Source: Dehalococcoidia bacterium (GTDB taxonomy: Bacteria > Chloroflexota > Dehalococcoidia > Bin125). Taken from it: a DNA stretch of 59,503 nucleotides. Where the stretch lies: the NCBI GenBank assembly GCA_022822375.1, contig JAJEBU010000099.1, positions 1 through 59,503 on the forward strand, in the 5' to 3' direction. Shown one piece after another: positions 1-59,503 of the stretch. A model generated the notes under the pieces. The model was not told the DNA's origin and searched no databases. It was given only the letters and a program-made list of their open reading frames with translations. The position numbers and the translations under genes were made by a program. Numbering within the stretch: position 1 is the first letter of the stretch; each line of letters starts with the position of its first letter.

Positions 1-782
1 TCGCCGCTCGCCGCGCCCGAGATGATCCCGGCCAAGCCAGCCGCCATGCGCGGCTCCCAGACGACCGGCGCCTCGCAGGTCGCCGCTTTGCCGGCGCCCA
101 GTTGACGCAGCGCGCGGGCGGCCGCCTCGCGTCCGACGTCCTCGGCGGCGTCGAGCCGATGCAGGCTGCGCTCCGACGTGGACCAGCCGGCGTTGCGCAG
201 ACTGCCGTCTTCCTCTTGCGCCATCACCTCGACCCACATCGAGGCGGACGTGTCAGCGTAGGAGCCGCCAAAGCCGTTGGAGTCGACCAATGCGAACGTG
301 CTCACGTTGGTGCTGAACGTGGCGCCGCCGCTGTTGGCAATTCGATGGTCGGCCGAGAGCGCGGCGTCCTCGCAGGCCAACGCCTGCGACAGCCGATGCT
401 CGCCATCGACGTCGGGAATCTGCTCGTCGAACAATCCCAGCTGAGGCGTCTCGCGGGCCTGCAGCTTCGGATCGGCGAGTCCGGCAAACTCGTCCGGCTC
501 CGAGACGCGCGCCAGCTCGAGCGCTGTCTGCACCGTCTCGTCGAGGGCCGCGTCGGACGTGTCAGAGGTCGACACCGTCGCCTGGCGTCCGCCCAGAATC
601 ACACGCAGACCCGCCGATCTCGACGTGGACTCCGAGACCTTTTCAATCTGCTGCTTGCGCACCGTGGTCGCCGCGTTGGTGGAGGTGATCGCCACTGCGT
701 CGGCCATGTCCGCGCCGGCAGCTTTGGCGCGTTCGAGCAGGCGCGCGGCGAGTTCCAGCGGCTCGGTCGAGAGCGCCGCCAT
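1..782 (-). CDS. tldE: TldE/PmbA-family metallopeptidase subunit, 3' end cut by window edge
   Basis: This is the partner subunit of the TldD/TldE heterodimer, which in other bacteria degrades unfolded peptides and matures microcins. Reading from the ATG at 782 gives MAALSTEPLELAARLLERAK, followed by PmbA-family features (STSRSAGLRVILGGRQATVS, then FALVDSNGFGGSYADTSASM). About 260 residues are visible and the C-terminal part lies outside the window. The start overlaps the tldD stop by one base (TGATG), so the two are translationally coupled. No HExxxH motif is seen, as expected, because only TldD carries the metal site. The family call rests on the upstream tldD and on the N-terminal pattern. 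I am confident of the family but not of the physiological substrate. Confidence 0.88.
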   Translation of the reverse strand, partial: MAALSTEPLELAARLLERAKAAGADMADAVAITSTNAATTVRKQQIEKVSESTSRSAGLRVILGGRQATVSTSDTSDAALDETVQTALELARVSEPDEFAGLADPKLQARETPQLGLFDEQIPDVDGEHRLSQALACEDAALSADHRIANSGGATFSTNVSTFALVDSNGFGGSYADTSASMWVEVMAQEEDGSLRNAGWSTSERSLHRLDAAEDVGREAAARALRQLGAGKAATCEAPVVWEPRMAAGLAGIISGAASG

Positions 783-2245
783 CAGGCCGACATCCCGCCC
801 GAGCGCATCTGCGTGCCGCCGACCGTCATGCCCGAGACCAGCACCGTCGGAATCCCTACGCCGACCGGCACCGACTGACCCGATTTGCCGCACGTCCATC
901 GACCATCAGACATCTCGAGGTCATGGCCGACGCCCGTCACTTTGGACAACACATCTGGCCCGTTGCCGATCAGGTTGACGTCGCGGATCGGCGCGGTCAC
1001 CTGCCCGTTCTCGATCAGGTAGCCCTCGGTCACTGAAAACACGAAATCGCCGTTCGTGATGTTCACCTGTCCGCCGCTGAACGCCTTGCAGTAGATGCCG
1101 TAATCGACGCGTCGGATTAGATCGTCGGGGTCGTCCTCGCCGGCCGTCATGTAGGTGTTGGTCATGCGCGGCATCGGCGCATGACGGAAGGACTGCCGAC
1201 GTCCGTTGCCCGACGGCGCGACGCCAAAGTGCTCGGACGAGATGCGATCCTGCATGTAGGCGGCCAACTGGCCCTGCTCGATCAGCAGGTTGTTGCCAGC
1301 GATCTCGCCTTCGTCATCCACATTGACCGATCCGCGCGAGAGGTTGAGCGTCGCGTCGTCAATCACCGTCACCAGCTCGGACGCGACCGGCTGTCCGATC
1401 CGATTGGAGTAGTTGGAGGTCTCCTTGCGGTTGAAGTCGGCTTCGAGCCCGTGCCCGACCGCCTCATGCAGCAGGATCCCGGAATCGCCGGCTGCCAGCA
1501 CGACCGGGAAGGTCCCGGCCGGCGCCTCGCGAGCTTCCTGCTGCAGCACGGCCTGTCGCGCGGCCTCCTGAGCCAGCGATTCCGGCGAGTGCTCGTCGAA
1601 GTAGGGCATGCCCATGCGTCCGCCGCCGCCCCAACGGGCGTTGCGCCGCTCGCCGTCCAACTCCGACAGGCACGACACGTTGAAGCGCAGCAGCGGCTGG
1701 TAATCGGCCACCATCCGACCGTCCGAGCGGACGATCAGGACGCGCTTCTCCTCGTCGACCATCGATGCGTCGACGCGGGCAATGCTCGGGTGATAAGCGC
1801 GCGCGGCCGCATCGGCGCGGCGCAGCAGAGCGACCTTCTCGGTCAGCGGAATGGCGGTGCTCGGCGCGTCAATCGCGTAGCGGTCGGCGTCGTACGACTC
1901 GGCCGTCACGTCGACCGGCTCGCCCTCCGACGATCCATGCGCAATCTGCGCAGCAGTCGCCGCCGCGCGACGCATCGCGTCCACCGAGAGGTCCTCGGTG
2001 TAGGCATAACCAATCGCGTCGCCCTCGACCACTCGGATGCCGACGCCCTGCGATAGCGACGCCTGAGTCGCCTTGACCTGCTGGTCCTCGAAGCTCAGCG
2101 ATCCCGATCGCTTGTGTTCGAAGTACAGCTCGGCGAACGTGCCGCCGCGGCCCAGCGCGGAGGCCAGCACCGACTCGGCAGCCGCACCATCCACCCCCAG
2201 TTGGCTCGCATAGAAGCCGACCACGTCGGCTGGTGTGTCACTCAT
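782..2245 (-). CDS. tldD: TldD zinc metallopeptidase subunit
   Basis: Catalytic subunit of the TldD/TldE protease. The 487-residue product has the usual family length. The zinc motif HEAVGH lies at residues 260-264, and a Cys at about 452 in WTCGKSGQSVPVG matches the third metal ligand known for TldD. The conserved C-terminal stretch VSGMTVGGTQ is present. The ATG at 2245 follows the upstream CoA-transferase stop by 18 bases, so CoA transferase, tldD and tldE form one minus-strand transcription unit. Pairing with a CoA transferase is not a known functional link and may be simple co-transcription. Confidence 0.95.
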   Translation of the reverse strand: MSDTPADVVGFYASQLGVDGAAAESVLASALGRGGTFAELYFEHKRSGSLSFEDQQVKATQASLSQGVGIRVVEGDAIGYAYTEDLSVDAMRRAAATAAQIAHGSSEGEPVDVTAESYDADRYAIDAPSTAIPLTEKVALLRRADAAARAYHPSIARVDASMVDEEKRVLIVRSDGRMVADYQPLLRFNVSCLSELDGERRNARWGGGGRMGMPYFDEHSPESLAQEAARQAVLQQEAREAPAGTFPVVLAAGDSGILLHEAVGHGLEADFNRKETSNYSNRIGQPVASELVTVIDDATLNLSRGSVNVDDEGEIAGNNLLIEQGQLAAYMQDRISSEHFGVAPSGNGRRQSFRHAPMPRMTNTYMTAGEDDPDDLIRRVDYGIYCKAFSGGQVNITNGDFVFSVTEGYLIENGQVTAPIRDVNLIGNGPDVLSKVTGVGHDLEMSDGRWTCGKSGQSVPVGVGIPTVLVSGMTVGGTQMRSGGMSA

Positions 2246-2263
2246 CGGAGGTCCAATCCAGGC

Positions 2264-3457
2264 TCACTGAGCCAGAGCGCCGCTCGCGCGAAGCTCCGCG
2301 ATCTGCTCCAAGCTATAGCCGCACGCAGACAGAATCGAGTCGGCGTCACTGTTCAGTTCAGGCGCGCGGCCCTGCACCGCGCCCGGCGTCGCCGAAAACT
2401 GCCAGGGCAAACCTGTCACCCGCCGCGTCCCGTAGCGTGGATCGGGAATCTCGGCCAGGTATCCGTTCGCCCAGACCTGCTCCGACGCGGCCACGTCCTC
2501 GTAACTGTTGACCGGCGCCGACGGAATGTCCGCTTCGCGCAGACGCTGCAGCCAGGTCTCACGGTCGGCGGTGGCGAAGCACGTTTCGAGCAGCGACTCC
2601 AGCTCGGACGAGTGCCGCTGACGAGCGGGCGCGGTGGCAAACCGATCGTCCGACTCCCACTCGGGATGATCCATGAGCTCGCAGAGCGCACGCCAGTTCT
2701 TCGCGTCGACCACGCCGATCACCAGCCAGCGACCGTCCGACGCCTGATAGAACGTGAACGTCGGCATGCGTCGACGGCGCATGTGCGGCTGCAAGCCGTC
2801 CTGGAGGAACCCCGTGAAGTAAACGCCCTGCAAGGCAATCTGCGATCCGAGCAGCGACACGTCCACCTGCTGCCCCTGACCAGAATCCTTCGCGGCGATC
2901 AGACCGGCCAGCATGGCGATGCACGCTTGCATCGCGCCGACCTGGTCCGCAAAGCCACCGGGCAGCGTGCGAGGCTCGGCGTGCCGGCCCTGCTCCTCTA
3001 GCGCCTGCAGCGCCATCACGCCGCCGGTCGCCTGGCCGATCACGTCGTAGCCGGGCTCACCGGCCTGCGGTCCGACCGCGCCGAAGGCCGAGGCCGACAC
3101 GGACACGATCCGCGGATTGCGCGCATGCAACGCCTCGTACGACAAGCCCAGTCGATCCATCACGCCCGGCCGGTAGTTGTCGATCACGCCGTCGCAGCGT
3201 TCGGCCATCCGCAAGGCGGCCTCTACGGCGGATGGATCGCGCAGGTTGAGCACAATCGATCGCTTGCCCCGATCGTGCGCCTCGAAGTACCGCGAGAAGC
3301 CGTCCTCAGCCAGGTCCGAGCCGCGGCCGGGGTCGCCGCCCGGCGGCTCCACCTTCCAGATCTCCGCCCCCAGATCGGACAGCAGCACCGTCGCGTACGG
3401 TCCCTGCTGATAGCGGGTGAAATCGAGGATGCGGTAACCGTCAAGGGGTCCAGGCAC
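2264..3457 (-). CDS. CaiB/BaiF family (class III) CoA transferase
   Basis: Class III CoA transferases move CoA between carboxylic acids through an aspartyl-CoA thioester. The 397-residue product has the family opening (DGYRILDFTRYQQGPYATVL, then GAEIWKVEPP) and the expected nucleophile Asp at about residue 171 in GGFADQVGAMQA. The start is GTG with a good ribosome binding site (GGAGG, four bases upstream). The substrate cannot be told from sequence. It is the first gene of the minus-strand unit leading into tldD/tldE and is divergent from the 84-residue gene at 3502. A second family member at 28197-29402 is more racemase-like. Confidence 0.9.
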   Translation of the reverse strand: MPGPLDGYRILDFTRYQQGPYATVLLSDLGAEIWKVEPPGGDPGRGSDLAEDGFSRYFEAHDRGKRSIVLNLRDPSAVEAALRMAERCDGVIDNYRPGVMDRLGLSYEALHARNPRIVSVSASAFGAVGPQAGEPGYDVIGQATGGVMALQALEEQGRHAEPRTLPGGFADQVGAMQACIAMLAGLIAAKDSGQGQQVDVSLLGSQIALQGVYFTGFLQDGLQPHMRRRRMPTFTFYQASDGRWLVIGVVDAKNWRALCELMDHPEWESDDRFATAPARQRHSSELESLLETCFATADRETWLQRLREADIPSAPVNSYEDVAASEQVWANGYLAEIPDPRYGTRRVTGLPWQFSATPGAVQGRAPELNSDADSILSACGYSLEQIAELRASGALAQ

Positions 3458-3485
3458 GGCGCCTCCGCTGCTGGATGCTACCGAG

Positions 3486-3491
3486 AGGATA
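3486..3491 (-). promoter_or_regulatory. Putative -10 box (TATCCT) for the CoA transferase unit
   Basis: TATCCT on the minus strand ends 28 bases before the GTG at 3457, leaving a short leader that carries GGAGG. It shares its TA dinucleotide (3490-3491) with the plus-strand -10 box TAGCCT. No convincing -35 box is visible. Confidence 0.4.
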
Positions 3492-3495
3492 GCCT
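3490..3495 (+). promoter_or_regulatory. Leaderless -10 box (TAGCCT)
   Basis: TAGCCT lies exactly six bases before the ATG at 3502, the geometry of a leaderless transcript starting at the A of ATG. There is no Shine-Dalgarno sequence. The same spacing recurs at other genes in the window. Confidence 0.6.
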
Positions 3496-3501
3496 GCAGA
3501 C

Positions 3502-3756
3502 ATGCCGCCGAGACTCACGTTGACCGACGCTGAGCGCGAACTTCTGCCCGAGCTGCTCGAACGGTTCGCGGCGCTGCAGCATGAGTTTCCCCGCCAGGCA
3601 TCGGCATCGGATCAAGCCGCCTGGATCCGAGAGCGCTATGCCATCAACGTCACGCTGACCGACAATCTGATCACCCTGTTGCTCTTCGAGCATGGTGTGC
3701 ACCGCTCGCTCGACCAGGTGAGACAAGACCTCGCTATCCTGCGTGAGGACACCTGA
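3502..3756 (+). CDS. Small hypothetical protein, 84 residues
   Basis: I do not recognise the family. The product is a short, mostly helical soluble protein (LTDAERELLPELLERFAALQ, then SASDQAAWIRERYAINVTLT) with no signal peptide or membrane segment. Support for it being real: a TANNNT box sits six bases before the ATG, codon use matches the neighbours, and it ends 22 bases before the SnoaL-like gene on the same strand. The overlapping minus-strand reading frames here are shadows. It is probably co-transcribed with the downstream gene. Function unknown. Confidence 0.65.
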   Translation: MPPRLTLTDAERELLPELLERFAALQHEFPRQASASDQAAWIRERYAINVTLTDNLITLLLFEHGVHRSLDQVRQDLAILREDT

Positions 3757-3778
3757 ATCCAATCTGGAAGGAACCCAC

Positions 3779-4171
3779 ATGGCACTCGACGCAGCAGACA
3801 AGATGGAGATCCTCGAACTCGCGGCGCGCTACAACCACGCCATCGACTTCGGCGACGGCGAGGCATGGGCCGGCACGTTCACCGAGGATGGCGTCTTCAA
3901 CGGCGGTCCGCAGCCCGTCAGCGGCCACGTCGCGTTGGCCCAGTTCGTCGGCGGCTTCGCCCAGCAGATGGCTGGCGCGCGGCATTGGACCAACAACCAC
4001 GTCGTTGACGGCGACGGCGACAGCGCCACCCACACCTGCTACCTCAACCTCGTCCAGTCCAAGGACGGCGGCAGCAGCATCGTCACCGGCGTCTACACCG
4101 ACAAGCTGTCCAAGGTCGACGGTCAGTGGCGGTTCACCGAACGCAACGTCACCCCGGACGCAAGGGGCTAG
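3779..4171 (+). CDS. SnoaL-like / NTF2-fold protein
   Basis: A 130-residue cone-shaped-fold protein of the SnoaL-like group, which includes small hydrolases, isomerases and dehydratases. Visible signature: an N-terminal helix (KMEILELAARYNHAIDFGDG), then WAGTFTEDGVFNG, then RHWTNNHVVDGDGD and a C-terminal strand WRFTERNV. The ATG at 3779 is preferred over an upstream in-frame start at 3743 because GGAAGG lies seven bases before it and the extra residues are not family-like. It follows the 84-residue gene by 22 bases and is terminated by the hairpin at 4213-4239. Reaction unknown. Confidence 0.82.
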   Translation: MALDAADKMEILELAARYNHAIDFGDGEAWAGTFTEDGVFNGGPQPVSGHVALAQFVGGFAQQMAGARHWTNNHVVDGDGDSATHTCYLNLVQSKDGGSSIVTGVYTDKLSKVDGQWRFTERNVTPDARG

Positions 4172-4212
4172 CGGATTCGGGCGACCATCGCCGATGACGC
4201 ATCAACGCATCA

Positions 4213-4239
4213 AGGCCCCATGCGTTGTGCATGGGGCCT
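4213..4239. terminator. Perfect 11-bp hairpin, bidirectional terminator candidate
   Basis: AGGCCCCATGC and GCATGGGGCCT form a perfect 11-bp stem around the five-base loop GTTGT. It lies between two convergent genes ending at 4171 and 4264, so it can serve both. There is no clear T tract on either side, so Rho-independent release is plausible but not certain. Confidence 0.7.
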
Positions 4240-4263
4240 CGGACCGTCACGCGTTCAGCGAGC

Positions 4264-5433
4264 CTATTCCTCCAGCATGTCGTCGCCGGTCGCTGATTCC
4301 TCTTCGAGGAGTTGCTCGGACGGAGCTGTCAGCGACTCTTCCTCCATCGTGTCGACGGTGGTAACGCTGTCAACGGTCGACACGACGCTCACGGCGGGCT
4401 GGAAGCCGACCGGCACCAGCAGCACGTCGCCCACGTAGATCAAGCCGGCGTCGGCGATCCCGTTCAGCATCATGAGTGCCTCGATCGTCGTGTCGTTCGC
4501 CTCGGCGATCGCCGCCAGGCTGTCACCCTCCTCGATGGGGATGACCGCAATCGTGTGCCAGTTGGCCAGCTCATCGGTCAGCGCCGGCGCCGCGTTTGAC
4601 GCAACCGCGGTGGATGTCTCCACCGTTGATGCGGCCGCGCTGGCGGGGTCGGCCTCGACCGTCTCCGCTGCTGCAACAGACTCAACGGCCGCAGCGGCCT
4701 GCGTCGACGACGTGACCTCGTCCGCGAAGCCAAGCGGAATTCTCAGCGTCTGCCCGACACTAAGCGATGCAGGATCGGTGATGCCGTTCAGCGTGGCGAT
4801 CGCCGAGATTGTGGTGTCGTAGTTCTGCGCGATCAGCCAGAGCGTCTCGCCGGGCAGCACCTCGATCACGTCAATGTTGGTCCAGGCGGCCAGCCTCGCC
4901 TCAGGATCGAGCGACGAGAGGTCGACCAGCGGCGCGGGCGCGGGCTCAGCCTCAGCGGTCGATGCCGTCGTCGTGCCGGCCGCCGCTGTGGACGTCTCGG
5001 CAGCGCTGGACGTCGGCGTCACCGACGGAGTGGCAGTAGCGGCGGTCGTCGCCGCGACCGTGGTCGCGGCGGCGGCGCTGGTCGGCGTCGCCACCTCTGT
5101 CGTGGCCGCGGTCGGCGTGCTCGCCACTCGCGTAATCGTCGGCGCGGGCTGCGAGCTGCCGCCGAACAGCTGCCAGGCGATCACACCAGCGACGACTGCG
5201 GGCAGCACCACGGCAGCGGCGCCGATGGTCCACGCGCGGCGGCGCTGTGAGCGCAGTTCCTGATCTGTCGAGCCGACGGCGGACGGATCGTCGTACGCCG
5301 GCGAGGCCATCGCGGCGTGATCGACCGGCCCGTCCAGCGGCTGCTGGAACGGCGAGTCCGTCGTTGGTGATTCAGCTTGCGACGGCGGCTTCGCTCCGAA
5401 CGGCCCCGACGGCGCGGCTTCTTGCAGGGACAT
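4264..5433 (-). CDS. Membrane-anchored protein with two LysM domains
   Basis: LysM domains bind peptidoglycan N-acetylglucosamine. The 389-residue product has a cytoplasmic N-terminus of about 66 residues ending in a basic stop (RSQRRR), one membrane segment at about 68-90, a long Ala/Thr/Ser-rich linker (about 100-170), then LysM repeats at about 190-235 (VLPGETLWLIAQNYDTTISA) and 295-345 (EEGDSLAAIAEANDTTIEAL). An acidic Ser/Glu-rich tail closes it. GGGAG lies six bases before the ATG. It is probably an envelope protein that tethers membrane to wall. No catalytic domain is seen, unlike the LysM/M23 protein at 6377. Confidence 0.85.
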   Translation of the reverse strand: MSLQEAAPSGPFGAKPPSQAESPTTDSPFQQPLDGPVDHAAMASPAYDDPSAVGSTDQELRSQRRRAWTIGAAAVVLPAVVAGVIAWQLFGGSSQPAPTITRVASTPTAATTEVATPTSAAAATTVAATTAATATPSVTPTSSAAETSTAAAGTTTASTAEAEPAPAPLVDLSSLDPEARLAAWTNIDVIEVLPGETLWLIAQNYDTTISAIATLNGITDPASLSVGQTLRIPLGFADEVTSSTQAAAAVESVAAAETVEADPASAAASTVETSTAVASNAAPALTDELANWHTIAVIPIEEGDSLAAIAEANDTTIEALMMLNGIADAGLIYVGDVLLVPVGFQPAVSVVSTVDSVTTVDTMEEESLTAPSEQLLEEESATGDDMLEE

Positions 5434-5487
5434 CCCGGTCTCCCAACCGAGTCACCCCGCCGTGTTGCTATGCCCAAAGGTGTGAAA

Positions 5488-6279
5488 CTAGCGGAATTTC
5501 GCGGGCCGCTTCTCAAGGAAGGCGGCGATCGCTTCCGCATGCTCCGGTGTCTGCATCGCCCACTCTAGCGCCTTGCCTTCGCGCTGTTGCACGAGCTGAA
5601 TGTCAGTTTCCAACTGATTTTCGGATAACAGAGATTTTACACGGCGCATGATCACGTCGGGATTCTCGGCCAGCTGCTCGCCGAGCGCCACCGCACGGTC
5701 AAGCAACTCGTCGTCCGGCGCGACATCACGGACCAGGCCCGCCTCAAGCGCCTCCTGGGCGCCGACGAAGCGCCCCGTCAGGCACCAGTCCAGCGATCGG
5801 CCCACGCCGACCAGGCGCGGCAGCAACGTCGTCGACGCCGCCTCGGGCAACAGCCCCATCTTCACGAAGCGGAAGCCAAACTGCGCGCTCTCGCCCGCGA
5901 TGCGGAAGTCGAACGGCAGCATGGTCGTCACACCCACGCCGACCGCATAGCCGTGCACCGCGGCGATGATCGGCTTGCTGCGGGTGCAGAATTCGACCCA
6001 AGACTCATCGTGCTCATCCGCCGACCTCCCTGCGCTGCGTGCGGCGTCGCCGGAATCGACGTCCGCCTGCTGCTGTTGGAGATCAAGACCCGCACAGTAC
6101 GCGCGACCGTTGCCGGCGAACACGATCGCCGCAACGTCGGGATTGTTGTTGAAGTCGGTCACGGCCTGCTGTTCCTCGGCCGCCATGGCGCGGCTCCAGG
6201 CGTTCAACTTTTCCGGCCGATTCTTGCGGATGATGCCGACCGCGCCGCGCGTTTCGACTTCGATCAGGTCGTACGTCAT
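5488..6279 (-). CDS. Enoyl-CoA hydratase/isomerase family protein
   Basis: Crotonase-fold enzyme acting on acyl-CoA thioesters. The 263-residue product has the CoA/oxyanion-hole segments (AGNGRAYCAGLDL and HGYAVGVGVTTMLPFD) and the second catalytic region FVKMGLLPEAASTTLLPRLV, which retains the Glu found in hydratases. The usual HGxxxGGG is changed to HGYAVGVGV, so exact activity is uncertain. AGAGG lies seven bases before the ATG. A paralogue is at 43822-44595. The gene is monocistronic or follows nothing on its strand for some distance. Confidence 0.88.
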   Translation of the reverse strand: MTYDLIEVETRGAVGIIRKNRPEKLNAWSRAMAAEEQQAVTDFNNNPDVAAIVFAGNGRAYCAGLDLQQQQADVDSGDAARSAGRSADEHDESWVEFCTRSKPIIAAVHGYAVGVGVTTMLPFDFRIAGESAQFGFRFVKMGLLPEAASTTLLPRLVGVGRSLDWCLTGRFVGAQEALEAGLVRDVAPDDELLDRAVALGEQLAENPDVIMRRVKSLLSENQLETDIQLVQQREGKALEWAMQTPEHAEAIAAFLEKRPAKFR

Positions 6280-6364
6280 TGGTCGTCCTCTCTCAGTTAC
6301 GTCACCTGGTGGAAGTTATCACTCCATTGACATTGCGCGCCTCAGCACCGACCTCCGCGTTGCC

Positions 6365-6370
6365 TACAGT
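6365..6370 (+). promoter_or_regulatory. Leaderless -10 box (TACAGT)
   Basis: TACAGT lies six bases before the ATG at 6377. A GAGGA sequence lies between them but only one base from the ATG, too close to act as a ribosome binding site, so the transcript is likely leaderless. Confidence 0.55.
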
Positions 6371-6376
6371 GAGGAC

Positions 6377-8242
6377 ATGTCCCGCTCTCGATCGTTGCTG
6401 CGCACGCTGCCTGCGTTGATCCTCGCCGTCGCAGCCGTCTGGGCCGCATGGGGATTCGCCGCCGGCTGGGAGCGCGCCTCGGCCGACACCTATGAGGTCC
6501 AGCCCGGCGACACGCTGCATGGGATCGCCGGGCTCCTGCAAGTGGACGTCTCGGTCATCCTGGCGCTCAACACAGACATTGTGTCGCCCAATCAGATCTA
6601 CATCGGCCAGCAGCTGCGGATCCCGGACAACACACCGTCGCTGGCCAACGGCCATGCAGTGACTGTGGCAACCGCAGCGGCTGGGACGGCGCCCAGCTCC
6701 ATCCAGAGCGGAGGATCGGCGCTCTCGTACGACATCCAGCCCGGCGACACGCTATCCGCGATCGCCGCCCAGTTTGGCACCACCATTAGCGCGCTGCTGG
6801 CCTTGAACCCGGTGATCGAGGCCAATCCTGATCGCATTCCGATCGGATACACGCTGCTGATCCGAGCACCAGGCCCGTCGGACGATGCTACGCAGGGATC
6901 GTCAACCAGCGGTCGCGACCGAGACGGTGGCAGTCCGGCCCTCACGGCCGGCGCACAAGCCCGCGAACTCGGCTCGACGTCGACCCAGACCATCGAGTAC
7001 ACCGTCCAACCGAGCGAGTACGCATCCAACATCGCCGAGGCACATGGCATCACGCTGGAGCTGCTGCAGCAGCGCAACCCGTCCGTCAATCTTGAGGTCA
7101 TCCATCCTGGACAGGTGCTGCTGATTCCGGTCCCCGACTACCGCGTCGCAGCCATCGACCCATCCGATACCAGCGCTGGCCTCACCGACATCTACATCGT
7201 CCGACCCGGCGAGTACGCCGGCGAGATCGCGAGCCGATTCGAGATCACGCTGGCAGAACTGAGTCGGCTGAACGACCGCGTCGACCTGTCCACGATCTAC
7301 ATCGGCCAACGATTGGTCGTGCCGTGGATTGGATCAGCGTCGGACGCGCCGACCGGTACTGTGCCAGCGGTCGCCGAGCGCCGCCGCATGCACCGAGTGC
7401 AGCCGGGCGACACGTTCGCCAGCGTCGCGGCCCTCTACGGCCTCGGCATGGACGATCTGCGCGCACTCAACCCGCTGCGTCCCAGCGACCTGCTCGTCAT
7501 CGGTGAGCGCCTGATCCTGCCCGGTGTGATCGATCCGCAAGTGGTGTCCGAGACGCGCACGCTCTGGGAAGCGGACCTCGTGCAGTACGCAGCGGCGTCG
7601 CTCGGCGTGACGCCGCGCACGCTGATCGCCAACTACCCGTCGCTGCAGGACGGCGATTGGATGTCGGCCGGATCGAGCTGGCACCTGCCGCTCCGCGAGG
7701 GCCGCCTGGTCACGGTCCAAGCCGGCGACACGCTGCAGTCCATCGCCAACGCGCATGGCGCGAACATCTGGGACATCCTCTCCGACCCAGCCAACGGCGT
7801 TGACGACTCCAACGCGCTGGTCATCGGCCAGGAGATCATCATCCCCTTCGACGGACCGAGCTTCGCCTGGCCGGCTTCCGGAGAAATCACCGACCCATTC
7901 GGTCTCTGCCGCAGCTGGGATTGCTCGTACCGCCATCGTGGTCTGGACCTGGCGCTGGACCTCTGGGAACCGATCGTCGCCTCGGCCGACGGCGTAGTCT
8001 CCTTCGTCGGCGGCGACCCAGGCAGCGGGCTCGGTTGGTACGTCGAGGTCGACCACGGCGACGGCTGGACCACGATCTACGCGCACCTGATCGAGTTTGC
8101 CGTCTGGCAGGGGCAAATCGTGTCGCAGGGCGATGTGCTGGGCTACAACGGAAGCACCGGCTACAGCACCGGACCTCACCTGCACTTCGAGGTCCAGCAC
8201 GACGGTTGGTACATCGATCCGCTCGTCGTGCTGCCCAGCTAA
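6377..8242 (+). CDS. Multi-LysM M23 (LytM) peptidoglycan endopeptidase
   Basis: Extracytoplasmic wall hydrolase of 621 residues. It has an N-terminal signal or anchor segment (about 8-30), then five clear LysM repeats (starting YEVQPGDTLHGIAG, YDIQPGDTLSAIAA, YTVQPSEYASNIAE, YIVRPGEYAGEIAS, HRVQPGDTFASVAA), one degenerate repeat, one more clear repeat (VTVQAGDTLQSIANAHG), and a C-terminal M23 domain. Zinc ligands are intact: H520 and D524 in HRGLD, and H601 and H603 in HLHFE. The ATG at 6377 is chosen because the signal peptide starts there; the frame stays open upstream for another 137 codons but those residues overlap the divergent enoyl-CoA hydratase. Likely cleaves peptide cross-links or activates amidases. 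Confidence 0.92.
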   Translation: MSRSRSLLRTLPALILAVAAVWAAWGFAAGWERASADTYEVQPGDTLHGIAGLLQVDVSVILALNTDIVSPNQIYIGQQLRIPDNTPSLANGHAVTVATAAAGTAPSSIQSGGSALSYDIQPGDTLSAIAAQFGTTISALLALNPVIEANPDRIPIGYTLLIRAPGPSDDATQGSSTSGRDRDGGSPALTAGAQARELGSTSTQTIEYTVQPSEYASNIAEAHGITLELLQQRNPSVNLEVIHPGQVLLIPVPDYRVAAIDPSDTSAGLTDIYIVRPGEYAGEIASRFEITLAELSRLNDRVDLSTIYIGQRLVVPWIGSASDAPTGTVPAVAERRRMHRVQPGDTFASVAALYGLGMDDLRALNPLRPSDLLVIGERLILPGVIDPQVVSETRTLWEADLVQYAAASLGVTPRTLIANYPSLQDGDWMSAGSSWHLPLREGRLVTVQAGDTLQSIANAHGANIWDILSDPANGVDDSNALVIGQEIIIPFDGPSFAWPASGEITDPFGLCRSWDCSYRHRGLDLALDLWEPIVASADGVVSFVGGDPGSGLGWYVEVDHGDGWTTIYAHLIEFAVWQGQIVSQGDVLGYNGSTGYSTGPHLHFEVQHDGWYIDPLVVLPS

Positions 8243-8246
8243 ACCG

Positions 8247-9230
8247 CTAACCGACTCTCCGCTGCACCTGGACGCAGACCGCACGCAGCGCCGCCACGTC
8301 CATACGGTCCGCACGGCCGTAGACAACGCCCGCGCGGACGCCGTAATCGTCGCGTTCGCGCCAACCCGGCGATGCTGCTTCCACCACTCCGTCCAACTCC
8401 GCCGCCGCGGCGGTCGCCGCCCAGGACGCGCCCACGTGGTCGCCGTTGGCCAGCAGAGACGCACTCCCGCGCCGCGCACCCACCAGCGCTCGCTCCAGAC
8501 GGGGCATCAACGCCGCGCCGATTTCGGGCAAGCGGGCATCCAGATGCGACCTCGCCAGTGAGTGCAGCGCGTCGGCCGCCTTCCAGCGCTCGTCGACGTT
8601 CACCTGTTCCAGACCGAGCGCATCCTGCAGCTCCGGCCACATCTGCGGCAGCTTGAGCAGACGTCCCGCCGCGCGCAGCCGACGTGGCGCGCGCAGCAGG
8701 TCCAGCGGCTCGCCGATCAGCGCGCTCACCGCCGGCAGCACACCCAATCGGACGGCATCCACAGCCTCAATCGGACGATCCAGCCGCTCGGCATCATCGA
8801 GCGCGACTCGTGCGCGCTGCAACGACTTCGCAGCACGCAGCTGGCGGCCGTCGGCCGAGAAGTAGCGATCTCGAAACGCGGCCAGCACGTCGCGCAGCGT
8901 CGGATCGGCCATGCGCAGCGTGTGCATGTCGGCAAGCTGTCCCGCCAGCGGCTCGAGATGCAGCAGCTCCTCCAGCTCGACCAGCGACCCGGATGTGATC
9001 GTGTCCACCACGACGAGTACGCCATTTTCCTCCGTCACCTGGCCCTCGTCAATGTGCGGGTCGTCGCGGTGTCGGAAGAGCAGAATCTGCAGCAGCGATC
9101 CGTCCCAGACCTGCTGGCGAGCGTAGTCTCCGACGACCGCCGCACCGCGGATCAGGGAGTCGCGGCTGCGCTGCCGCGCCGAAATCCGTTCCGCCAGCGC
9201 CTGCCAGTCGAGCTGGTCCGGGTCGGCCAT
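8247..9230 (-). CDS. Unrecognised 327-residue protein, possibly nucleotidyltransferase-like
   Basis: I cannot name the family. The N-terminal half (RGAAVVGDYARQQVWDGSLL, then a beta-rich stretch with HRDDPHID) and the following helical part (about 110-200) loosely recall nucleotidyltransferase-fold proteins, but the GS...DxD catalytic signature is not convincing. The rest is Ala/Leu/Arg-rich and helical with no signal peptide. It begins five bases after the nadE stop with no ribosome binding site, so it is probably translated by coupling to nadE, which hints at a nucleotide-related role. It converges on the M23 gene with four bases between stops. The functional suggestion is inference only. 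Confidence 0.6.
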   Translation of the reverse strand: MADPDQLDWQALAERISARQRSRDSLIRGAAVVGDYARQQVWDGSLLQILLFRHRDDPHIDEGQVTEENGVLVVVDTITSGSLVELEELLHLEPLAGQLADMHTLRMADPTLRDVLAAFRDRYFSADGRQLRAAKSLQRARVALDDAERLDRPIEAVDAVRLGVLPAVSALIGEPLDLLRAPRRLRAAGRLLKLPQMWPELQDALGLEQVNVDERWKAADALHSLARSHLDARLPEIGAALMPRLERALVGARRGSASLLANGDHVGASWAATAAAAELDGVVEAASPGWRERDDYGVRAGVVYGRADRMDVAALRAVCVQVQRRVG

Positions 9231-9235
9231 GGGGA

Positions 9236-10957
9236 TCAGAATCCGCGGTAGCGGTTGGCGATCGGGAAGCGTCGCTCGCGGCCAAACGTGCGCGGAGTGA
9301 TCTTCAGACCCGGCGCAGCCTGACGGCGCTTGTACTCAGCGCCCGTGACCAGCGACATCACCCGCTTCACCTGCGCCTCCTCGAACCCAAGCCCCGTGAT
9401 CTCATCCAGCGACCGATCCTCCTCCACAAACGCCTCGAGAATTGGGTCGAGCTGGTCGTAGGGCATCAGCGACTGCTCGTCGAACTGGTCCGGCCGCAGC
9501 TCGGCCGACGGCGGCTTGGTCAGCACCGATGTCGGGATCACTTCGCGGCCCGCCCGCTCGTTGACCAGCTCCGAGAGACGGTAGACCAGCAGCTTCGGCA
9601 CATCCTGGATCACGGCGAGTCCGCCGGTCATGTCGCCGTAGAGCGTGGTGTAGCCAGTCGCCGACTCGCTCTTGTTGGATGTCGTCAGGACCAGCGCGCC
9701 CATCTTGTTGGAGATCGCCATCATCAGCACACCGCGAATGCGCGCCTGCAGATTCTCCTCCGTCACGTCCTCCGCCAACCCCTCAAACAGCGGCCCGAGC
9801 GTCTCCAGGTACGACGCGTACGGCCCTTCGATCGCCAGGACGTCCATGCGAATGCCGAGATTCTCGGCCAGCGCGCGCGCATCGGCCACGCTGCCTTCGG
9901 ACGAGTAGCGCGACGGCATCGAGAAGCCGCGCACGTGATCGGGACCGAGTGCGTCAACCGCGATCGCAGCGGTCAGCGTGGAATCGATACCGCCAGAGAG
10001 CGCGATCACGACATCCTGGAATCCAGTCTTGTGCACATAGTCTCGGGTCCCCAGCACGAGCGCCTCGTAGACCTGTTCATCGTCCGACCGCATCTCCACC
10101 AGCTCGGCCTCGAGCGGCGGCGGGCTTCCCTGCGCCTGCGTCGAGACCATCGTGCGCGTCGCCTCCGTCTGCGGCAGCCGCCGCAGCCTCGGATCGTGCA
10201 GACGCGTCTGACGGACCTCTTCGACATCCAGATCCACGGTCAGCATGTGATCGCAGAAGGCAGGCGCTCGAGCGATGAGATCGCCGCCAGGTCCAAAGAC
10301 GGACGAGCCGCCGTCGAAAATCAGATGGTCCTGCCCGCCCACGAGGTTGCAGTAGAGCGTCAGTACCGCGTTGTCTGCGGCGCGAGTGGCCAGCATCTGC
10401 TCGCGTTGGCGAGACTTGCCCGCATGGAACGGCGATCCGTTGATGTTCACCACCAGCTCGGCGCCAGCCAAGCATTGATCCTGCATCGGCCCCGACGAGT
10501 ACCAGATGTCCTCGCAGATCGTGACACCGACGCTCGCACCAGCGATCTCGAAGAGCTGCACGCCGTCCCCGGGACGAAAGTAGCGCGCCTCGTCAAAGAC
10601 GCCGTAGTTGGGCAGATACTGCTTGTGATACGCGCCCCTGAGGCTGCCGTCGTGGATGATGCCGGCCGCGTTGAAGATGTCGTGCGCGTAGTCGACGAAG
10701 CCCACGACGGCCGTCACATGCAGCCCCTGCGTGGCTTCGCAGACTCGCCGCAGCATCGCCAGATTGTCCTCGACGAAGCCGCGCCGCAGCACCAGGTCTT
10801 CTGGCGGATAGCCCGTCAGCGCAAGCTCCGGGAAGGCGACCAGATCGGCACCGATCGACTCCGCCTCGTGGATCCGCTCGATGATCTGGTCAGCGTTGCC
10901 GGCGAGATCGCCGACCGTCGAGTTGATCTGCGCCAACGACGCCCGCAATCGTCGCAC
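9236..10957 (-). CDS. nadE: Glutamine-dependent NAD+ synthetase
   Basis: Converts deamido-NAD to NAD+ using ammonia from glutamine. The 573-residue product has an N-terminal nitrilase-type glutaminase with the triad E44 (FPELALTGYPP), K112 (HKQYLPNYGVFDE) and C148 (TICEDIWY), and a C-terminal ATP-pyrophosphatase synthetase with the P-loop SGGIDST at 321-327. I chose the GTG at 10957: GGAGG lies four bases upstream and the family sequence (LRASLAQINSTVGDL) begins there. The frame stays open 122 codons further upstream over the divergent ABC gene, but those residues are not family-like. The unknown gene at 8247 follows. Confidence 0.95.
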   Translation of the reverse strand: MRRLRASLAQINSTVGDLAGNADQIIERIHEAESIGADLVAFPELALTGYPPEDLVLRRGFVEDNLAMLRRVCEATQGLHVTAVVGFVDYAHDIFNAAGIIHDGSLRGAYHKQYLPNYGVFDEARYFRPGDGVQLFEIAGASVGVTICEDIWYSSGPMQDQCLAGAELVVNINGSPFHAGKSRQREQMLATRAADNAVLTLYCNLVGGQDHLIFDGGSSVFGPGGDLIARAPAFCDHMLTVDLDVEEVRQTRLHDPRLRRLPQTEATRTMVSTQAQGSPPPLEAELVEMRSDDEQVYEALVLGTRDYVHKTGFQDVVIALSGGIDSTLTAAIAVDALGPDHVRGFSMPSRYSSEGSVADARALAENLGIRMDVLAIEGPYASYLETLGPLFEGLAEDVTEENLQARIRGVLMMAISNKMGALVLTTSNKSESATGYTTLYGDMTGGLAVIQDVPKLLVYRLSELVNERAGREVIPTSVLTKPPSAELRPDQFDEQSLMPYDQLDPILEAFVEEDRSLDEITGLGFEEAQVKRVMSLVTGAEYKRRQAAPGLKITPRTFGRERRFPIANRYRGF

Positions 10958-11044
10958 GAGGCCTCCATCCCGAGCCACCAACGGCTGACTCGCAGGGTAT
11001 CGCACTGCGGAGCCGTGCCGCACGCCGCACAACACGCCCGCAGA

Positions 11045-11050
11045 TATGCT
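11045..11050 (+). promoter_or_regulatory. Leaderless -10 box (TATGCT)
   Basis: TATGCT lies seven bases before the GTG at 11058, matching the leaderless spacing seen elsewhere in the window. It also argues against the in-frame ATG at 11046, which lies inside this box. Confidence 0.55.
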
Positions 11051-11057
11051 CAGAGCT

Positions 11058-12002
11058 GTGTCCGACACTCCGATCCTGGCTGCCGAGATCTCCAACGCCT
11101 CCTTCGCCTGGCCCGGCGGACGCGGCGTCGAGGATGTGTCGCTGCAGGTCGCGCGCGGGCAGATCGTCACCCTGCTCGGACCAAACGGAGCCGGCAAGTC
11201 AACCGTCCTCAAGCTGCTGAGCGGCGAAATCAACCCAGATCGCGGCAGTGTGCACGTTCGTGGCAGACCGCATAGCCCGGAGGTGCGGCGCGGCATCGGC
11301 CTCGTCCTGCAAGAACCCAGCACCGACGATCTGATGACGCTCGAAGAGACGCTGACCCTGCACGGCCGGCTGTTTGGCTTGCGCGGCGCGGCGCTGCGCG
11401 AGCGCAGCGCGGCGCTGCTGGACGCCTTGCAAATCGGCGACCGCGCTACGGACCGCTGCGAGACGCTGTCCGGCGGCCTGCGCCGTCGACTCGACCTCGC
11501 CCGCGCGCTGCTTCATGAGCCTGAGCTGCTCCTGCTCGATGAACCAACGCTCGCGCTCGACCCCGACTCCAGCGCCGCCATCTGGTCCGCGCTTCGCGAG
11601 CGGGCAGCGGCCGGAGCGGCGATCGTGGTCTGCTCCAACGACACGAGCGAAGCGGAGTCCAACGCCGACCGTGTTGTGATCATCAACGGCGGACGCATCC
11701 AGGCGGAGGGAACGCCGTCCCAGTTGACCGCCAATCTGCGCCGCGACGCCCTGGAACTGGAGTGGCCCGATGCTTCGGATACGGACATCGCTGCGTTGCA
11801 GGCATGGAACGAGATCGGCTCCGTGCTGCGCTCCGCTGACGGTCTGCACCTGAATGTCGACGGCGCGGTGGAGACCGTGCCGCGACTCTTCCAGCAGTAC
11901 GGCGCCCGGATCAGCGGCATTCGCATCCGTGAATCGAGCCTGCGCGACGCCTGGTTCCAGATCGTCGGCGTCGCAATGTCGGACGGGGAGGAGGTCTCGT
12001 GA
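11058..12002 (+). CDS. ABC transporter ATP-binding protein (DrrA/CcmA-like)
   Basis: ATPase of a two-gene ABC-2 exporter. With the GTG start (314 residues), Walker A GPNGAGKST is at 41-49, the Q-loop at LQEPS, signature LSGGL at 137-141 and Walker B LLLLDEP at about 157-163 with a D-loop LALD. The switch (H-loop) position is odd: the usual His is Asn194 in CSNDTSEAE. A C-terminal extension of about 100 residues follows. The stop overlaps the permease start by four bases (GTGA). The context, just before a thioredoxin-like lipoprotein and the heme A/oxidase genes, suggests but does not prove a role in respiratory-chain assembly. A drug or lipid exporter is the alternative. Confidence 0.88.
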   Translation: MSDTPILAAEISNASFAWPGGRGVEDVSLQVARGQIVTLLGPNGAGKSTVLKLLSGEINPDRGSVHVRGRPHSPEVRRGIGLVLQEPSTDDLMTLEETLTLHGRLFGLRGAALRERSAALLDALQIGDRATDRCETLSGGLRRRLDLARALLHEPELLLLDEPTLALDPDSSAAIWSALRERAAAGAAIVVCSNDTSEAESNADRVVIINGGRIQAEGTPSQLTANLRRDALELEWPDASDTDIAALQAWNEIGSVLRSADGLHLNVDGAVETVPRLFQQYGARISGIRIRESSLRDAWFQIVGVAMSDGEEVS

Positions 12003-12790
12003 GCGGAGCGCTACTGGCGGCCTGGGCGCTGTTGGCTCGCGACCTGCGCGCGGTCGTCCGCTCACGGTCGCAGCTCTACTCGTCGCTGCTGATGCCGCTG
12101 ATGCTGTTGGCCGTGCTCGGCACTGGCGTGTCGAGCGGGCTCGCACCGACGTCGCCGCGGATCATCGACGGCGACTACACGTCGTACCTCGCGCCTGGCA
12201 TGATCGCGATGACCGCGCTGTTTTCCTCGACGTTCTCCAGCGCCGGACTGTACCGCGACCGCGAGAGCGGTCTGCTGCGGGCCCTGCTCGCCTCGCCGCA
12301 CGGCGCGCCGACCATCATGTTTGGCAAGGCCTTGGCCGCCATCCTGATTGGTACCGTCCAGGCGCTGATCGTGCTGGTCCTGGCAGTGGTCATCCCCGGC
12401 ATCGACCTCGCTTGGCAGTTCGGCTGGCTCGGCGGCGCTGCGACGGTCGTCGCCACCGTCCTCCTGCTCAACGTGATGCTCTCGGGCCTGTCGCTGCTGC
12501 TCGCCGTGCGGATCAAGACGATGCAGGGCTTTCACCTGATCATGAACCTCGCCCTGTTCCCGCTGTTCTTCCTGTCCGGCGCCTTCTTCCCGCTCGACCA
12601 GGTGCCGGCCTGGCTGGAAATCATCGGCTACATCAACCCGCTCACCTACGCGGTCGACCTGCTCCACTACGCGTCCTACGCTGACAGTCCCGACGGTCTG
12701 ATCGGCCCGCTGATCGACACGTTGGTGCTCGGGGTCCTCGCCGTCGGCATGTTCGCGATCGGCCTGAGACGAGCCCCGCGAGCGTTCTGA
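11999..12790 (+). CDS. ABC-2 type transporter permease
   Basis: Membrane partner of the preceding ATPase, 263 residues with about six membrane segments. It shows the ABC-2 family pattern: a cytoplasmic N-terminal helix (LLARDLRAVVRSRSQLYSSL), the coupling region (RDRESGLLRALLASPHGAP) and the conserved late segment LFPLFFLSGAFFPLDQVPAW followed by INPLTYAVDLL. The start is GTG inside the ATPase stop. The lipoprotein gene begins immediately after its stop codon with no spacer, so the three genes form one operon. The substrate is not evident. Confidence 0.9.
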   Translation: MSGALLAAWALLARDLRAVVRSRSQLYSSLLMPLMLLAVLGTGVSSGLAPTSPRIIDGDYTSYLAPGMIAMTALFSSTFSSAGLYRDRESGLLRALLASPHGAPTIMFGKALAAILIGTVQALIVLVLAVVIPGIDLAWQFGWLGGAATVVATVLLLNVMLSGLSLLLAVRIKTMQGFHLIMNLALFPLFFLSGAFFPLDQVPAWLEIIGYINPLTYAVDLLHYASYADSPDGLIGPLIDTLVLGVLAVGMFAIGLRRAPRAF

Positions 12791-13681
12791 ATGTTCACGA
12801 TCAGACGGGCGATCGCCACCGCTTCCGCTGCCCTCTTACTGCTCGGCGCGGCACTCGCGTCCGCCTGCGGAGACGGCGACGACCGCGTTGTTGTGACGGC
12901 CTCCGAAGGCGCGTTCGTACCCGTCATCGAGACCTCCGACATCTACGTGGGCATGCCGCGCTTCGTCGTCACGCTGCTCGAGCGAGACACCCAGCCGGAC
13001 TTCTCGGACGACGCCGTGTTCCTGGCCCGATTCTTCGCGCCGACGGCGGAGGGCGGTCTGCGTTTCCACTCCGAAGCACCGCTGGACACGATCCTGGTCG
13101 ACGAGCTGCGTTATCTGATCACGCGCGGGCCGCCGCTCGACCAGGCAGGCCAGTGGGCGCTCGCCGTGACCGTGGAACTTGCCGACGGCACGGCCGAGAG
13201 CTCGCCGCGACTGCCGTTCATTGTCGCTGAGCATCCGCGCGGATTGGTCGCGGGGGACGACGCACCGCGAATCGACACACCAACCGTCAGGGACGGCATC
13301 CTCGAACGTCTGGCCGCACAGACGCGGGACGACTCCTCGCTCTATGAACGATCAGCCGCCGACCTGCTCGACGCCGGCGAGCCGTTTCTGATCGTCTGGG
13401 CCTCGGCTGACCGCTGCGCCGGCCGCCTGGCCTGCTCGCGGGCGCTGGCGCAGGCGGTCCAGCTACGCGATGCCGCCGTAATCAGCGTCATTCACGTTGA
13501 ACCGTTCGGCCGACCGCGATCCGGTGAGCTGCAGACGCTCATCGACGCGGCGAACGAGGCGTGGGTCATTGAGGCGGAGCCGCAACTCTTCATCGTCGAC
13601 GCCGACGGCGTCATCCGGGCCCGCTTCGAGATCGTGATCTCGGACGAGGAGCTGCGCCAAGCGGTTGACGCCGTCCGCTAG
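12791..13681 (+). CDS. Lipoprotein with C-terminal thioredoxin-like domain
   Basis: A 296-residue predicted lipoprotein: signal segment at about 5-24 ending in ALASAC, a slightly irregular lipobox. The middle is beta-rich (about 45-150). The C-terminal part (FLIVWASADRCAGRLACSRA, then FIVDADGVIRARFE) looks thioredoxin-like, with two Cys separated by five residues instead of a CxxC. The gene directly abuts the ABC-2 permease stop. Placed between an exporter and the heme A/cytochrome oxidase cluster, it may be a SCO-like or thiol-linked assembly factor, but it lacks the SCO CxxxC copper motif, so this is inference. Its 3' end overlaps ctaB by four bases, convergently. Confidence 0.75.
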   Translation: MFTIRRAIATASAALLLLGAALASACGDGDDRVVVTASEGAFVPVIETSDIYVGMPRFVVTLLERDTQPDFSDDAVFLARFFAPTAEGGLRFHSEAPLDTILVDELRYLITRGPPLDQAGQWALAVTVELADGTAESSPRLPFIVAEHPRGLVAGDDAPRIDTPTVRDGILERLAAQTRDDSSLYERSAADLLDAGEPFLIVWASADRCAGRLACSRALAQAVQLRDAAVISVIHVEPFGRPRSGELQTLIDAANEAWVIEAEPQLFIVDADGVIRARFEIVISDEELRQAVDAVR

Positions 13682-14625
13682 ACCAGCACGTCGACACCGA
13701 CGGCGGCAAACACGATGAACAGATAGGCGATCGAGGCGAAGAACAGACGCATCGGCGCCGCCTCACCCTTCCACACCTGGTAGGCGATGTAGATGAAGAC
13801 AGCACCAAAGACCGCGCATGTGCCGAGATAACACCAGCTGAGGTGTCCGCCGAGCGGCCCCAACAAACTGACCGCGACCAGCCCGACCGAGTAGATCAGC
13901 AACTGCTTGCGAGTCTCCCGCTCGCCCGAGACGACGGGCAGCATCGGCACGTCGGCGCGGGCATAGTCATCGCGGTACTTGAGCGCCAACGCCCAGAAAT
14001 GCGGGGGCGTCCACATGAAGATGACGAGGAACAGGATGAACGGCGTCCAGGTGACTTCGCCCGTCACGGCCGCCCATCCGACGAGCGGCGGAATGGCGCC
14101 GGCCGCGCCGCCGATGACGATGTTCTGCGTGGTCGACCGCTTCAGCCAGACGGTATAGACGAACACGTAGAAGAGCACCGCCGCCTCGGCCAACAACGCT
14201 GCCAGCAGATTGACTGTCAAGGCGAGCTGTACGCCGCCGAGCGCCGCCAGCAATACGCCCCAGGCCAGTGCGTGCGCGGGTTGGATCGTGCCTGCGGGCA
14301 GCGGTCGCTGTGCGGTCCGCTCCATGATTGCGTCGATGTCGCGGTCGAACCACTGGTTGAACGTGTTCGCGCCGCCCGCAGTCAAAATGCCGCCGAGCAG
14401 GGTCAGGGCAATCAGGCCCAGTCCATCGCCGAAGCTGCCGCGCGGCCAACCGTCGGCGGCGACCACCATGGTCGGCACCGTGGTGACCAACAGCAGTCCG
14501 ATGATGCCCGGTTTGGTCAGCTCCCAGAGCGCCCGCACCTTAACCCAGGCCGCTTGACCCCAGCCGCGCGCAGGCAGCGTCACGCTGGGACTGGCGATAC
14601 TCGGATCGGCGGCTCGTTCGGTCAT
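13678..14625 (-). CDS. ctaB: Protoheme IX farnesyltransferase (heme O synthase)
   Basis: Adds a farnesyl group to heme B to make heme O, the first step towards heme A. The 315-residue UbiA-family membrane protein has the prenyl-diphosphate Asp motif NQWFDRDIDAIMERT and the family second motif region (YRDDYARADVPMLPVVSG). About nine membrane segments are visible. It is the last gene of the minus-strand oxidase cluster, 18 bases after ctaA, so heme O and heme A synthesis are made with the enzyme that uses them. Confidence 0.95.
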   Translation of the reverse strand: MTERAADPSIASPSVTLPARGWGQAAWVKVRALWELTKPGIIGLLLVTTVPTMVVAADGWPRGSFGDGLGLIALTLLGGILTAGGANTFNQWFDRDIDAIMERTAQRPLPAGTIQPAHALAWGVLLAALGGVQLALTVNLLAALLAEAAVLFYVFVYTVWLKRSTTQNIVIGGAAGAIPPLVGWAAVTGEVTWTPFILFLVIFMWTPPHFWALALKYRDDYARADVPMLPVVSGERETRKQLLIYSVGLVAVSLLGPLGGHLSWCYLGTCAVFGAVFIYIAYQVWKGEAAPMRLFFASIAYLFIVFAAVGVDVLV

Positions 14626-14643
14626 CTGCTCTGGTGGTCAACT

Positions 14644-15690
14644 TCAGTCTGGTACCGACAGTATCGCGTCTGCGGGCGTTTCAGGCTCGCCGTCAGGCGT
14701 CGGGTACGGCTCGGAGGTGGAGCGATAGATAGCGATCGCCGCTGATCCGGCGACCAGCGTCCAGGTCAGCGCGCCCACGGACAGATGCAGCGCCCGCAAC
14801 TCGGCCGGGAACTCGAGCCGCAGCATCTCCGCGCCGAGCGCGATCTGTCCCAGGTAGAGCAATGCCGCGCCATACATCATGAAGGTGGCCGCTCGCGAGC
14901 GTGGACGCAGCATCACCACGCCGAGCGATCCCGCGAACAACGCCGCGCCGGCGAGCACGACGATCAGGCGGTGCGACATGTGCCACCGCGCGTAGAGTCC
15001 GGTCGGCCAGAGATCGCCGTGGCAGAGCGGCCACTGCCGCCAGCAAGCGCCGCCGCCGGGCCCGACCTGCGCGCCGGCCTCCGGCTTGACGTCAATATGC
15101 GTCACATACGATCCGACCACGACGACGGCCAGCGTCAGCACCGCAACGACCACGGCCATCCAGGCGTAGCGGTTGACCTGATCCTTGGAATCGACGTCGA
15201 GCCTCGCTTGTTGGGCAGAAGGCGTCCAGCGCCAATCCCAGGTCCCCAGCCATGACGCGGTGACGAGCATCGTGATCAGCATCGCCGTCGCCAGATGCGA
15301 CGTGACGATCTCATCCTCGAGCCGCTCGGTCACGGTTAGGCCGCCGAGGATCACCTGCACCGCCAGCAGCGCGACGGCGACAGCCGACGTCAGCCAGACG
15401 CGGCGCGCGTGCTTCCAGCGCCGCAGCGTGTAGATCGCCCAGCCGATGATCACGAAGCCCAACAGCGCGGCCACGAGTCGGTGCGTCCACTCCAACCAGA
15501 CCTGATACGCCTCGTGCTCGCCGAAGTCGCCGGAGGGAATGACCGCCCCGTAGCAACCGGGCCAGTCGGGACAGGCCAGGCCTGAATCGGTCACGCGGAC
15601 GATGCCGCCCAGCGTCGTCAGCGCCAGCAGACCGATCACCAGTCCGAATCCGAACCACTGGGCACGGGTCCAAGTCTTGATCACCTGCAT
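14644..15690 (-). CDS. ctaA: Heme A synthase
   Basis: Oxidises heme O to heme A for the aa3-type centre. The 348-residue product has about eight membrane segments in two four-helix halves. Conserved His-bearing segments are present (EWTHRLVAALLG and WHMSHRLIVVLAG), together with the opening VTDSGLACPDWPGC. Cys pairs occur in both extracytoplasmic loops (CPDWPGC and ACWRQWPLC), as in the Bacillus-type enzyme. It lies between ctaG (52 bases upstream) and ctaB on the same strand. Confidence 0.95.
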   Translation of the reverse strand: MQVIKTWTRAQWFGFGLVIGLLALTTLGGIVRVTDSGLACPDWPGCYGAVIPSGDFGEHEAYQVWLEWTHRLVAALLGFVIIGWAIYTLRRWKHARRVWLTSAVAVALLAVQVILGGLTVTERLEDEIVTSHLATAMLITMLVTASWLGTWDWRWTPSAQQARLDVDSKDQVNRYAWMAVVVAVLTLAVVVVGSYVTHIDVKPEAGAQVGPGGGACWRQWPLCHGDLWPTGLYARWHMSHRLIVVLAGAALFAGSLGVVMLRPRSRAATFMMYGAALLYLGQIALGAEMLRLEFPAELRALHLSVGALTWTLVAGSAAIAIYRSTSEPYPTPDGEPETPADAILSVPD

Positions 15691-15741
15691 GACGCTCGCC
15701 GCACAGTGGTGGAACTCATCGTTTGCTCGTTGGCTGCCCGA

Positions 15742-16746
15742 TCAGCGCTCGCCGGGCCGTGGCCCCAGTGTGTCGAGTTCGCCGTGTATGCGCAGCTGCA
15801 TGTTTCGCACAGTGTCGTTGCGGCGATCCTTGAAGCCCTCCCGCTCGGCCCAGAAGTACACCGTGAGGATGATGGCCAGGGCGAACATCATCGATCCCGG
15901 CACCCACATAATGCCCGCGCCGATGCGTTGGTCGATGAGCGCGGTCGGGCCCCACTCGCGCAGCTCGGCAGCGGTCGCGTAGGTGTCGTAGATCGCATCG
16001 GGCACGTTGATCAGAATCAGTCCCAGCGCGATGTTCTGCAGGATCGCCACGACCAGCACCGCACAGCGCCACACGTGATGCGGACGTAGCCGCGTCGCAT
16101 CGACGCCAATCACGAGCCACCAGAACAGCACCGCGCCGAACAGAAACACGCCGTGTTCCACGAAGTGCAGCGCCTCCGACGCGATCGCGGCATCGTAGGC
16201 CGCCGGCAGGTGCCAACTCCAGACGCTGAGCACGAACAGCAGCAGCGCCACCGGCGGATACGTCAACCACTGGACGAGGCGCGAGTTCAGGAACGGCACG
16301 AGGTAGGTCGAACGCACCCGCGGCGAGGCGGCGCGCAGCGCCAGCGTCGCCGGCGCCCCCAACAGCATCAGCGGCGCGACGAGCATCGTGATGAACACAT
16401 GCTGGACCATGTGCACCCAGAACAGGTCGTCGGAGTACGTGTCGATCGGCGAGACCAGGCCGAGGATCATGAAGACCCAGCCTGCGCCGAAGGACCACAG
16501 GTGCCAGCGCGGGAAGTGGAAGTTCGGCGAGTCGCGACGCAGGCGGTAGTATCCCCAGCCGTAGAGCCCGCCGACGACCAGGACCAGAGCGATGCCCGGC
16601 GCGTCGATGCTCCAGACGCCGAGCGCGGTCAGCAGCTCTCCCGACTCGGCATAGCGGCCATCGTGCGCCGACAGCACGCCAGGTGCGAGCGCCGCCGCTC
16701 CGCTGGCGGCGACAGCCGCCAACGCGGCCAGCGTTCGCCGCCTCAC
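15742..16746 (-). CDS. ctaG: CtaG, caa3-type cytochrome c oxidase assembly factor
   Basis: The CtaG_caa3 family is needed for functional caa3 oxidase in Bacillus. The 334-residue membrane protein has an N-terminal signal-like segment and about seven further membrane segments. The family His residues are present in WVHMVQHVFITMLVAPLM, WSWHLPAAYDAA and ALHFVEHGVFLFG. It follows ctaE by 25 bases and precedes ctaA. This is not the same family as the Cox11-type CtaG of proteobacteria. Confidence 0.93.
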   Translation of the reverse strand: MRRRTLAALAAVAASGAAALAPGVLSAHDGRYAESGELLTALGVWSIDAPGIALVLVVGGLYGWGYYRLRRDSPNFHFPRWHLWSFGAGWVFMILGLVSPIDTYSDDLFWVHMVQHVFITMLVAPLMLLGAPATLALRAASPRVRSTYLVPFLNSRLVQWLTYPPVALLLFVLSVWSWHLPAAYDAAIASEALHFVEHGVFLFGAVLFWWLVIGVDATRLRPHHVWRCAVLVVAILQNIALGLILINVPDAIYDTYATAAELREWGPTALIDQRIGAGIMWVPGSMMFALAIILTVYFWAEREGFKDRRNDTVRNMQLRIHGELDTLGPRPGER

Positions 16747-16771
16747 TTCACGCTCGGCGAGGCGGCCCGCG

Positions 16772-17392
16772 TCAGCTCAGGAAGAAGACGAGCGGGAAGA
16801 TGACCAGCAGCCATACGAAACCGACAAAGTGCCAGTACAGCGTCGCGGCCTCAATCGCCGTGTTGCGCTTGGCGTCGAAGTGGCCGAGCAGACCGCGCAG
16901 CCACTGCGCGAAGATGAACACCAACCCGCCGATCACGTGCGCGCCGTGGAACCCGGTCAGCGTGTAAAACGTGGCCGCGTACGGGCCGTCCGAGATGCCG
17001 AAGTCGGCGTGCTCCCACTCGAAGTACTGGTTGATGATGAAGGCCGTGCCGACGACCAGCACGATCGCCATGTTGATCAGCATCGCCTTGCGGTTGCCCT
17101 TGCGGATCGCGAACGCCGCGAGCTGCATCGGGATCGACGTGCTGACCAACAGCACCGTGAACAGGATCGGCAGGAGGTGATCGCCTTCCACTCGGTGCCC
17201 GCCGTTGGTTGGCTCCCACAGCAGCGTGTCGGAGTGCAGCGCGAGCATCGCCGCGATCAGGCCGGCGAAGAACATGATCTCGGAGAAGATGAAGAAGATG
17301 ATCCCCCAGAGGCCGGTCGTCATCGGCTCGTCGCCGACGAGGAAGCTGCGAATCGGGTGCACCCGCTTGTGTGGGACGGCTGAGGCTGCCAT
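16772..17392 (-). CDS. ctaE: Cytochrome c oxidase subunit III
   Basis: A 206-residue five-helix form of subunit III. Recognisable by GIIFFIFSEIMFFAGLIAAM near residues 30-50 and by the C-terminal segment TLTGFHGAHVIGGL followed by ATLYWHFVGFVWLLVIFPLV. It stabilises proton pumping in subunit I. The start lies two bases after the ctaD stop. Confidence 0.96.
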   Translation of the reverse strand: MAASAVPHKRVHPIRSFLVGDEPMTTGLWGIIFFIFSEIMFFAGLIAAMLALHSDTLLWEPTNGGHRVEGDHLLPILFTVLLVSTSIPMQLAAFAIRKGNRKAMLINMAIVLVVGTAFIINQYFEWEHADFGISDGPYAATFYTLTGFHGAHVIGGLVFIFAQWLRGLLGHFDAKRNTAIEAATLYWHFVGFVWLLVIFPLVFFLS

Positions 17393-17394
17393 GA

Positions 17395-19137
17395 CTACCC
17401 CTCCTCCCGCGCGGACTCGGAGGGCTGTGCGGTGCCCCCTCTTCCGTGTCCATTGCCGTTGTGGCCGTTGTTGACGTGGTAGTGCGGGTCGTCCTGCAGC
17501 CGCTCACCGAAGCGCAGGTCGAACAGCGGCCGCTCGGAGCGAATCTCCGGCAGCGAGTCGAAGTTGTGGGCCGGCGGCGGTGACGTCGTCGCCCACTCCA
17601 ATGTCGTGCCTTCCCATGGGTCGGACCCCGCGCGCTCTCCCCACTTCAGCGAGTAGAACACGTTGTAGAGGAAGACCATCATGCCGGCGGCCGAGACGAA
17701 CGCGCCGATCGTGATCAGCATGTTCATCAGCTCCCAGCCGGGATTGGCGACGTAGTCGTTGATCCGACGCGGCATGCCGTCGAGCCCCAGCAGCAGCTGC
17801 GTGAAAAAGACCAGGTTGACACCGATGAACAGCAGCCAGAAGTGGAGCTTGCCCAGCCCCTCGTTCATGAACTTGCCGAACATCTTGGGGAACCAGTAGT
17901 AGCAGCCAGCGAGGAATCCGAACGTCGCCGCAATCGACATCGTGTAGTGGAAGTGTCCGACCACGAAGTAGGTGTCGTGCAGCGCGAAGTCAACCGGCAC
18001 CGCGGCGTGAAAGACGCCCGTGATGCCGCCGATCAGGAAGAGCATCAGGAAGCCGACGCTGAACAGCATGGCGGTCGGGAAGACGTTCGATCCGCGCCAC
18101 ATGGTCGCGATCCAGTTAAACATCTTGACGCCGGTCGGCACCGCAATCAGGAACGTCGCGCCCATGAAGAAGGGCAGGAACACGCCGCCCGTCGTGAACA
18201 TGTGATGGGCCCAGACGATGAACCCCAACAGTCCGATCCCGACCAACGCCAGCACCATCGAGCGATAGCCGAAGATCGGCCGCCGCGTGAACACGCCGAA
18301 GACGTCGGAGACGATGCCCATCGCGGGCAGGATCATGATGTAGACGGCCGGGTGCGAATAGAACCAGAACAGATTCTGCCAGAGCAGCGGCTGTCCGCCA
18401 TTGGCTGGGTCGAAGAACGCGCCCTCTGCGCCGTTGCGGTCGATGAAACCGAGCACCAGCGCAGCTGCCAGGACGGGGGTCGAGAGCAGGATCAGCAGCC
18501 CCGTGACGAGCGTCGTCCAGGTAAACAGCGGCAGCCGCCACATGGTCATGCCCGGCGCCCGCATCTTGAAGATCGTGACCAGGAAGTTGACCGACCCGAA
18601 GATCGACGCCTGCCCGAGCAGGATCACACCGACGAGCCACATGTCCATGCCCGCGCCGGGCGGTTCGGCGTTGTTGCCGGTGTCCAGCGTGACCGGCGGG
18701 TAGGCCGTCCAACCAGCCGAGGCGGTGCCACCCTCGACGGCGAAGCTCATCGCCAGCAGCGCACCGCCGAACAGGAAAATCCAGAAGGACAGCGCGTTGA
18801 TGCGCGGGAAGGCCATGTCCAGCGCGCCAATCTGCAGCGGCATCGAGTAGTTCATGAACGCCGCGCCGACGGGCAACAGGAAGAGGAAGATCATCACGCT
18901 GCCATGCATCGTGAAGATCGAGTTGTAGGTCTCTGCCGAGATGATCGTGCCGGCCTGCGCCAGCTCGGTCCGCATGACCAGCGAGAAGGCCATGCCGACG
19001 AGCCCAAAGGCCCCGGCCGCCCAGAGGTACATGATGCCGATTTTCTTGTGGTCGACGGTCGTCAACCACTCGAGCACCGTGCGCCAGACATTTGCGCCGG
19101 CATATGGTGTCGTCTGCGCCCCCGCCAGTGTCGCCAT
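17395..19137 (-). CDS. ctaD: Cytochrome c oxidase subunit I, A2-type
   Basis: Catalytic heme-copper subunit of 580 residues with about 12 membrane segments. Ligand motifs are intact: heme a His in TMHGSVMIF, CuB His and cross-linked Tyr in FYSHPAVYIMILP, CuB His pair in WAHHMFTTG, heme a3/a His in VGHFHYTMS, and the K-channel Lys in TGVKMFNW. The sequence YSHPAV replaces the GHPEV motif with Glu, which places it in the A2 subfamily like the Thermus caa3 enzyme. A soluble Gly/His/Asn-rich tail of about 60 residues follows the last helix. The gene is 45 bases after ctaC. Confidence 0.97.
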   Translation of the reverse strand: MATLAGAQTTPYAGANVWRTVLEWLTTVDHKKIGIMYLWAAGAFGLVGMAFSLVMRTELAQAGTIISAETYNSIFTMHGSVMIFLFLLPVGAAFMNYSMPLQIGALDMAFPRINALSFWIFLFGGALLAMSFAVEGGTASAGWTAYPPVTLDTGNNAEPPGAGMDMWLVGVILLGQASIFGSVNFLVTIFKMRAPGMTMWRLPLFTWTTLVTGLLILLSTPVLAAALVLGFIDRNGAEGAFFDPANGGQPLLWQNLFWFYSHPAVYIMILPAMGIVSDVFGVFTRRPIFGYRSMVLALVGIGLLGFIVWAHHMFTTGGVFLPFFMGATFLIAVPTGVKMFNWIATMWRGSNVFPTAMLFSVGFLMLFLIGGITGVFHAAVPVDFALHDTYFVVGHFHYTMSIAATFGFLAGCYYWFPKMFGKFMNEGLGKLHFWLLFIGVNLVFFTQLLLGLDGMPRRINDYVANPGWELMNMLITIGAFVSAAGMMVFLYNVFYSLKWGERAGSDPWEGTTLEWATTSPPPAHNFDSLPEIRSERPLFDLRFGERLQDDPHYHVNNGHNGNGHGRGGTAQPSESAREEG

Positions 19138-19182
19138 CAGAAACCCTCCCTCTGCGGTCCTCGTCCTGCGCTCGTGGCGGGG

Positions 19183-20535
19183 CTAGCCGCCGGCCTCAAT
19201 CAGTTCAGCGAGCTTACTCGGGATCACCGCCGCCTCAGGCGGTCGCGGCACCGTCTGCAGCCAGGCGTAGATGTCCGCGACATCCTCGTCCGACACCTGG
19301 TCTGGCGGGAATGCGGTCATCGCCTCCAGCGGCTCGCGGTACTGCGTGATCACGCGGTCGAGCGGCACGATCGTCTTGGCGATCGTCGGGCCGACGAGGC
19401 CCTCGCCGCTGTCGCCGTGACAGACGTTGCAGCCGAGCGAGAAGAACAGGCTCTGGCCGTTGGTCGCGTTGCCGACGGCGCCCTCTTCCTGCTCGACCTC
19501 TTCTTCGCCGCCGAAGTCGCCGTCAATCGGTTCGGGAGCCGAGCCGGCCTTGTCCGCAAACCAGGCCTCAAAGTCCGCCGGTTCGAGTGCGCGCACGGTG
19601 TAGATCATTCGCGCGTGGTCGCGACCGCAGAACTCGGCGCACTGACTGGCGAAGTCGCCTGCCTCGGTGATGCGCACCCACAGCGTCTGCACGCGGCCGG
19701 GCACAGCGTCAAGCTTCGTCAGGAACTGCGGTGTGTAGAACGCGTGCAACACGTCGGCTGATGCAATGTTGAAGCGAATCATCGGACCCACCGGCACGGT
19801 CACGATCGGCGTGTTGTCGGCCTGCTGCAAACGACCTTCGGCGACGGTGTCGGTGCCGTTGAAGGAACGCATCACTTCGCTGCCTGCGGCGTGGCGAATC
19901 GGGACCGTGCCGTTGACCGCACGCTCGACCGTCACCACGTCGCCCGTGCGGGCGACCACGCGCATGTGCTCGACGCCGAGCTTGAGGGTCATGAAGGGCA
20001 CGACCAGTGAGGGATCCTCGAGCATGATTTCCGTGTCGGACGGATTCTCGGAGACGGCCTCGGCCAGATCGGTGCCCAGCGGTACGGCGTAGTTGAAGGC
20101 CCACGCCCATTGGCGCCCCTGCACATCGACGACCACAGTCTCTTCGTCCGGGTCAGCGGCGGCCTGAATGTCCTGCAAGACAAAGAAGGAGATGATGAAC
20201 AGCGCAATCACGATCACGGTCGGGATGCCCGTCCAGAGGATCTCTGCCGTAGCGTTGTGTCCGATCTGCGTGGGCAGTTCGTCGTCGCTCTTGCGCTTGT
20301 AGCGGAACACGACCCAGAGAATCATGGCTTCCACGATGATGAAGACGGCCACGCCGATGCCGAACACGAGGAAGTACAGCGCGCGGATCGAGTCGCCCTG
20401 TTCGGAGACGGCCTCGGGCAGCGCGACCTGGGCCTGGGCGAGACCGGACAGCGCCAGCAGCGCGAGCGCGACCGCGCCCATGACTAGCGTCAAGCGGCCC
20501 CATCGGGTTCGCCACAGCCGTTGATGTGCCCTCAC
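19183..20535 (-). CDS. ctaC: Cytochrome c oxidase subunit II with fused cytochrome c domain
   Basis: Electron entry subunit, 450 residues. It has a signal segment, two membrane helices (about 52-77 and 102-122), GRQWAWAF at 140-147, and CuA ligands H264 (VLHAF), C299, E301, C303, H307 and M310 (CAEFCGRDHARM). A C-terminal cytochrome c follows with heme motif CNVCH at 369-373 and a likely axial Met at 406, so this is a caa3-type oxidase. Unusual: about 85 extra residues (roughly 155-240) are inserted between GRQWAWAF and the CuA His; see findings. It lies 46 bases after the chimeric gene upstream. Confidence 0.96.
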   Translation of the reverse strand: MRAHQRLWRTRWGRLTLVMGAVALALLALSGLAQAQVALPEAVSEQGDSIRALYFLVFGIGVAVFIIVEAMILWVVFRYKRKSDDELPTQIGHNATAEILWTGIPTVIVIALFIISFFVLQDIQAAADPDEETVVVDVQGRQWAWAFNYAVPLGTDLAEAVSENPSDTEIMLEDPSLVVPFMTLKLGVEHMRVVARTGDVVTVERAVNGTVPIRHAAGSEVMRSFNGTDTVAEGRLQQADNTPIVTVPVGPMIRFNIASADVLHAFYTPQFLTKLDAVPGRVQTLWVRITEAGDFASQCAEFCGRDHARMIYTVRALEPADFEAWFADKAGSAPEPIDGDFGGEEEVEQEEGAVGNATNGQSLFFSLGCNVCHGDSGEGLVGPTIAKTIVPLDRVITQYREPLEAMTAFPPDQVSDEDVADIYAWLQTVPRPPEAAVIPSKLAELIEAGG

Positions 20536-20581
20536 GCGCCCGCTCCCTTCGCTCCCGGTCTGACGCTGCAGTCCGGGCCAA

Positions 20582-21739
20582 TCAGCCTGCGCCGTCCGCG
20601 CCGTCCATCAACGGCGCGTCTGACACATGCTCGTCCCCGTGTGCTTCGTGGTCATCGTGCTCGGGCTCCTCGTAGTAGCGGATGTCCTCGAGGAACCAGC
20701 CGACGCCGCCAAACACGATTAGTGTGATGCCCGCGCCCAACACCTGGTCAGTGAAGACGGCTCCGGCCGCGGTCATGATCAGGCCGACTGCGAAGACGAG
20801 CGGCGAGATACTTGGCGGCGGCATGTGGATGCCGGGCGGCGGCGGCGCAACACCAGGCATTACCTGCAGCGGATTCTGGCGAAACTCCGCCGGTCCGCCC
20901 GCTTCGAAGTAGCCCATGTCCTCGAGGAACCAGCGGACCGCCGAGAGCACGACCAGCGTGATCCCGACGCTCAGCAGCTGTCCGACGAAGACCGCGCCCG
21001 CGGCCAGCATGATCAATCCCAGTGCAAACAGCACCGGCGCCAGGCTGGGCGGCGGCAGATGAGATTCAGGCGTGTCGTGGTCGCCGTGCCCGTGCGCACC
21101 GTGACCGTGCGCGTCGTCCAGACCGGAGGGCAGGGCGAGCGTCGCCGCCGGCTGCGGGGCCGGTGCAGCCAGCGCGGGCACGTCTCCGCTGCGAGACGCC
21201 GGCAACGGTTGCAGATACCCGTCGGCGATCACCTTGCGCTCGTCGCGATAGGCCATCGGACGCAGCGCCGGCGGCAGCAACCCAGCAATGGGCTTGAACA
21301 GGTCAGGCCCGCTGTAGGCCTCCTGTAGATCAAGTCCGAATCCAGCCGGCCGCTGGCGGTATGTCACCAGCTTGTGCAGGGCGATCCCGTTGATCCGGCA
21401 GAGGCGAATCGCGCGGCCGCTCTGACCCATCGGCACGTACAGCACCAGCGGGCCGGCCGCGGCCAACGGCTTCCAACGCTCTTCTGCCGTGTCCTGGTTG
21501 ACCTCGTGCGTCAGCGCCAGCTCGCCCGAGAGGGCGATGAAGTGGCCCGGCTCGTCGGTCACCACGATGTCCGGGTAAATCCAGCCTGAGTTGCGGACGC
21601 GGACACCCATCTGCTCGGCCGGGAAGTTGACCGTAACTTCGCGATCAGGGAACTCGTCGTTGGGATAGCCGTAGCTCGCCTCAGCGATCTGCTGAAGGAC
21701 GGAATGCCGCTTCTGCCTCGCCGACTCCAGCGTGGGCAT
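20582..21739 (-). CDS. Chimeric membrane protein: Uma2-like nuclease-fold domain plus two oxidase-subunit-IV-like repeats
   Basis: 385 residues with three parts. Residues about 1-175 resemble Uma2/PD-(D/E)XK folds: YPDIVV with D57, LALTHEV with E79, then RWKPLAAAGPLVLYV. Residues 211-222 are His/Gly-rich (HGHGAHGHGDHD). Residues about 229-280 and 307-357 are two near-identical two-helix repeats (PPPSLAP..FALGLIM.AAGAVF..Q, then GITL...WFLED..Y), which recall actinobacterial-type oxidase subunit IV. The ATG at 21739 is preferred for its upstream GGGGAG; an ATG at 21781 is also in frame. It is first in the caa3 run, 46 bases before ctaC. A candidate promoter box TAGGAT is at 21809-21814. The metal role of the His-rich stretch is inference. 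Confidence 0.75.
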   Translation of the reverse strand: MPTLESARQKRHSVLQQIAEASYGYPNDEFPDREVTVNFPAEQMGVRVRNSGWIYPDIVVTDEPGHFIALSGELALTHEVNQDTAEERWKPLAAAGPLVLYVPMGQSGRAIRLCRINGIALHKLVTYRQRPAGFGLDLQEAYSGPDLFKPIAGLLPPALRPMAYRDERKVIADGYLQPLPASRSGDVPALAAPAPQPAATLALPSGLDDAHGHGAHGHGDHDTPESHLPPPSLAPVLFALGLIMLAAGAVFVGQLLSVGITLVVLSAVRWFLEDMGYFEAGGPAEFRQNPLQVMPGVAPPPPGIHMPPPSISPLVFAVGLIMTAAGAVFTDQVLGAGITLIVFGGVGWFLEDIRYYEEPEHDDHEAHGDEHVSDAPLMDGADGAG

Positions 21740-21834
21740 GGCCGTCAGTTCTCCCCGCTCTGTGACCGCGTTCGCGCACATCGGCGTACACGCTGCGGTC
21801 GATCTCCGATCCTAACCCAGCACTGCCACAGGGG

Positions 21835-23022
21835 CTATCCCCCGCGTGAACTGTCGACCGAGCGGTCCGGCTGATTGATCGGGATGTAACGCGGCCGATA
21901 GATGGCCACCCCGCGTCCGTTGCGGGCGCGGGTGCGCTCGTCCACGATCTGCGCGCCAATTCCCGCAATCCGCGACCAACCGAACAGCGTCGTGTAGTAG
22001 TCGGGATCGGTGAATCCCAACGCATTCACGAGACTGCCCGAAATCAGGTCCACATTCGGGTACGGATTCGACACTTTTGGGTTCTCGGACAGCACGCGGA
22101 TGCCAGCTTCACGGACCGCCTTGACGACCTTGAACCAGTGGTCGTCGGGGCAGAGTTCTTCGCCGACGCCCAGCTGGACCTTGGCGCGCGGGTCCTCCTG
22201 GCGCAGGACGGCGTGTCCGAACCCGAAGATCAAGCCACCGTTGGCCAGGCGCTCCTTGAGGACGGTGTAGGCCTCGTCCGGATTCTCGGTGTTGACCTCG
22301 TGCACCATCTTGAAGGCGTCCTGATTGGCCATCCCGTGACGCGGCCCGGCCAATGCGTTCATCCCCGATGCCATCGAGCGGTACATGTCGGCCAGGCCCG
22401 AAGCGACGGCGCGGCCAGTGAACGTCGAGAGATTGCCGCCACCGTGGTCGGCGTGCAGGTTGTAGTAGACGGACAGCAGCCGGGTCAGGGCCGCCTCGTC
22501 GCCGTCCGGCATGCCCAGCATGTGGACAAAGTTGTTCACGTAGCCGCGCGACGGCTCGGACGGGATCAGATCGCCCCAACCCTCGCGCAGACGGAAGATC
22601 GCGGCCAATGCCGTCGGAATCCGCGCGACGAGGTTGAGCGCATCTTCGTAGTAGTCCTCCGTCTTGCCCGTCATACCCAGAATCTGAATCGCGGCGCAGA
22701 ACAGATCCATCGGATGGCCCGACATCGGCATCGCGGCAATCGCGGACATCGTCTCGTCCGACACCTCTGAGCGCTCTGCGATGTCGTCGATGACGCCCTG
22801 CCGCTCCGCGTCCGAGGGCAGTTCCTTGTTGAAGAGCAGGTGAATGATGTCCTCAGCCTGCAGGAACGCCAACTCGGCAATCGGATAGCCCACGTAGGAG
22901 ACGCCCTCCTGCGGGTCGACATAGCTGGTCTCGCAAGTGCCGACGGGATACCCGCGCAGGCCGGTATCGAGATGGTCGTTGGTGATCGTGAACTCGATGG
23001 TCGGAATCTCAGACACTGGCAT
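21835..23022 (-). CDS. gltA: Citrate synthase
   Basis: Condenses acetyl-CoA and oxaloacetate in the TCA cycle. The 395-residue product carries the family His segments HADHGGGNLSTF, GPRHGMANQD and GFGHAVLRQEDPRA, and a C-terminal Arg-containing segment (NGRGVAIYRPRYIP). These motifs resemble the mitochondrial-type sequence more than the E. coli hexameric type. I chose the ATG at 23022 (MPVSEIPTIEFTITND) because the family sequence starts there and GGGGAAA precedes it; the frame is open 51 codons further upstream into the GreA-like gene. It lies between that gene and the oxidase cluster, all on one strand. Confidence 0.95.
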   Translation of the reverse strand: MPVSEIPTIEFTITNDHLDTGLRGYPVGTCETSYVDPQEGVSYVGYPIAELAFLQAEDIIHLLFNKELPSDAERQGVIDDIAERSEVSDETMSAIAAMPMSGHPMDLFCAAIQILGMTGKTEDYYEDALNLVARIPTALAAIFRLREGWGDLIPSEPSRGYVNNFVHMLGMPDGDEAALTRLLSVYYNLHADHGGGNLSTFTGRAVASGLADMYRSMASGMNALAGPRHGMANQDAFKMVHEVNTENPDEAYTVLKERLANGGLIFGFGHAVLRQEDPRAKVQLGVGEELCPDDHWFKVVKAVREAGIRVLSENPKVSNPYPNVDLISGSLVNALGFTDPDYYTTLFGWSRIAGIGAQIVDERTRARNGRGVAIYRPRYIPINQPDRSVDSSRGG

Positions 23023-23104
23023 CGCTTTCCCCGCGCGCACCCTGAAGTGATGTCTGGCACCGGATCCCCGTGCGCGGGAGACCCGGCTCAGCTCGCTCGT
23101 TCCT

Positions 23105-24178
23105 CTACGCGTCCTGTTTCGCCTCAGTCGGCGGCGCGGCCGCCACCGAGACCAACTTGAACCGCTTGCGGCCACTCGGCGTGTCGATCTCGATGACGCG
23201 GTTGGCTTGCTGGTCGAGCAAGCCGCGACCGAGCGGGCTGTCGACCGAGATTCGCCGCTGCGCCGCGTTGGCTTGAGTGGTTCCGACCAGAGTGTACTCG
23301 TTGGCCTGTCCCTGCTCGGCGCCGTCCGCGTCGACGACCACGACGGTCACCAGGCTGCCAATCTGCGCGCGGCCCGTGTCGGCCGCTTCGCGCACGACCG
23401 CGCGGTCGATCTGATAGCGCAGTTCGTCAATCCGCGAGCTCACCCGCTCTTGTTGTTCGCGCGCTGCCTCGAGCGGGGCGTTCTCGCGGATGTCCTTGTC
23501 CTCGCGCGCCGCGGCGACGGCCTGGATCAGGTCCGGCATGCGCGACTCGGCGTCGCTCAGCTCACGCTTCAGATGGTCCAGACCCTCCGCCGTCATCTCG
23601 AACGTCTCGGCCTCCTCGTGCGTGAAGTTGCCTGTCGTGCGCACGCCGGCCGAGGATCGCTTGATCTTCAGGTGGTTGCCCAGATTCTGCTCGCACCACT
23701 CTCGTTCCTTCCAGCAATAGCGGAGGAACTCCTTGACCGGGCGCAACTTGGACTCGAGATCGGTCGTGTTGTCGCCCATGATCTGTTGGAACCGCTCGAT
23801 CCCGTTCGGGTTCAGTTCCACGATCGGCGTGGCGGGACCGACGTGCGAGAGGAAGCGGTTGATTGCCTGGCGCGCCGCCTCGTCGAGCTCAAACACGGTC
23901 CGCTTGGCCGGCGCGGATCGAGGCGAGGTCTTGCGATTCTTGCGCTTGGCCTCCCGCGCCTCTTCCCAGATGAAGTACTCGGTCACCGCCTGATCCAGCG
24001 TGACGGCGGACGCAGCCGCGCCGTTGCCGCCCTGCACGGAACGATCAGCAAGCGCCACCGATGATGGACGCTCGACGACGTCGCCCGCGACCACATCGAC
24101 ATCATCGCCGTCCTCGTCCACGATGTCCTCAACCGCGGTCTCGGCCTCATCCATTCGCGCATCGTCAGACAGTCCCAT
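23105..24178 (-). CDS. GreA-like transcription factor fused to an integrase-type SAM-like domain
   Basis: 357 residues. Residues 1-45 are strongly acidic. Residues about 58-170 look like the SAM-like N-terminal DNA-binding domain of tyrosine integrases (TLDQAVTEYFIWEEA, then FLSHVGPATPIVELNPNGIE and RPVKEFLRYCWKERE), without any catalytic domain. Residues about 190-345 are GreA: a coiled coil with conserved acidic tip D229 and E232 (REDKDIRENAP) and the C-terminal FKBP-like part (TLVGTTQANAAQRRISVDSP). The usual NAEY after the tip is NAPL. GGGAGG precedes the ATG. GreA rescues backtracked RNA polymerase; the fusion could add DNA or partner contact, which is inference. It begins the citrate synthase/oxidase run. 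Confidence 0.85.
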   Translation of the reverse strand: MGLSDDARMDEAETAVEDIVDEDGDDVDVVAGDVVERPSSVALADRSVQGGNGAAASAVTLDQAVTEYFIWEEAREAKRKNRKTSPRSAPAKRTVFELDEAARQAINRFLSHVGPATPIVELNPNGIERFQQIMGDNTTDLESKLRPVKEFLRYCWKEREWCEQNLGNHLKIKRSSAGVRTTGNFTHEEAETFEMTAEGLDHLKRELSDAESRMPDLIQAVAAAREDKDIRENAPLEAAREQQERVSSRIDELRYQIDRAVVREAADTGRAQIGSLVTVVVVDADGAEQGQANEYTLVGTTQANAAQRRISVDSPLGRGLLDQQANRVIEIDTPSGRKRFKLVSVAAAPPTEAKQDA

Positions 24179-24346
24179 GCGAGACCTCCCACTATGGTCG
24201 GAGTTGCCGCTGGTCTCGACGGCCTATGCCGCAGACACCCAAGCGCCGCGGAGCCCGTCTCGGCTCCGCCACCTCTTATCTTACTCCCTATCGAGCAGGA
24301 ATCTGTACCCAGGTCAGCATGTCGGAAGCTGGCAAGTCGGAATCTG

Positions 24347-25093
24347 ATGGACGAACGCCGTATCCAGCACGCCCTCGATGCCGCCGGCCTGGCCTATCTG
24401 GCAGAGCTCAACCCGCACATCGCCGCCCAGCTGGACACGTGGCTGCGGATGCTCTCCCGCTCCGAGCGGAACCTGACGGCGATCCGAGACGCCGAGGCCG
24501 CTCTCCACAAACATGTCGTCGAGCCGCTCGTTGGCCGCGACCAGCTGATCGCGGCCGATCTTCCCCTTCCCCACGGACCGATGATCGATATCGGCAGCGG
24601 CAACGGATCGCCCGGCTTGCCGATTGCGCTCTGTGAACCGACACGTCCCGCCGTGCTGCTCGACGCTCGAGCCGGCGCGGCGTCGTTTCTGAGCGACGTG
24701 ACAGCCGCGATCGGCGCGGAACAGATCAGCGTTCGCTGTGGCCGCGCCGAGGAGGCCGCACACCGTGAGCTGCGCGAGACCTTCGTCCTGGCGGTCAGCC
24801 GCGCCACCGCGCCGCCGCCGGCCGCGCTGGAGCTGACGCTGCCCTACCTGCAACTCGGAGGCGTTGCGGCGATCTGGACTGGGACGCTCTCGGCGGATGC
24901 CCTGCGCGTCTGCGCCGAGACGGCCGCGAGCCTCGGCGCGGTGCTGACGCCGATCGACTCCACCGGCACCGATCAGCCCGGCATCCTGGTCGCCACCAAA
25001 CAGCATCACACCGACGGGCAGTTTCCCCGCCGCTGGAAGCAGATTCGACGCGGGCCGCCGGCCCCGACCTTCCCAGACGCACGGAACCCGTAG
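24347..25093 (+). CDS. rsmG: 16S rRNA m7G527 methyltransferase
   Basis: RsmG (GidB) methylates G527 of 16S rRNA; its loss gives low-level streptomycin resistance. The 248-residue product has the family SAM-binding motif as MIDIGSGNGSPGLPIAL, the following acidic strand AVLLDARAGAASFL, and the segment VLAVSRATAPPPAALE. The usual DVGSGAGFPG is slightly changed (Asn and Ser). The ATG at 24347 begins the family-like helix DERRIQHALDAAGL; 51 upstream in-frame codons are not family-like. No strong ribosome binding site is seen. The 168 bases between it and the divergent GreA-like gene hold only weak AT-rich boxes such as TATCTT at 24277-24282. Confidence 0.88.
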   Translation: MDERRIQHALDAAGLAYLAELNPHIAAQLDTWLRMLSRSERNLTAIRDAEAALHKHVVEPLVGRDQLIAADLPLPHGPMIDIGSGNGSPGLPIALCEPTRPAVLLDARAGAASFLSDVTAAIGAEQISVRCGRAEEAAHRELRETFVLAVSRATAPPPAALELTLPYLQLGGVAAIWTGTLSADALRVCAETAASLGAVLTPIDSTGTDQPGILVATKQHHTDGQFPRRWKQIRRGPPAPTFPDARNP

Positions 25094-25096
25094 CCT
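25091..25096 (+). promoter_or_regulatory. Leaderless -10 box (TAGCCT) that includes the rsmG stop codon
   Basis: TAGCCT lies six bases before the ATG at 25103. Its first three bases are the TAG stop of rsmG, so the box overlaps the end of the preceding gene. Confidence 0.5.
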
Positions 25097-25102
25097 GCGC
25101 TC

Positions 25103-26575
25103 ATGTCCGCCGCCACTGACACTGCCCCCCGCATTGATCCATCGCGCTACCAGCGGAATCTGCGGGTCTACTACCTGTTCATGGGCTCCACGGGATTCAT
25201 GGTCTTCCTGCCCATCTGGATCATCTATCTGCTCAATCACCGCGGGCTGTCGCTGACCGAGGTCGGCGTCTTCGAATCGTTCTTCTTCCTCACCGTCATC
25301 CTCGGCGAGGTGCCGACGGGCGCCGTCGCCGATCGCTTCGGGCGCCGCATCTCACTCGCGCTGGGCGCAATCCTGTTCGCCGTCTCGATCGTCATCTTCG
25401 CGCAGGCCGATCACTTCGCCATCCTGCTCGGCTCGTACCTGGTCATGGGGCTCGCGATGACGCTCTACTCCGGAGCCTCAGAGGCGTTGCTCTACGACAC
25501 GCTGCGCGTGCTGGGACGCACCAGCGAGTACGAGCGGCACAGCGGACGCTCGCACGGCTTGTTCTGGTTGATGATGGTGCTCGCGACCCTCATCGGCGGA
25601 CCGCTCAGCTACGTGCTGGGCTATTCGGCAGCGATCACGATCTCCTGCGCATTCTTCCTCGCCGCCGCCGTCGCTGCGCTGCTCTTGCGCGAGCCGCCCC
25701 GACGCGAGGCTGACTTCCCCGTTGATCCGCTACACGCTCCGCCCGCCGGACTGCACACCGCGCCCGACACGGAAGGCACACAGCCTCCTCCGATCAAGGA
25801 GTCAAACGGCTTCCCGATCCTGAACGAGATGATGGAGGGCTTCCGCATCGTCTGGCGGATTCGGCCGGTCCGCTATCTCGTGCCGTTCGCCGCGGTATTG
25901 ATCGCGCTCTACGACATGCCGCGCTTCCTGACCCAGCCGTATGTCGCAGGGCACGGACTCGACCCGCTCGACAGCGCGGCCGACGGCTTCATCTGGTCAG
26001 CGTTGATGATCCCCGCCTATCTGGGCACGATGATCGGCATGCTCAGCGCTGAGTCGTTGATGAACCGCTTCGGACCGCGCCGCTCGTTTCCGCTGATCCT
26101 CATCTGGGGCGCCGTCTTCATGGTGCCGCTGCTGATCTGGAACCATCTGGGACTGCTCGGCGCGATCTTCATGATCTCGATCGGCCAGGCCGCCATTCGG
26201 CCCATCGCAACCGGATACATCAACCGCCGCATCACCTCCGATCAACGGGCGACCGTGCTGTCGATCTTCGCCCTCGTGGGCGGCGGCGCGATGAGCGTCA
26301 TCCTGCTCACGATCGTGCCCATCGCCGACGCCGTGTCCTTCTCCGCGGCCTTTGGACTCGACCTGATCGCCGCGCTCACGCTCGGCGTCGTGCTCTGGCT
26401 GCTCTGGCGCGCCGCGCACCGCCGTGACCAGGCGGAACGCATCCGCCGATGGTCGATGTCGATCCACAAGCCGCAGGCGCTCCACCGCCCAGCATCCAAC
26501 GGAGCGTCCGCAAACGGGACCGGGCAGACGTCGGGCGGCTCCACTGTGTACCGAAATGTGCAGAACACTGACTAA
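25103..26575 (+). CDS. MFS transporter (first of tandem pair)
   Basis: 490-residue major facilitator protein with about 12 membrane segments. The MFS motif between helices 2 and 3 is GAVADRFGRRISLALG. A long cytoplasmic loop (about 200-245) separates the halves. It lacks a Shine-Dalgarno sequence and has a TANNNT box six bases upstream. The downstream gene at 26701 is a paralogue with the same architecture and many identical stretches (for example PTGAVADRFGRR and IRPIATGYINRRI), so the pair arose by tandem duplication. Substrate unknown. Confidence 0.9.
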   Translation: MSAATDTAPRIDPSRYQRNLRVYYLFMGSTGFMVFLPIWIIYLLNHRGLSLTEVGVFESFFFLTVILGEVPTGAVADRFGRRISLALGAILFAVSIVIFAQADHFAILLGSYLVMGLAMTLYSGASEALLYDTLRVLGRTSEYERHSGRSHGLFWLMMVLATLIGGPLSYVLGYSAAITISCAFFLAAAVAALLLREPPRREADFPVDPLHAPPAGLHTAPDTEGTQPPPIKESNGFPILNEMMEGFRIVWRIRPVRYLVPFAAVLIALYDMPRFLTQPYVAGHGLDPLDSAADGFIWSALMIPAYLGTMIGMLSAESLMNRFGPRRSFPLILIWGAVFMVPLLIWNHLGLLGAIFMISIGQAAIRPIATGYINRRITSDQRATVLSIFALVGGGAMSVILLTIVPIADAVSFSAAFGLDLIAALTLGVVLWLLWRAAHRRDQAERIRRWSMSIHKPQALHRPASNGASANGTGQTSGGSTVYRNVQNTD

Positions 26576-26700
26576 CGACGACGTGATCGCGTCCCCCGTT
26601 TGACACGACCGCCCCGATCATCCCTACGATCTCTGCATCGCCCTCGTCAACTCCGCATGATCTTCACTCGCTCGACATACCGTCGCGATGGCATCGGCAC

Positions 26701-28161
26701 ATGATCCAGCCCGAACGCTTCGCCCGCAACATACCGATCTATTACCTCTTCCAGTTCGCGACGGGGTTCCTGATCTGGATCCCAATCTGGATCATCTTCC
26801 TGCAGGACGAGCGTGGCCTCACGCTGACGCAGGTCGGACTGATGGAGGCGATCTTCTGGATCGGCATGATGGTCTTCGAGGTGCCGACCGGCGCCGTCGC
26901 CGACCGGTTCGGGCGACGCAAGTCACTGGCCTTGGGCGGGTTCATGTTCACCGCTGGCACGATCATGTTCGTGCTCTCCGACGGCTTCGTCGGACTCGCG
27001 CTGAGCTACGTCGTGCTCGCCTTCTCGATGACCCTCTATTCCGGCTCCGGCCACGCGCTGTTGTTCGACAGCCTGCGCGTGTTGGGTCGCACCGGCGAGT
27101 ACGAGAAGCACATGGGCCGCGCCGAAGCGTTGATGACCGGCGCACTGCTCGCGTCCGGACTGCTCGGCGGTCCGATGGCCGGTCTGCTCGGCCTCGAGAC
27201 TGTCTTCCTGATCGGCGCGATCACGATGGGCGGCGCTGGATTCGTCGCGCTGCTGTTGCGCGAACCACCCCGCACTGAGGCCGAGTTCGGCGCAGCGTTT
27301 CCCGCCGATCCGCTGCACGGCGGTCCCGAGCCGCAGCCTGAGCCCATGCCCGGCGGCCTCGTCAACTATGTGCTCAGCGGCTTCCGTATCGTAGTGCGCC
27401 AACGCCCGATCCTGTGGGTGATCATGCTCGCCGGCATCGTCGCTGTCGCCTACGAGATGCCCAACTTCTTCGTCCAGCCCTTCCTGCGCAGCCACGACCT
27501 CGACCCGACCGGCGGCGTGATGAACGGCGTGGTCTGGAGCGCGCTCGTCGTGCCCGGCTTCGCCGGCATGTCGGCCGGATCGCTGCTCGCCGCGCCCCTC
27601 GTCGCGCGGGTCGGCGAGCGTCGCGCGCTGCCCGTGCTGATGTTCAGCGGCGTCCTGCTGTTCATCCCACTCTTGCTCTTCGACCACATCAGCATCATCT
27701 TGCCGATCGCCGTCCTCAGCGGCATTCACGCGGCCATCCGACCAATCGCCACGGGCTACATCAACCGACGCATTCGCTCCGACCAACGCGCAACCGTGCT
27801 GTCCATCTTCGAGTTGATGATGGCCGCGCAGATGGCGCTGATCGTGCCGCTCATCTCCGCCTCCGCCGACAGCATCGACTTCCGCTTCGCCTACGGACTC
27901 TCAGTCGGCGTCGTGCTCACCCTGGGCGTCGGATTCTGGCTCCTCTGGCGGCGCGCCCACCGTGGCGAGCAGGCGGACGCGCTGCGCCGCATCAGCATCC
28001 GCGCCAAGCCGCAAGCAGCAGCCGCCGTGCCGCTGGCCGCCGCAACCATGCCGTTCGTCCGCAACGGCGGCAAAGGGATGCCGGCCGTCTCCCCGCCGGC
28101 GCTGATCACCAGCGCGGACCGCCAAGAATCGGCGGTCGTCGAGACCGCCAAGCGGCCATAG
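26701..28161 (+). CDS. MFS transporter (second of tandem pair)
   Basis: 486-residue paralogue of the gene at 25103, with the motif GAVADRFGRRKSLALGG and the shared segment IRPIATGYINRRIRSDQRAT. About 12 membrane segments are visible. The ATG at 26701 aligns with family helix 1. A TACCGT box at 26678-26683 ends 17 bases upstream; no Shine-Dalgarno sequence is seen. The 125-base gap between the two genes has no hairpin. The C-terminal tail of about 60 residues is Ala/Pro-rich and differs from the first copy. Substrate unknown; drug or small-molecule efflux is a generic guess. Confidence 0.9.
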   Translation: MIQPERFARNIPIYYLFQFATGFLIWIPIWIIFLQDERGLTLTQVGLMEAIFWIGMMVFEVPTGAVADRFGRRKSLALGGFMFTAGTIMFVLSDGFVGLALSYVVLAFSMTLYSGSGHALLFDSLRVLGRTGEYEKHMGRAEALMTGALLASGLLGGPMAGLLGLETVFLIGAITMGGAGFVALLLREPPRTEAEFGAAFPADPLHGGPEPQPEPMPGGLVNYVLSGFRIVVRQRPILWVIMLAGIVAVAYEMPNFFVQPFLRSHDLDPTGGVMNGVVWSALVVPGFAGMSAGSLLAAPLVARVGERRALPVLMFSGVLLFIPLLLFDHISIILPIAVLSGIHAAIRPIATGYINRRIRSDQRATVLSIFELMMAAQMALIVPLISASADSIDFRFAYGLSVGVVLTLGVGFWLLWRRAHRGEQADALRRISIRAKPQAAAAVPLAAATMPFVRNGGKGMPAVSPPALITSADRQESAVVETAKRP

Positions 28162-28196
28162 CGTTCGGTCGGCGCACCGTCGGCGTCCGCTCAGTG

Positions 28197-29402
28197 CTAG
28201 GCGATCGCCTCGCGCTCGCGCAGCTCGGCGATCTGCTCGGCGTCGTAGCCCAACGCCGCCAGCAGCGCCTCCGTGTCCTGACCGCGCGTGGGCGCCCCGC
28301 CTCGGATGCGGCCAGGAGTCGCCGAGAGCTTGGCTGCGATCCCGGCTTGTCGCATCGTGCCGCCCTCAGGCGTGGGAACCTCGACGACCATCTCACGGGC
28401 GATGTTGTGCTCGTCCTGCAGCGCCTCCTCCAGCGACAGCACCGGCTTCGCGCAGACGTCGACGTCGTTGAGCAGCACATGCCACTCGTCGGCGCTGCGC
28501 GTCTTGAACGCAGCGGCGAAGGCGGCGCGGATCTCTTCGCGGCGCGCCGCATCCGTCGTGCCCTGATCCTCGATGAACGCCTCCAGACCCAGCGCCCGGC
28601 AGAGATTGGAGTAGAAGTACGGCTCCATCGAGCCCACGGAAAACCAGCGGCCGTCCGACGTCTCGTAGACCTGGTAATGCGGCTCGCCGCCGTTCAGCAC
28701 GTGTTGGGCCGGACGCATGTCAGCGCCGGCGCCCTCATAGCCGGCGAGCGCGGAGGTGATCAAGGACATCGATCCGTCCGACATGCCGAGATCGATGTAC
28801 TGGCCCTCGTCGGTCCGCTCGCGAGCCTGCAGCGCACAGACCAGCGCGAACGCTGCCATCAGGCCGCCGCCCGCGAAGTCGGCGATGATGTTGACCGGAA
28901 TCGACGGCCTTCCGCCGGCCTCGTGGTCGCCGATCATCCCGAGCGCACCGCTGGCGGCGATGTAGTTGATGTCGTGACCCACGTGCGACGCGTAGGGACC
29001 CGTCTGGCCAAAGCCCGATAGCGAGCAATAAACCAGGCGCGGATTGCGCGCCGAGAGCGTCTCCCAGTCGACGCCGAGCCGCTGGACCACGCCGGGCCGG
29101 AAGCCCTCAAGCACCACATCGGCGCTGTCGGCCAGCTGGTAAAAGATCTCCCGCGCGGTGTCGTCCTTGAGATTCAGCCCAATCGAGCGCTTGCCGCGAC
29201 CGAGCGCATAGGAGGAGTAGCGCCGACGTTCCTCGTTGGGATCGCGCGAGAGGTCGCGGCGCCCCTGCGGGCGGCCCGCCTGCTCGACCAGGATCACCTC
29301 CGCGCCCATGTCGGCCAGCAGCATCGAGCAGTACGGCCCCGGCGCCAGCGCCGAGAGGTCGACCACTCGAATCCCGTCCAGCGGCCCATCCAGCGTCGTC
29401 AT
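28197..29402 (-). CDS. CaiB/BaiF-family enzyme, alpha-methylacyl-CoA racemase-like
   Basis: 401-residue class III family protein. Unlike the copy at 2264, it carries the racemase-type pair: H143 in VGHDINYIAASGALG and D175 in NIIADFAGGGLMAAF, which match the His/Asp acid-base residues of alpha-methylacyl-CoA racemase. The N-terminal segment LSALAPGPYCSMLLADMGAE is typical of both activities. AGGAGG precedes the ATG. It follows the flippase-like gene by 34 bases on the same strand. A racemase acting on 2-methyl-branched acyl-CoAs is my preferred reading; CoA transfer is the alternative. Confidence 0.88.
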   Translation of the reverse strand: MTTLDGPLDGIRVVDLSALAPGPYCSMLLADMGAEVILVEQAGRPQGRRDLSRDPNEERRRYSSYALGRGKRSIGLNLKDDTAREIFYQLADSADVVLEGFRPGVVQRLGVDWETLSARNPRLVYCSLSGFGQTGPYASHVGHDINYIAASGALGMIGDHEAGGRPSIPVNIIADFAGGGLMAAFALVCALQARERTDEGQYIDLGMSDGSMSLITSALAGYEGAGADMRPAQHVLNGGEPHYQVYETSDGRWFSVGSMEPYFYSNLCRALGLEAFIEDQGTTDAARREEIRAAFAAAFKTRSADEWHVLLNDVDVCAKPVLSLEEALQDEHNIAREMVVEVPTPEGGTMRQAGIAAKLSATPGRIRGGAPTRGQDTEALLAALGYDAEQIAELREREAIA

Positions 29403-29436
29403 GGCGTCCTCCTCTGTGATCGGCGATGCAGGCAGA

Positions 29437-30507
29437 TTATTCGAGCGCGGCGGATCGGCCGCGCAGCTGTACCTGGAATATCCAGAGGCAGACGAGCCCG
29501 GTGATCGAGATCGGAATGATCACCAGCGCATGCAAGACCGCGGCGTACGCGACGGCCGCGGACTCGGCCGTGGCTGATCCGGCCGCCCCGAGTGTTGGCA
29601 GCCAGATCAGCAGCGTCGCCTTGGTCGCCCACTCGAACGGCCCCACGCCGCCAGCGGTCGACGGCGCGGTGATCAGCAGGTTCGCCGCCGCCGCGACCAA
29701 CAGGTAGACCGCAACGGGCAGGCCCAAGTGAAACGCCTGGCCGACCATCCAGTACATCAGCGCCTCGAGCGCCCACGCAACGAGGCTGGCCGCCAATGCA
29801 CCCGCGACCTGGCGTCGGTTGGCCTGCGCCGCCATGCCCGTGATCATCGGCCCCAGCCAACTCCATTCCCGCTCCGACTGTCCTGGCAACCGCCGCAGCA
29901 GACCGCCGATCAGCGACTCGGCCCGCTGCGGACGCCTCGCGATCGCGCCGAAGAGCAGGAACGCGCCGCTGATGCCGAAGACCAGGAAGGCCATCGCCGC
30001 GGTGAGCTCCGCGCCCGCGTCCGTCATGCCCCACAACCCAACCAGGCTGGCCGCGACTCCCAAGACGAGAAAGACCGTCAGCATCAGGCCGTCGTAGACG
30101 CGCGTCATGAAGATGCTGGACAGTCCTGACAGGCGGGAGATGCCGTGCCGCTGATAGAGCACGTGGGCGCGGACGAACTCGCCGGCCCTCAGCGGCAGCA
30201 CATTGTTGACGCCAAACCCGATCGCCACGATCGGAAACAATCGCCACCACGCGATGTCCTGAATATGCAGTAACAGCCAGTGCCAGCGCCAGGCGCGCGC
30301 GGCGATGCCAACGAAGTACACCACCAACGCCGGCGCGATCCACCAGGCCGACACGTCGCTGAACGCGCGTCCGATCTCGTCCCAGTCGGCGTTGCGCAGG
30401 AACAGCAGCAGGAACGCCGTGCTGCCACCCAGCCCCAGCGCAAGCCGAGCTGGTCGTCCGGCACGACCGCTCAGCCAGCCGGGCAGCTTGATTGTCCTCA
30501 GGGACAT
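29437..30507 (-). CDS. Lysylphosphatidylglycerol-synthase-TM / YbhN-like flippase-family membrane protein
   Basis: 356-residue membrane protein of the LPG_synthase_TM family, found as stand-alone proteins linked to lipid flipping. Marker segment: FGVNNVLPLRAGEFVRAHVL, then LSSIFMTRVYDGLML, and late ITAPSTAGGVGPFEWATKATL. About eight membrane segments are visible and no synthase domain follows. GGAGTGA precedes the ATG. It sits 25 bases after the PAP2-family gene, a pairing consistent with an envelope lipid function. The exact lipid is not known. Confidence 0.87.
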   Translation of the reverse strand: MSLRTIKLPGWLSGRAGRPARLALGLGGSTAFLLLFLRNADWDEIGRAFSDVSAWWIAPALVVYFVGIAARAWRWHWLLLHIQDIAWWRLFPIVAIGFGVNNVLPLRAGEFVRAHVLYQRHGISRLSGLSSIFMTRVYDGLMLTVFLVLGVAASLVGLWGMTDAGAELTAAMAFLVFGISGAFLLFGAIARRPQRAESLIGGLLRRLPGQSEREWSWLGPMITGMAAQANRRQVAGALAASLVAWALEALMYWMVGQAFHLGLPVAVYLLVAAAANLLITAPSTAGGVGPFEWATKATLLIWLPTLGAAGSATAESAAVAYAAVLHALVIIPISITGLVCLWIFQVQLRGRSAALE

Positions 30508-30532
30508 GGCTCACTCCGCTGTCACACGGAGG

Positions 30533-31546
30533 CTAGCCAGCCTCGATCCGCGAAGGCGGCAGACGCAGCGCCTCGCGCAGCCACTGGTGCGCGCGCTGGA
30601 CGATCGCGATCAGCTGAGCGCGCCGCCTGGCGTGCTGGACTCGTGCGCCGTGCACGCCCTCGACCACACAGCACGCAATCAACGCAACCGCCGCGCCCGC
30701 CATGATGTCGGCGATGTAGTGCTCACCGAGATAGACGAGCGAGAACGCCAGCGCCGCCGAGTAGATCAGCGCCACGCCGACGACTTTCCATGACCGCACC
30801 AACAGTCCGACGCCGACGACGACGAACGAGGCGGCGAAGTGCAACGACGGCATCGCCGCGGTTGGATTCGGCTCCGCCATCGCCTCGAAGGCCCATGCGT
30901 AGAGTCCCTCGCCCAGCAGCGACGGTCCGACCGCGTTCATGCCGCGCACGACGCCGCTGATCAGTCCCTGCTCGGCCGCCATCCAGGGCGGCGCCGTGGG
31001 CACCGTGAAGTACAGCGCAAGGCCGAGATAGAACGTCAAGGCCACGATGATCGTCACCCGCCAGGCGTACTTGCGGGCCAACCACCAGACGCCCACCACA
31101 GCCGCGTGGGGAAAGACGAACCAGGTCCAATGGACGATGGCTGCGAACACCGCGGCGAATCCAGGATCCGACGCCGCCCCGCCGATCCGCGCTTGCAGCC
31201 AGGCAGTCGGTGTCACGCCGGCGAACATCCACAGCTCCCAGTCGATCACGTATGCCGTCAAGATCGGCAGGCCCGTCTCGTCAGCTGCGTCGCGCATCTG
31301 GATGAAAAAGAACATGGAAACGAGGTAGGCCAGGAGCACGCCCCAGCTCTCCGACCAGCGGCGCGCGATCACAAACGCGCCGACCACCGCCACGCCGCCC
31401 AACGGCGCAAACACCACCGGTTCCAGCGAAATCGTCTGGCGCAACAGCAGCGCGACCAGACCGACCGCCAGCGCCGTCCAGCTGACGACGCCAACGACGT
31501 CGGAGCGGCTCATCGCCCGCCACTGTCTGATTTGAGATACGCGCAC
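30533..31546 (-). CDS. PAP2 / inositolphosphotransferase-like membrane phosphatase
   Basis: 337-residue membrane protein of the PAP2 superfamily, closer to the AUR1/Ipt-type branch. The catalytic segments AAMPSLHFAASFVV and YLGEHYIADIMAG are intact, and TVPTAPPWMA precedes them. The first PAP2 motif (KxxxxxxRP) is not obvious. I chose the GTG at 31546 because GAGGTGG lies seven bases before it; an ATG at 31513 is the alternative. A candidate -10 box TAAGAT is at 31585-31590. It is followed closely by the flippase-like gene, so the pair may handle a lipid-linked phosphate or headgroup. Confidence 0.85.
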   Translation of the reverse strand: MRVSQIRQWRAMSRSDVVGVVSWTALAVGLVALLLRQTISLEPVVFAPLGGVAVVGAFVIARRWSESWGVLLAYLVSMFFFIQMRDAADETGLPILTAYVIDWELWMFAGVTPTAWLQARIGGAASDPGFAAVFAAIVHWTWFVFPHAAVVGVWWLARKYAWRVTIIVALTFYLGLALYFTVPTAPPWMAAEQGLISGVVRGMNAVGPSLLGEGLYAWAFEAMAEPNPTAAMPSLHFAASFVVVGVGLLVRSWKVVGVALIYSAALAFSLVYLGEHYIADIMAGAAVALIACCVVEGVHGARVQHARRRAQLIAIVQRAHQWLREALRLPPSRIEAG

Positions 31547-31634
31547 GCAGTTGCCACCTCTGCACCATCGCGAGCTATCCCAACATCTTAGCGACTTTCT
31601 GCGACCATGCGCAGGCCCTGGAACCTAGCCCGGA

Positions 31635-32432
31635 TCAGGGACCGTCGACGCCCGCATCGTCGTCGGCCAGCCACTCGGAAATCCAGCGGGCGATTGAGCG
31701 GTTGTCGGTCAGCGCGGCCGCGGCCCGTGCGATGTCGCAGTTGTCCGCCGCGCCGCTCGGCATGCGCAACGACGGATTGGGCTCGCCCGTGATCTCAATC
31801 GACGCGAACAGGAACATCACCACACCTTCCTGGGCAAAGACCAGCAGGTGCGACCGGACGCAAATGCCGCTGTGTCCGTGCAGCAGCTCGACCGCGAAGG
31901 CCGCCTCGCCCAGCTCGGGCGTCCCCATCCGGCTCGCCGCATACCGCTCGTGATGGCGGACGAGTTCACGCGCCAGCGATCCATCATCGGAGGGATCCTG
32001 CTCCGCCACGTACTCGACCCATTGCATCGCGCCCTCGAACGTCTCGTCGGTGAAGATGTGCAACCAGAACGTCTCGCCAGTGGGTGAGTCCGCCGCAGCC
32101 GAGTAGAGATTGCCGCTGGCGAATCGGGCCCGCTCAGGCAGCTCCGCCAGGACCGGATCGCGCGAGGCCAACAGCCAATCCGAGAGCCCAGCCTCGATCG
32201 GTTGTCTGACCAGGTGATCGCCGATCACCGTGGACGGAATGTCCAGCACGCGCTCTCGCAGCGCAGACTCCTCAGCATCCGATTGCTGCTCCTGGCCCTC
32301 GATCTGTTCCTGGACCTGGTCCTGCGGAGACTCCGATTGCTCAGCCGTCTGGGCTTCGCCGCCGCCGCACGCCGTGATCCAGAGACAGACCACCGACAGG
32401 ACCAGCAGCAGGCGGGCGGCGTGCTCAGCCAT
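31635..32432 (-). CDS. Hypothetical lipoprotein linked to a two-component system
   Basis: 265-residue predicted lipoprotein: signal segment at about 7-21 ending in ITAC. A Gln/Glu-rich linker (about 25-60) follows, then a mixed domain with two Cys (GICVRSH and NCDIA) that may form a disulfide. I do not recognise the family. The start overlaps the end of the histidine-kinase gene by eight bases, so it is translated with the kinase. This suggests it acts as a sensor partner or a target of the pathway, which is inference. Confidence 0.75.
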   Translation of the reverse strand: MAEHAARLLLVLSVVCLWITACGGGEAQTAEQSESPQDQVQEQIEGQEQQSDAEESALRERVLDIPSTVIGDHLVRQPIEAGLSDWLLASRDPVLAELPERARFASGNLYSAAADSPTGETFWLHIFTDETFEGAMQWVEYVAEQDPSDDGSLARELVRHHERYAASRMGTPELGEAAFAVELLHGHSGICVRSHLLVFAQEGVVMFLFASIEITGEPNPSLRMPSGAADNCDIARAAAALTDNRSIARWISEWLADDDAGVDGP

Positions 32433-34014
32433 CTCCGCGCCGCTCTCCAGCGGCCGCCTGGCCGACGGCTTCGATCGCGCCGTCGGCCGCGGCCGCCTCC
32501 GATTCCGAGATCAACGCCTCGTCCTCGGCGTGGTGCAGGACGATGTGAAACGTCGTGCCGTGACCCTCTTCGCTGGAGACGCGAATCTCGCCGCCCTGGG
32601 CGCGGACCAGTTCCCGCGCGATGGCCAGGCCCAGTCCAGTACCGCCCTGCGCACCGGGTCGGTCTGACTTGTAGTAGCGGTCGAACAGGTTGGGAATCGC
32701 CTCTTCAGGAATGCCGACGCCGGTGTCGGCGACCGCGATGGAGGCGCTCGACGCGCTCTCGCGTCGCGCGCTGAGCTCAACCTGTCCGCCCTGTGGCGTG
32801 TGCCGCAGCGCGTTGTCGACGAGGTTTCCCAACACCTGATCGAGCCGATCCCAGTCGCCCAGGACGTCGCCCACGTCCGACGGCGCGACCGACAGGTGCA
32901 CATCCAGCTCTTGCGCGCGCAGCGTGAACAGGTCGCCCACGTGATCGAGCAACGCCGACACATCGACCGGCGCGGACTCCACGTGCACCTGTCCGGACTC
33001 GATCCGCGATAAATCCAGCAGACCCTCGACGAGGCGCAACAAGCGGCGCGACTCGTCCTCGATGATCCGGTACGCGTTGGGCTGTTCGCCCGCGCTGACA
33101 ATGTCGTCGAGCAGCGCCTGACTGAATCCATTGATCGACGTCAACGGTGTCTGCAAGTCATGCGAGACGTTAGCCAGGAAATCGCGCAGCGCCGTCTGCT
33201 GACGCTCCACCTCTTCGGTCATCTGGTTGAAGGAGTGAGCCAGGTCCTGCGCCTCGAGCGATCCGCCCACGTCGACGCGTTGCTGCAGCTGTCCCCGCGC
33301 CACACTGCGGGCGGCGGCGGCCACCCGTTGAATCGGCCGGTAGATCGACCGCGAGACGAGGAATCCGACCAGCGATGCCGTCACCAGCGCGACCAGGCCG
33401 GCGATCAGCAGCAGCGGCGCGAGATCACTCAGCACGGCCGCGCGGCCCTCCCCCACGAGGCCCACGGCGACGCAGCAGAATCCCTGCCTCGCTTGATCGG
33501 CTTCGGGCAGACTGGTCAGCACATAGGTCAGGCGCTCGCCGTCGGCGGTCGTGACCACGCCTTGCGCAATGCGCTCGGAGTTCAGCGCCGCGAAGTCCAG
33601 GGGCAGCGTCTCGCCGAGGAAGCGGTTGCTGCTCTCGAACGCGCGCACCACCTCGCCGCCAGAGCTGAGGCCGAAGACCGGCACGTCCAGCTCCTCCGCC
33701 AGTGACCCACGCAGACTCTGCGACGCGATGAAGCTGTCGAGGTCGAACTCGGTCGTCTCGCCCTCCGACGAGAACAGGTCGCGGTCCCAGACGGTGGCCA
33801 GTTCTCGCAGCCGCGATTGATCGACGCTGTCCTGGTATCCGCCGAGCAACAGAAAGCCGATCAAGCCGACCACCACGAGCGTCAGTGCGACGATCGCCAC
33901 GAGCGTCACATAGATCCGCGAGCGGATCGTCTGGAACTGCAGCCGCGGCAGGCGCCGCGCCGCGTGTGCGCTTGAGATCCAGGAACGCTGATTGGGCAGG
34001 ATGCGCGAGCTCAT
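32425..34014 (-). CDS. Sensor histidine kinase
   Basis: 529-residue membrane kinase. Membrane helices at about 34-57 and 199-221 bracket an extracytoplasmic sensor of about 140 residues with an adjacent Cys pair (FCC, near 179). A HAMP domain follows (about 222-275), then the HisKA box with phosphorylated H285 in VSHDLQTPLTS, and the HATPase with N box LVDNALRHTP, G1 DTGVGIP and G2 GTGLGLAIA. The order kinase after regulator (33 bases apart) and before a lipoprotein suggests an envelope-sensing unit. The signal is unknown. Confidence 0.94.
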   Translation of the reverse strand: MSSRILPNQRSWISSAHAARRLPRLQFQTIRSRIYVTLVAIVALTLVVVGLIGFLLLGGYQDSVDQSRLRELATVWDRDLFSSEGETTEFDLDSFIASQSLRGSLAEELDVPVFGLSSGGEVVRAFESSNRFLGETLPLDFAALNSERIAQGVVTTADGERLTYVLTSLPEADQARQGFCCVAVGLVGEGRAAVLSDLAPLLLIAGLVALVTASLVGFLVSRSIYRPIQRVAAAARSVARGQLQQRVDVGGSLEAQDLAHSFNQMTEEVERQQTALRDFLANVSHDLQTPLTSINGFSQALLDDIVSAGEQPNAYRIIEDESRRLLRLVEGLLDLSRIESGQVHVESAPVDVSALLDHVGDLFTLRAQELDVHLSVAPSDVGDVLGDWDRLDQVLGNLVDNALRHTPQGGQVELSARRESASSASIAVADTGVGIPEEAIPNLFDRYYKSDRPGAQGGTGLGLAIARELVRAQGGEIRVSSEEGHGTTFHIVLHHAEDEALISESEAAAADGAIEAVGQAAAGERRGDG

Positions 34015-34047
34015 TGGCGCGTCGTCGGCTCAGTCCGCCGGGCGCGG

Positions 34048-34770
34048 TCAGCCAGCGTCGCCGTTGGCCGCCAGCACGGCGTCGTCGGAGCCCAATGCGT
34101 CCGAGCGCAGCGTCAGTTTGTAGCCCACACCGCGCAACGTTTCGATCTGTAGATCGCTGTCCTTCAAGTGACGGCGCAGGTGGTTGATGTGCACATCGAC
34201 GGTCCGTGTCTCGCCACTGAAGGTGTAACCCCAGACGAGCGACAACAGCTGTTCGCGCGACATCACCGCCTGCAGATTTTGGGCCAGGGCAAACAGCAGA
34301 TCGAACTCCTTCGTGCGGAGATTCAACGGCTCGTCGCCCAGCATCCCCTCACGCGTTTGCCGATTCAGGGTCAGACTGCCGACAGTCACCTTCACGCCTG
34401 ACCGTGAGATACCGTCGGCGCGACGGAGGATCGCTTTGACGCGCGCGACCAACTCCCGCGGGTTGAACGGCTTGGTCAGGTAATCATCGGCGCCCAGCTC
34501 GAGTCCGGCCACTTTGACCGCATCCTCGCGCCGCACCGTCAACATCAGAATCGGCACGTCGGAATCCTGGCGGATACCCTTGGTCACTTCAAAGCCGTCC
34601 ATCTCCGGCATCATCAGGTCGAGCACGACGAGGTCAGGACGCAGCATCAGCGCCTTATCGAGCGCTTCTCGCCCGTTCGACGCGAACTCGAGCTCGTAGC
34701 CCTCGCGCGACAGATACAGGCGCACCAACTCGCGAATGTGCGGCTCGTCGTCGGCAATGAGAATCTTCAT
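34048..34770 (-). CDS. OmpR-family response regulator
   Basis: 240-residue DNA-binding regulator paired with the histidine kinase. The receiver domain has acidic residues D7/D8, phosphoacceptor D51 (VVLDLMMPEMDG) and the conserved Lys in DYLTKPFNPRE. A winged-helix C-terminal domain follows (LNLRTKEFDLLFALAQN, then RTVDVHINHLRRHL). The ATG at 34770 is used because MKILIADDE is the family start and GGTGGA precedes it. The promoter box TATAGT is at 34801-34806. It probably controls the downstream lipoprotein, PAP2 and flippase genes as well as itself. Confidence 0.94.
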   Translation of the reverse strand: MKILIADDEPHIRELVRLYLSREGYELEFASNGREALDKALMLRPDLVVLDLMMPEMDGFEVTKGIRQDSDVPILMLTVRREDAVKVAGLELGADDYLTKPFNPRELVARVKAILRRADGISRSGVKVTVGSLTLNRQTREGMLGDEPLNLRTKEFDLLFALAQNLQAVMSREQLLSLVWGYTFSGETRTVDVHINHLRRHLKDSDLQIETLRGVGYKLTLRSDALGSDDAVLAANGDAG

Positions 34771-34800
34771 GACATTCCACCCGCCGGCCAATCGGATTTC

Positions 34801-34806
34801 ACTATA
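34801..34806 (-). promoter_or_regulatory. -10 box (TATAGT) for the two-component operon
   Basis: TATAGT on the minus strand, a near-consensus -10 box, ends 30 bases before the response-regulator ATG, leaving a leader of about 24 bases with a ribosome binding site. No clear -35 box was found. Confidence 0.55.
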
Positions 34807-34937
34807 GAACGTCTACGGCGATTCCACAGCAGCACCGCTCACTCATCTGTCGCGCATCGCTGCGACCAGCTGCGCTGCGGACCAACTCGCAGAGTCGGTT
34901 GATAACCTGTGCTCCGTAGAGCCGTGAGGAGTCCCGA

Positions 34938-36194
34938 ATGCCGCGACGTGAAGTACCCGCCGGAGTCGAAGTCCGCGCCGCCAACCCAGAGGAAATGGAA
35001 GACTTCCGCTTCGTCGCCAACCTCGCGCTCGGCGAGCACGGCAACCCCAAGCGAGACCCGGTCACCTTCTTGCAACCCGAGTGGTCGACCTGCGTCTTCG
35101 AGCACGGAGCGCTCTCGACCACCTTTGGCGCCTGGCCGTTCTCGATGCGCTTCAATGGCGAGCGGGCGCATGTCGCCGGTGTCACGGCTGTCGGCACTGA
35201 CCCGACCAAGCGGCGGCGCGGCTACCTGCGTCTGGCTATGGAGCACGCGCTCGACGAGCAGTACGAGCGCGGCCAGTCGCTGGCCGCGCTCTACGCCTCG
35301 CAAGCGGGCATTTACCAGCGCTTCGGCTATGCCATCTGCTCCTGGCGCCAGCGCTACGAGATCGACCCGCTGGACCTTAACTTCGTCCACGCGCCAACAC
35401 CGACCGGCACGCTGAGCATCAGCAACGCCAAAGACCTGCCCGACGACGCAGCCGTGATCCGCGACCTCTACCGCGAGTTCATGCAACCGCGCAACGGACT
35501 CCTGCACCGCGGGCTCAACCTCTGGAGCGCCGAGGTCCTGGACGAGCCAGAGGACATCACCGAAGGTCCCGTGCGCGTCCTGCTCTACGAGGAGGACGGC
35601 CAGGCGCTGGGCTACATGGTCTACACCAGCCGCGAGGAGCGCGGGCTCAACGAGGTCAGCGCCGGCCAGCGCGACCACCGCATGACGATCCGCGAGTACG
35701 GCTGGCTGACGCCGGCCGCCTACGTCGCCATGTGGCAGTTTGCCGCCAGTCAGGACCTGACCTGGCGCATCTATGTCAACGACATCCCGTCCGACGACCC
35801 GATCCGCCACTTCGCCCGCGACCCGCGCACACTGCGCTCGCGACTGATGGACGGCATCCTCATTCGCATCGTCGACCTGCCACGCGCGCTGATGACCCGC
35901 ACGTACCAGGTGTCCTCCGAGGTCAGCTTCCGCGTCAGCGACCCGCTCTGCGAGTGGAACGAAGGCACCTGGCGTCTCGAGGCCGGCCCCGAGGGCGCGG
36001 ACATCCGCCAGGTCGATACCGAGCCCGACCTGACGCTGGACATCTTCAGTCTCGCGCACCTTGCGACCGGAGCCCTGTCTGCCACCTACGCTCACCGGCT
36101 GGGACGCGTCGAGTCGTCCGATCGATCAGCGCTGCTGCGCGCCGACCAGCTCTTCGCCACCGAGTACGCCATGCACTGCATGAACCACTTCTAG
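34938..36194 (+). CDS. Eis-like GNAT N-acetyltransferase
   Basis: 418-residue protein with the three-part layout of mycobacterial Eis: an N-terminal GNAT domain with acetyl-CoA loop (VTAVGTDPTKRRRGYLRLAM) and ASQAGIYQRFGYAI, a second degenerate GNAT domain, and a C-terminal sterol-carrier-like domain ending in Phe, whose carboxylate helps catalysis in Eis. GAGGAG lies eight bases before the ATG; a TAACCT box is at 34903-34908. Eis proteins acetylate amines, including aminoglycosides and polyamines. The substrate here is unknown. It is divergent from the two-component operon. Confidence 0.9.
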   Translation: MPRREVPAGVEVRAANPEEMEDFRFVANLALGEHGNPKRDPVTFLQPEWSTCVFEHGALSTTFGAWPFSMRFNGERAHVAGVTAVGTDPTKRRRGYLRLAMEHALDEQYERGQSLAALYASQAGIYQRFGYAICSWRQRYEIDPLDLNFVHAPTPTGTLSISNAKDLPDDAAVIRDLYREFMQPRNGLLHRGLNLWSAEVLDEPEDITEGPVRVLLYEEDGQALGYMVYTSREERGLNEVSAGQRDHRMTIREYGWLTPAAYVAMWQFAASQDLTWRIYVNDIPSDDPIRHFARDPRTLRSRLMDGILIRIVDLPRALMTRTYQVSSEVSFRVSDPLCEWNEGTWRLEAGPEGADIRQVDTEPDLTLDIFSLAHLATGALSATYAHRLGRVESSDRSALLRADQLFATEYAMHCMNHF

Positions 36195-36248
36195 CGTCGA
36201 CGTTTGCAGATGAGCTGCCGCTAAACTGCAGGAGTCGATGGGAGCGCC

Positions 36249-36998
36249 ATGACTCGCCAAGATGCCTCTTCCAGCGTGCAGACGCCCGTGCGCTACGTGC
36301 TGCCCGAAGCCCCTGAGCGGCACTATGACGAAGTGACCTCCTACACGTATGTGCACAACCTCGGCCACTCGAATCACCTGGCCCGGCATTTTGGCAAGCC
36401 CGAAACGACCATCGTCGGCGCTGAACTCTACATGGTCCTGAGCCGCGGTTTCCGACCTCGACGCGCGCCCGACCTGTTGATCGCCTTCGACGTGGACCCT
36501 GAGCTGTACTTCGAGCAGAACGGCTACGTGGTCTCCGATCAGGGCAAGCCGCCTGACTTTGTCCTGGAAGTCGGTTCGCCCAGCACTGGCTGGGTCGACA
36601 CGCACGACAAGCGCGAAGAGTACGCCGAGCTCGGCATTCGCGAGTACTGGCGCTTCGACCACGACGGCAAGTCGCACGGCACCTTGCTCGCCGGCGACCG
36701 TCTGGTTGACGGCAACTATCAACCCATGCCCATCGCAGATCTAGGCGATGGCGTCCTGCAGGGTCAGAGCGACGTCCTTGGCCTCTGGTTGCGTTGGTAC
36801 GACGGCGAGCTCTTGTGGATCGACCCGCAAACCGGCGAGCACATCGCCACATTCGACAGCGAGCGCGAGGCAAGACTCGCCGCCGAGGCGCAGGTGCAGG
36901 TGGCAGAAGCCCAGATTCAATTGGCAGAAGCCGCGCAGCGTGCCGCCGAAGCTCGCGTGGGCGAACTTGAGGACGAACTGCGCCGACGAGAACGCTAG
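36249..36998 (+). CDS. Uma2-family PD-(D/E)XK protein with C-terminal coiled coil
   Basis: 249-residue Uma2 (DUF820) family protein with a restriction-endonuclease-like fold. Core residues: APDLLIAFDV (Asp), PPDFVLEVGSPSTG (Glu), then DKREEYAELGIREYWRFD. A C-terminal heptad-rich Ala/Glu/Gln helix (about 195-249) looks like a coiled coil. These proteins are common in Chloroflexota and cyanobacteria, with no settled function. A four-codon reading frame (ATG at 36238) overlaps the start by the ATGA pattern and may couple initiation. Compare the related domain in the protein at 20582. Confidence 0.88.
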   Translation: MTRQDASSSVQTPVRYVLPEAPERHYDEVTSYTYVHNLGHSNHLARHFGKPETTIVGAELYMVLSRGFRPRRAPDLLIAFDVDPELYFEQNGYVVSDQGKPPDFVLEVGSPSTGWVDTHDKREEYAELGIREYWRFDHDGKSHGTLLAGDRLVDGNYQPMPIADLGDGVLQGQSDVLGLWLRWYDGELLWIDPQTGEHIATFDSEREARLAAEAQVQVAEAQIQLAEAAQRAAEARVGELEDELRRRER

Positions 36999-37005
36999 CC
37001 CGCCC

Positions 37006-37950
37006 TCACTCCGACTGGCCAATCAGATAGCGGCCGACCGCTTCCTCGAGCGCCGCCACTTCCGCTGGATCGAGGTCTCGATAGGGCGGACGCGTATGCG
37101 TCAGCGGCAGACCGCTGGTGATCTGGATCAGCTGCTTCATCGCGCCGACACGCGGGAACGCATTGAGGATCGCGTGCAGCTCGTTGAGCTGGTTCTGCGG
37201 ACGCTGCGGCTCGCCGCCCTCTCGATGGGCGAACTGGATCGTCTTGACCAACGCCGGTACCGCGTTTGCCATGCCGGACACTCCGCCGACGCAGCCCGCG
37301 CCATACAACGCCGCATGCGCCGCGTCCGAACCGGCCATCACGCGAAACTCCGAGCCCGGCCCGTCCGACGGCACCAGCGCAAGATAGCGCTGCGTGCGCT
37401 CCGCATCGCCGCAGGAGTCCTTGATCCCCATCAGTTGCTCAGGATGACGCTCCAACACCGCTCGCAGGACTTCGTCAGGGATGTCGATACCCGCCTGGGC
37501 CGGCATGTTGTACAGCAGCGCTCGCCCCTCCGATGGGATCGCGTCGATGACCGCCGAGTACCAGGCAATCATGCCGCGCGCATCGACGTTCTTGAAGAAG
37601 TAGGGCGGCAGCAGCGCCACGGCGTCTGCGCCCGCGTCCAGGGCATCGTTGGCGGCCTGGATGGTATCGGCCAACGATGGACACGTCGCGCCGGCAACGA
37701 CGACCAGTCCGCCGCCGATCCCGCGCGACGCTGCGTTCACCGCTCGCACGACCTGAGCTCGCTCCTCCAGGCCGACCGAGGGTCCCTCGCCATTGGTGCC
37801 GAGCGTGAGGATGCCGGTGATCCCCATCGTCCGCATCCAGTCGACGTGCGGACCGATCCAGTCCACATCCACAGCACGTCCGTCCGGCGTGAACGGCGTC
37901 ACCTGCGCTGCCATCAGGCCGTCCAGCCGCTCGTAGGCGAGAGCCATCAT
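37006..37950 (-). CDS. DapA-family (dihydrodipicolinate synthase/NAL) aldolase
   Basis: 314-residue class I aldolase. The Schiff-base Lys is in LMGIKDSCGD and the Tyr in RALLYNMPAQAGI. The pyruvate-binding loop is GTNGEGPS rather than the GTTGE of true DapA, so a different keto-acid aldolase (for example sugar-acid catabolism) is likely. GGGGA precedes two adjacent ATG codons (37950 and 37947). It ends eight bases after the Uma2 gene, convergently, and is divergent from the glycosyltransferase at 37989 through overlapping -10 boxes. Confidence 0.88.
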   Translation of the reverse strand: MMALAYERLDGLMAAQVTPFTPDGRAVDVDWIGPHVDWMRTMGITGILTLGTNGEGPSVGLEERAQVVRAVNAASRGIGGGLVVVAGATCPSLADTIQAANDALDAGADAVALLPPYFFKNVDARGMIAWYSAVIDAIPSEGRALLYNMPAQAGIDIPDEVLRAVLERHPEQLMGIKDSCGDAERTQRYLALVPSDGPGSEFRVMAGSDAAHAALYGAGCVGGVSGMANAVPALVKTIQFAHREGGEPQRPQNQLNELHAILNAFPRVGAMKQLIQITSGLPLTHTRPPYRDLDPAEVAALEEAVGRYLIGQSE

Positions 37951-37972
37951 CGTCCCCAATCACTCCACGCGC

Positions 37973-37978
37973 AGCCTA
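37973..37978 (-). promoter_or_regulatory. -10 box (TAGGCT) for the DapA-family gene
   Basis: TAGGCT on the minus strand, 22 bases before the ATG at 37950. It shares the TA at 37977-37978 with the divergent plus-strand box. Confidence 0.45.
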
Positions 37979-37982
37979 CGCT
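37977..37982 (+). promoter_or_regulatory. Leaderless -10 box (TACGCT)
   Basis: TACGCT lies six bases before the ATG at 37989, with no ribosome binding site between. Face to face with the minus-strand box TAGGCT. Confidence 0.6.
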
Positions 37983-37988
37983 CTCTCT

Positions 37989-39335
37989 ATGCCGCGCATC
38001 TTCCTGACCAGCGCGACCGCAGCGCTCAGCACGGACGCCGCCCCGGTCGGAGGCGGCGTCGCCGTGCTGGACGCACTGATCCCGCATCTGCAATCCGCAC
38101 AGTTCGACGTCACGCTCTTGACCCCCGGCTCCGAGGAGTCGCGCGACGGCATCCGCCAAACGTTGCCGGTCGCCGAGTGGTCGCAGGCGGACCCTGCACG
38201 ACTTCTCCAGCTCAACGCCCGCGATTACGCCCGATTCGCCGTGCAATGGGAAGCCGCCCTGGGCCGCTACTTCGCCGACATCGAACCCCGCGACAGCGTC
38301 GTCCTCGCCAACGACACGTCGGAAGGGCCGCCGTTCGCTCAGCTGCACCGCAACGGCTTCCGACAGATGGCGCTGCTCCACGTCATCGTTTCCGAGTTCT
38401 TCAGCCGCCGCTACATCGCCCAACCGACGGGCCTGCCGCTCGGCGGGCATCATCTGTCGGCGCTGTGGCGGACGCTGAACCGTCTGGGCCTGGCGTCGCA
38501 TGCGCCGTCCGTTGCGCGGCTGATCTGGGCCAAGGAAGCTGAGCTCGCGCGATTCGTTGACGCCCCGATCGCGCCATCCGACGGAGTCGCGCAGTCGCTC
38601 AGCGAGTGCTATCCCGAGTCCCGCGTCGGACAACGAACGCGCATCATCCCCTGGGGCGTCATCGGAGACCCGCAGCCTGCGCTGCGCTCGGCACGCCACG
38701 AGACGCTGCGCGGCCTCGGCGCCGACCCCAATCGCTTCACGCTGCTCACCCTCAGCCGCATCTCGCCCGAGAAACGCATCCATCTCATCATCGACGCGCT
38801 GCGCCTGATCGAGCAGCAGTCGCCCGCAACGGCTGAGCGGATCCAACTCGTTGTCGCCGGCGCGCCCGCCTACATGGGCGGCGGGGACAACGAGCGTCGC
38901 CTGCGACGTGCAGCGCAGCAGCTCACGCTGGCTGACGTGCACTTCGTCGGATACGTCAGCGGACTTGAGAAATGGGCGCTCTTCGCCGCCGCCGACGCGT
39001 TTTGCTCCCCGTCCTCCTACGAGGCGTACGGCCTGACGATTGCCCAGGCGTTGGCCAGCGGGACGCCGGCCATCACGGCGTCGCACGCCGGCGCGCGCGC
39101 GATCATGTCCCCCGAGCTCGGCTGGATCGCCGATCCAACGCCGCGCGCCTTCGCGGCCGCCATCCGACGCGCCCTCCACGCCGACGAGACCGCCGACATC
39201 CAGCGCTTCAGGAACGCCACCGCCGATTGGGGGGCTGCACACCCGTTTCGCAGCGCCGCGGTTCGACTCATCGAGATCGCGCGTACACTCGCGCAGGGCG
39301 ATGACTTTGATGACTTTGTGGAGGCAGATCGATGA
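37989..39335 (+). CDS. Glycosyltransferase family 4
   Basis: 448-residue GT-B-fold glycosyltransferase. The nucleotide-sugar half has LLTLSRISPEKRIHLIIDAL and the signature SYEAYGLTIAQALASGTPAI with the conserved Glu pair pattern. An N-terminal acceptor half begins at residue 1 with no signal peptide. It is leaderless and its stop overlaps the HAD-phosphatase start by four bases (ATGA), so the two are co-translated. The sugar and acceptor are not evident; a cell-surface polysaccharide or trehalose-type role is possible. Confidence 0.9.
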   Translation: MPRIFLTSATAALSTDAAPVGGGVAVLDALIPHLQSAQFDVTLLTPGSEESRDGIRQTLPVAEWSQADPARLLQLNARDYARFAVQWEAALGRYFADIEPRDSVVLANDTSEGPPFAQLHRNGFRQMALLHVIVSEFFSRRYIAQPTGLPLGGHHLSALWRTLNRLGLASHAPSVARLIWAKEAELARFVDAPIAPSDGVAQSLSECYPESRVGQRTRIIPWGVIGDPQPALRSARHETLRGLGADPNRFTLLTLSRISPEKRIHLIIDALRLIEQQSPATAERIQLVVAGAPAYMGGGDNERRLRRAAQQLTLADVHFVGYVSGLEKWALFAAADAFCSPSSYEAYGLTIAQALASGTPAITASHAGARAIMSPELGWIADPTPRAFAAAIRRALHADETADIQRFRNATADWGAAHPFRSAAVRLIEIARTLAQGDDFDDFVEADR

Positions 39336-39964
39336 CCCAGCGCGCCGTGCTCTTTGACTTTGGCGGTGTCCTGATCCGTATGGATTGGGACGGCTACGAC
39401 GACTTTGGGCAGCGCTGGAACCTGCCGCCAGGTGCGCTCGTTGACGCCTTCTACCGCACGCCCGAGTGGCACGCGATCGAGACGGGCACGGGCAACTGGG
39501 AGACCTGGCAGGCCGGCGTCGTGCAGCGGCTCACTCCGTACCTGCAAGTCGACCCGGCGGCCGAGGTCCAGGCGCTGCTCGACGCCTGGTATGCGCAGCC
39601 CTGGCAATACCACGACCCCAACTTCGCCCTCGCCCACGACCTCCAGGCCGCCGGACACAAGATCGGCGTGCTCTCGAACGCGCCCGACGACCTGCGCGAC
39701 CGCTTCCTGAGCAACCTGCCCGTCGAACTCAGCTGGGACGCAATCATCGTCTCCGGCGAGGTCGGCGTGCGCAAGCCCGACCCACGCATCTTCGAGCTCG
39801 CCGCCGAGGAAATCGGCGTGCCCGCGAGCGACTGCTTCTTCATCGACGATCTGGAAGAAAATGTGCTCGGCGCACAGCGCGCCGGCATGGGCGGCTACCA
39901 CTTCACCCGCAACAACTATCGTGCGCTGCGGATCGCGCTGCGCGCCGCGGGTATCGAGAGCTAA
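39332..39964 (+). CDS. HAD superfamily hydrolase (HAD-IA)
   Basis: 210-residue phosphatase-like protein. Motif I is LFDFGGVL with the nucleophile Asp, motif II IGVLSNAP, motif III VRKPDPRIF and motif IV CFFIDDLEEN. The second motif I Asp is replaced by Gly, as in the haloacid-dehalogenase/epoxide-hydrolase-N-like branch. It is coupled to the upstream glycosyltransferase, suggesting sugar-phosphate removal. Its 3' end overlaps the aquaporin gene by four bases. Confidence 0.88.
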   Translation: MTQRAVLFDFGGVLIRMDWDGYDDFGQRWNLPPGALVDAFYRTPEWHAIETGTGNWETWQAGVVQRLTPYLQVDPAAEVQALLDAWYAQPWQYHDPNFALAHDLQAAGHKIGVLSNAPDDLRDRFLSNLPVELSWDAIIVSGEVGVRKPDPRIFELAAEEIGVPASDCFFIDDLEENVLGAQRAGMGGYHFTRNNYRALRIALRAAGIES

Positions 39965-40728
39965 TCTTCGGCGGCCGCGTCTCGATCGCGCAGGACCGTG
40001 AAGAAGATCGCCGCGAACAACGATCCCAGCGCCGGCGCGGCCCAGTACACCCAGTGATCATCCCAGAACCAGGCGATCGCCGCCGGACCGAACGCCCGCG
40101 CGGGGTTCATCGACGCGCCCGACACGCCGCCCGCCATCGTCACCGCCGCCGCCACGTAGAACCCCACCGCAATCGCGAAGACCGTCGCGCCGCGCCCCCG
40201 CTCGGCCAGCAGCAGGATCGCATAGACCAGGAAAAAGGTGATCACAATCTCCGTCCCGAAGGCTTGGATCAGCGGACCATCAGAGAAGTTCGCGCCGAGC
40301 CAGGACTCGCCTTCGCCCGTGTGATTGCGGAACAGCCCGTGCATTGTCGATGACGCGATCAGCGCCCCGGCCAGCTGCGCCGCGATGTAGGGCACGAGAC
40401 GCCGTCCCGGCAGCTTGCCGGTCAGCCACAGTCCCAGCGACACCGCAGGGTTGAGGTGCGCGCCCGAGATCGACCAGAAGGCGAAGATCATCACCGCCAC
40501 GCCGAATCCGTTGACCAATCCCACGCCCAGGGCGCCCAGCTGCCCGCCCGACCACCAGTTCACATGCGCCGACCCGGCGCAGAACAGCACCAGTCCGAAC
40601 GTGCCCAGCACCTCGGCCATCAGTTGGCGCGCCGTCGCCTGGTTCGACGCGCGATCGAGCCGCAACAGCCCCAGCATGGGACTCGTCAGACGTGCTAACG
40701 GGACCAGCGCCCGTTCGACGGGAGTCAT
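39961..40728 (-). CDS. MIP-family aquaporin/glyceroporin
   Basis: 255-residue channel with six membrane helices and two NPA half-helices: [13 protein letters not shown] and [13 protein letters not shown], the second followed by the selectivity-filter Arg. I chose the ATG at 40728, preceded by GAGGTG at seven bases, because the frame upstream (32 codons) is not family-like. A TACCGT box lies about 16 bases further upstream. Water versus small polyol transport cannot be decided from the sequence. Divergent from the YyaL-type gene. Confidence 0.93.
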
Positions 40729-40822
40729 ACAGCGCACCTCGACCGAAACGGTAGCAATCTGCCGCGTCTGGGATATTGATGCGCTGTTAAGGTTGAGCCA
40801 AAAGCCATGAACGCGAGAACCC

Positions 40823-42901
40823 ATGCCGAATCGACTGGCCGCCGAGACTTCGCCCTATCTCTTGCAGCACGCCAACAACCCCGTTGACTGGTACCCGTGG
40901 GGCGACGAGGCCTGGGCACGTGCACGGGCCGAGGACAAACCGGTCCTGATCAGCATCGGCTACGCGGCCTGCCACTGGTGTCACGTCATGGAGCGCGAGT
41001 CGTTCGAAGACGACCAGATCGCCGCCATCCAGAACGATCTGGTCGTCAGCATCAAGGTCGACCGCGAGGAACGTCCCGACGTCGACGAGATCTACATGGA
41101 CGCCCAGCAGATGCTGCACGGACACGGCGGCTGGCCGCTGAACGTGTTCTGCACCCCCGATGGCCGCCCATTCTTTGGCGGTACCTACTTTCCGCCGCAA
41201 CGCCGCACCGGCATGCCCGGTTGGACCGACGTGCTGCAGGGCGTCACCCGCGCCTTCCGCGAACAACGCGAACAGGTCGAGCAACAGGCGACCGAGCTGA
41301 CCCGCCACCTCAACCTACGCGTCGAGCTCGCTGGCGAGGACCTGTCCGAAACGCCGGCCCAAGTCCGCTCACGCGCCGCCGACGCATTGCTGCAATCCGC
41401 CGATCGCACGCACGGCGGATTCGGCGGCGCGCCCAAGTTTCCCCAGCCGTACTATCTGCAGCTGCTCGTCCAGCAGGCACTCGACACCGCAGCCACGAAT
41501 CGGAACGACGCACGACGCCACCTCTCGCTCACGCTGCGCCAGATGGCCGAAGGCGGCATCTACGACCAACTCGCCGGCGGCTTCCACCGCTACGCCGTTG
41601 ATGCCGTCTGGCTCGTCCCCCACTTCGAGAAAATGCTCTACGACAACGCATTGCTGATCCCGCTCTACCTCGACGCCTCGCGGCTCGCCGATGACCCGAC
41701 CGACGCGCAGTTCTTCCGCGACATCGCCCGAGACACCGCCGAGTATCTGCTCAACGGCCTGCAGACACCCGACGGCGCGTTCTACGCCTCCACCGACGCC
41801 GATTCGGAAGGCGTCGAGGGCAAGTACTTCGTCTGGACGCGCGAGGAACTGCACGCGCTGCTCGACCAGCAGGACGCCGAAATCGCCTGCCGAATCTGGG
41901 GCGTTGACGTCGGCGGAAACTGGGAGGGCAACACGATCCTCACCGCGGCGCAGTCGCCCGACGATGTGGCGCGTTGGCTCGATCTCCCGCTCGAGGACGT
42001 CGATGCGTCGATCGAGCGCAGCCGTGGAACGTTGCTCCGTCATCGCGCCCAACGCATTCCGCCAGCGACGGACACCAAAGTCATCGCCGCCTGGAACGGC
42101 ATGGCGATCGATGCGCTGGCCAAGGCCGGCGCCGTACTCGACGAGCAGCGCTTCACCGATGCCGCGGCGCGCGCCGCGCGATTCATCCTCTCGGAGATGC
42201 GGACGGACGACGGACGATTACTGCGCATCCACGCCGCTGGACGTGCGTCGATCGAGGCCTTTGTCGAGGACTACGCCGCCCTCGCCGACGGCATGATCTC
42301 CCTCTACGAAACCACCGGCGACGAGACGTGGTTCTCGGTCGCACGCGACATGGCCGACGACATGATCGAACGCTTCTGGGACCATGACGGCGGCGGGTTC
42401 TTCACCGTCGGACGCGGCGGCGAACAACTGATCGCCCAACGCAAGCCGGCCCAGGACGGCGCCACTCCGAGTGGAAATGCGCTCGCCGCGCGAGCGCTCG
42501 CGCGGCTCTATGCGCTCACCGCCGACGGTCGCTACGCCGATTTGATCGAGGCCATGCGCGCGGCGTTCTCCGCTTACCTGAGCAAGGCGCCGACCATGCT
42601 CGGTCTGTTCGTTTCGGTCCAAGACTGGCTCGTGCAGCACCGCTCGGTCGCGCTGATCGGTCCGCCCGACGATCCGCACATCGGCGAGATGCGCGGCAGA
42701 CTCTGGCAAGGAGAGCCCGCGCCGATGGTGATCATGCAGCGGACGACCGACGACGAGACGGTCGTCCCGCAGCTCGCCGACAAACCGCAGCAGGATGGTC
42801 GTCCGACCGCCTACGTCTGCCAGGCCTTCGCCTGTTCCGCGCCGGTTCACAGCGCCGCAGACCTGCGCAGGGTGCTCGACGAACCGTTTCCGAACGCATA
42901 A
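40823..42901 (+). CDS. YyaL/SPATA20-type thioredoxin-domain protein
   Basis: 692 residues. An N-terminal thioredoxin-like domain (DUF255) has [20 protein letters not shown], the CxxC pair C50-C53 in [13 protein letters not shown], and [20 protein letters not shown]. The rest is a large (alpha/alpha)6-barrel-like part (from about 200) similar to glycosidase-fold proteins. The function of the family is not well defined. The start has a weak ribosome binding site; a TAAGGT box is at 40788-40793. Length matches the family. Confidence 0.93.
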
Positions 42902-42903
42902 GC

Positions 42904-42909
42904 TATAAT
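42904..42909 (+). promoter_or_regulatory. Consensus -10 box (TATAAT) for the VOC/PPOX pair
   Basis: TATAAT just after the YyaL-type stop codon, with a leader of about 20 bases carrying GGAG six bases before the ATG at 42935. The only perfect consensus -10 noted here. Confidence 0.65.
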
Positions 42910-42934
42910 ACCGCAGAACCGATTGGAGCTGGAC

Positions 42935-43333
42935 ATGCCGCACCAGACTGTTGTCCCGACGCTGCGCTACGACGACGCCAATGACGCCATCACATGGCTC
43001 GCAGAGGCATTTGGACTGACCGAGCACTTCGTGGTCCGCAACGACGCGGGCCGCGTCGAGCACGCGCAGCTGGCCTGGCGCGGCTCGATCGTCATGCTGG
43101 GCGACGCCGTCGACAACGTGCACAGCCTGCCGCATCGCCACGGATCAGTCAGCATGACCGCCGAGTCCGCCGAGCAGGTGGACGAAGTGTTCGAACGTGC
43201 CGTCGCTGCCGGCGCCACCGTCATCCAGCCGCTGACCGACACCGACTACGGCTCGCACGCCTTCACCGTCGCCGACTACGAGGGCAACCACTGGCACCTC
43301 GGCACGTACGACCCTCTCGCGATGGAGGAGTGA
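42935..43333 (+). CDS. VOC-family (glyoxalase/bleomycin resistance) protein
   Basis: 132-residue beta-alpha-beta-beta-beta protein with the vicinal-oxygen-chelate pattern: PTLRYDDANDAITWLAEAFG, HAQLAWRGSIVMLG, and the C-terminal YGSHAFTVADYEGNHWHLGTY with His/Glu metal-ligand candidates. The ATG at 42935 has GGAG upstream. An upstream in-frame TTG would add only four residues. Its stop overlaps the PPOX gene start by one base (TGATG). Substrate unknown. Confidence 0.88.
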   Translation: MPHQTVVPTLRYDDANDAITWLAEAFGLTEHFVVRNDAGRVEHAQLAWRGSIVMLGDAVDNVHSLPHRHGSVSMTAESAEQVDEVFERAVAAGATVIQPLTDTDYGSHAFTVADYEGNHWHLGTYDPLAMEE

Positions 43334-43809
43334 TGGACATCCCCGCACCCGACCGTCCGGACATGCCCGACAGCTTCGGCTTCAGCATCGACGATTATCC
43401 CCACACACCGCTCGCCTGGGACTGGGTGACCGAACGGCTGACCGCCGCCCGCAACTACTGGGTCGTCAGCGTCCGACCGTCGGGCCGACCACATTCGGTG
43501 CCCGTCTGGGGCGTCTGGGCCGACGATGCCTTCCACTTCGCAACCGATCCGCTCTCCGTCACCGCGACGAGCCTGAAGCAGAATCCGCAGGCGGTCGTCA
43601 ACCTCGAATCAGGCGACGACGTCGTGATCATCGAAGGCGTCTTTGCACTGCACGACTCGACGGATGCGATCCGCGACGCGTTCAATGCCAAGTACGAGAT
43701 GCCCTGGGGCGCCGACGAGACGATCCCGGTCTTCTCGTTGACCCCGCGCAAGGTCCTGGCCTGGACCGAGCAGAACTACCCCAGCAACGCCACACGCTGG
43801 CGCTTCTGA
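43333..43809 (+). CDS. Pyridoxamine 5'-phosphate oxidase-fold flavoprotein
   Basis: 158-residue split-barrel protein of the PPOX family, which binds FMN or F420. Key stretch: YWVVSVRPSGRPHSVPVWGV, then FHFATDPLSVTATSLKQNPQ and a C-terminal VFSLTPRKVLAWTEQ. Translationally coupled to the VOC gene, so the pair may act on one substrate. The frame is open well upstream, but the ATG at 43333 gives the normal family length. Given the luciferase-like F420 enzyme at 44730, an F420-dependent role is plausible but unproven. Confidence 0.88.
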   Translation: MDIPAPDRPDMPDSFGFSIDDYPHTPLAWDWVTERLTAARNYWVVSVRPSGRPHSVPVWGVWADDAFHFATDPLSVTATSLKQNPQAVVNLESGDDVVIIEGVFALHDSTDAIRDAFNAKYEMPWGADETIPVFSLTPRKVLAWTEQNYPSNATRWRF

Positions 43810-43821
43810 GGGGACCACACC

Positions 43822-44595
43822 TTAGCCGCCCGTGAACTCCGCGCTGCGACGCTCGTTGAAGGCCGCGACGCCCTCTCGCATGTCGTCCGTGTAGGCGAGC
43901 CGCTCGAAGTAGAGCTGCTCGATCCGCAACCCCTCATCGAGCGACGTCTGCATCCCGCGCGTCACCGCCGATTTGGTCGCGCGTACGGCGAGCGGTCCGT
44001 TGCGGCAGATTCGCGCCGCCACCTCGAGCGCGGTGTCGAGCAGCGCATCAGCCTCGACGACGCGGTGGACCAACCCAATCTCGTACGCCCGCTCCGCGCT
44101 CAGCGGATCGCCAGTGAGCATGATCTCCATCGCCAGGCTTTCACCGATCAGGCGCGGCAGGCGCTGTGTCCCGCCCCAGCCCGGCAACAGGCCGAGCCCC
44201 ACCTCCGGCTGCCCCATCTGAGCACCCGCAGCGGCGATGCGGATATCGCAGGCCAGCGCGGTCTCCAGTCCGCCGCCAAAGGCGTAACCGTTGATCGCGG
44301 CGATCAACGGTTTGGCGATGTACATCCCGCGCATGATCGTCGGCGGCAGCTCGAAGCCTTCCTTGGCCGGCTCGTCCATCAGCGCTGGAATCATGTCCTT
44401 CAAGTCAGCACCCGCCGAGAATGCGCGCTCGCCCGCGCCGGTGATGATCGCCGCCCAGGCCTCATCGTCGTCCTTGAATCGCGCGCACACCTCGGCAAAC
44501 GCCGCGTACTGCGCTCGGTCGAACGAATTCAGCGCTTCAGGACGATCAAGCGTGATCGTCGCGATCCGCTCGGACACCTCATAGCCAACGGACAT
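43822..44595 (-). CDS. Enoyl-CoA hydratase/isomerase family protein
   Basis: 257-residue crotonase-family enzyme. Oxyanion hole segments [12 protein letters not shown] and [18 protein letters not shown] are canonical, and both catalytic Glu positions appear conserved (GGGLETALA and [20 protein letters not shown]), consistent with a hydratase. The ATG at 44595 is chosen because AGGAG lies six bases upstream; ten more in-frame residues precede it. It is convergent with the PPOX gene and divergent from the luciferase-like gene. Likely part of fatty or aromatic acid beta-oxidation. Confidence 0.92.
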
Positions 44596-44729
44596 GGACA
44601 ACTCCTGCCATTCTTCAGAACTCATCAGAATCTGCTCTGGGCAGCCTACTCGCGCCCGGCCGATTCAACCGCAACGCCCGCCGTTAGGCTGATCGGAACG
44701 AGTCAGCACCACTTGATGAGGACCACAAC

Positions 44730-45737
44730 ATGAGCAGACGGATCGGCATGGGGTTTGACTGGCAGGGATCGATGGACCGCGCGACCGCGCTGAAACGCGC
44801 GCAGGTGGCCGACGAAGTAGGCATCGACTCACTCTGGGTGGCTGAGGCCTGGGGTCAGGACGCCTTCACCACGCTCGTCCAGCTCGCCGACCGCACATCC
44901 AACGTGCAGCTGGCGACGGGCATCGTCAACATCTACTCGCGCACGCCTGCCGCGCTCGCCCAGCACTTCGCCACCATCGACGAGATCTCCGAAGGCCGCG
45001 TCATCGTCGGACTCGGCAACTCGGGCCCGCAGGTCATCGAGCACTTCCACGGTGTCCCCTTCCAGCCAGCCTTCAAGCGCATGCGCGAGACCGTGGAGAT
45101 CATGAAGATCCTGTTCTCCCACGAGCCGCTGCACTACGACGGCGACCTGTTCAAGCTGCAGCGCGGCTTCACCCTGCGCTTCGAGCCGGTCCGCAAGCAG
45201 CTGCCCATCTATCTGGCCACGCTCAACCCCAAGTCGGTCCAGATGACTGCCGAAATCTCAGACGGTTGGCTGCCGATCATGATTCCCATCGATCGGCTCA
45301 AGGAAGAGATCGACCAGATCAACGATCAGGTGCGCGACGCGGGCAAGGACCCGGCCGACTTCACCGTCCGCGCGCCGGGCGGCGTCACCGTCGCCAACAC
45401 GCCCGAAGACCAGGCCCGCGCCCGCGCCGGTCAGGCGGGGACGCTCGCCTTCTACTGCGCGCGGATGGGCGAGTTCTACTACCGCCAACTCTCGCGCCAG
45501 GGTTACGAGGACGAGGCCAACGCCGCCCGACTCGCCTGGAAGGACGGCGGCGGCGGTGCCGCTGCACAGTCGATCCCGGCCGAAATGCTGGAACAGTTCG
45601 GCTTCGTCGGCACGACCGAGCAATGCGTCGAGCGGCTCGAGCAAGAAGCAGACGCCGGCGCCCTGCTGCACAGCGTCAACGTCATGGAACAAGACCCCAA
45701 CGAGTTCGGCAACATCCTCGAAGCGCTCAAGGGCTAG
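44730..45737 (+). CDS. LLM-class F420/flavin-dependent oxidoreductase
   Basis: 335-residue luciferase-like TIM-barrel protein (RIGMGFDWQGSMDRATALK, GIDSLWVAEAWGQDAFTTL, STRP-type ATGIVNIYSRTPAALAQHF, GRVIVGLGNSGPQVIEHFHG). The pattern fits the F420-dependent branch such as methylenetetrahydromethanopterin reductase-like enzymes. GAGG lies upstream of the ATG. It ends just before the operator of the toxin-antitoxin pair. The substrate is not evident; related genes are at 53308 and 57261. Confidence 0.9.
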   Translation: MSRRIGMGFDWQGSMDRATALKRAQVADEVGIDSLWVAEAWGQDAFTTLVQLADRTSNVQLATGIVNIYSRTPAALAQHFATIDEISEGRVIVGLGNSGPQVIEHFHGVPFQPAFKRMRETVEIMKILFSHEPLHYDGDLFKLQRGFTLRFEPVRKQLPIYLATLNPKSVQMTAEISDGWLPIMIPIDRLKEEIDQINDQVRDAGKDPADFTVRAPGGVTVANTPEDQARARAGQAGTLAFYCARMGEFYYRQLSRQGYEDEANAARLAWKDGGGGAAAQSIPAEMLEQFGFVGTTEQCVERLEQEADAGALLHSVNVMEQDPNEFGNILEALKG

Positions 45738-45766
45738 CGCTGGATTCGCCCCTCTCGTCTGTCCGT

Positions 45767-45791
45767 ATCCGGTAGATTTAGGTCACCGGAT
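45767..45791 (+). promoter_or_regulatory. Inverted repeat over the -10 box of the toxin-antitoxin pair, candidate operator
   Basis: ATCCGGT (45767-45773) and ACCGGAT (45785-45791) form a perfect 7-bp inverted repeat with an 11-base spacer that contains the candidate -10 box TAGATT (45773-45778). This is the layout expected for autorepression by an antitoxin or toxin-antitoxin complex. It lies 24 bases before the antitoxin ATG. Confidence 0.55.
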
Positions 45792-45814
45792 GGGTGAGCG
45801 GAAACAGACCAACC

Positions 45815-46066
45815 ATGACAGAGACTGACCTCCTCGACAGAATCGTGGTGCGCCCCGAGGTGTTCGGCGGCAAACCGATCATCCGCGGGATGCGTATGGC
45901 GGTGGAGCACATCCTCGCGAAGATGGCCGCGGGCGACTCAGCAGAGAAGATTCTGGAGGAGTATCCGTTCTTGGAGCCAGCAGACATTCAGGCATGCATG
46001 CTCTTCGCGCATCAGGTGGTCTCCGGAGAAGATGTCTACGACCGCGTGATGTTTATCTCCGAATGA
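45815..46066 (+). CDS. DUF433-family antitoxin
   Basis: 83-residue DUF433 protein: RIVVRPEVFGGKPIIRGMRM, AVEHILAKMAAGDSAEKILE and YPFLEPADIQACMLFAH are characteristic (helix-turn-helix DNA-binding fold). The ATG at 45815 is preferred to a GTG at 45794. The stop overlaps the toxin start by four bases (ATGA), the typical antitoxin-first order. Autoregulation through the palindrome at 45767-45791 is inferred. Confidence 0.9.
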   Translation: MTETDLLDRIVVRPEVFGGKPIIRGMRMAVEHILAKMAAGDSAEKILEEYPFLEPADIQACMLFAHQVVSGEDVYDRVMFISE

Positions 46067-46449
46067 GATTTCTGTTGGATGTTTGCGCTGCATCGCGGCG
46101 TCTGCATTCGATGCTGGTGTTCGGGGGTCACGATGTCGTGTCAGCGCTCGATGTGGGCCCACGAGCATCTGACGTTGAGCTACTCGCGTTTGCCTTCACG
46201 GACCAACGTGTGGTGATTACGGAAGACAAAGACTTTGGCCGGCTCGTCTTCCAGCGAGGGCAACCTCACTACGGCATCATTCGACTCACTCAAATGCCAG
46301 TCGACGAACAGGTCGAGTCAATGCGCCAACTGTTGCTGCAGTACCAGGATGAGACCGGGGATCAACGGATCATCGTGGTCACTTCAGATCGAATTCGCGT
46401 CCGTCGAAGCAACCAGGAACCTCACAGCTCCCTCACCCCGCCCAATTGA
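46063..46449 (+). CDS. DUF5615 PIN-like toxin
   Basis: 128-residue PIN-like nuclease of the DUF5615 family, the usual partner of DUF433. Acidic active-site candidates: Asp6 in RFLLDVCAAS, Asp in GPRASDVELLAFA, and Asp in VITEDKDFGRLVF. The normal opening FLLDANLP is altered to FLLDVCAAS. Base composition is visibly lower in G+C than the flanking genes, consistent with acquisition by transfer. A frame upstream to 45994 is open but belongs to the antitoxin region. The 3' end overlaps the DUF2332 gene by 17 bases, convergently. Confidence 0.88.
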   Translation: MRFLLDVCAASRRLHSMLVFGGHDVVSALDVGPRASDVELLAFAFTDQRVVITEDKDFGRLVFQRGQPHYGIIRLTQMPVDEQVESMRQLLLQYQDETGDQRIIVVTSDRIRVRRSNQEPHSSLTPPN

Positions 46450-47506
46450 TCCACCAGGCGTGTGGGGATGCGTCTGCGTATACCTGGCGCTCGCCCTCAC
46501 CATTGCGATACCTCGTCAGCGTCACCTGCGACGGCGAGCCTTCGAGCGTGACGAACCAGATCGGACGCCGGCGGCTCTTCTGACGTAGCGTTCGCTCCAC
46601 CTTGGCTCGGCCTGCCTCGCCAAACTGGTACAACGCGATTGTCGAGTACACGACCAGCGCCGCATCTATCGGCGCGACGTCGATCAGCGGGCCCACATAC
46701 ACCGCCGCGTCGCCGCGATGCAGCGTGACCGGCGATCGCTCCAGCTCGTCCGCTGCGGACAGCAGCAGCTGATGCCGACCCACGTGCTCGGGCCAAATCA
46801 AGGCCTGCAGCCAGCGCAGCTGCTCCGCATCCGTTAGGTCGATCGGGTTGATGTCCACGCCGACGCGGCTGACGACCTCGATCCCTGCCGCCAGCTCTGG
46901 CATCGCGCCGCCGCGCACCTCGGACTGGAGGACCACGGCGGCATCAGGGTTTCCCCACTGGGTGCTGAGCGCTCCGCCGCGCGTGTACTCGTAGCGGTAC
47001 CGATCGAAGTTGAGATTGACGCCGGCCGACGCGCCCAGATCGATCAGCGCCAGCGGTTGGCCGGACTCCCGCGCGGCAAGCGACAGCATCGGCAGCAGAG
47101 CGCTGCAGCGGCGCACGACGTTGGTCTGCGTGCCCCGCGTTTGGACCAGCTGCACCAGGTCGGGCTCGTAGCGCTGGACGAAGTCGCGCAGATCAGGCGC
47201 GGCAGGCCTCAGCGGACGTTCCGCGCCAGACACAATCGGGTAGTGAGCGGCGAGCGGATGCGCGGCGTAGGGCGCGCCGCTCAGCAGCAGGTACTGAATC
47301 GCCGCGAGCAGCACATTGGGCGCAGGCTGACCGTGCTGCTTCTGCATGGCGATCTCGAGGATGCGATCATCCTCCGATATCGCGTAGCAGAGCTCCGTGT
47401 AGAGCGGAGAATCCAGTTCCGGCGCCTCGAGGCGGGCGAAGATGTGGAACGCACGACTCGCCGACGCCAGGTCGGGCGGATTCAGATAGTCAAACGAGCT
47501 CGCCAT
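46433..47506 (-). CDS. DUF2332 family protein
   Basis: 357-residue DUF2332 protein. Marker segment ALIDLGASAGVNLNFDRYRYEY resembles a SAM-dependent methyltransferase motif I, with a late segment VYSTIALYQFGEAGRAKVE. The rest is helical. Function is unknown; related proteins occur in actinobacteria and Chloroflexota. No clear ribosome binding site precedes the ATG. It converges with the toxin gene. Confidence 0.85.
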   Translation of the reverse strand: MASSFDYLNPPDLASASRAFHIFARLEAPELDSPLYTELCYAISEDDRILEIAMQKQHGQPAPNVLLAAIQYLLLSGAPYAAHPLAAHYPIVSGAERPLRPAAPDLRDFVQRYEPDLVQLVQTRGTQTNVVRRCSALLPMLSLAARESGQPLALIDLGASAGVNLNFDRYRYEYTRGGALSTQWGNPDAAVVLQSEVRGGAMPELAAGIEVVSRVGVDINPIDLTDAEQLRWLQALIWPEHVGRHQLLLSAADELERSPVTLHRGDAAVYVGPLIDVAPIDAALVVYSTIALYQFGEAGRAKVERTLRQKSRRRPIWFVTLEGSPSQVTLTRYRNGEGERQVYADASPHAWWINWAG

Positions 47507-47555
47507 ACGCCCGGCATATGCTCAGCAGGCAGTCGATCCCCGACTGTTCGCCGTC

Positions 47556-48341
47556 CTAACCGCGCAGGAACTCGCCGACCTTGGCCAACAGCGCCTCCGG
47601 CTCTTCCACCTGCGGCATGTGGCCCGACGCATCGAACATCGCCACCTCTGAGTTGGCAATGGCGCGGTTGAAGTCGTCTGCGTACTGCGGCGGAATCAGA
47701 CCGTCCGATGCGCCCCAGCAGATCAGCGTCGGCGAGGTCACGCGGTGAATTCGTTCGGAGAGGCGCTTGTCCGGAATCGGCCACATGAAGCGCGCGGCCG
47801 TCTGCAGCATCTTGGCCCGCTCGACCGTGACAGTGCGCAGCTCGTCGGGGTCTTCCGGCGGCGGAGCGGTCATCATCTGCGCGCCGGGATGGTTGGTGTC
47901 GTGGAACAACGCCGGGACCAGCTCGTTCGGCAGCATCGCAAAGAAGTCGACAACCGGGTAATCGTCATTCCAGAGACCGGCCGGGGCGATCAGCACCAGC
48001 TTCGAGACTCGCGACGGCTGCATCGCCGCCACTTCTGCCGCGAACCAGCCGCCCATCGAGTGACCGACGACGACCACATCGTTCACGCCCATCGCGTCGA
48101 GGAAGTCCCAATAGAAGTAGAAGACGTCGTGATGGTCCATCAACCACTCGACCCCGGTCGAGTTGGCCGTGCCGGGCAGCTTCGGCGCGATCACCCGGTG
48201 GTGCTGCGACAGCTGCTCCAGGAACGGGTCCCAGATCAGCCCGCCGGCCCCGTGAATGAAGAGCAAGTCCGGTCCCTCACCAGCCTCCATGTAGCCCACG
48301 TCGAAGCGCCCGTTGACGAGCGAAATGGTCTTTTCTTCCAT
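47556..48341 (-). CDS. Alpha/beta hydrolase
   Basis: 261-residue alpha/beta-fold esterase-like hydrolase. The oxyanion region is FIHGAGGLIWD, the nucleophile is S95 in VVGHSMGGWF, the acid is in WGASDGLIPP and the His in DASGHMPQVEEP. GGAGG lies nine bases before the ATG at 48341; an ATG at 48350 sits right against that site and is less likely. Family member similar to small ester and C-C bond hydrolases. Substrate unknown. Confidence 0.9.
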   Translation of the reverse strand: MEEKTISLVNGRFDVGYMEAGEGPDLLFIHGAGGLIWDPFLEQLSQHHRVIAPKLPGTANSTGVEWLMDHHDVFYFYWDFLDAMGVNDVVVVGHSMGGWFAAEVAAMQPSRVSKLVLIAPAGLWNDDYPVVDFFAMLPNELVPALFHDTNHPGAQMMTAPPPEDPDELRTVTVERAKMLQTAARFMWPIPDKRLSERIHRVTSPTLICWGASDGLIPPQYADDFNRAIANSEVAMFDASGHMPQVEEPEALLAKVGEFLRG

Positions 48342-48411
48342 GATCGACATCCTCCAGAACAGCACGGCAAGACCCGCCGCACTGACAGGCGCGGTCGGGC
48401 ACGGTCACAGG

Positions 48412-49722
48412 CTATGAGCGCGGCTCGGCAAGTGTCAATCGAGCCCGCCGCCGCCAGACGATCGTCGCCGCCGAGAGCAACAGCCCAAAGACCAACGTCC
48501 CCACCACCGCGCCGACGCTGGAATCGAGCGGACCCAAGATCAGCGAGAGGCCTGCCGCATAGACGCCGATCAGGCCGAACGCCAGCTCGACGCGGCGCTG
48601 CCTGACCGCGCCCGAAGCGACGAGCCCGAGCGCCCACACGATCCCAATCGGCGCGAGCGCCTCGCTGTCGGCGGCCAGAATGATCGTCGCTGCCACGCTC
48701 GCGCCCAGCAGCATGGCCTGCCAGACGGGGAAGAGCCAGTGCTCGGCAACGACCCCCAGCAAGCGCTCGCGCGACGCGCCCAGCACAGCAAACTGCAGCG
48801 CGCTGAGCAGGATCGTGATGGTCAACGCCACGCGCCACTCATCCTGGATGTCCGAGAGTCCGCCGGCCGCCGCACCCATGAGCAGTAGTCCCGATGCCGG
48901 CAGCAGCTCCACACGCTGCGCGCGAAAGGCCCACGCGGTCATGATCCACGCCGCGAGCATCGCCGCCCAATCCAGCGTGGGGTCGCCCGATGCCCAGCTC
49001 AGCCCGAGCAGAGCGGCGGCGCTGCCGAGCGACGCGCCGAGCCGGCCCCAGACGGCGAGCCCTTCGCGCTGCGACAGGACTCCCTGCGCCGCAACGCCAA
49101 CGATCGCGCACGCCGCCAGGCTGGCCCACAGCAGCACTCCGTCCATCGACGCCCGTCCGCTGCCGTAGATGCCGACGTCGGGCGGATCACCGTGCATCGC
49201 AATCGTCAACGGCATGAACGTCGCGGCGAACGTGGCGAGCGTCAGCGCCAACGGAGATCGGACCACTCGCGTCATCGCACCACCGGCGACGATGACCCAG
49301 ACACAGATCACGAGGACGCCGACAGCCTCCGAACCGTCGGATGCGAGCTCATCGAGCGTCAATCCCCATCCGATAGTGGTCATCACCACCGCGCTGGCGG
49401 CGAACCCGTCGGCAAGCCAACGCAGCGACCAACGGCTCGCGCGCCAGGCCGCGCCGCCGCTGACCAGACCGAACGCAAACGGCAGGACGAGCCCGAGACC
49501 CGCGCCGTCGGACGCAAGGATCGTCAACATGATCGCGCCTGCGAGCATGATCGATGCGCCGAGATATGACAGGACGGCCTCCAGCGGTCCGCTCTGCGGC
49601 GGCGGCGCCCGCTCCGCTTCCCATTCGCGGATGGCCAGCGCGGCGTCCTCCCCAATCAGCCCAGCCCTGCGCCAACGCTCGAGCGCGTCCTCCCAGTCTC
49701 GTCCGCTGCGTTCGAGAGCCAT
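48412..49722 (-). CDS. Multi-pass membrane protein, DUF2157-like
   Basis: 436-residue protein with a cytoplasmic N-terminal helix (ERSGRDWEDALERWRRAGLI, then GEDAALAIREWEAE) and about 12 hydrophobic segments. The N-terminal helix followed by membrane helices is like DUF2157 proteins, but this is a weak match. The ATG at 49722 is selected because a TANNNT box (TAGTGT) ends seven bases upstream and the DUF-like helix starts here. It is divergent from the phosphomannomutase at 49746 with only 23 bases between start codons. Function unknown. Confidence 0.7.
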   Translation of the reverse strand: MALERSGRDWEDALERWRRAGLIGEDAALAIREWEAERAPPPQSGPLEAVLSYLGASIMLAGAIMLTILASDGAGLGLVLPFAFGLVSGGAAWRASRWSLRWLADGFAASAVVMTTIGWGLTLDELASDGSEAVGVLVICVWVIVAGGAMTRVVRSPLALTLATFAATFMPLTIAMHGDPPDVGIYGSGRASMDGVLLWASLAACAIVGVAAQGVLSQREGLAVWGRLGASLGSAAALLGLSWASGDPTLDWAAMLAAWIMTAWAFRAQRVELLPASGLLLMGAAAGGLSDIQDEWRVALTITILLSALQFAVLGASRERLLGVVAEHWLFPVWQAMLLGASVAATIILAADSEALAPIGIVWALGLVASGAVRQRRVELAFGLIGVYAAGLSLILGPLDSSVGAVVGTLVFGLLLSAATIVWRRRARLTLAEPRS

Positions 49723-49729
49723 GATCCCC

Positions 49730-49735
49730 ACACTA
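49730..49735 (-). promoter_or_regulatory. Leaderless -10 box (TAGTGT)
   Basis: On the minus strand TAGTGT ends seven bases before the ATG at 49722. It shares TA (49734-49735) with the plus-strand box. Confidence 0.6.
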
Positions 49736-49739
49736 GAGT
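49734..49739 (+). promoter_or_regulatory. Leaderless -10 box (TAGAGT)
   Basis: TAGAGT ends six bases before the ATG at 49746. No ribosome binding site is possible in the six bases left. A weak TTCGAG at 49711-49716 lies 17 bases upstream and may act as a -35 box. Confidence 0.6.
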
Positions 49740-49745
49740 GACGCA

Positions 49746-51188
49746 ATGCATGCACCACTGCCAGACGAGATCATCCGCGCTTACGACATCCGCGGCACCG
49801 TGCCCGATCAGATCGACGAGGGCGTGGCGCGGCAGATCGGCGCCGGCTTCGGCCGCTGGCTGCGCCTGAGCGGGGGGAGCGCCGCAATCGTCGGACGGGA
49901 CGCTCGGGTGAGCTCGCCAGACCTGTACGAGGCGGCCATCGAGGGTCTGCGCTCCGCCGAAATCAACGTCCACGCCTGCGGACTCGCGCCGACGCCGGTC
50001 GTTGGCTGGGCCGTTGATCGACTTGGACTGGATGGCGGCCTGATCGTCACGGCGTCGCACAATCCACCGAACTTCAACGGCTTCAAACTGCTCGCTGCCG
50101 AGGCCGTGCCGCTGATGCCCGAACAGATTGGACTCGTCGCGTCGCTGGCACAGTCGGAGGCGTCCAGCCATGCAGACGGTCGGCGAGTGGAATGCGACGC
50201 GCTCGGACCGTATCTCGAGATGCTGGAGCAGCGCTTCGGCCGCTGCACGGACCGTGCGGTGGCCGTCGATCCCGGCAACGGGGCCGCCGGTCGGTGTGGG
50301 CCACAGGCGCTGCTGTCGACCGGCGCCATCGTCCATGCCATCCGCGCGACGCCCCGACCCGTTGAGGGACGAGCGGCTGACCCCCAGGATTCTGAATCGC
50401 TGCGCACGCTCGCCGCGACGCTCAGAACCGCGGACGCCGAACTCGGCATCGCCTGGGACGGCGACGGCGACCGCATCGGCGTGCTCGACCATCTTGGGCG
50501 GCGTTACGAGGCGGATTGGTTGACGGCCATCCTGGCGCGGCCGCTCTTGGCGCGGCGGCGCGGCGCGGAGATCTTGCTGGACATGAAGACCAGCAGCAGC
50601 GTGATCGACGATCTGCAGCGCCGCGGCGGCACGCCCGTCCTGTCGCGGACGGGCTATTCATTCTTTCGCCGAACAATGCGAAGCTGCCAGATCGCCTTTG
50701 GCGGCGAGACCAGCGGACACATCATGTTTGGCCCCCAGTACCGCCCCGACGACGACGCCCCATACATCGACGACGGCGTCTACGCCGCCTGCGCCCTGCT
50801 CGCCTGGCTCTCTCAGTGCGGTCGCAGCTTGGCCGAAGAAATGGCGCAGATCGAGCCACGCCCGATCTCCCCAGAGTTCCGGCTGAACTGTCCAGACCAC
50901 CTGAAAGCGTCAGCCGCGGCGCAGATCGGCGACTGGTTCGAACGGCGCCATCCCGATGTCCAGATCGACCGCCGCGACGGCGCTCGGGTGACGCTCCCGA
51001 GCGGTTGGCTGCACGCTCGCGCGTCCAACACCGCGCCCGCCCTCAGTCTGCGCTTCGAAGCCAGCGACGAAGCGTCGTATCGGACGATCGCCGATCAGTT
51101 GGGCCACGCGCTCGCTGAGCACGCAGAGGTCGGCGGCATCGAACAGCTCGACGATCCGCCGTTGCTCGGCCCGCAGATCATCGAGTGA
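49746..51188 (+). CDS. Phosphomannomutase/phosphoglucomutase (AlgC/ManB-like), first paralogue
   Basis: 480-residue alpha-D-phosphohexomutase. Phosphoserine loop S104 in TASHNPP, Mg loop DGDGDR, sugar loop GGETSGH and phosphate loop RASNTAPALSLRFE are all present. It opens with PDEIIRAYDIRG, as does the paralogue at 51880. Interconverts mannose or glucose 6- and 1-phosphates, feeding sugar-nucleotide synthesis. Leaderless. The phosphate loop reads RASNTAP where RASNTTP or RASNTEP is usual. Confidence 0.93.
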   Translation: MHAPLPDEIIRAYDIRGTVPDQIDEGVARQIGAGFGRWLRLSGGSAAIVGRDARVSSPDLYEAAIEGLRSAEINVHACGLAPTPVVGWAVDRLGLDGGLIVTASHNPPNFNGFKLLAAEAVPLMPEQIGLVASLAQSEASSHADGRRVECDALGPYLEMLEQRFGRCTDRAVAVDPGNGAAGRCGPQALLSTGAIVHAIRATPRPVEGRAADPQDSESLRTLAATLRTADAELGIAWDGDGDRIGVLDHLGRRYEADWLTAILARPLLARRRGAEILLDMKTSSSVIDDLQRRGGTPVLSRTGYSFFRRTMRSCQIAFGGETSGHIMFGPQYRPDDDAPYIDDGVYAACALLAWLSQCGRSLAEEMAQIEPRPISPEFRLNCPDHLKASAAAQIGDWFERRHPDVQIDRRDGARVTLPSGWLHARASNTAPALSLRFEASDEASYRTIADQLGHALAEHAEVGGIEQLDDPPLLGPQIIE

Positions 51189-51860
51189 ACAGCTCGACAC
51201 TGAGCGTCGCAGCAACCTCGCTCAGCCGCTCATCTGCTGCTTCTTCCAGGACCAGCATGACTCGCACGTTTCCTCGGGAACCCGCCAGCGACTGTTCCGC
51301 CTCGAGCGCGGCGCGCATGCTCACGAGCGAAAACAGCGCCCGGCGCAGCTCGTGGGGCTCCGCGCTCGACGGCCGCACTTCGACGATCAGCGACTCGGCA
51401 GCGCCGATGAATGCCGCGTCGGCTTCGTCGCCCGAAGGAAATCAGCGCTCCGTCTGTGGCAGCGCGTCGGCGGGTGCACCCAAGACAGCACCGTGACCGG
51501 CGGCCCACTCCTTCAACGCCCGATGCGCCGCACTCTCGGCCGTGCCAGAGCGCGTCTTGGTCGGCGGTAGACCGAACACATAGATGCCCGCCGTGACCCA
51601 GTCGTAGGTTCGCAGGACCGACAGCTGATCGGCGGTCGTTCTGCCGCTCAGCAAGGGCGCAGATCTGGCGCTTCGGAATATCTTGCCGACAGACGTTTCT
51701 GCATGCCGTCCGCGACATCATGCAGCTCTGCTGCTCGCGACAGCCCGAGCCGCGCCAGCGCAGCGCCGACATCAGCCCGCTCACCCTTCCGCGCCGACTT
51801 GGTCAGGAAGCGGTACAGACTGCGCTCACGATCGATGTCGTCGATGTCGGCTGGCGGCAT
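51178..51860 (-). pseudogene. Broken gene, possible PD-(D/E)XK-like protein
   Basis: An ATG at 51860 with a leaderless TACCCT box opens a 70-residue frame (PPADIDDIDRERSLYRFLTK) that stops at 51648. Continuity resumes in another frame from about 51654 (TADQLSVLRTYDWVTAGIYV), is cut by an in-frame TGA at 51442-51444, and continues to 51178 (SLIVEVRPSSAEPHELRRAL, then RVMLVLEEAADERL). The C-terminal pattern with LIVEVRP and following helix recalls a nuclease-like fold, but this is weak. Two lesions suggest a pseudogene; one could instead be a sequencing error, or the first 70 residues could be a separate small gene. Confidence 0.6.
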
Positions 51861-51865
51861 GAGCG

Positions 51866-51871
51866 TAGGGT
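51866..51871 (+). promoter_or_regulatory. Near-leaderless -10 box (TAGGGT)
   Basis: TAGGGT ends eight bases before the ATG at 51880. It overlaps the minus-strand box TACCCT by five bases. Confidence 0.5.
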
Positions 51872-51872
51872 A
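51867..51872 (-). promoter_or_regulatory. Leaderless -10 box (TACCCT) of the broken gene
   Basis: On the minus strand TACCCT ends six bases before the ATG at 51860. The promoter looks intact although the gene is broken. Confidence 0.5.
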
Positions 51873-51879
51873 GACAGCG

Positions 51880-53304
51880 ATGAGCGCCCCTGTGCCGCGA
51901 GACATCTTCCGCGCCTACGACATCCGCGGCCGCGCCGTGGGCCCCGACGCGCCGCTCACGCCCGACCTCGCATTCCGAATCGGGCTGGCATTCGGGAAGT
52001 TCGTCCCGTCGGCGGAGCAGATCGTGGTCGGCGGTGACCTGCGCCGCTCCACGCCGGCTCTCCAGCAGGCCGCCATCGCTGGACTGCTCGACGCCGGCCT
52101 CGACGTCGTCGACATCGGACGCGCCACATCACCGCTGGTCTACTGGGCGGCCGCCCGACTCACGCTGGAGCGTCCCACCGCCGGCCTCGTCGTGACCGCC
52201 TCGCACAACCCGCCCGACGACAACGGCATCAAGCTGCTCCACACCGACGCCATGCCGCTCACCCCGACAGAGATTCAGGCCGTCGCAGAGCGCGCCATCG
52301 CCGGCGTCGCCCCCGCCAGCCAGCAAGGCGAGCGCACACTCTGGAGTCCACGCCCAGCCTATGTGCGCAGCTTGGCCGAGTCGTACCGTCTCCGCCGACC
52401 ACTGCACGTCGCCATCGATCCCGGCAACGGCGCAACCACAGTGACCGCGGCCGCGTGCCTGCGAGCGATTGGCTGCGGCGTGATCGCCATCAACGATGAT
52501 CCGGAGGAGACCGAACCAGCCCATCCCGCCGATCCGCAGCACGCGGAACATGTCCAACAGCTCTGCGCGTTCGTCGCCGAGCGTGGCGCCTCGCTCGGCT
52601 TCGCGTTCGACGGCGATGGCGATCGCCTCGGCCTCGTGGACGACCTCGGCCGGCGCGCGCCGCCGGATCAGCTACTCGCCCTGCTCGCTCAGGACTGGCT
52701 GGCCTCGCATCCCAACACCGACATTCACGTCGACGTCAAGACGTCTCAGGCCGTGATCGATCACATCAGCAACCTGGGCGGCCGCGCTGTCTTCGGACCT
52801 GTCGGACACTCGCTCGGCAAGTACGCGATGCAAGACGCGCAGATTGACTTCGGCGGCGAGGCGTCGACCCACTACTACTACCGCGTCGACGATCCACCAC
52901 ACATCACCGACGACGCCGTACGCACGGCCTGCCGACTCGCGCAGCTCGCGTCGGACACCGCACTCGCGCCGTTGCTGGACGCGATCCCGCGTTACGTCAC
53001 GTCGCCGGAAGTGAAGATCGCCTGTCCCGATGCCGTCAAGCACGACACGGCGCGCGCCGTGGCCAACGCTGCCCGGTCGCGCTGGCCGATCAACGAGATC
53101 GACGGCGCGCGCCTCGATCTGTCCGCCGACATCCCGAGGGCCTGGTGCGTGATTCGCGCGTCCAACACCACGCCGTTCCTGACTGTCGTCGTCGAAGCGC
53201 CATCCGATCACGGCTACGAACAGGCGCGACGGATCACGAGCGAGCTACTCGCCGAGCATGGGCTGGATCCGTCGCCGCTGATCACGCAGCCGCCGTTGGC
53301 CTGA
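51880..53304 (+). CDS. Phosphomannomutase/phosphoglucomutase (AlgC/ManB-like), second paralogue
   Basis: 474-residue paralogue of the gene at 49746. It has RDIFRAYDIRG, S108 in TASHNPP, DGDGDR and RASNTTPFLTVVVEA, the last identical to the AlgC form. The sugar loop is GGEASTH rather than GGETSGH, so sugar preference may differ from the first copy. Both genes read in the same direction with the broken minus-strand gene between them, so they may descend from a duplication that included an insertion. The stop converges on the luciferase-like gene three bases later. Confidence 0.92.
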   Translation: MSAPVPRDIFRAYDIRGRAVGPDAPLTPDLAFRIGLAFGKFVPSAEQIVVGGDLRRSTPALQQAAIAGLLDAGLDVVDIGRATSPLVYWAAARLTLERPTAGLVVTASHNPPDDNGIKLLHTDAMPLTPTEIQAVAERAIAGVAPASQQGERTLWSPRPAYVRSLAESYRLRRPLHVAIDPGNGATTVTAAACLRAIGCGVIAINDDPEETEPAHPADPQHAEHVQQLCAFVAERGASLGFAFDGDGDRLGLVDDLGRRAPPDQLLALLAQDWLASHPNTDIHVDVKTSQAVIDHISNLGGRAVFGPVGHSLGKYAMQDAQIDFGGEASTHYYYRVDDPPHITDDAVRTACRLAQLASDTALAPLLDAIPRYVTSPEVKIACPDAVKHDTARAVANAARSRWPINEIDGARLDLSADIPRAWCVIRASNTTPFLTVVVEAPSDHGYEQARRITSELLAEHGLDPSPLITQPPLA

Positions 53305-53307
53305 GCC

Positions 53308-54333
53308 TCACACGTTGCGCGGCGGCAGGTCGAAGACGTCAGCGAGCAATTCGTAGGACCGGACTCTCGCCGCGAAGTCGTACGTGATCGTCAGCGCGAT
53401 GAACTCGTCCACGCCGTAGTCGGCCGCGAGCTGATCCAGCCGATCACGCACGCGCTGCGGTGATCCGTGAATGCTGCGGCCCTGCATGTAGCCCAGGTAA
53501 TCTAGCTCGGGCTGCGAGTATGGAAAGCTCAGCGCCTCCTCGACCGAGGGAATGCCGCCGCGCATGCCGCGGTTGCCCTTGATCCGCCAGCACCAGCGGC
53601 TCCAGCAGAGACGCTCGGCCTCCTCATCGGTCTCCGCGACCGTGATCGAGACGCCCAGCGACGCGCGCGGTTCGGGCAGGAAGGGTGATGGTTGGAAGTT
53701 CTCGCGGTACTTGCGCACCACTTGCTCTCCGCCCTCGGGCGAGATGAAATGCGCGAAGCAGTGCGACCAGCCCAGCTCCGCCGCGACGTGTCCGCCGTAG
53801 TGCGACGATCCCAGCAGCCACAGCTCCGGCATCGGCGCGTCCGGCGGCGAGGCGCGCACTTCGCGGTACTCATGATCGGGCGGCAAATCGTCAGCCAACC
53901 ATCCGTACAGGTCCAGCAGCTGCTCTGGAAAATGGTCGATGCCGAGCGCGCCGGGCCCATGCACGAGCGCCCGCGCGGTGCGGCCGTCGGAACCGGGCGC
54001 GCGTCCGACGCCCAGGTCGATCCGACCGGGGAACTGCGTCGTGATCGTGCGGAAGTTCTCAGCCACCTTGAGCGAGCTGTAGTGCGGCAGCATCACGCCG
54101 CCCGATCCCACCCGAATCTCCTGTGTGCGGCCCGCCACTTGCGGGATCAGCACCTCGGGCGAGGCGCAGGCCAACGAGCCCGCGTTGTGATGCTCGGCCA
54201 ACCAGTAGCGTGAAAATCCTAGCCGATCACAGGCCTCGGCCAGGCGAAACGTCTCGTCAATCGCATCGGCCGCCGTGCCGCCGTCGCGGATCGGAATCTG
54301 ATCGAGCACGCCGAGACGGATGTCGCTTGCCAT
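53308..54333 (-). CDS. LLM-class flavin-dependent oxidoreductase (MsnO8/YhbW-like)
   Basis: 341-residue luciferase-like monooxygenase. Markers: FSRYWLAEHHNAGSLACASP, VGSGGVMLPHYSSLKVAENF, GRIDLGVGRAPGSDGRTARA, ELWLLGSSHYGGHVAAELGW. This is the YhbW/MsnO8 group, FMN-dependent by similarity. The ATG at 54333 is chosen over upstream in-frame starts because a TATGCT box ends six bases before it and the family start (ASDIRLGVLDQIPI) is there. Substrate unknown. Confidence 0.9.
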   Translation of the reverse strand: MASDIRLGVLDQIPIRDGGTAADAIDETFRLAEACDRLGFSRYWLAEHHNAGSLACASPEVLIPQVAGRTQEIRVGSGGVMLPHYSSLKVAENFRTITTQFPGRIDLGVGRAPGSDGRTARALVHGPGALGIDHFPEQLLDLYGWLADDLPPDHEYREVRASPPDAPMPELWLLGSSHYGGHVAAELGWSHCFAHFISPEGGEQVVRKYRENFQPSPFLPEPRASLGVSITVAETDEEAERLCWSRWCWRIKGNRGMRGGIPSVEEALSFPYSQPELDYLGYMQGRSIHGSPQRVRDRLDQLAADYGVDEFIALTITYDFAARVRSYELLADVFDLPPRNV

Positions 54334-54339
54334 AGCCTC

Positions 54340-54345
54340 AGCATA
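54340..54345 (-). promoter_or_regulatory. Leaderless -10 box (TATGCT)
   Basis: On the minus strand TATGCT ends six bases before the ATG at 54333; the six bases GAGGCT are too close to serve as a usable ribosome binding site. Confidence 0.55.
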
Positions 54346-54415
54346 CGACGGCGCTGCGCAGCGCTCGGTCGTGTCTCGCGTAAGCTGACATGACTCTGCC
54401 TTCCTGGAGAACGTC

Positions 54416-55711
54416 ATGACCGAACGCTCTGATCTGACGATGTCGAGCCGCGCTGCCGACGCGGCGCGCGATGCCTGGGACCGCTTCCCTGCCTTGCACA
54501 CCGCAAACGCCGCGACGCAGAACGCGCCGGCCAGCAACGCGACGGCATGGGGACTCTCGGAGCAGGCGCCGATCAGCAATCTGCCGCCGATCTCGCTCGG
54601 CGGCGGCATCCCCGACGCCGACACGCAACCGCGCGCCGAGCTGCTCGCTGCGATGCAGCGCGTGCTCGACGCGCCCGGCGACGCGCCGCTCGTCTACGGC
54701 GGACCGCAGGGCTTCGAGCCGCTCCGACGCGAGATCGGCGCGTACTTCGCGAGCCGACATCCATCGCAACCCGGCGCGGACTGGTATCTGCTGACCAACG
54801 GCGCGGCCGGCGCCATCGAGTCCGTCTGCGCATCCTTCATCGACCCCGGCGACGTGGTGATCACTGAGATTCCCACCTTCGCCGGTTCGCTCCGCACCAT
54901 GCGCGGCAAACAGGCCGATGTGATCGGTGTCGGCATGGACGACGAGGGCATCCGCCTCGACGAACTGGAAGCAACCCTCGACCGACTGCAATCGGCAGGC
55001 CGCACCGTCAAGCTGATCTACACCCAACCCACGTTTCACAATCCGACCGGGCTGACGATGACGCTGCGCCGGCGGCTGGACCTGATCGAGCTGGCCGCGC
55101 GGCGCCGCGTCCTGCTCATGGAAGACCACGCCTACTCAGAGCTGTACTTCGACGAACCGCCGCCGCCCACGCTCTCGGAACTCACGGATGGATTCGGCGT
55201 ACTCACCGTCGGCACGTTCTCCAAGGTGATCGCGACCGGCCTGCGCGTCGGCTGGGTGCAGGCGCGGCCCGATTGGATCCAGGCGATGGTGCCAGCCCGA
55301 TTCGACATGGGCAACAGCCCGCTCCTGCATCGGATGCTGCACGAGTACATGGTGCACGGCGACTTCCCCCAACACGTCGAGCAGATGCGTCAGCTGTACG
55401 CGCACAAGGCCAAGACGCTCGCGAGCGCGCTCGAGCCCTACCAGGAGCCCTACTACGAAGTAGCCGAGCCGTCGGGCGGCTTCTTCCTCTGGCTGCGGCT
55501 GCGCAGCGGTCTGACCGGCGACCGCGTCCGCGACGAAGCCCAGCGCGATGGGCTCAGCTTCGCGTCGGGCAACCGCTTCTACCCCGGCGGCGACGGCGGC
55601 GCGGACGGCGAGTCCGTCCGCCTGGCCTACTCGTGGCCGCCGACCGCCGTGCTCGAAGACGCCGCCGAACGGCTCGGCCGAGCCTTCCATCGAGCCGCCA
55701 ACGGCGGCTAA
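54416..55711 (+). CDS. PLP-dependent aminotransferase, LysN/2-aminoadipate type
   Basis: 431-residue fold-type I aminotransferase. Markers: PLVYGGPQGFEPLRREIGAY, GAAGAIESVCASFIDPGDVV, the Asn/Pro motif QPTFHNPTGLTMTLRRR, Asp/Tyr in MEDHAYSELYFD, the PLP-Lys in GTFSKVIATGLRVGWV and the C-terminal Arg in SVRLAYSW. The group covers 2-aminoadipate and branched-chain or aromatic amino acid transaminases and lacks the MocR DNA-binding domain. A TAAGCT box at 54381-54386 and GGAG before the ATG are seen. Its stop overlaps the next start by one base (TAATG). Confidence 0.92.
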   Translation: MTERSDLTMSSRAADAARDAWDRFPALHTANAATQNAPASNATAWGLSEQAPISNLPPISLGGGIPDADTQPRAELLAAMQRVLDAPGDAPLVYGGPQGFEPLRREIGAYFASRHPSQPGADWYLLTNGAAGAIESVCASFIDPGDVVITEIPTFAGSLRTMRGKQADVIGVGMDDEGIRLDELEATLDRLQSAGRTVKLIYTQPTFHNPTGLTMTLRRRLDLIELAARRRVLLMEDHAYSELYFDEPPPPTLSELTDGFGVLTVGTFSKVIATGLRVGWVQARPDWIQAMVPARFDMGNSPLLHRMLHEYMVHGDFPQHVEQMRQLYAHKAKTLASALEPYQEPYYEVAEPSGGFFLWLRLRSGLTGDRVRDEAQRDGLSFASGNRFYPGGDGGADGESVRLAYSWPPTAVLEDAAERLGRAFHRAANGG

Positions 55712-56409
55712 TGCCCTGCCGACAGCCCAGCCTCCGTGAGACCGATCTGGCCGGCCGCCAGATCGCCTACGAGCTCCATCGCAGCAGCCGGCGCCGCAAG
55801 AACATCTCGTTCGTCGTCCAGCACCAGCAGCTGCGCGTGCTCGCCCCGAAACGGACGCCGCTGCGCGACATCGAGGAGATCCTGCAGCACCGCTCGCAAT
55901 GGATTCTCGAGCGGCTCGATGCGCCTCCGCCGCCACTGCTGAGCGATCAGGTCCGCGAGGGCGGCGTACTCACGATTCTTGGCCTACGCACTGCCGTCAC
56001 GATCGGCGAGGGACCGAGCCTTCTGGAGGACCGCCAGCTCATCATCAGGGCATCAGCGAACAACCTCGCCGACGAGGCGCAACGGTGCTTGCGTGAGGTT
56101 GCCAGGATGGAGTTCCAGCGGCTAATCGATCTGTGGCTGCCGCTGATCAACGTGACGCCCAGGCGTCTGCAGGTTCGAGATCAACAGACCCGCTGGGGCA
56201 GCGCCTCCTCCAACGGCACAATCAGCCTCAACTGGCGGCTCATCTTTGCCCCGCCAGACGTGATCGAGTACGTGGTGGTGCACGAGCTCTGCCACCTGCG
56301 AGAGCCCAGCCATCGTCCCGTCTACTGGGCGTTGGTAGAGCAGCACCTACCTGACTATCGCGAGCGTCGGGCCTGGCTCAAACAGCACGGCGACAGTCTG
56401 AGTTGGTGA
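55711..56409 (+). CDS. YgjP-type zinc metallopeptidase-like protein
   Basis: 232-residue DUF45/YgjP-like protein. The zinc site is H191, E192 and H195 (VVVHELCHLREPSH) plus H201 in the same segment, and the preceding RDQQTRWGSASSNGTISLNW is characteristic. No signal peptide, so it is cytoplasmic. It is translationally coupled to the aminotransferase. The natural substrate of the family is not established. The long open frame upstream is a shadow of the aminotransferase gene. Confidence 0.92.
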   Translation: MPCRQPSLRETDLAGRQIAYELHRSSRRRKNISFVVQHQQLRVLAPKRTPLRDIEEILQHRSQWILERLDAPPPPLLSDQVREGGVLTILGLRTAVTIGEGPSLLEDRQLIIRASANNLADEAQRCLREVARMEFQRLIDLWLPLINVTPRRLQVRDQQTRWGSASSNGTISLNWRLIFAPPDVIEYVVVHELCHLREPSHRPVYWALVEQHLPDYRERRAWLKQHGDSLSW

Positions 56410-56453
56410 CTGCTTCGCGGTATCATCAGTACAGAACGTGCATTGGTAGCAAG

Positions 56454-56786
56454 ATGTCGACAGCACTTCATCTGCAGTCGGACCCCGATGATGGCCAGAG
56501 CTGGTGCTCGGCAGAGGAAGAAGCGTTGCTCGCGCAGATCGATGATGAATGGGCGCAAAACTTTGCTCTGTATCAAGAGCATCGTGAATCATTAGCGCGA
56601 GCACATCATGGGTCGTTCTGCTTGGTCTTTCACGACGATGATGGAACGGCACAGATTCGCGTCGATCAGGATCTCATGCGGCTGCAGGCATCGGTTGAAC
56701 GAACGAGGCTAGCGAGCGCCGTGCTGGAGTATCTGCGTGATCCGGCAGAGGTCTCGGTGCCAACGACGCTGCTTGACGATGAGTGA
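56454..56786 (+). CDS. Hypothetical protein paired with an aspartyl-protease-like gene
   Basis: 110-residue acidic, helical protein (CSAEEEALLAQIDDEWAQNF, then LASAVLEYLRDPAEV) of no family I recognise. G+C is visibly lower than in neighbouring genes. The ATG at 56454 follows a weak ribosome binding site; a TATCAT box at 56421-56426 is a possible promoter. Its end overlaps the aspartyl-protease start by eight bases, so the two are a coupled pair. It could be an antitoxin-like or chaperone-like partner, which is speculation. Confidence 0.65.
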   Translation: MSTALHLQSDPDDGQSWCSAEEEALLAQIDDEWAQNFALYQEHRESLARAHHGSFCLVFHDDDGTAQIRVDQDLMRLQASVERTRLASAVLEYLRDPAEVSVPTTLLDDE

Positions 56787-57264
56787 GGCAATCGACGGCT
56801 GGATCGAGCCTCCCCTTCGCACCCGGCTGCCATCGGGGATCGTCTTGACCGGCAAGCCGATGGTACGTGTATCAGTGCGAGTCAACGATCGTATCTGGGG
56901 CATCTCGTTCATGATCGACACGGGTGCTGACGTCACGATTGTGCAACCTCGGGACGCCTATCTGCTGTTCGGAGCATCCCTTTTCAATATCGACTTTCAG
57001 GACCGGCGAGCTTCCTTCCCAGTCGTCGGGGCTGGCGCTGAAACATTTGCATGTGTCACCCGACCCGCAACATACCTCTTTCGCACTACAGAAGGGCGAC
57101 ACCACGCAGTGCGCGCTCCAATCCTCGTGGCCCAGCCGTCACCGAGTGAGCCGAGCAACGCAGGTAACTGGACTCAACACAGCTTGTTGGGGCGGGACGT
57201 GTTGCACCGACTGAGCTTGCGGCTCGACTACCGGGCGGAGCCGGCCGTGGTGCTGAGCGCTTAG
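56779..57264 (+). CDS. Retropepsin-like aspartyl protease
   Basis: 161-residue single-domain aspartyl-protease-fold protein. The catalytic motif is D47-T-G-A-D in SFMIDTGADVTIVQ, and the family C-terminal signature is SLLGRDVLHRLSLRLDY. Such single-domain proteins act as dimers. No signal peptide or membrane segment is seen, so it is probably cytoplasmic. The ATG at 56779 starts inside the upstream 110-residue gene. Lower G+C than surroundings suggests the pair was acquired. Target unknown. It overlaps the luciferase-like gene by four bases at the 3' end. Confidence 0.8.
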   Translation: MSEAIDGWIEPPLRTRLPSGIVLTGKPMVRVSVRVNDRIWGISFMIDTGADVTIVQPRDAYLLFGASLFNIDFQDRRASFPVVGAGAETFACVTRPATYLFRTTEGRHHAVRAPILVAQPSPSEPSNAGNWTQHSLLGRDVLHRLSLRLDYRAEPAVVLSA

Positions 57265-58451
57265 TCCGACGCTGCTTCGGCTGGCTCCTGCAGGAAGTCG
57301 GGCACGGGCTGGCCGGCGTCGCGGAAGGCCTTGGCCAGGACATCGGTGCGGCTGAAGGAGACGGCGCCACCTCCACCCGCGACCCACTCTTGCGTGCCGC
57401 GCACGCTCTCCAGCTGGCCCTGGAACTTCGGCGCCACGTAGCGCTGGAACAGCTCGTAGCTGCGGCGGATGCCCTCGCGGTTGGCCCATTCATGCGCGAG
57501 CATCATCAGGCCGCCGAATCCGCCCGAGTTCTCCTGCAGGGTCTCGATCGCTTCGATCGCGTCGTCCGGCGTGCCGATGATCGCTCCACCCGTCGCGACC
57601 GCGCCCTCGGGTGTTTCGGCTGTGCCCGGCAGGACCGCGCCCAACGTGTCGCGGAAGTAGTCGAGCTGCCATGCCTCCCAGCCCGCTCGACATTCCGCAA
57701 ACGCCTGCTCGCGCGTCTCCGCGATGTACATCGGAATCACCAGTCGCCACTTGTTGCGGTCGACGACTGTGCCTTCGCGCTCGGCGACCTGCTCCACCTC
57801 TGCCCACTGTCCCTCGAGGTTGGACCGTCCGCCAGGCAGGTACACGCCGATGCTCAACATGCCCATCCCGTACTTGCCAGCGGTCACGCGGCCGGCCGGG
57901 CTGACGGTTGAGGCAACCGCCATTTCGAAGTGCGGCTTGGTGTACGGCGACAACTGCAGACGCGCATCCGTCAGCTCGAACCAGTCGGTCGTCATGTTGA
58001 CCCGCTCGTCCTGCTTGAGCAGCGCGAAGATCGCCTGCAGCGACTCATCCATCCGTTGCCGCTGATACAGCGGGTCGATGCCCATCATCCGCGCGTCCGA
58101 CGAGAGCGCGCCGGGGCCGACGCCCATCATCACGCGGCCGCGCGTCATGTGGTCCAGCTGGATCATCCGGTCGACCGCCATCAGCGGATGGTGATACGGC
58201 AGCGAGACGACGCCGGTGCCCAGACGGATGTTGGACGTGCGCTCGGCCGCGGCGGCGATGAACACCTCGGGCGATGCGATCAGCTCCCAGCCAGCAGAGT
58301 GATGCTCGCCGATCCAGGCCTCGTCGTAGCCGAGCTGATCGAGCCACTCGATCAGCTCCATGTCGCGGTGCATCGCCAGCGACGGGTTCTCTCCCACCCT
58401 GTGGAAGGGCGCCATGAAGATGCCGAAGTCCATGCGTCCGTCCGTTGCCAT
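57261..58451 (-). CDS. LLM-class flavin-dependent monooxygenase (alkanal monooxygenase-like)
   Basis: 396-residue luciferase-like enzyme: DFGIFMAPFHRVGENPSLAM, GYDEAWIGEHHSAGWELIAS, RLGTGVVSLPYHHPLMAVDR, GRVMMGVGPGALSSDARMMG. Resembles the limonene/alkanal-monooxygenase branch. GGAG lies six bases before the ATG at 58451; an in-frame ATG at 58463 would add four residues. It is divergent from the CoA transferase at 58548. A flavin reductase partner is not in the window. Substrate unknown. Confidence 0.92.
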   Translation of the reverse strand: MATDGRMDFGIFMAPFHRVGENPSLAMHRDMELIEWLDQLGYDEAWIGEHHSAGWELIASPEVFIAAAAERTSNIRLGTGVVSLPYHHPLMAVDRMIQLDHMTRGRVMMGVGPGALSSDARMMGIDPLYQRQRMDESLQAIFALLKQDERVNMTTDWFELTDARLQLSPYTKPHFEMAVASTVSPAGRVTAGKYGMGMLSIGVYLPGGRSNLEGQWAEVEQVAEREGTVVDRNKWRLVIPMYIAETREQAFAECRAGWEAWQLDYFRDTLGAVLPGTAETPEGAVATGGAIIGTPDDAIEAIETLQENSGGFGGLMMLAHEWANREGIRRSYELFQRYVAPKFQGQLESVRGTQEWVAGGGGAVSFSRTDVLAKAFRDAGQPVPDFLQEPAEAASD

Positions 58452-58547
58452 GTCGTGCTCCATTCACGTGGTGATCGTTCAGCGTTACCTTGCGTACGAG
58501 TGTACCCACCCTGCGAGCGGGGGACCCCGCGAACCGAGAGGTATCCA

Positions 58548-59503
58548 GTGACCACCTCCCCCTACCACCAGCGACGTAGCAGCCGCTTTGACCCGACCAT
58601 CAACTGGCGCGACACCTATGCCGAGCGTCTCAGCACCCCAGAGATGGCCGCGGCGCACTTCAACTCCGGCGATCATCTCTGGATCCCGCCGGGCCACGCG
58701 TCGCTACCGATCCTGCAGGCGCTGGTCGCGCGCAGCGGCGAACTCGAGGGCGTGGAGGTGCGCGGCATCGTCGTCCCCGACGCGGGCTGGTTCACCGAGG
58801 AGATGATGTCGGCCTTCACGGTGGCGCCGCAGTTTGGCACGCTCTACGACCGCGATGCGGTCAACGCAAGGATCGCTGACTATCACCCCTACTGGCTGGT
58901 CGGCATTCACAAGGCGTGGGACGCCGGCCGCGAGGACGAAGCCTGGCCGATCGATGTGCTGCAGATTCGCACCACGCCGCCCAACGAGTCGGGATTCGTG
59001 TCGCTGGGCAGCTCGGTCTGGGACGGCGTGACCTCGGCCAAGCGGGCCAAGACGGTGATCGCCGAGGTCAACGAGAACGTCGTCGAGACGTTCGGCGACT
59101 CCTGGCTGCACGTGTCGGAGATCGACTGCTTCGTGCCCGGTGACTCGCCGGTGATGGTCAACCTCGAGCATCCGGAGCCGAACCAGGTCGATCTCGGACT
59201 GGCGCACTACGTGTCTCAACTTGTGCAGGACGGCGACACGATTCAGGTGGGCGTGGGCTCACACTCGGGCGCGTTGGCGCGATTGGGCGCGTTCGACGAG
59301 CGCGAGAACCTCTCGTACTTCGCCGAGCTCACCACCGAGGGACTGGTTCCACTGGTGGAGCGCGGAATCATCACGGGCAAGTACTCGCAGACGCATCCCG
59401 ACAAGTTCGTGGCCACCGTGATCGGCAACACGCCCGACGAGATTGCCACGGTCCACCGCAACCCGGCGTTCGAGACATACTCGATTGAGTACCTGCTCGA
59501 CCC
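58548..59503 (+). CDS. Acetyl-CoA hydrolase/4-hydroxybutyrate CoA-transferase family protein, 3' end cut
   Basis: About 318 residues from a GTG start, running off the window. Family pattern: DHLWIPPGHASLPILQALVA, then FVSLGSSVWDGVTSAKRAKT, VNENVVETFGDSWLHVSEID and QVGVGSHSGALARLG. Class I-type CoA transferases of this group use a Glu-CoA thioester. AGAGG precedes the GTG by about six bases. Divergent from the luciferase-like gene. Confidence 0.88.
   Translation, partial: MTTSPYHQRRSSRFDPTINWRDTYAERLSTPEMAAAHFNSGDHLWIPPGHASLPILQALVARSGELEGVEVRGIVVPDAGWFTEEMMSAFTVAPQFGTLYDRDAVNARIADYHPYWLVGIHKAWDAGREDEAWPIDVLQIRTTPPNESGFVSLGSSVWDGVTSAKRAKTVIAEVNENVVETFGDSWLHVSEIDCFVPGDSPVMVNLEHPEPNQVDLGLAHYVSQLVQDGDTIQVGVGSHSGALARLGAFDERENLSYFAELTTEGLVPLVERGIITGKYSQTHPDKFVATVIGNTPDEIATVHRNPAFETYSIEYLLD

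Follow-up and report, generated by a model that had tools for sequence, protein, structure and literature searches.

The first two transmembrane helices of cytochrome c oxidase subunit III (TM1-2 of COX3) are not always carried by the CtaE polypeptide. Indeed, in M. smegmatis CtaE and CtaF together make up subunit III, CtaF forming TM1 and TM2, and the subunit III of F. johnsoniae is devoid of TM1-2 (both reviewed in PMC8361435). The N-terminus of COX3 has also been linked to proton entry: in R. sphaeroides, COX3 His7 and His10 are located near the entrance of the D channel and their mutation slows proton uptake, according to a passage of PMC4540416 that cites Alnajjar et al. 2014.

Here we describe a gene found in a caa3-type oxidase operon within a 59,503-nucleotide stretch of DNA (the window) from a Dehalococcoidia bacterium. 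Its product most likely resembles the actinobacterial system of CtaF (subunit IV, PF12270) and five-helix CtaE, of which M. smegmatis is an example, in that a separate protein supplies TM1-2 of COX3. Unlike CtaF, however, it has a soluble domain at its N-terminus, followed by two hairpins of TM1-2 type in tandem; it stays below the PF12270 cut-off, which a relative in its family exceeds, and its gene precedes ctaC. In the aa3-600 quinol oxidase, as in the majority of Dehalococcoidia caa3 oxidases, the C-terminus of subunit I bears a homologous displaced hairpin with the same motif, but here the hairpin is duplicated and located on another protein, not on COX1.

Results

The locus and its conservation

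The gene order is greA > citrate synthase > fusion gene > ctaC > ctaD > ctaE > ctaG > ctaA > ctaB, with ctaC starting 46 bases downstream of the fusion gene. The features referred to below, all on the minus strand, are the following:

20582..21739 (-), whole fusion gene, encoding P0001 (385 aa), ATG at 21739 and stop at 20582
21305..21739 (-), N-terminal domain (N-domain), residues 1-145, probable PD-(D/E)XK-like fold without motif-III active residues
21125..21304 (-), residues 146-205, C-terminal extension of the N-domain and Pro/Ala-rich linker (lower confidence)
21062..21124 (-), residues 206-226, segment rich in His, Asp, Glu and Gly that precedes hairpin 1 and corresponds to the His-rich N-terminus of COX3
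20906..21061 (-), hairpin 1, residues 227-278, COX3 TM1-TM2 type
20672..20827 (-), hairpin 2, residues 305-356, COX3 TM1-TM2 type, the more canonical copy
20585..20671 (-), C-terminal tail, His/acid-rich
21835..23175 (-), citrate synthase, upstream neighbour, kept in the family
19183..20535 (-), ctaC, COX2 with fused cytochrome c
17395..19137 (-), ctaD, COX1, with the YSHPAVY (A2-type) motif at residue 260 and Asp107, without C-terminal hairpin
16772..17392 (-), ctaE, COX3 reduced to its five C-terminal helices

The elements listed in a first-pass annotation (YPDIVV, HEV and RWKPLAAAG stretches, a His-rich linker and two two-helix repeats, at 46 bases from ctaC) are all present. The close relatives of the window's genome are Dehalococcoidia/Chloroflexota MAGs; we call its family f1, and the other family names used below (f33, f50, f59 and so on) are arbitrary labels as well. 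The fusion ORF is a real gene. The full protein is encoded in 19 of the 20 f1 genomes, and in 15 of the 15 that are of good quality, so that the fusion before ctaC does recur in related genomes, as the annotation had proposed to check; both the fusion and the gene order are conserved within f1. In the twentieth genome (G018) ctaD is present and the contig ends ~1.4 kb upstream of it, inside the operon. The median dN/dS is ~0.07-0.13 across all parts of the gene, which indicates purifying selection. A plasmid search gave no match. Searches of the family libraries returned nothing with the architecture of this protein, in line with the first-pass annotation, which knew of no described protein built in this way.

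Two neighbouring genes carry additions of their own. In ctaC an extra stretch of ~80-95 residues (~residues 150-246) separates the membrane part of COX2 from the CuA domain; the other families of the class align around it as two pieces, and the f1 members align through it. The GreA-type factor (23105-24178, -) has ~190 additional N-terminal residues.

The C-terminal hairpins

The two repeats of ~50 residues had been described as near-identical, but they share about 60% identity. Within a protein, the two repeats often resemble each other more closely than either resembles its counterpart in another genus, which points to conversion or repeated duplication. In P0001, hairpin 2 scores ~59 bits vs ~45 bits for hairpin 1. 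An HMM built on the f1 repeats matches the C-terminus of ctaD in most other families of the class that were sampled, as well as small or differently fused proteins adjoining cta genes. The motif HxPxPSxxP...W..E is common to these hairpins, and the likeness thus exceeds hydrophobicity.

We combined the f1 repeats with this wider hairpin set (profile A3) and searched all PDB chains. Matches fell on the N-terminus of COX3, over its first two helices (1m56_C residues 9-65, E 2.3e-6; 5j4z residues 6-62, E 3e-6), on the C-terminus of subunit I of the aa3-600 quinol oxidase, on Thermus caa3 I+III at 548-600 (from 2yev, the I+III chain only) and, in actinobacterial subunit IV (CtaF), on the second half. 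With the f1 repeats alone nearly all targets were COX3 and quinol oxidase subunit I, at weak scores (best E 0.016, against COX3), so that the stronger link runs via the wider hairpin set. Searched one by one, 23 of the 26 hairpins gave a PF12270 match with E no higher than 1, over positions ~80-125 of that model; P0001 scores 22.6 vs the curated cut-off of 26.9, and a relative in the family (L030) reaches 36.5. On these profile matches, the repeats are COX3 TM1-2 hairpins and not a classical subunit IV, an identity that we dropped after the PDB searches. NCBIfam matches to SidA_fam and SCO2097_fam were far below cut-off, covered helices only and were taken as chance. The full-length AlphaFold2 model was poor (pLDDT 52).

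The genome's only COX3, encoded by ctaE, matches PF00510 from position 74-75 to 251, of 258, and aligns with residues ~80-253 of solved COX3; it is therefore without TM1-2. Among solved structures ctaD is nearest to actinobacterial CtaD, and it ends without the C-terminal hairpin that most other Dehalococcoidia ctaD carry. As both ctaE and ctaD are devoid of this hairpin, no candidates for helices 1-2 are left but the two repeats. When a profile made from hairpins outside f1 only (A6) was run on all f1 genomes as an independent test, each of the 19 gave the two repeats as its only real matches, at E 1.7e-16 to 3e-8, the next best match standing at 0.04, and no other source of the hairpin was found there. 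Of the oxidase accessory of subunit-IV type initially proposed, the link to the oxidase is thus retained and the classical subunit IV is not: since the repeats match the very helices that ctaE is without, a core role, as part of subunit III, is most likely for the fusion protein.

The hairpin occurs in several settings in the class. In a quick COX1 tree, all sampled COX1 with a C-terminal hairpin formed one clade (18 rows). A second clade, in which f1 is sister to f33, comprises hairpins that are free-standing (f38), fused to ABM (f31), fused to ABM-TM-cupredoxin (f33) or fused to the N-domain (f1). The f33 protein, encoded directly after ctaE (L120:6553-7767, L124:10044-11429, L127:7484-8569), joins a COX3-type hairpin to ABM-like, helix and cupredoxin domains; it resembles the f1 protein in adding extra domains to the same hairpin, in a sister COX1 clade, but its partner domains differ and its hairpin is single. 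In f8 the hairpin stands at the N-terminus of ctaE, which is the ordinary COX3 layout. At the oxidase loci of f50 (L128, L129), which also belongs to the second clade, a TM1-2-type hairpin was not found in ctaD, ctaE or their neighbours, and TM1-2 may thus be dispensable in some lineages.

The His of the hairpin motif aligns with His10 of R. sphaeroides COX3 (1m56_C). Within the 21 residues ending at, and including, this motif His, the mean number of His is 3.2 for COX1-fused hairpins, 4.2 for the other ones and 3.6 for f1 hairpin 1, the background being 0.6-0.7; f1 hairpin 2 has 1.65, and no His-rich segment precedes it. A His/acid-rich segment precedes the hairpin in most other settings, COX1 C-termini included. 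The linker therefore does not represent a special metal-handling feature of the fusion, and the metal-handling role suggested in the first-pass annotation is not supported. ctaD retains the D-channel-entry Asp (D107) and the YSHPAVY motif, which is the A2 signature (PMC8361435), and the linker may act as a proton-collecting segment.

The N-terminal domain

The AlphaFold2 model of the N-domain (47 sequences) has a pLDDT of 82.9, with much of the core above 90. A helix is followed by strands 58-62 and 67-74, helix 82-95 and strand 98-103, the order found in PD-(D/E)XK folds, and the PD motif is present. Foldseek returned nothing below 0.001 in the PDB (best E 0.078), and six of the first seven matches are restriction-endonuclease-like, a class to which we take SfsA, YaeQ and the other top matches to belong. 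In a library of viral structures many nucleases and repair proteins were matched, the best E (2.3e-4) going to an unnamed protein. A sequence search of solved structures yielded only an irrelevant match at E 0.4. On the model, a PD-(D/E)XK-like fold is probable, not proven. The domain would share its core topology with Uma2/DUF820 (PF05685) and other PD-(D/E)XK nucleases, and this part of the earlier assignment to a Uma2-like nuclease is supported. Uma2 membership itself is not, as none of the 47 sequences gave a PF05685 profile match and the probability was 0.2% when they were compared, profile to profile, with eight Uma2 proteins from this genome. A defence or phage origin was also considered and rejected, PADLOC and PHROG searches giving no significant match. 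The genome holds 18 Uma2 matches elsewhere, any Uma2 being found in just 2 of 14 control genomes, and a genuine Uma2 match is present in the window at 36453-36791 (+).

Alignment with 36 homologues outside f1 places motif III at G-E73-L-A75. The first-pass annotation had read E-x-K as H-E79-V, which is the wrong register, and E79 lies beyond strand 67-74; it was correct in noting that the catalytic Lys is absent, as Lys never occurs at motif III in the 36 outside rows or in f1. In the outside rows Asp57 is found in 35 of 36, position 73 is E (21) or Q (11) and position 75 is E in 32. In f1 (11 rows) the motif-II Asp57 is kept in all 11, position 73 is D or E in 8 rows but L or V in the 3 basal ones, and position 75 is A or V. 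The D...(D/E)-x-K active-site signature of the superfamily is not found in the N-domain. The motif-III Lys is missing throughout the domain family and the f1 lineage has, in addition, a degraded acidic motif, so that the N-domain is probably non-catalytic, even though in the PD-(D/E)XK superfamily the basic residue is known to migrate to another motif (PMC1913061).

The N-domain, free-standing or fused, is present in 64 of the 197 genomes sampled in the class (f1 included), and is confined to Dehalococcoidia in a 350-genome sample of the phylum. Homologues without an oxidase link, which the first-pass annotation held to count against its reading, do exist, in that many free-standing N-domains are encoded at a distance from cta genes. 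This is not the case in f59, where in the four genomes with an assembled flank a free-standing copy adjoins ctaA, with greA on the other side (and in one case also citrate synthase); in a fifth f59 genome (G142) greA, citrate synthase and the N-domain gene are followed by the contig end. No N-domain/cta adjacency was found in the other families sampled, and the oxidase link thus concerns two lineages, f1 and f59, and is not universal. In f2 a single ORF joins a ferredoxin, two predicted helices and the N-domain (L140:8039-9220, L142:2039-3373, L143:8178-9392).

Discussion

Our results suggest, with good though not full confidence, that the fusion gene encodes a structural subunit of its operon's caa3-type cytochrome c oxidase, where it would supply TM1-2 of subunit III. 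Subunit III would be split, ctaE providing helices 3-7 and the fusion protein helices 1-2 in two tandem copies. The split itself is visible in the sequences, and we infer that the hairpins are present in the complex. Homology with COX3 would place the N-domain, and the two ends of either hairpin, on the cytoplasmic side; a second basis for this placing is that no strongly hydrophobic segment occurs in the first ~200 residues. The His/acid-rich segment before hairpin 1 would in that case come close to Asp107, at the D-channel entrance of ctaD, as the His7/His10 segment does in R. sphaeroides COX3, and could assist proton uptake as well as the contact between subunits I and III. The N-domain would most likely serve the oxidase as a cytoplasmic lid or contact domain without catalytic activity, which is the weakest step of the proposal. 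Both hairpins are candidates for the TM1-2 slot, hairpin 2 as the canonical one by sequence and hairpin 1 with its His segment, and the one left outside may contact a second oxidase or complex III.

Other explanations have to be weighed. The hairpins could dock only during oxidase biogenesis, for instance in copper or haem insertion, and be absent from the finished enzyme. The gene shares its operon with the assembly genes ctaG, ctaA and ctaB, and its His/acid-rich linker and tail could bind metal. However, the homologue of the repeats is a structural element missing from ctaE, the His-rich segment is also found before COX1-fused hairpins and no metal-chaperone family was matched, and we consider an assembly factor unlikely. 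It is even less likely that the N-domain is an active nuclease, or another nucleic-acid enzyme, tethered to the membrane through its oxidase-type hairpins and serving in defence or DNA uptake. Although its probable topology, its nuclease-like fold neighbours and the Asp57 retained throughout f1 would fit such an enzyme, the motif-III Lys is absent in the whole domain family, position 75 is E in most outside rows but A/V in f1, position 73 is L/V in the three basal rows, neither PADLOC nor PHROG gave support, and the gene keeps its place in an oxidase operon.

The likeness of the hairpins could also be a convergence of hydrophobic helices with no structural role in the oxidase, and the weakness of the f1-only profile against COX3 would be compatible with this. 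Such a coincidence is highly improbable, given that the common HxPxPSxxP...W..E motif goes beyond hydrophobicity and that the profile made outside f1 finds only the fusion protein in each f1 genome, precisely where ctaE and ctaD are without these helices. Several observations nevertheless count against a subunit III role: there are two hairpins for one slot, hairpin 2 is not preceded by a His segment, most free-standing N-domains are not near cta genes, the f1 repeats on their own reach only E 0.016 against COX3, and no hairpin was found at the f50 loci.

A degenerate nuclease-fold domain may have been recruited as a permanent cytoplasmic part of the oxidase over the D-channel mouth, tuning proton uptake or linking oxidases, and delivered there by a duplicated COX3 TM1-2 hairpin; this reading is tentative, and we consider it rather doubtful. 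A literature search, partial in coverage, gave no description of such a fusion.

In conclusion, the COX3 TM1-2 pair behaves as a mobile module within one bacterial class, where it is found as a part of COX3, at the C-terminus of COX1, free-standing, fused to ABM/cupredoxin domains, or in two copies joined to a nuclease-like domain. The last of these settings appears to be an undescribed way to build a respiratory complex, conserved in a single Dehalococcoidia family that is represented here by metagenome assemblies. A domain family of the Dehalococcoidia that had no annotation thereby gains its first physical context, and the role of extra soluble domains at the cytoplasmic face of complex IV becomes testable.

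Follow-up and report, generated by a model that had tools for sequence, protein, structure and literature searches.

Few proteins of transcription are as uniform as the Gre factors, which commonly consist of about 158 residues folded into two domains. What should then be made of a GreA-like gene of 357 codons, and what might its additional N-terminal half do? The gene lies in a contig of a Dehalococcoidia bacterium (GenBank assembly GCA_022822375.1, contig JAJEBU010000099.1), of which the whole stretch of 59,503 nucleotides will be referred to as "the window". The original prediction, made from the letters of the DNA, had described a GreA fused to an integrase-type SAM-like domain, preceded by an acidic N-terminus and placed at the head of a run of respiratory genes. 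Its coordinates and protein length proved exact, and the strand, which it had left unstated, is the minus strand. The gene, its parts and its immediate surroundings are the following:

23105..24178, minus strand: fused core-binding-domain/GreA gene, 357 aa
24005..24178, minus strand: acidic N-terminal tail, residues 1-58, probably disordered (sequence, alignment, pLDDT)
23639..24004, minus strand: tyrosine-recombinase core-binding (SAM-like) domain of four helices, residues 59-180, as assigned from profiles and predicted structure
23603..23638, minus strand: flexible linker, residues 181-192 (pLDDT <50 for residues 178-189)
23393..23602, minus strand: Gre N-terminal coiled coil, residues 193-262 (PF03449, 1.2e-16; long helix pair predicted)
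23480..23500, minus strand: DKDIREN, the acidic catalytic tip (residues 227-233), in which D229 aligns with D41 and E232 with E44 of E. coli GreA
23144..23374, minus strand: Gre C-terminal FKBP-like domain, residues 269-345 (PF01272)
24184..24190, minus strand: ribosome-binding sequence GGGAGGT, with the ATG 5 nt downstream
21835..23022, minus strand: citrate synthase (PF00285, 1.7e-89), next gene downstream on the same strand after a gap of 82 bp, a setting particular to the family
24194..25093, plus strand: rsmG/gidB-like 16S rRNA methyltransferase (PF02527, 3.5e-20), divergent neighbour

The acidic N-terminus is indeed present, up to about residue 58. It is shared by the genus and family of the source organism and absent from most Dehalococcoidia in the alignment, and its predicted pLDDT is mostly below 50 over residues 16-55.

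The C-terminal half is a complete GreA with both acidic tip residues, as had been predicted. In Pfam searches of the window protein, GreA_GreB_N (PF03449) covers residues 195-262 (1.2e-16) and GreA_GreB (PF01272) residues 269-345 (2.3e-14), both above their own cut-offs, and both are matched in 59 of 59 A4 members; the E. coli GreA structure 1grj is matched at 7.9e-22. The coiled coil, the FKBP-like domain and the acidic D/E tip are thus common to E. coli GreA and the fused protein, whereas GreA and GreB lack the N-terminal core-binding domain, and the tip stands in a different context (DKD[FI][RK]ENAPL in the fused proteins, GDLKENAEY in GreA/GreB). The window protein stays below the NCBIfam greA equivalog cut-offs (best score 109 bits against 145; TIGR01462, 107 against 139). 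N-terminally extended GreA fusions are represented in NCBIfam by PRK06330 and PRK14720, which likewise place Gre at the C-terminal end of a larger protein; these models span 718 and 906 positions, respectively, and align to the window protein over the Gre part only (residue 162 or 193 onward).

An assembly or frame error merging two neighbouring genes would give the same appearance, and this candidate was ruled out. A single N-terminal domain sequence matches 45 of 61 relatives, and a profile built from 25 sequences matches 131 of 400 Chloroflexota genomes (54 of 57 Dehalococcoidia and 77 of 343 others). Among 70 loci from the profile search, 57 continue in frame into a downstream Gre domain, so that all 57 two-domain loci read through in one frame, and several fused loci lie on single-contig chromosomes. 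Recurrence of the architecture across genomes refutes an assembly error, and the rate of protein change agrees: the N-terminal domain has a dN of 0.040 and a dS of 0.827 (ratio 0.05) in a Dehalococcoides-like pair (G104 vs G077), whose Gre part shows a dN of 0.067 and a dS of 0.728, and a dN of 0.025 and a dS of 0.328 (ratio 0.08) between the window and G007. The N-terminal domain is under strong purifying selection, with ratios far below 1, and the chance that the fusion is an artefact is negligible. We therefore regard it as one real gene. The listing of fusion-bearing genomes proposed with the original prediction gives 54 of the 57 Dehalococcoidia genomes sampled, together with at least 34 of 343 Chloroflexota genomes outside the class. 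In a pattern scan of 84,980 species, the best 80 of 352 relatives are all named Chloroflexota or Dehalococcoidia.

The nature of the N-terminal domain (approximately residues 59-180) is less obvious from single sequences. Pfam searches of the window protein alone give no SAM-like match in this region; member by member, the best Phage_int_SAM hit is a weak one to Phage_int_SAM_4 (E 0.015-0.023); the PF02899 model recovers none of the fused genes in 14 genomes; and sequence and profile searches of the PDB return weak matches. An unrelated helical bundle that merely looks recombinase-like would fit these results. Profile-profile comparison speaks against such convergence: hhalign aligns the A5 profile of the domain with 14 Xer-type core-binding domains, gathered independently via PF02899, at 95.3% probability (E 2.4e-8, 86 columns, nearly the whole domain), and the A2 profile with the same domains at 96.5%, the Gre domain giving 0.1% and 0.2% as negative control. 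The genome-wide profile search points the same way, as 13 of its 70 loci lack a Gre domain and all 10 of those scanned are true tyrosine recombinases with the catalytic domain PF00589, nine of them also with Phage_int_SAM_1. Finally, structure prediction of the window protein places four main helices in the domain, most with pLDDT of about 93-96, and the domain folded alone reaches a pLDDT of 79.7 and a pTM of 0.71. In VIA, each of its 22 best structural rows is the core-binding domain of a recombinase or integrase (Z 11.8-4.9, with the lambda Int domain at 11.5), and the row after them scores 3.7. For a helical bundle such as this one, the highest Z falls short of the value of about 13 under which the tool advises caution, so the recombinase match rests on the top rows all belonging to one family; Foldseek, run on the isolated domain, gave weak E-values, the best being 0.64. 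Taken together, convergence is very improbable, and the identification as a tyrosine recombinase core-binding domain, drawn from profiles and a predicted structure, is supported. The SAM-like assignment of the original prediction is hence borne out by three agreeing approaches, including the structure prediction that it had recommended. The profile search that it had also recommended succeeds between profiles and fails with Pfam on the single sequence; since Pfam misses the domain there, taking the absence of a SAM-like match literally as a refutation would mislead.

XerC/D, lambda Int and Tn1549 Int share with this domain the four helices, their order and spacing, and a basic tail. The fused protein differs from tyrosine recombinases in being joined to Gre and in its helix 2 contact residues, and it lacks the catalytic domain: PF00589 has no match in the window protein, nor does it occur among the families listed for 26 members and for 59 members. 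As a separate observation, the fused domain of family f80 (G089, G132, G170, G208, G268) ends in an NPATGLR-type sequence, which resembles the Xer consensus (NP) more than the Dehalococcoidia domain does, and this version may lie closer to the ancestral state.

Does the fused protein act alongside a conventional Gre factor, or in place of one? Of the 54 fused Dehalococcoidia genomes, 28 show no Gre-type match besides the fused gene, among them complete Dehalococcoides-like chromosomes. Two further genomes of the class combine it with a frame of more than 1300 aa as the only other Gre-type match, 24 have both fused and free-standing Gre, and one of the 57 (G436) has a free-standing Gre only. 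Neither kind was matched in G228 and G259, class members reported as 95% complete. The window's genome belongs to the 24 and additionally contains a long frame with TPR-like repeats (about 1300 aa), in which a third GreA_GreB C-terminal match was found (G000:C140:5587-5802, L003). This frame resembles, and may be one of, the TPR-GreA/B-C-PIN conflict proteins outlined in PMC8195603; the combination of TPR, GreA/B-C and PIN does not occur in the window protein.

The catalytic tip separates the two kinds of Gre. Both D and E are kept in 84 of 84 fused genomes examined and in 180 of 180 fused locus entries (duplicates included). A free-standing copy with intact D/E was found in 7 of 57 fused genomes vs 25 of 30 non-fused ones (Fisher p 6e-11, a value that ignores shared ancestry). 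Broken down, the seven comprise one of the 24 class genomes with both genes (G398) and six of 33 fused genomes outside the class, three of these six having an odd tip. The free-standing copies of G279 and G426 align poorly and were scored as not intact; the non-fused genomes without an intact pair are G067 (cut by a contig end), G062 and G070 (D/D), G069 (E/E) and G098 (E/G). G436 enters neither count, and further Gre copies of G136, G219, G112, G092 and G258, some in multi-domain frames, are left out. In 27 of 56 free-standing rows from fused genomes the change is E to D alone, and such tips may still be active. The window's genome reads SPGARDEGEG where the tip of its free-standing Gre should be; a second greA, the presence of which had been raised as a check, thus exists, but it is not a normal one, having lost the catalytic tip. 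As all fused copies keep D/E and free-standing ones from the same genomes rarely do, the fused protein is probably, judging from sequence, the working transcript-cleavage factor of the bacteria that carry it.

Gfh1 and Rv3788 are Gre paralogues that inhibit RNA polymerase. The free-standing Dehalococcoidia paralogues can be likened to them as Gre folds without the standard D/E tip. The parallel has a limit, since Gfh1 retains acidic tip residues and yet does not cleave, according to PMC4598747, whereas the Dehalococcoidia copies have replaced theirs.

We propose, with a probability of roughly 0.55, that the product of the gene is a Gre factor competent for cleavage, with a co-opted tyrosine recombinase core-binding domain at its N-terminus, that it is the main or only such factor in the class, and that the added domain probably tethers it to elongation complexes, most likely via nearby DNA. 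In Gre structures the coiled coil has the N-terminus at its base, so that a domain fused there should stay outside the channel; carried on its flexible linker, the core-binding domain would sit outside the channel mouth. By analogy with known Gre factors, whose coiled coil enters the secondary channel of RNA polymerase and whose acidic tip assists the cleavage of backtracked RNA (PMC4598747), the Gre half would enter that channel and its D/E tip would trigger cleavage. In Dehalococcoidia, cleavage by Gre factors would then depend mainly or solely on the fused protein, and the free-standing paralogues, their tips mostly lost, would have disappeared or turned to another role. Outside the channel, the core-binding domain would probably hold the factor on elongation complexes, the likeliest means being contact with nearby DNA, as its fold suggests.

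The fold of the domain, its positive charge and the precedent of the ALOG proteins suggest a nucleic-acid tether. In these plant regulators a recombinase core-binding domain was recruited as the DNA-binding domain (PMC3537659), and it serves in transcription control, as proposed here; ALOG proteins differ in being eukaryotic, in having an inserted zinc ribbon and in not being joined to a secondary-channel factor. The residues that matter in Xer are a reason for caution. The conserved T and Y of Xer helix 2 (T28 and Y32 of A6) are replaced in Dehalococcoidia by a conserved Q-Q-E in the hhalign alignment, so any DNA contact would differ from that of Xer, and a different set of residues is near-invariant (Q46, E47, F51, R53, W54, K99 and N107 in A5 numbering). 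The domain could bind protein instead of DNA: having lost DNA binding, the fold would dock on RNA polymerase to raise affinity, or on some lineage-specific surface, be it of RNA polymerase, of another elongation factor or of the ribosome. Such a dock would agree with the changed helix 2 residues and the different near-invariant set, and also with the retention of the domain in small genomes that have no Gre match besides the fused factor, since this retention suits a general role and not a choice of sites. On the opposite side stand the net charge of the domain (positive in every one of 51 sequences, with a median of +6), the basic tail after its last helix, and the DNA-binding character of the fold family. 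We consider docking on protein a serious rival with a sizeable share of the probability, although short of an even chance.

In recombinases, the core-binding domain contributes to the recognition of sites. The fused protein might accordingly be a local regulator that works at defined DNA sequences, comparable to a specific transcription factor; the ALOG precedent (PMC3537659) and the setting of the gene in the window's family would favour this. Within that family, all 18 loci have rsmG on one side of the fused gene, and the five with enough flank all have CoxB and a 399-aa ORF on the opposite side. The head of a respiratory run, as originally described, is thus a fixed place in the source organism's own family; elsewhere the neighbours differ, and the 399-aa ORF and CoxB are found in none of 12 other long loci, so the respiratory setting is local and does not define the function. 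Across 94 loci of the phylum, an FAD-dependent oxidoreductase-like ORF lies directly upstream of the fused greA in 42 (including L213:5750-6943), often overlapping it or with a gap below 60 bp, and an M50 site-2-type peptidase is a neighbour in 18, from Dehalococcoides- and Dehalogenimonas-like genomes (flanking M50 peptidases at L213:3750-4892, L216:3687-4805 and L216:5804-6916). Comparison of neighbours at these 94 loci gave no conserved gene partner pointing to a pathway across the class. Besides this varying neighbourhood, the fused protein is the only Gre-type protein in many genomes and must there serve all genes, which makes site-specific action improbable. Beyond rsmG, the window also contains two similar tandem membrane transporter-like ORFs (490 and 486 aa, 25103-28161), with three matches in a row in the relatives L217 and L218.

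Regarding the origin of the fused factor, a Gre tree of 189 rows, from which 11 short or odd locus ids had been dropped by hand, needs one change to separate 83 fused from 105 free-standing rows (SH-aLRT 95). A tree without the tip columns (150 rows, after removal of 39 rows of close relatives) requires two changes and leaves the deep fork open, so a single origin is likely and not proven. One old fusion, followed by vertical descent and by decay or loss of the canonical copy, is the simplest account. A more far-reaching scenario is that an ancient Chloroflexota Gre gained the recombinase domain, probably once, and became a DNA-anchored factor reading backtracking both from the RNA 3' end and from the DNA flank of RNA polymerase; within Dehalococcoidia, all transcript cleavage would then have passed to it, the canonical Gre losing its catalytic tip or vanishing. 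We put this forward as a tentative and rather doubtful extension.

A class-wide Gre form that carries a recombinase domain, and that alone keeps the catalytic tip, departs from the uniform two-domain Gre, and it offers a clean case in which to ask whether DNA tethering of a cleavage factor is possible. No description of the fusion was found in the open-licence full-text PMC papers searched. The "GreA" annotation in organisms such as Dehalococcoides covers only about half of the protein. In the acetylome of D. mccartyi CBDB1, GreA (cbdbA743) is listed as acetylated at K17 (PMC7918482). Among all Met starts of the related ORF in G077, only the internal Met116 puts a lysine at position 17; the published cbdbA743 annotation therefore probably omits the N-terminal domain, as this homologue suggests for the annotated GreA start in CBDB1.
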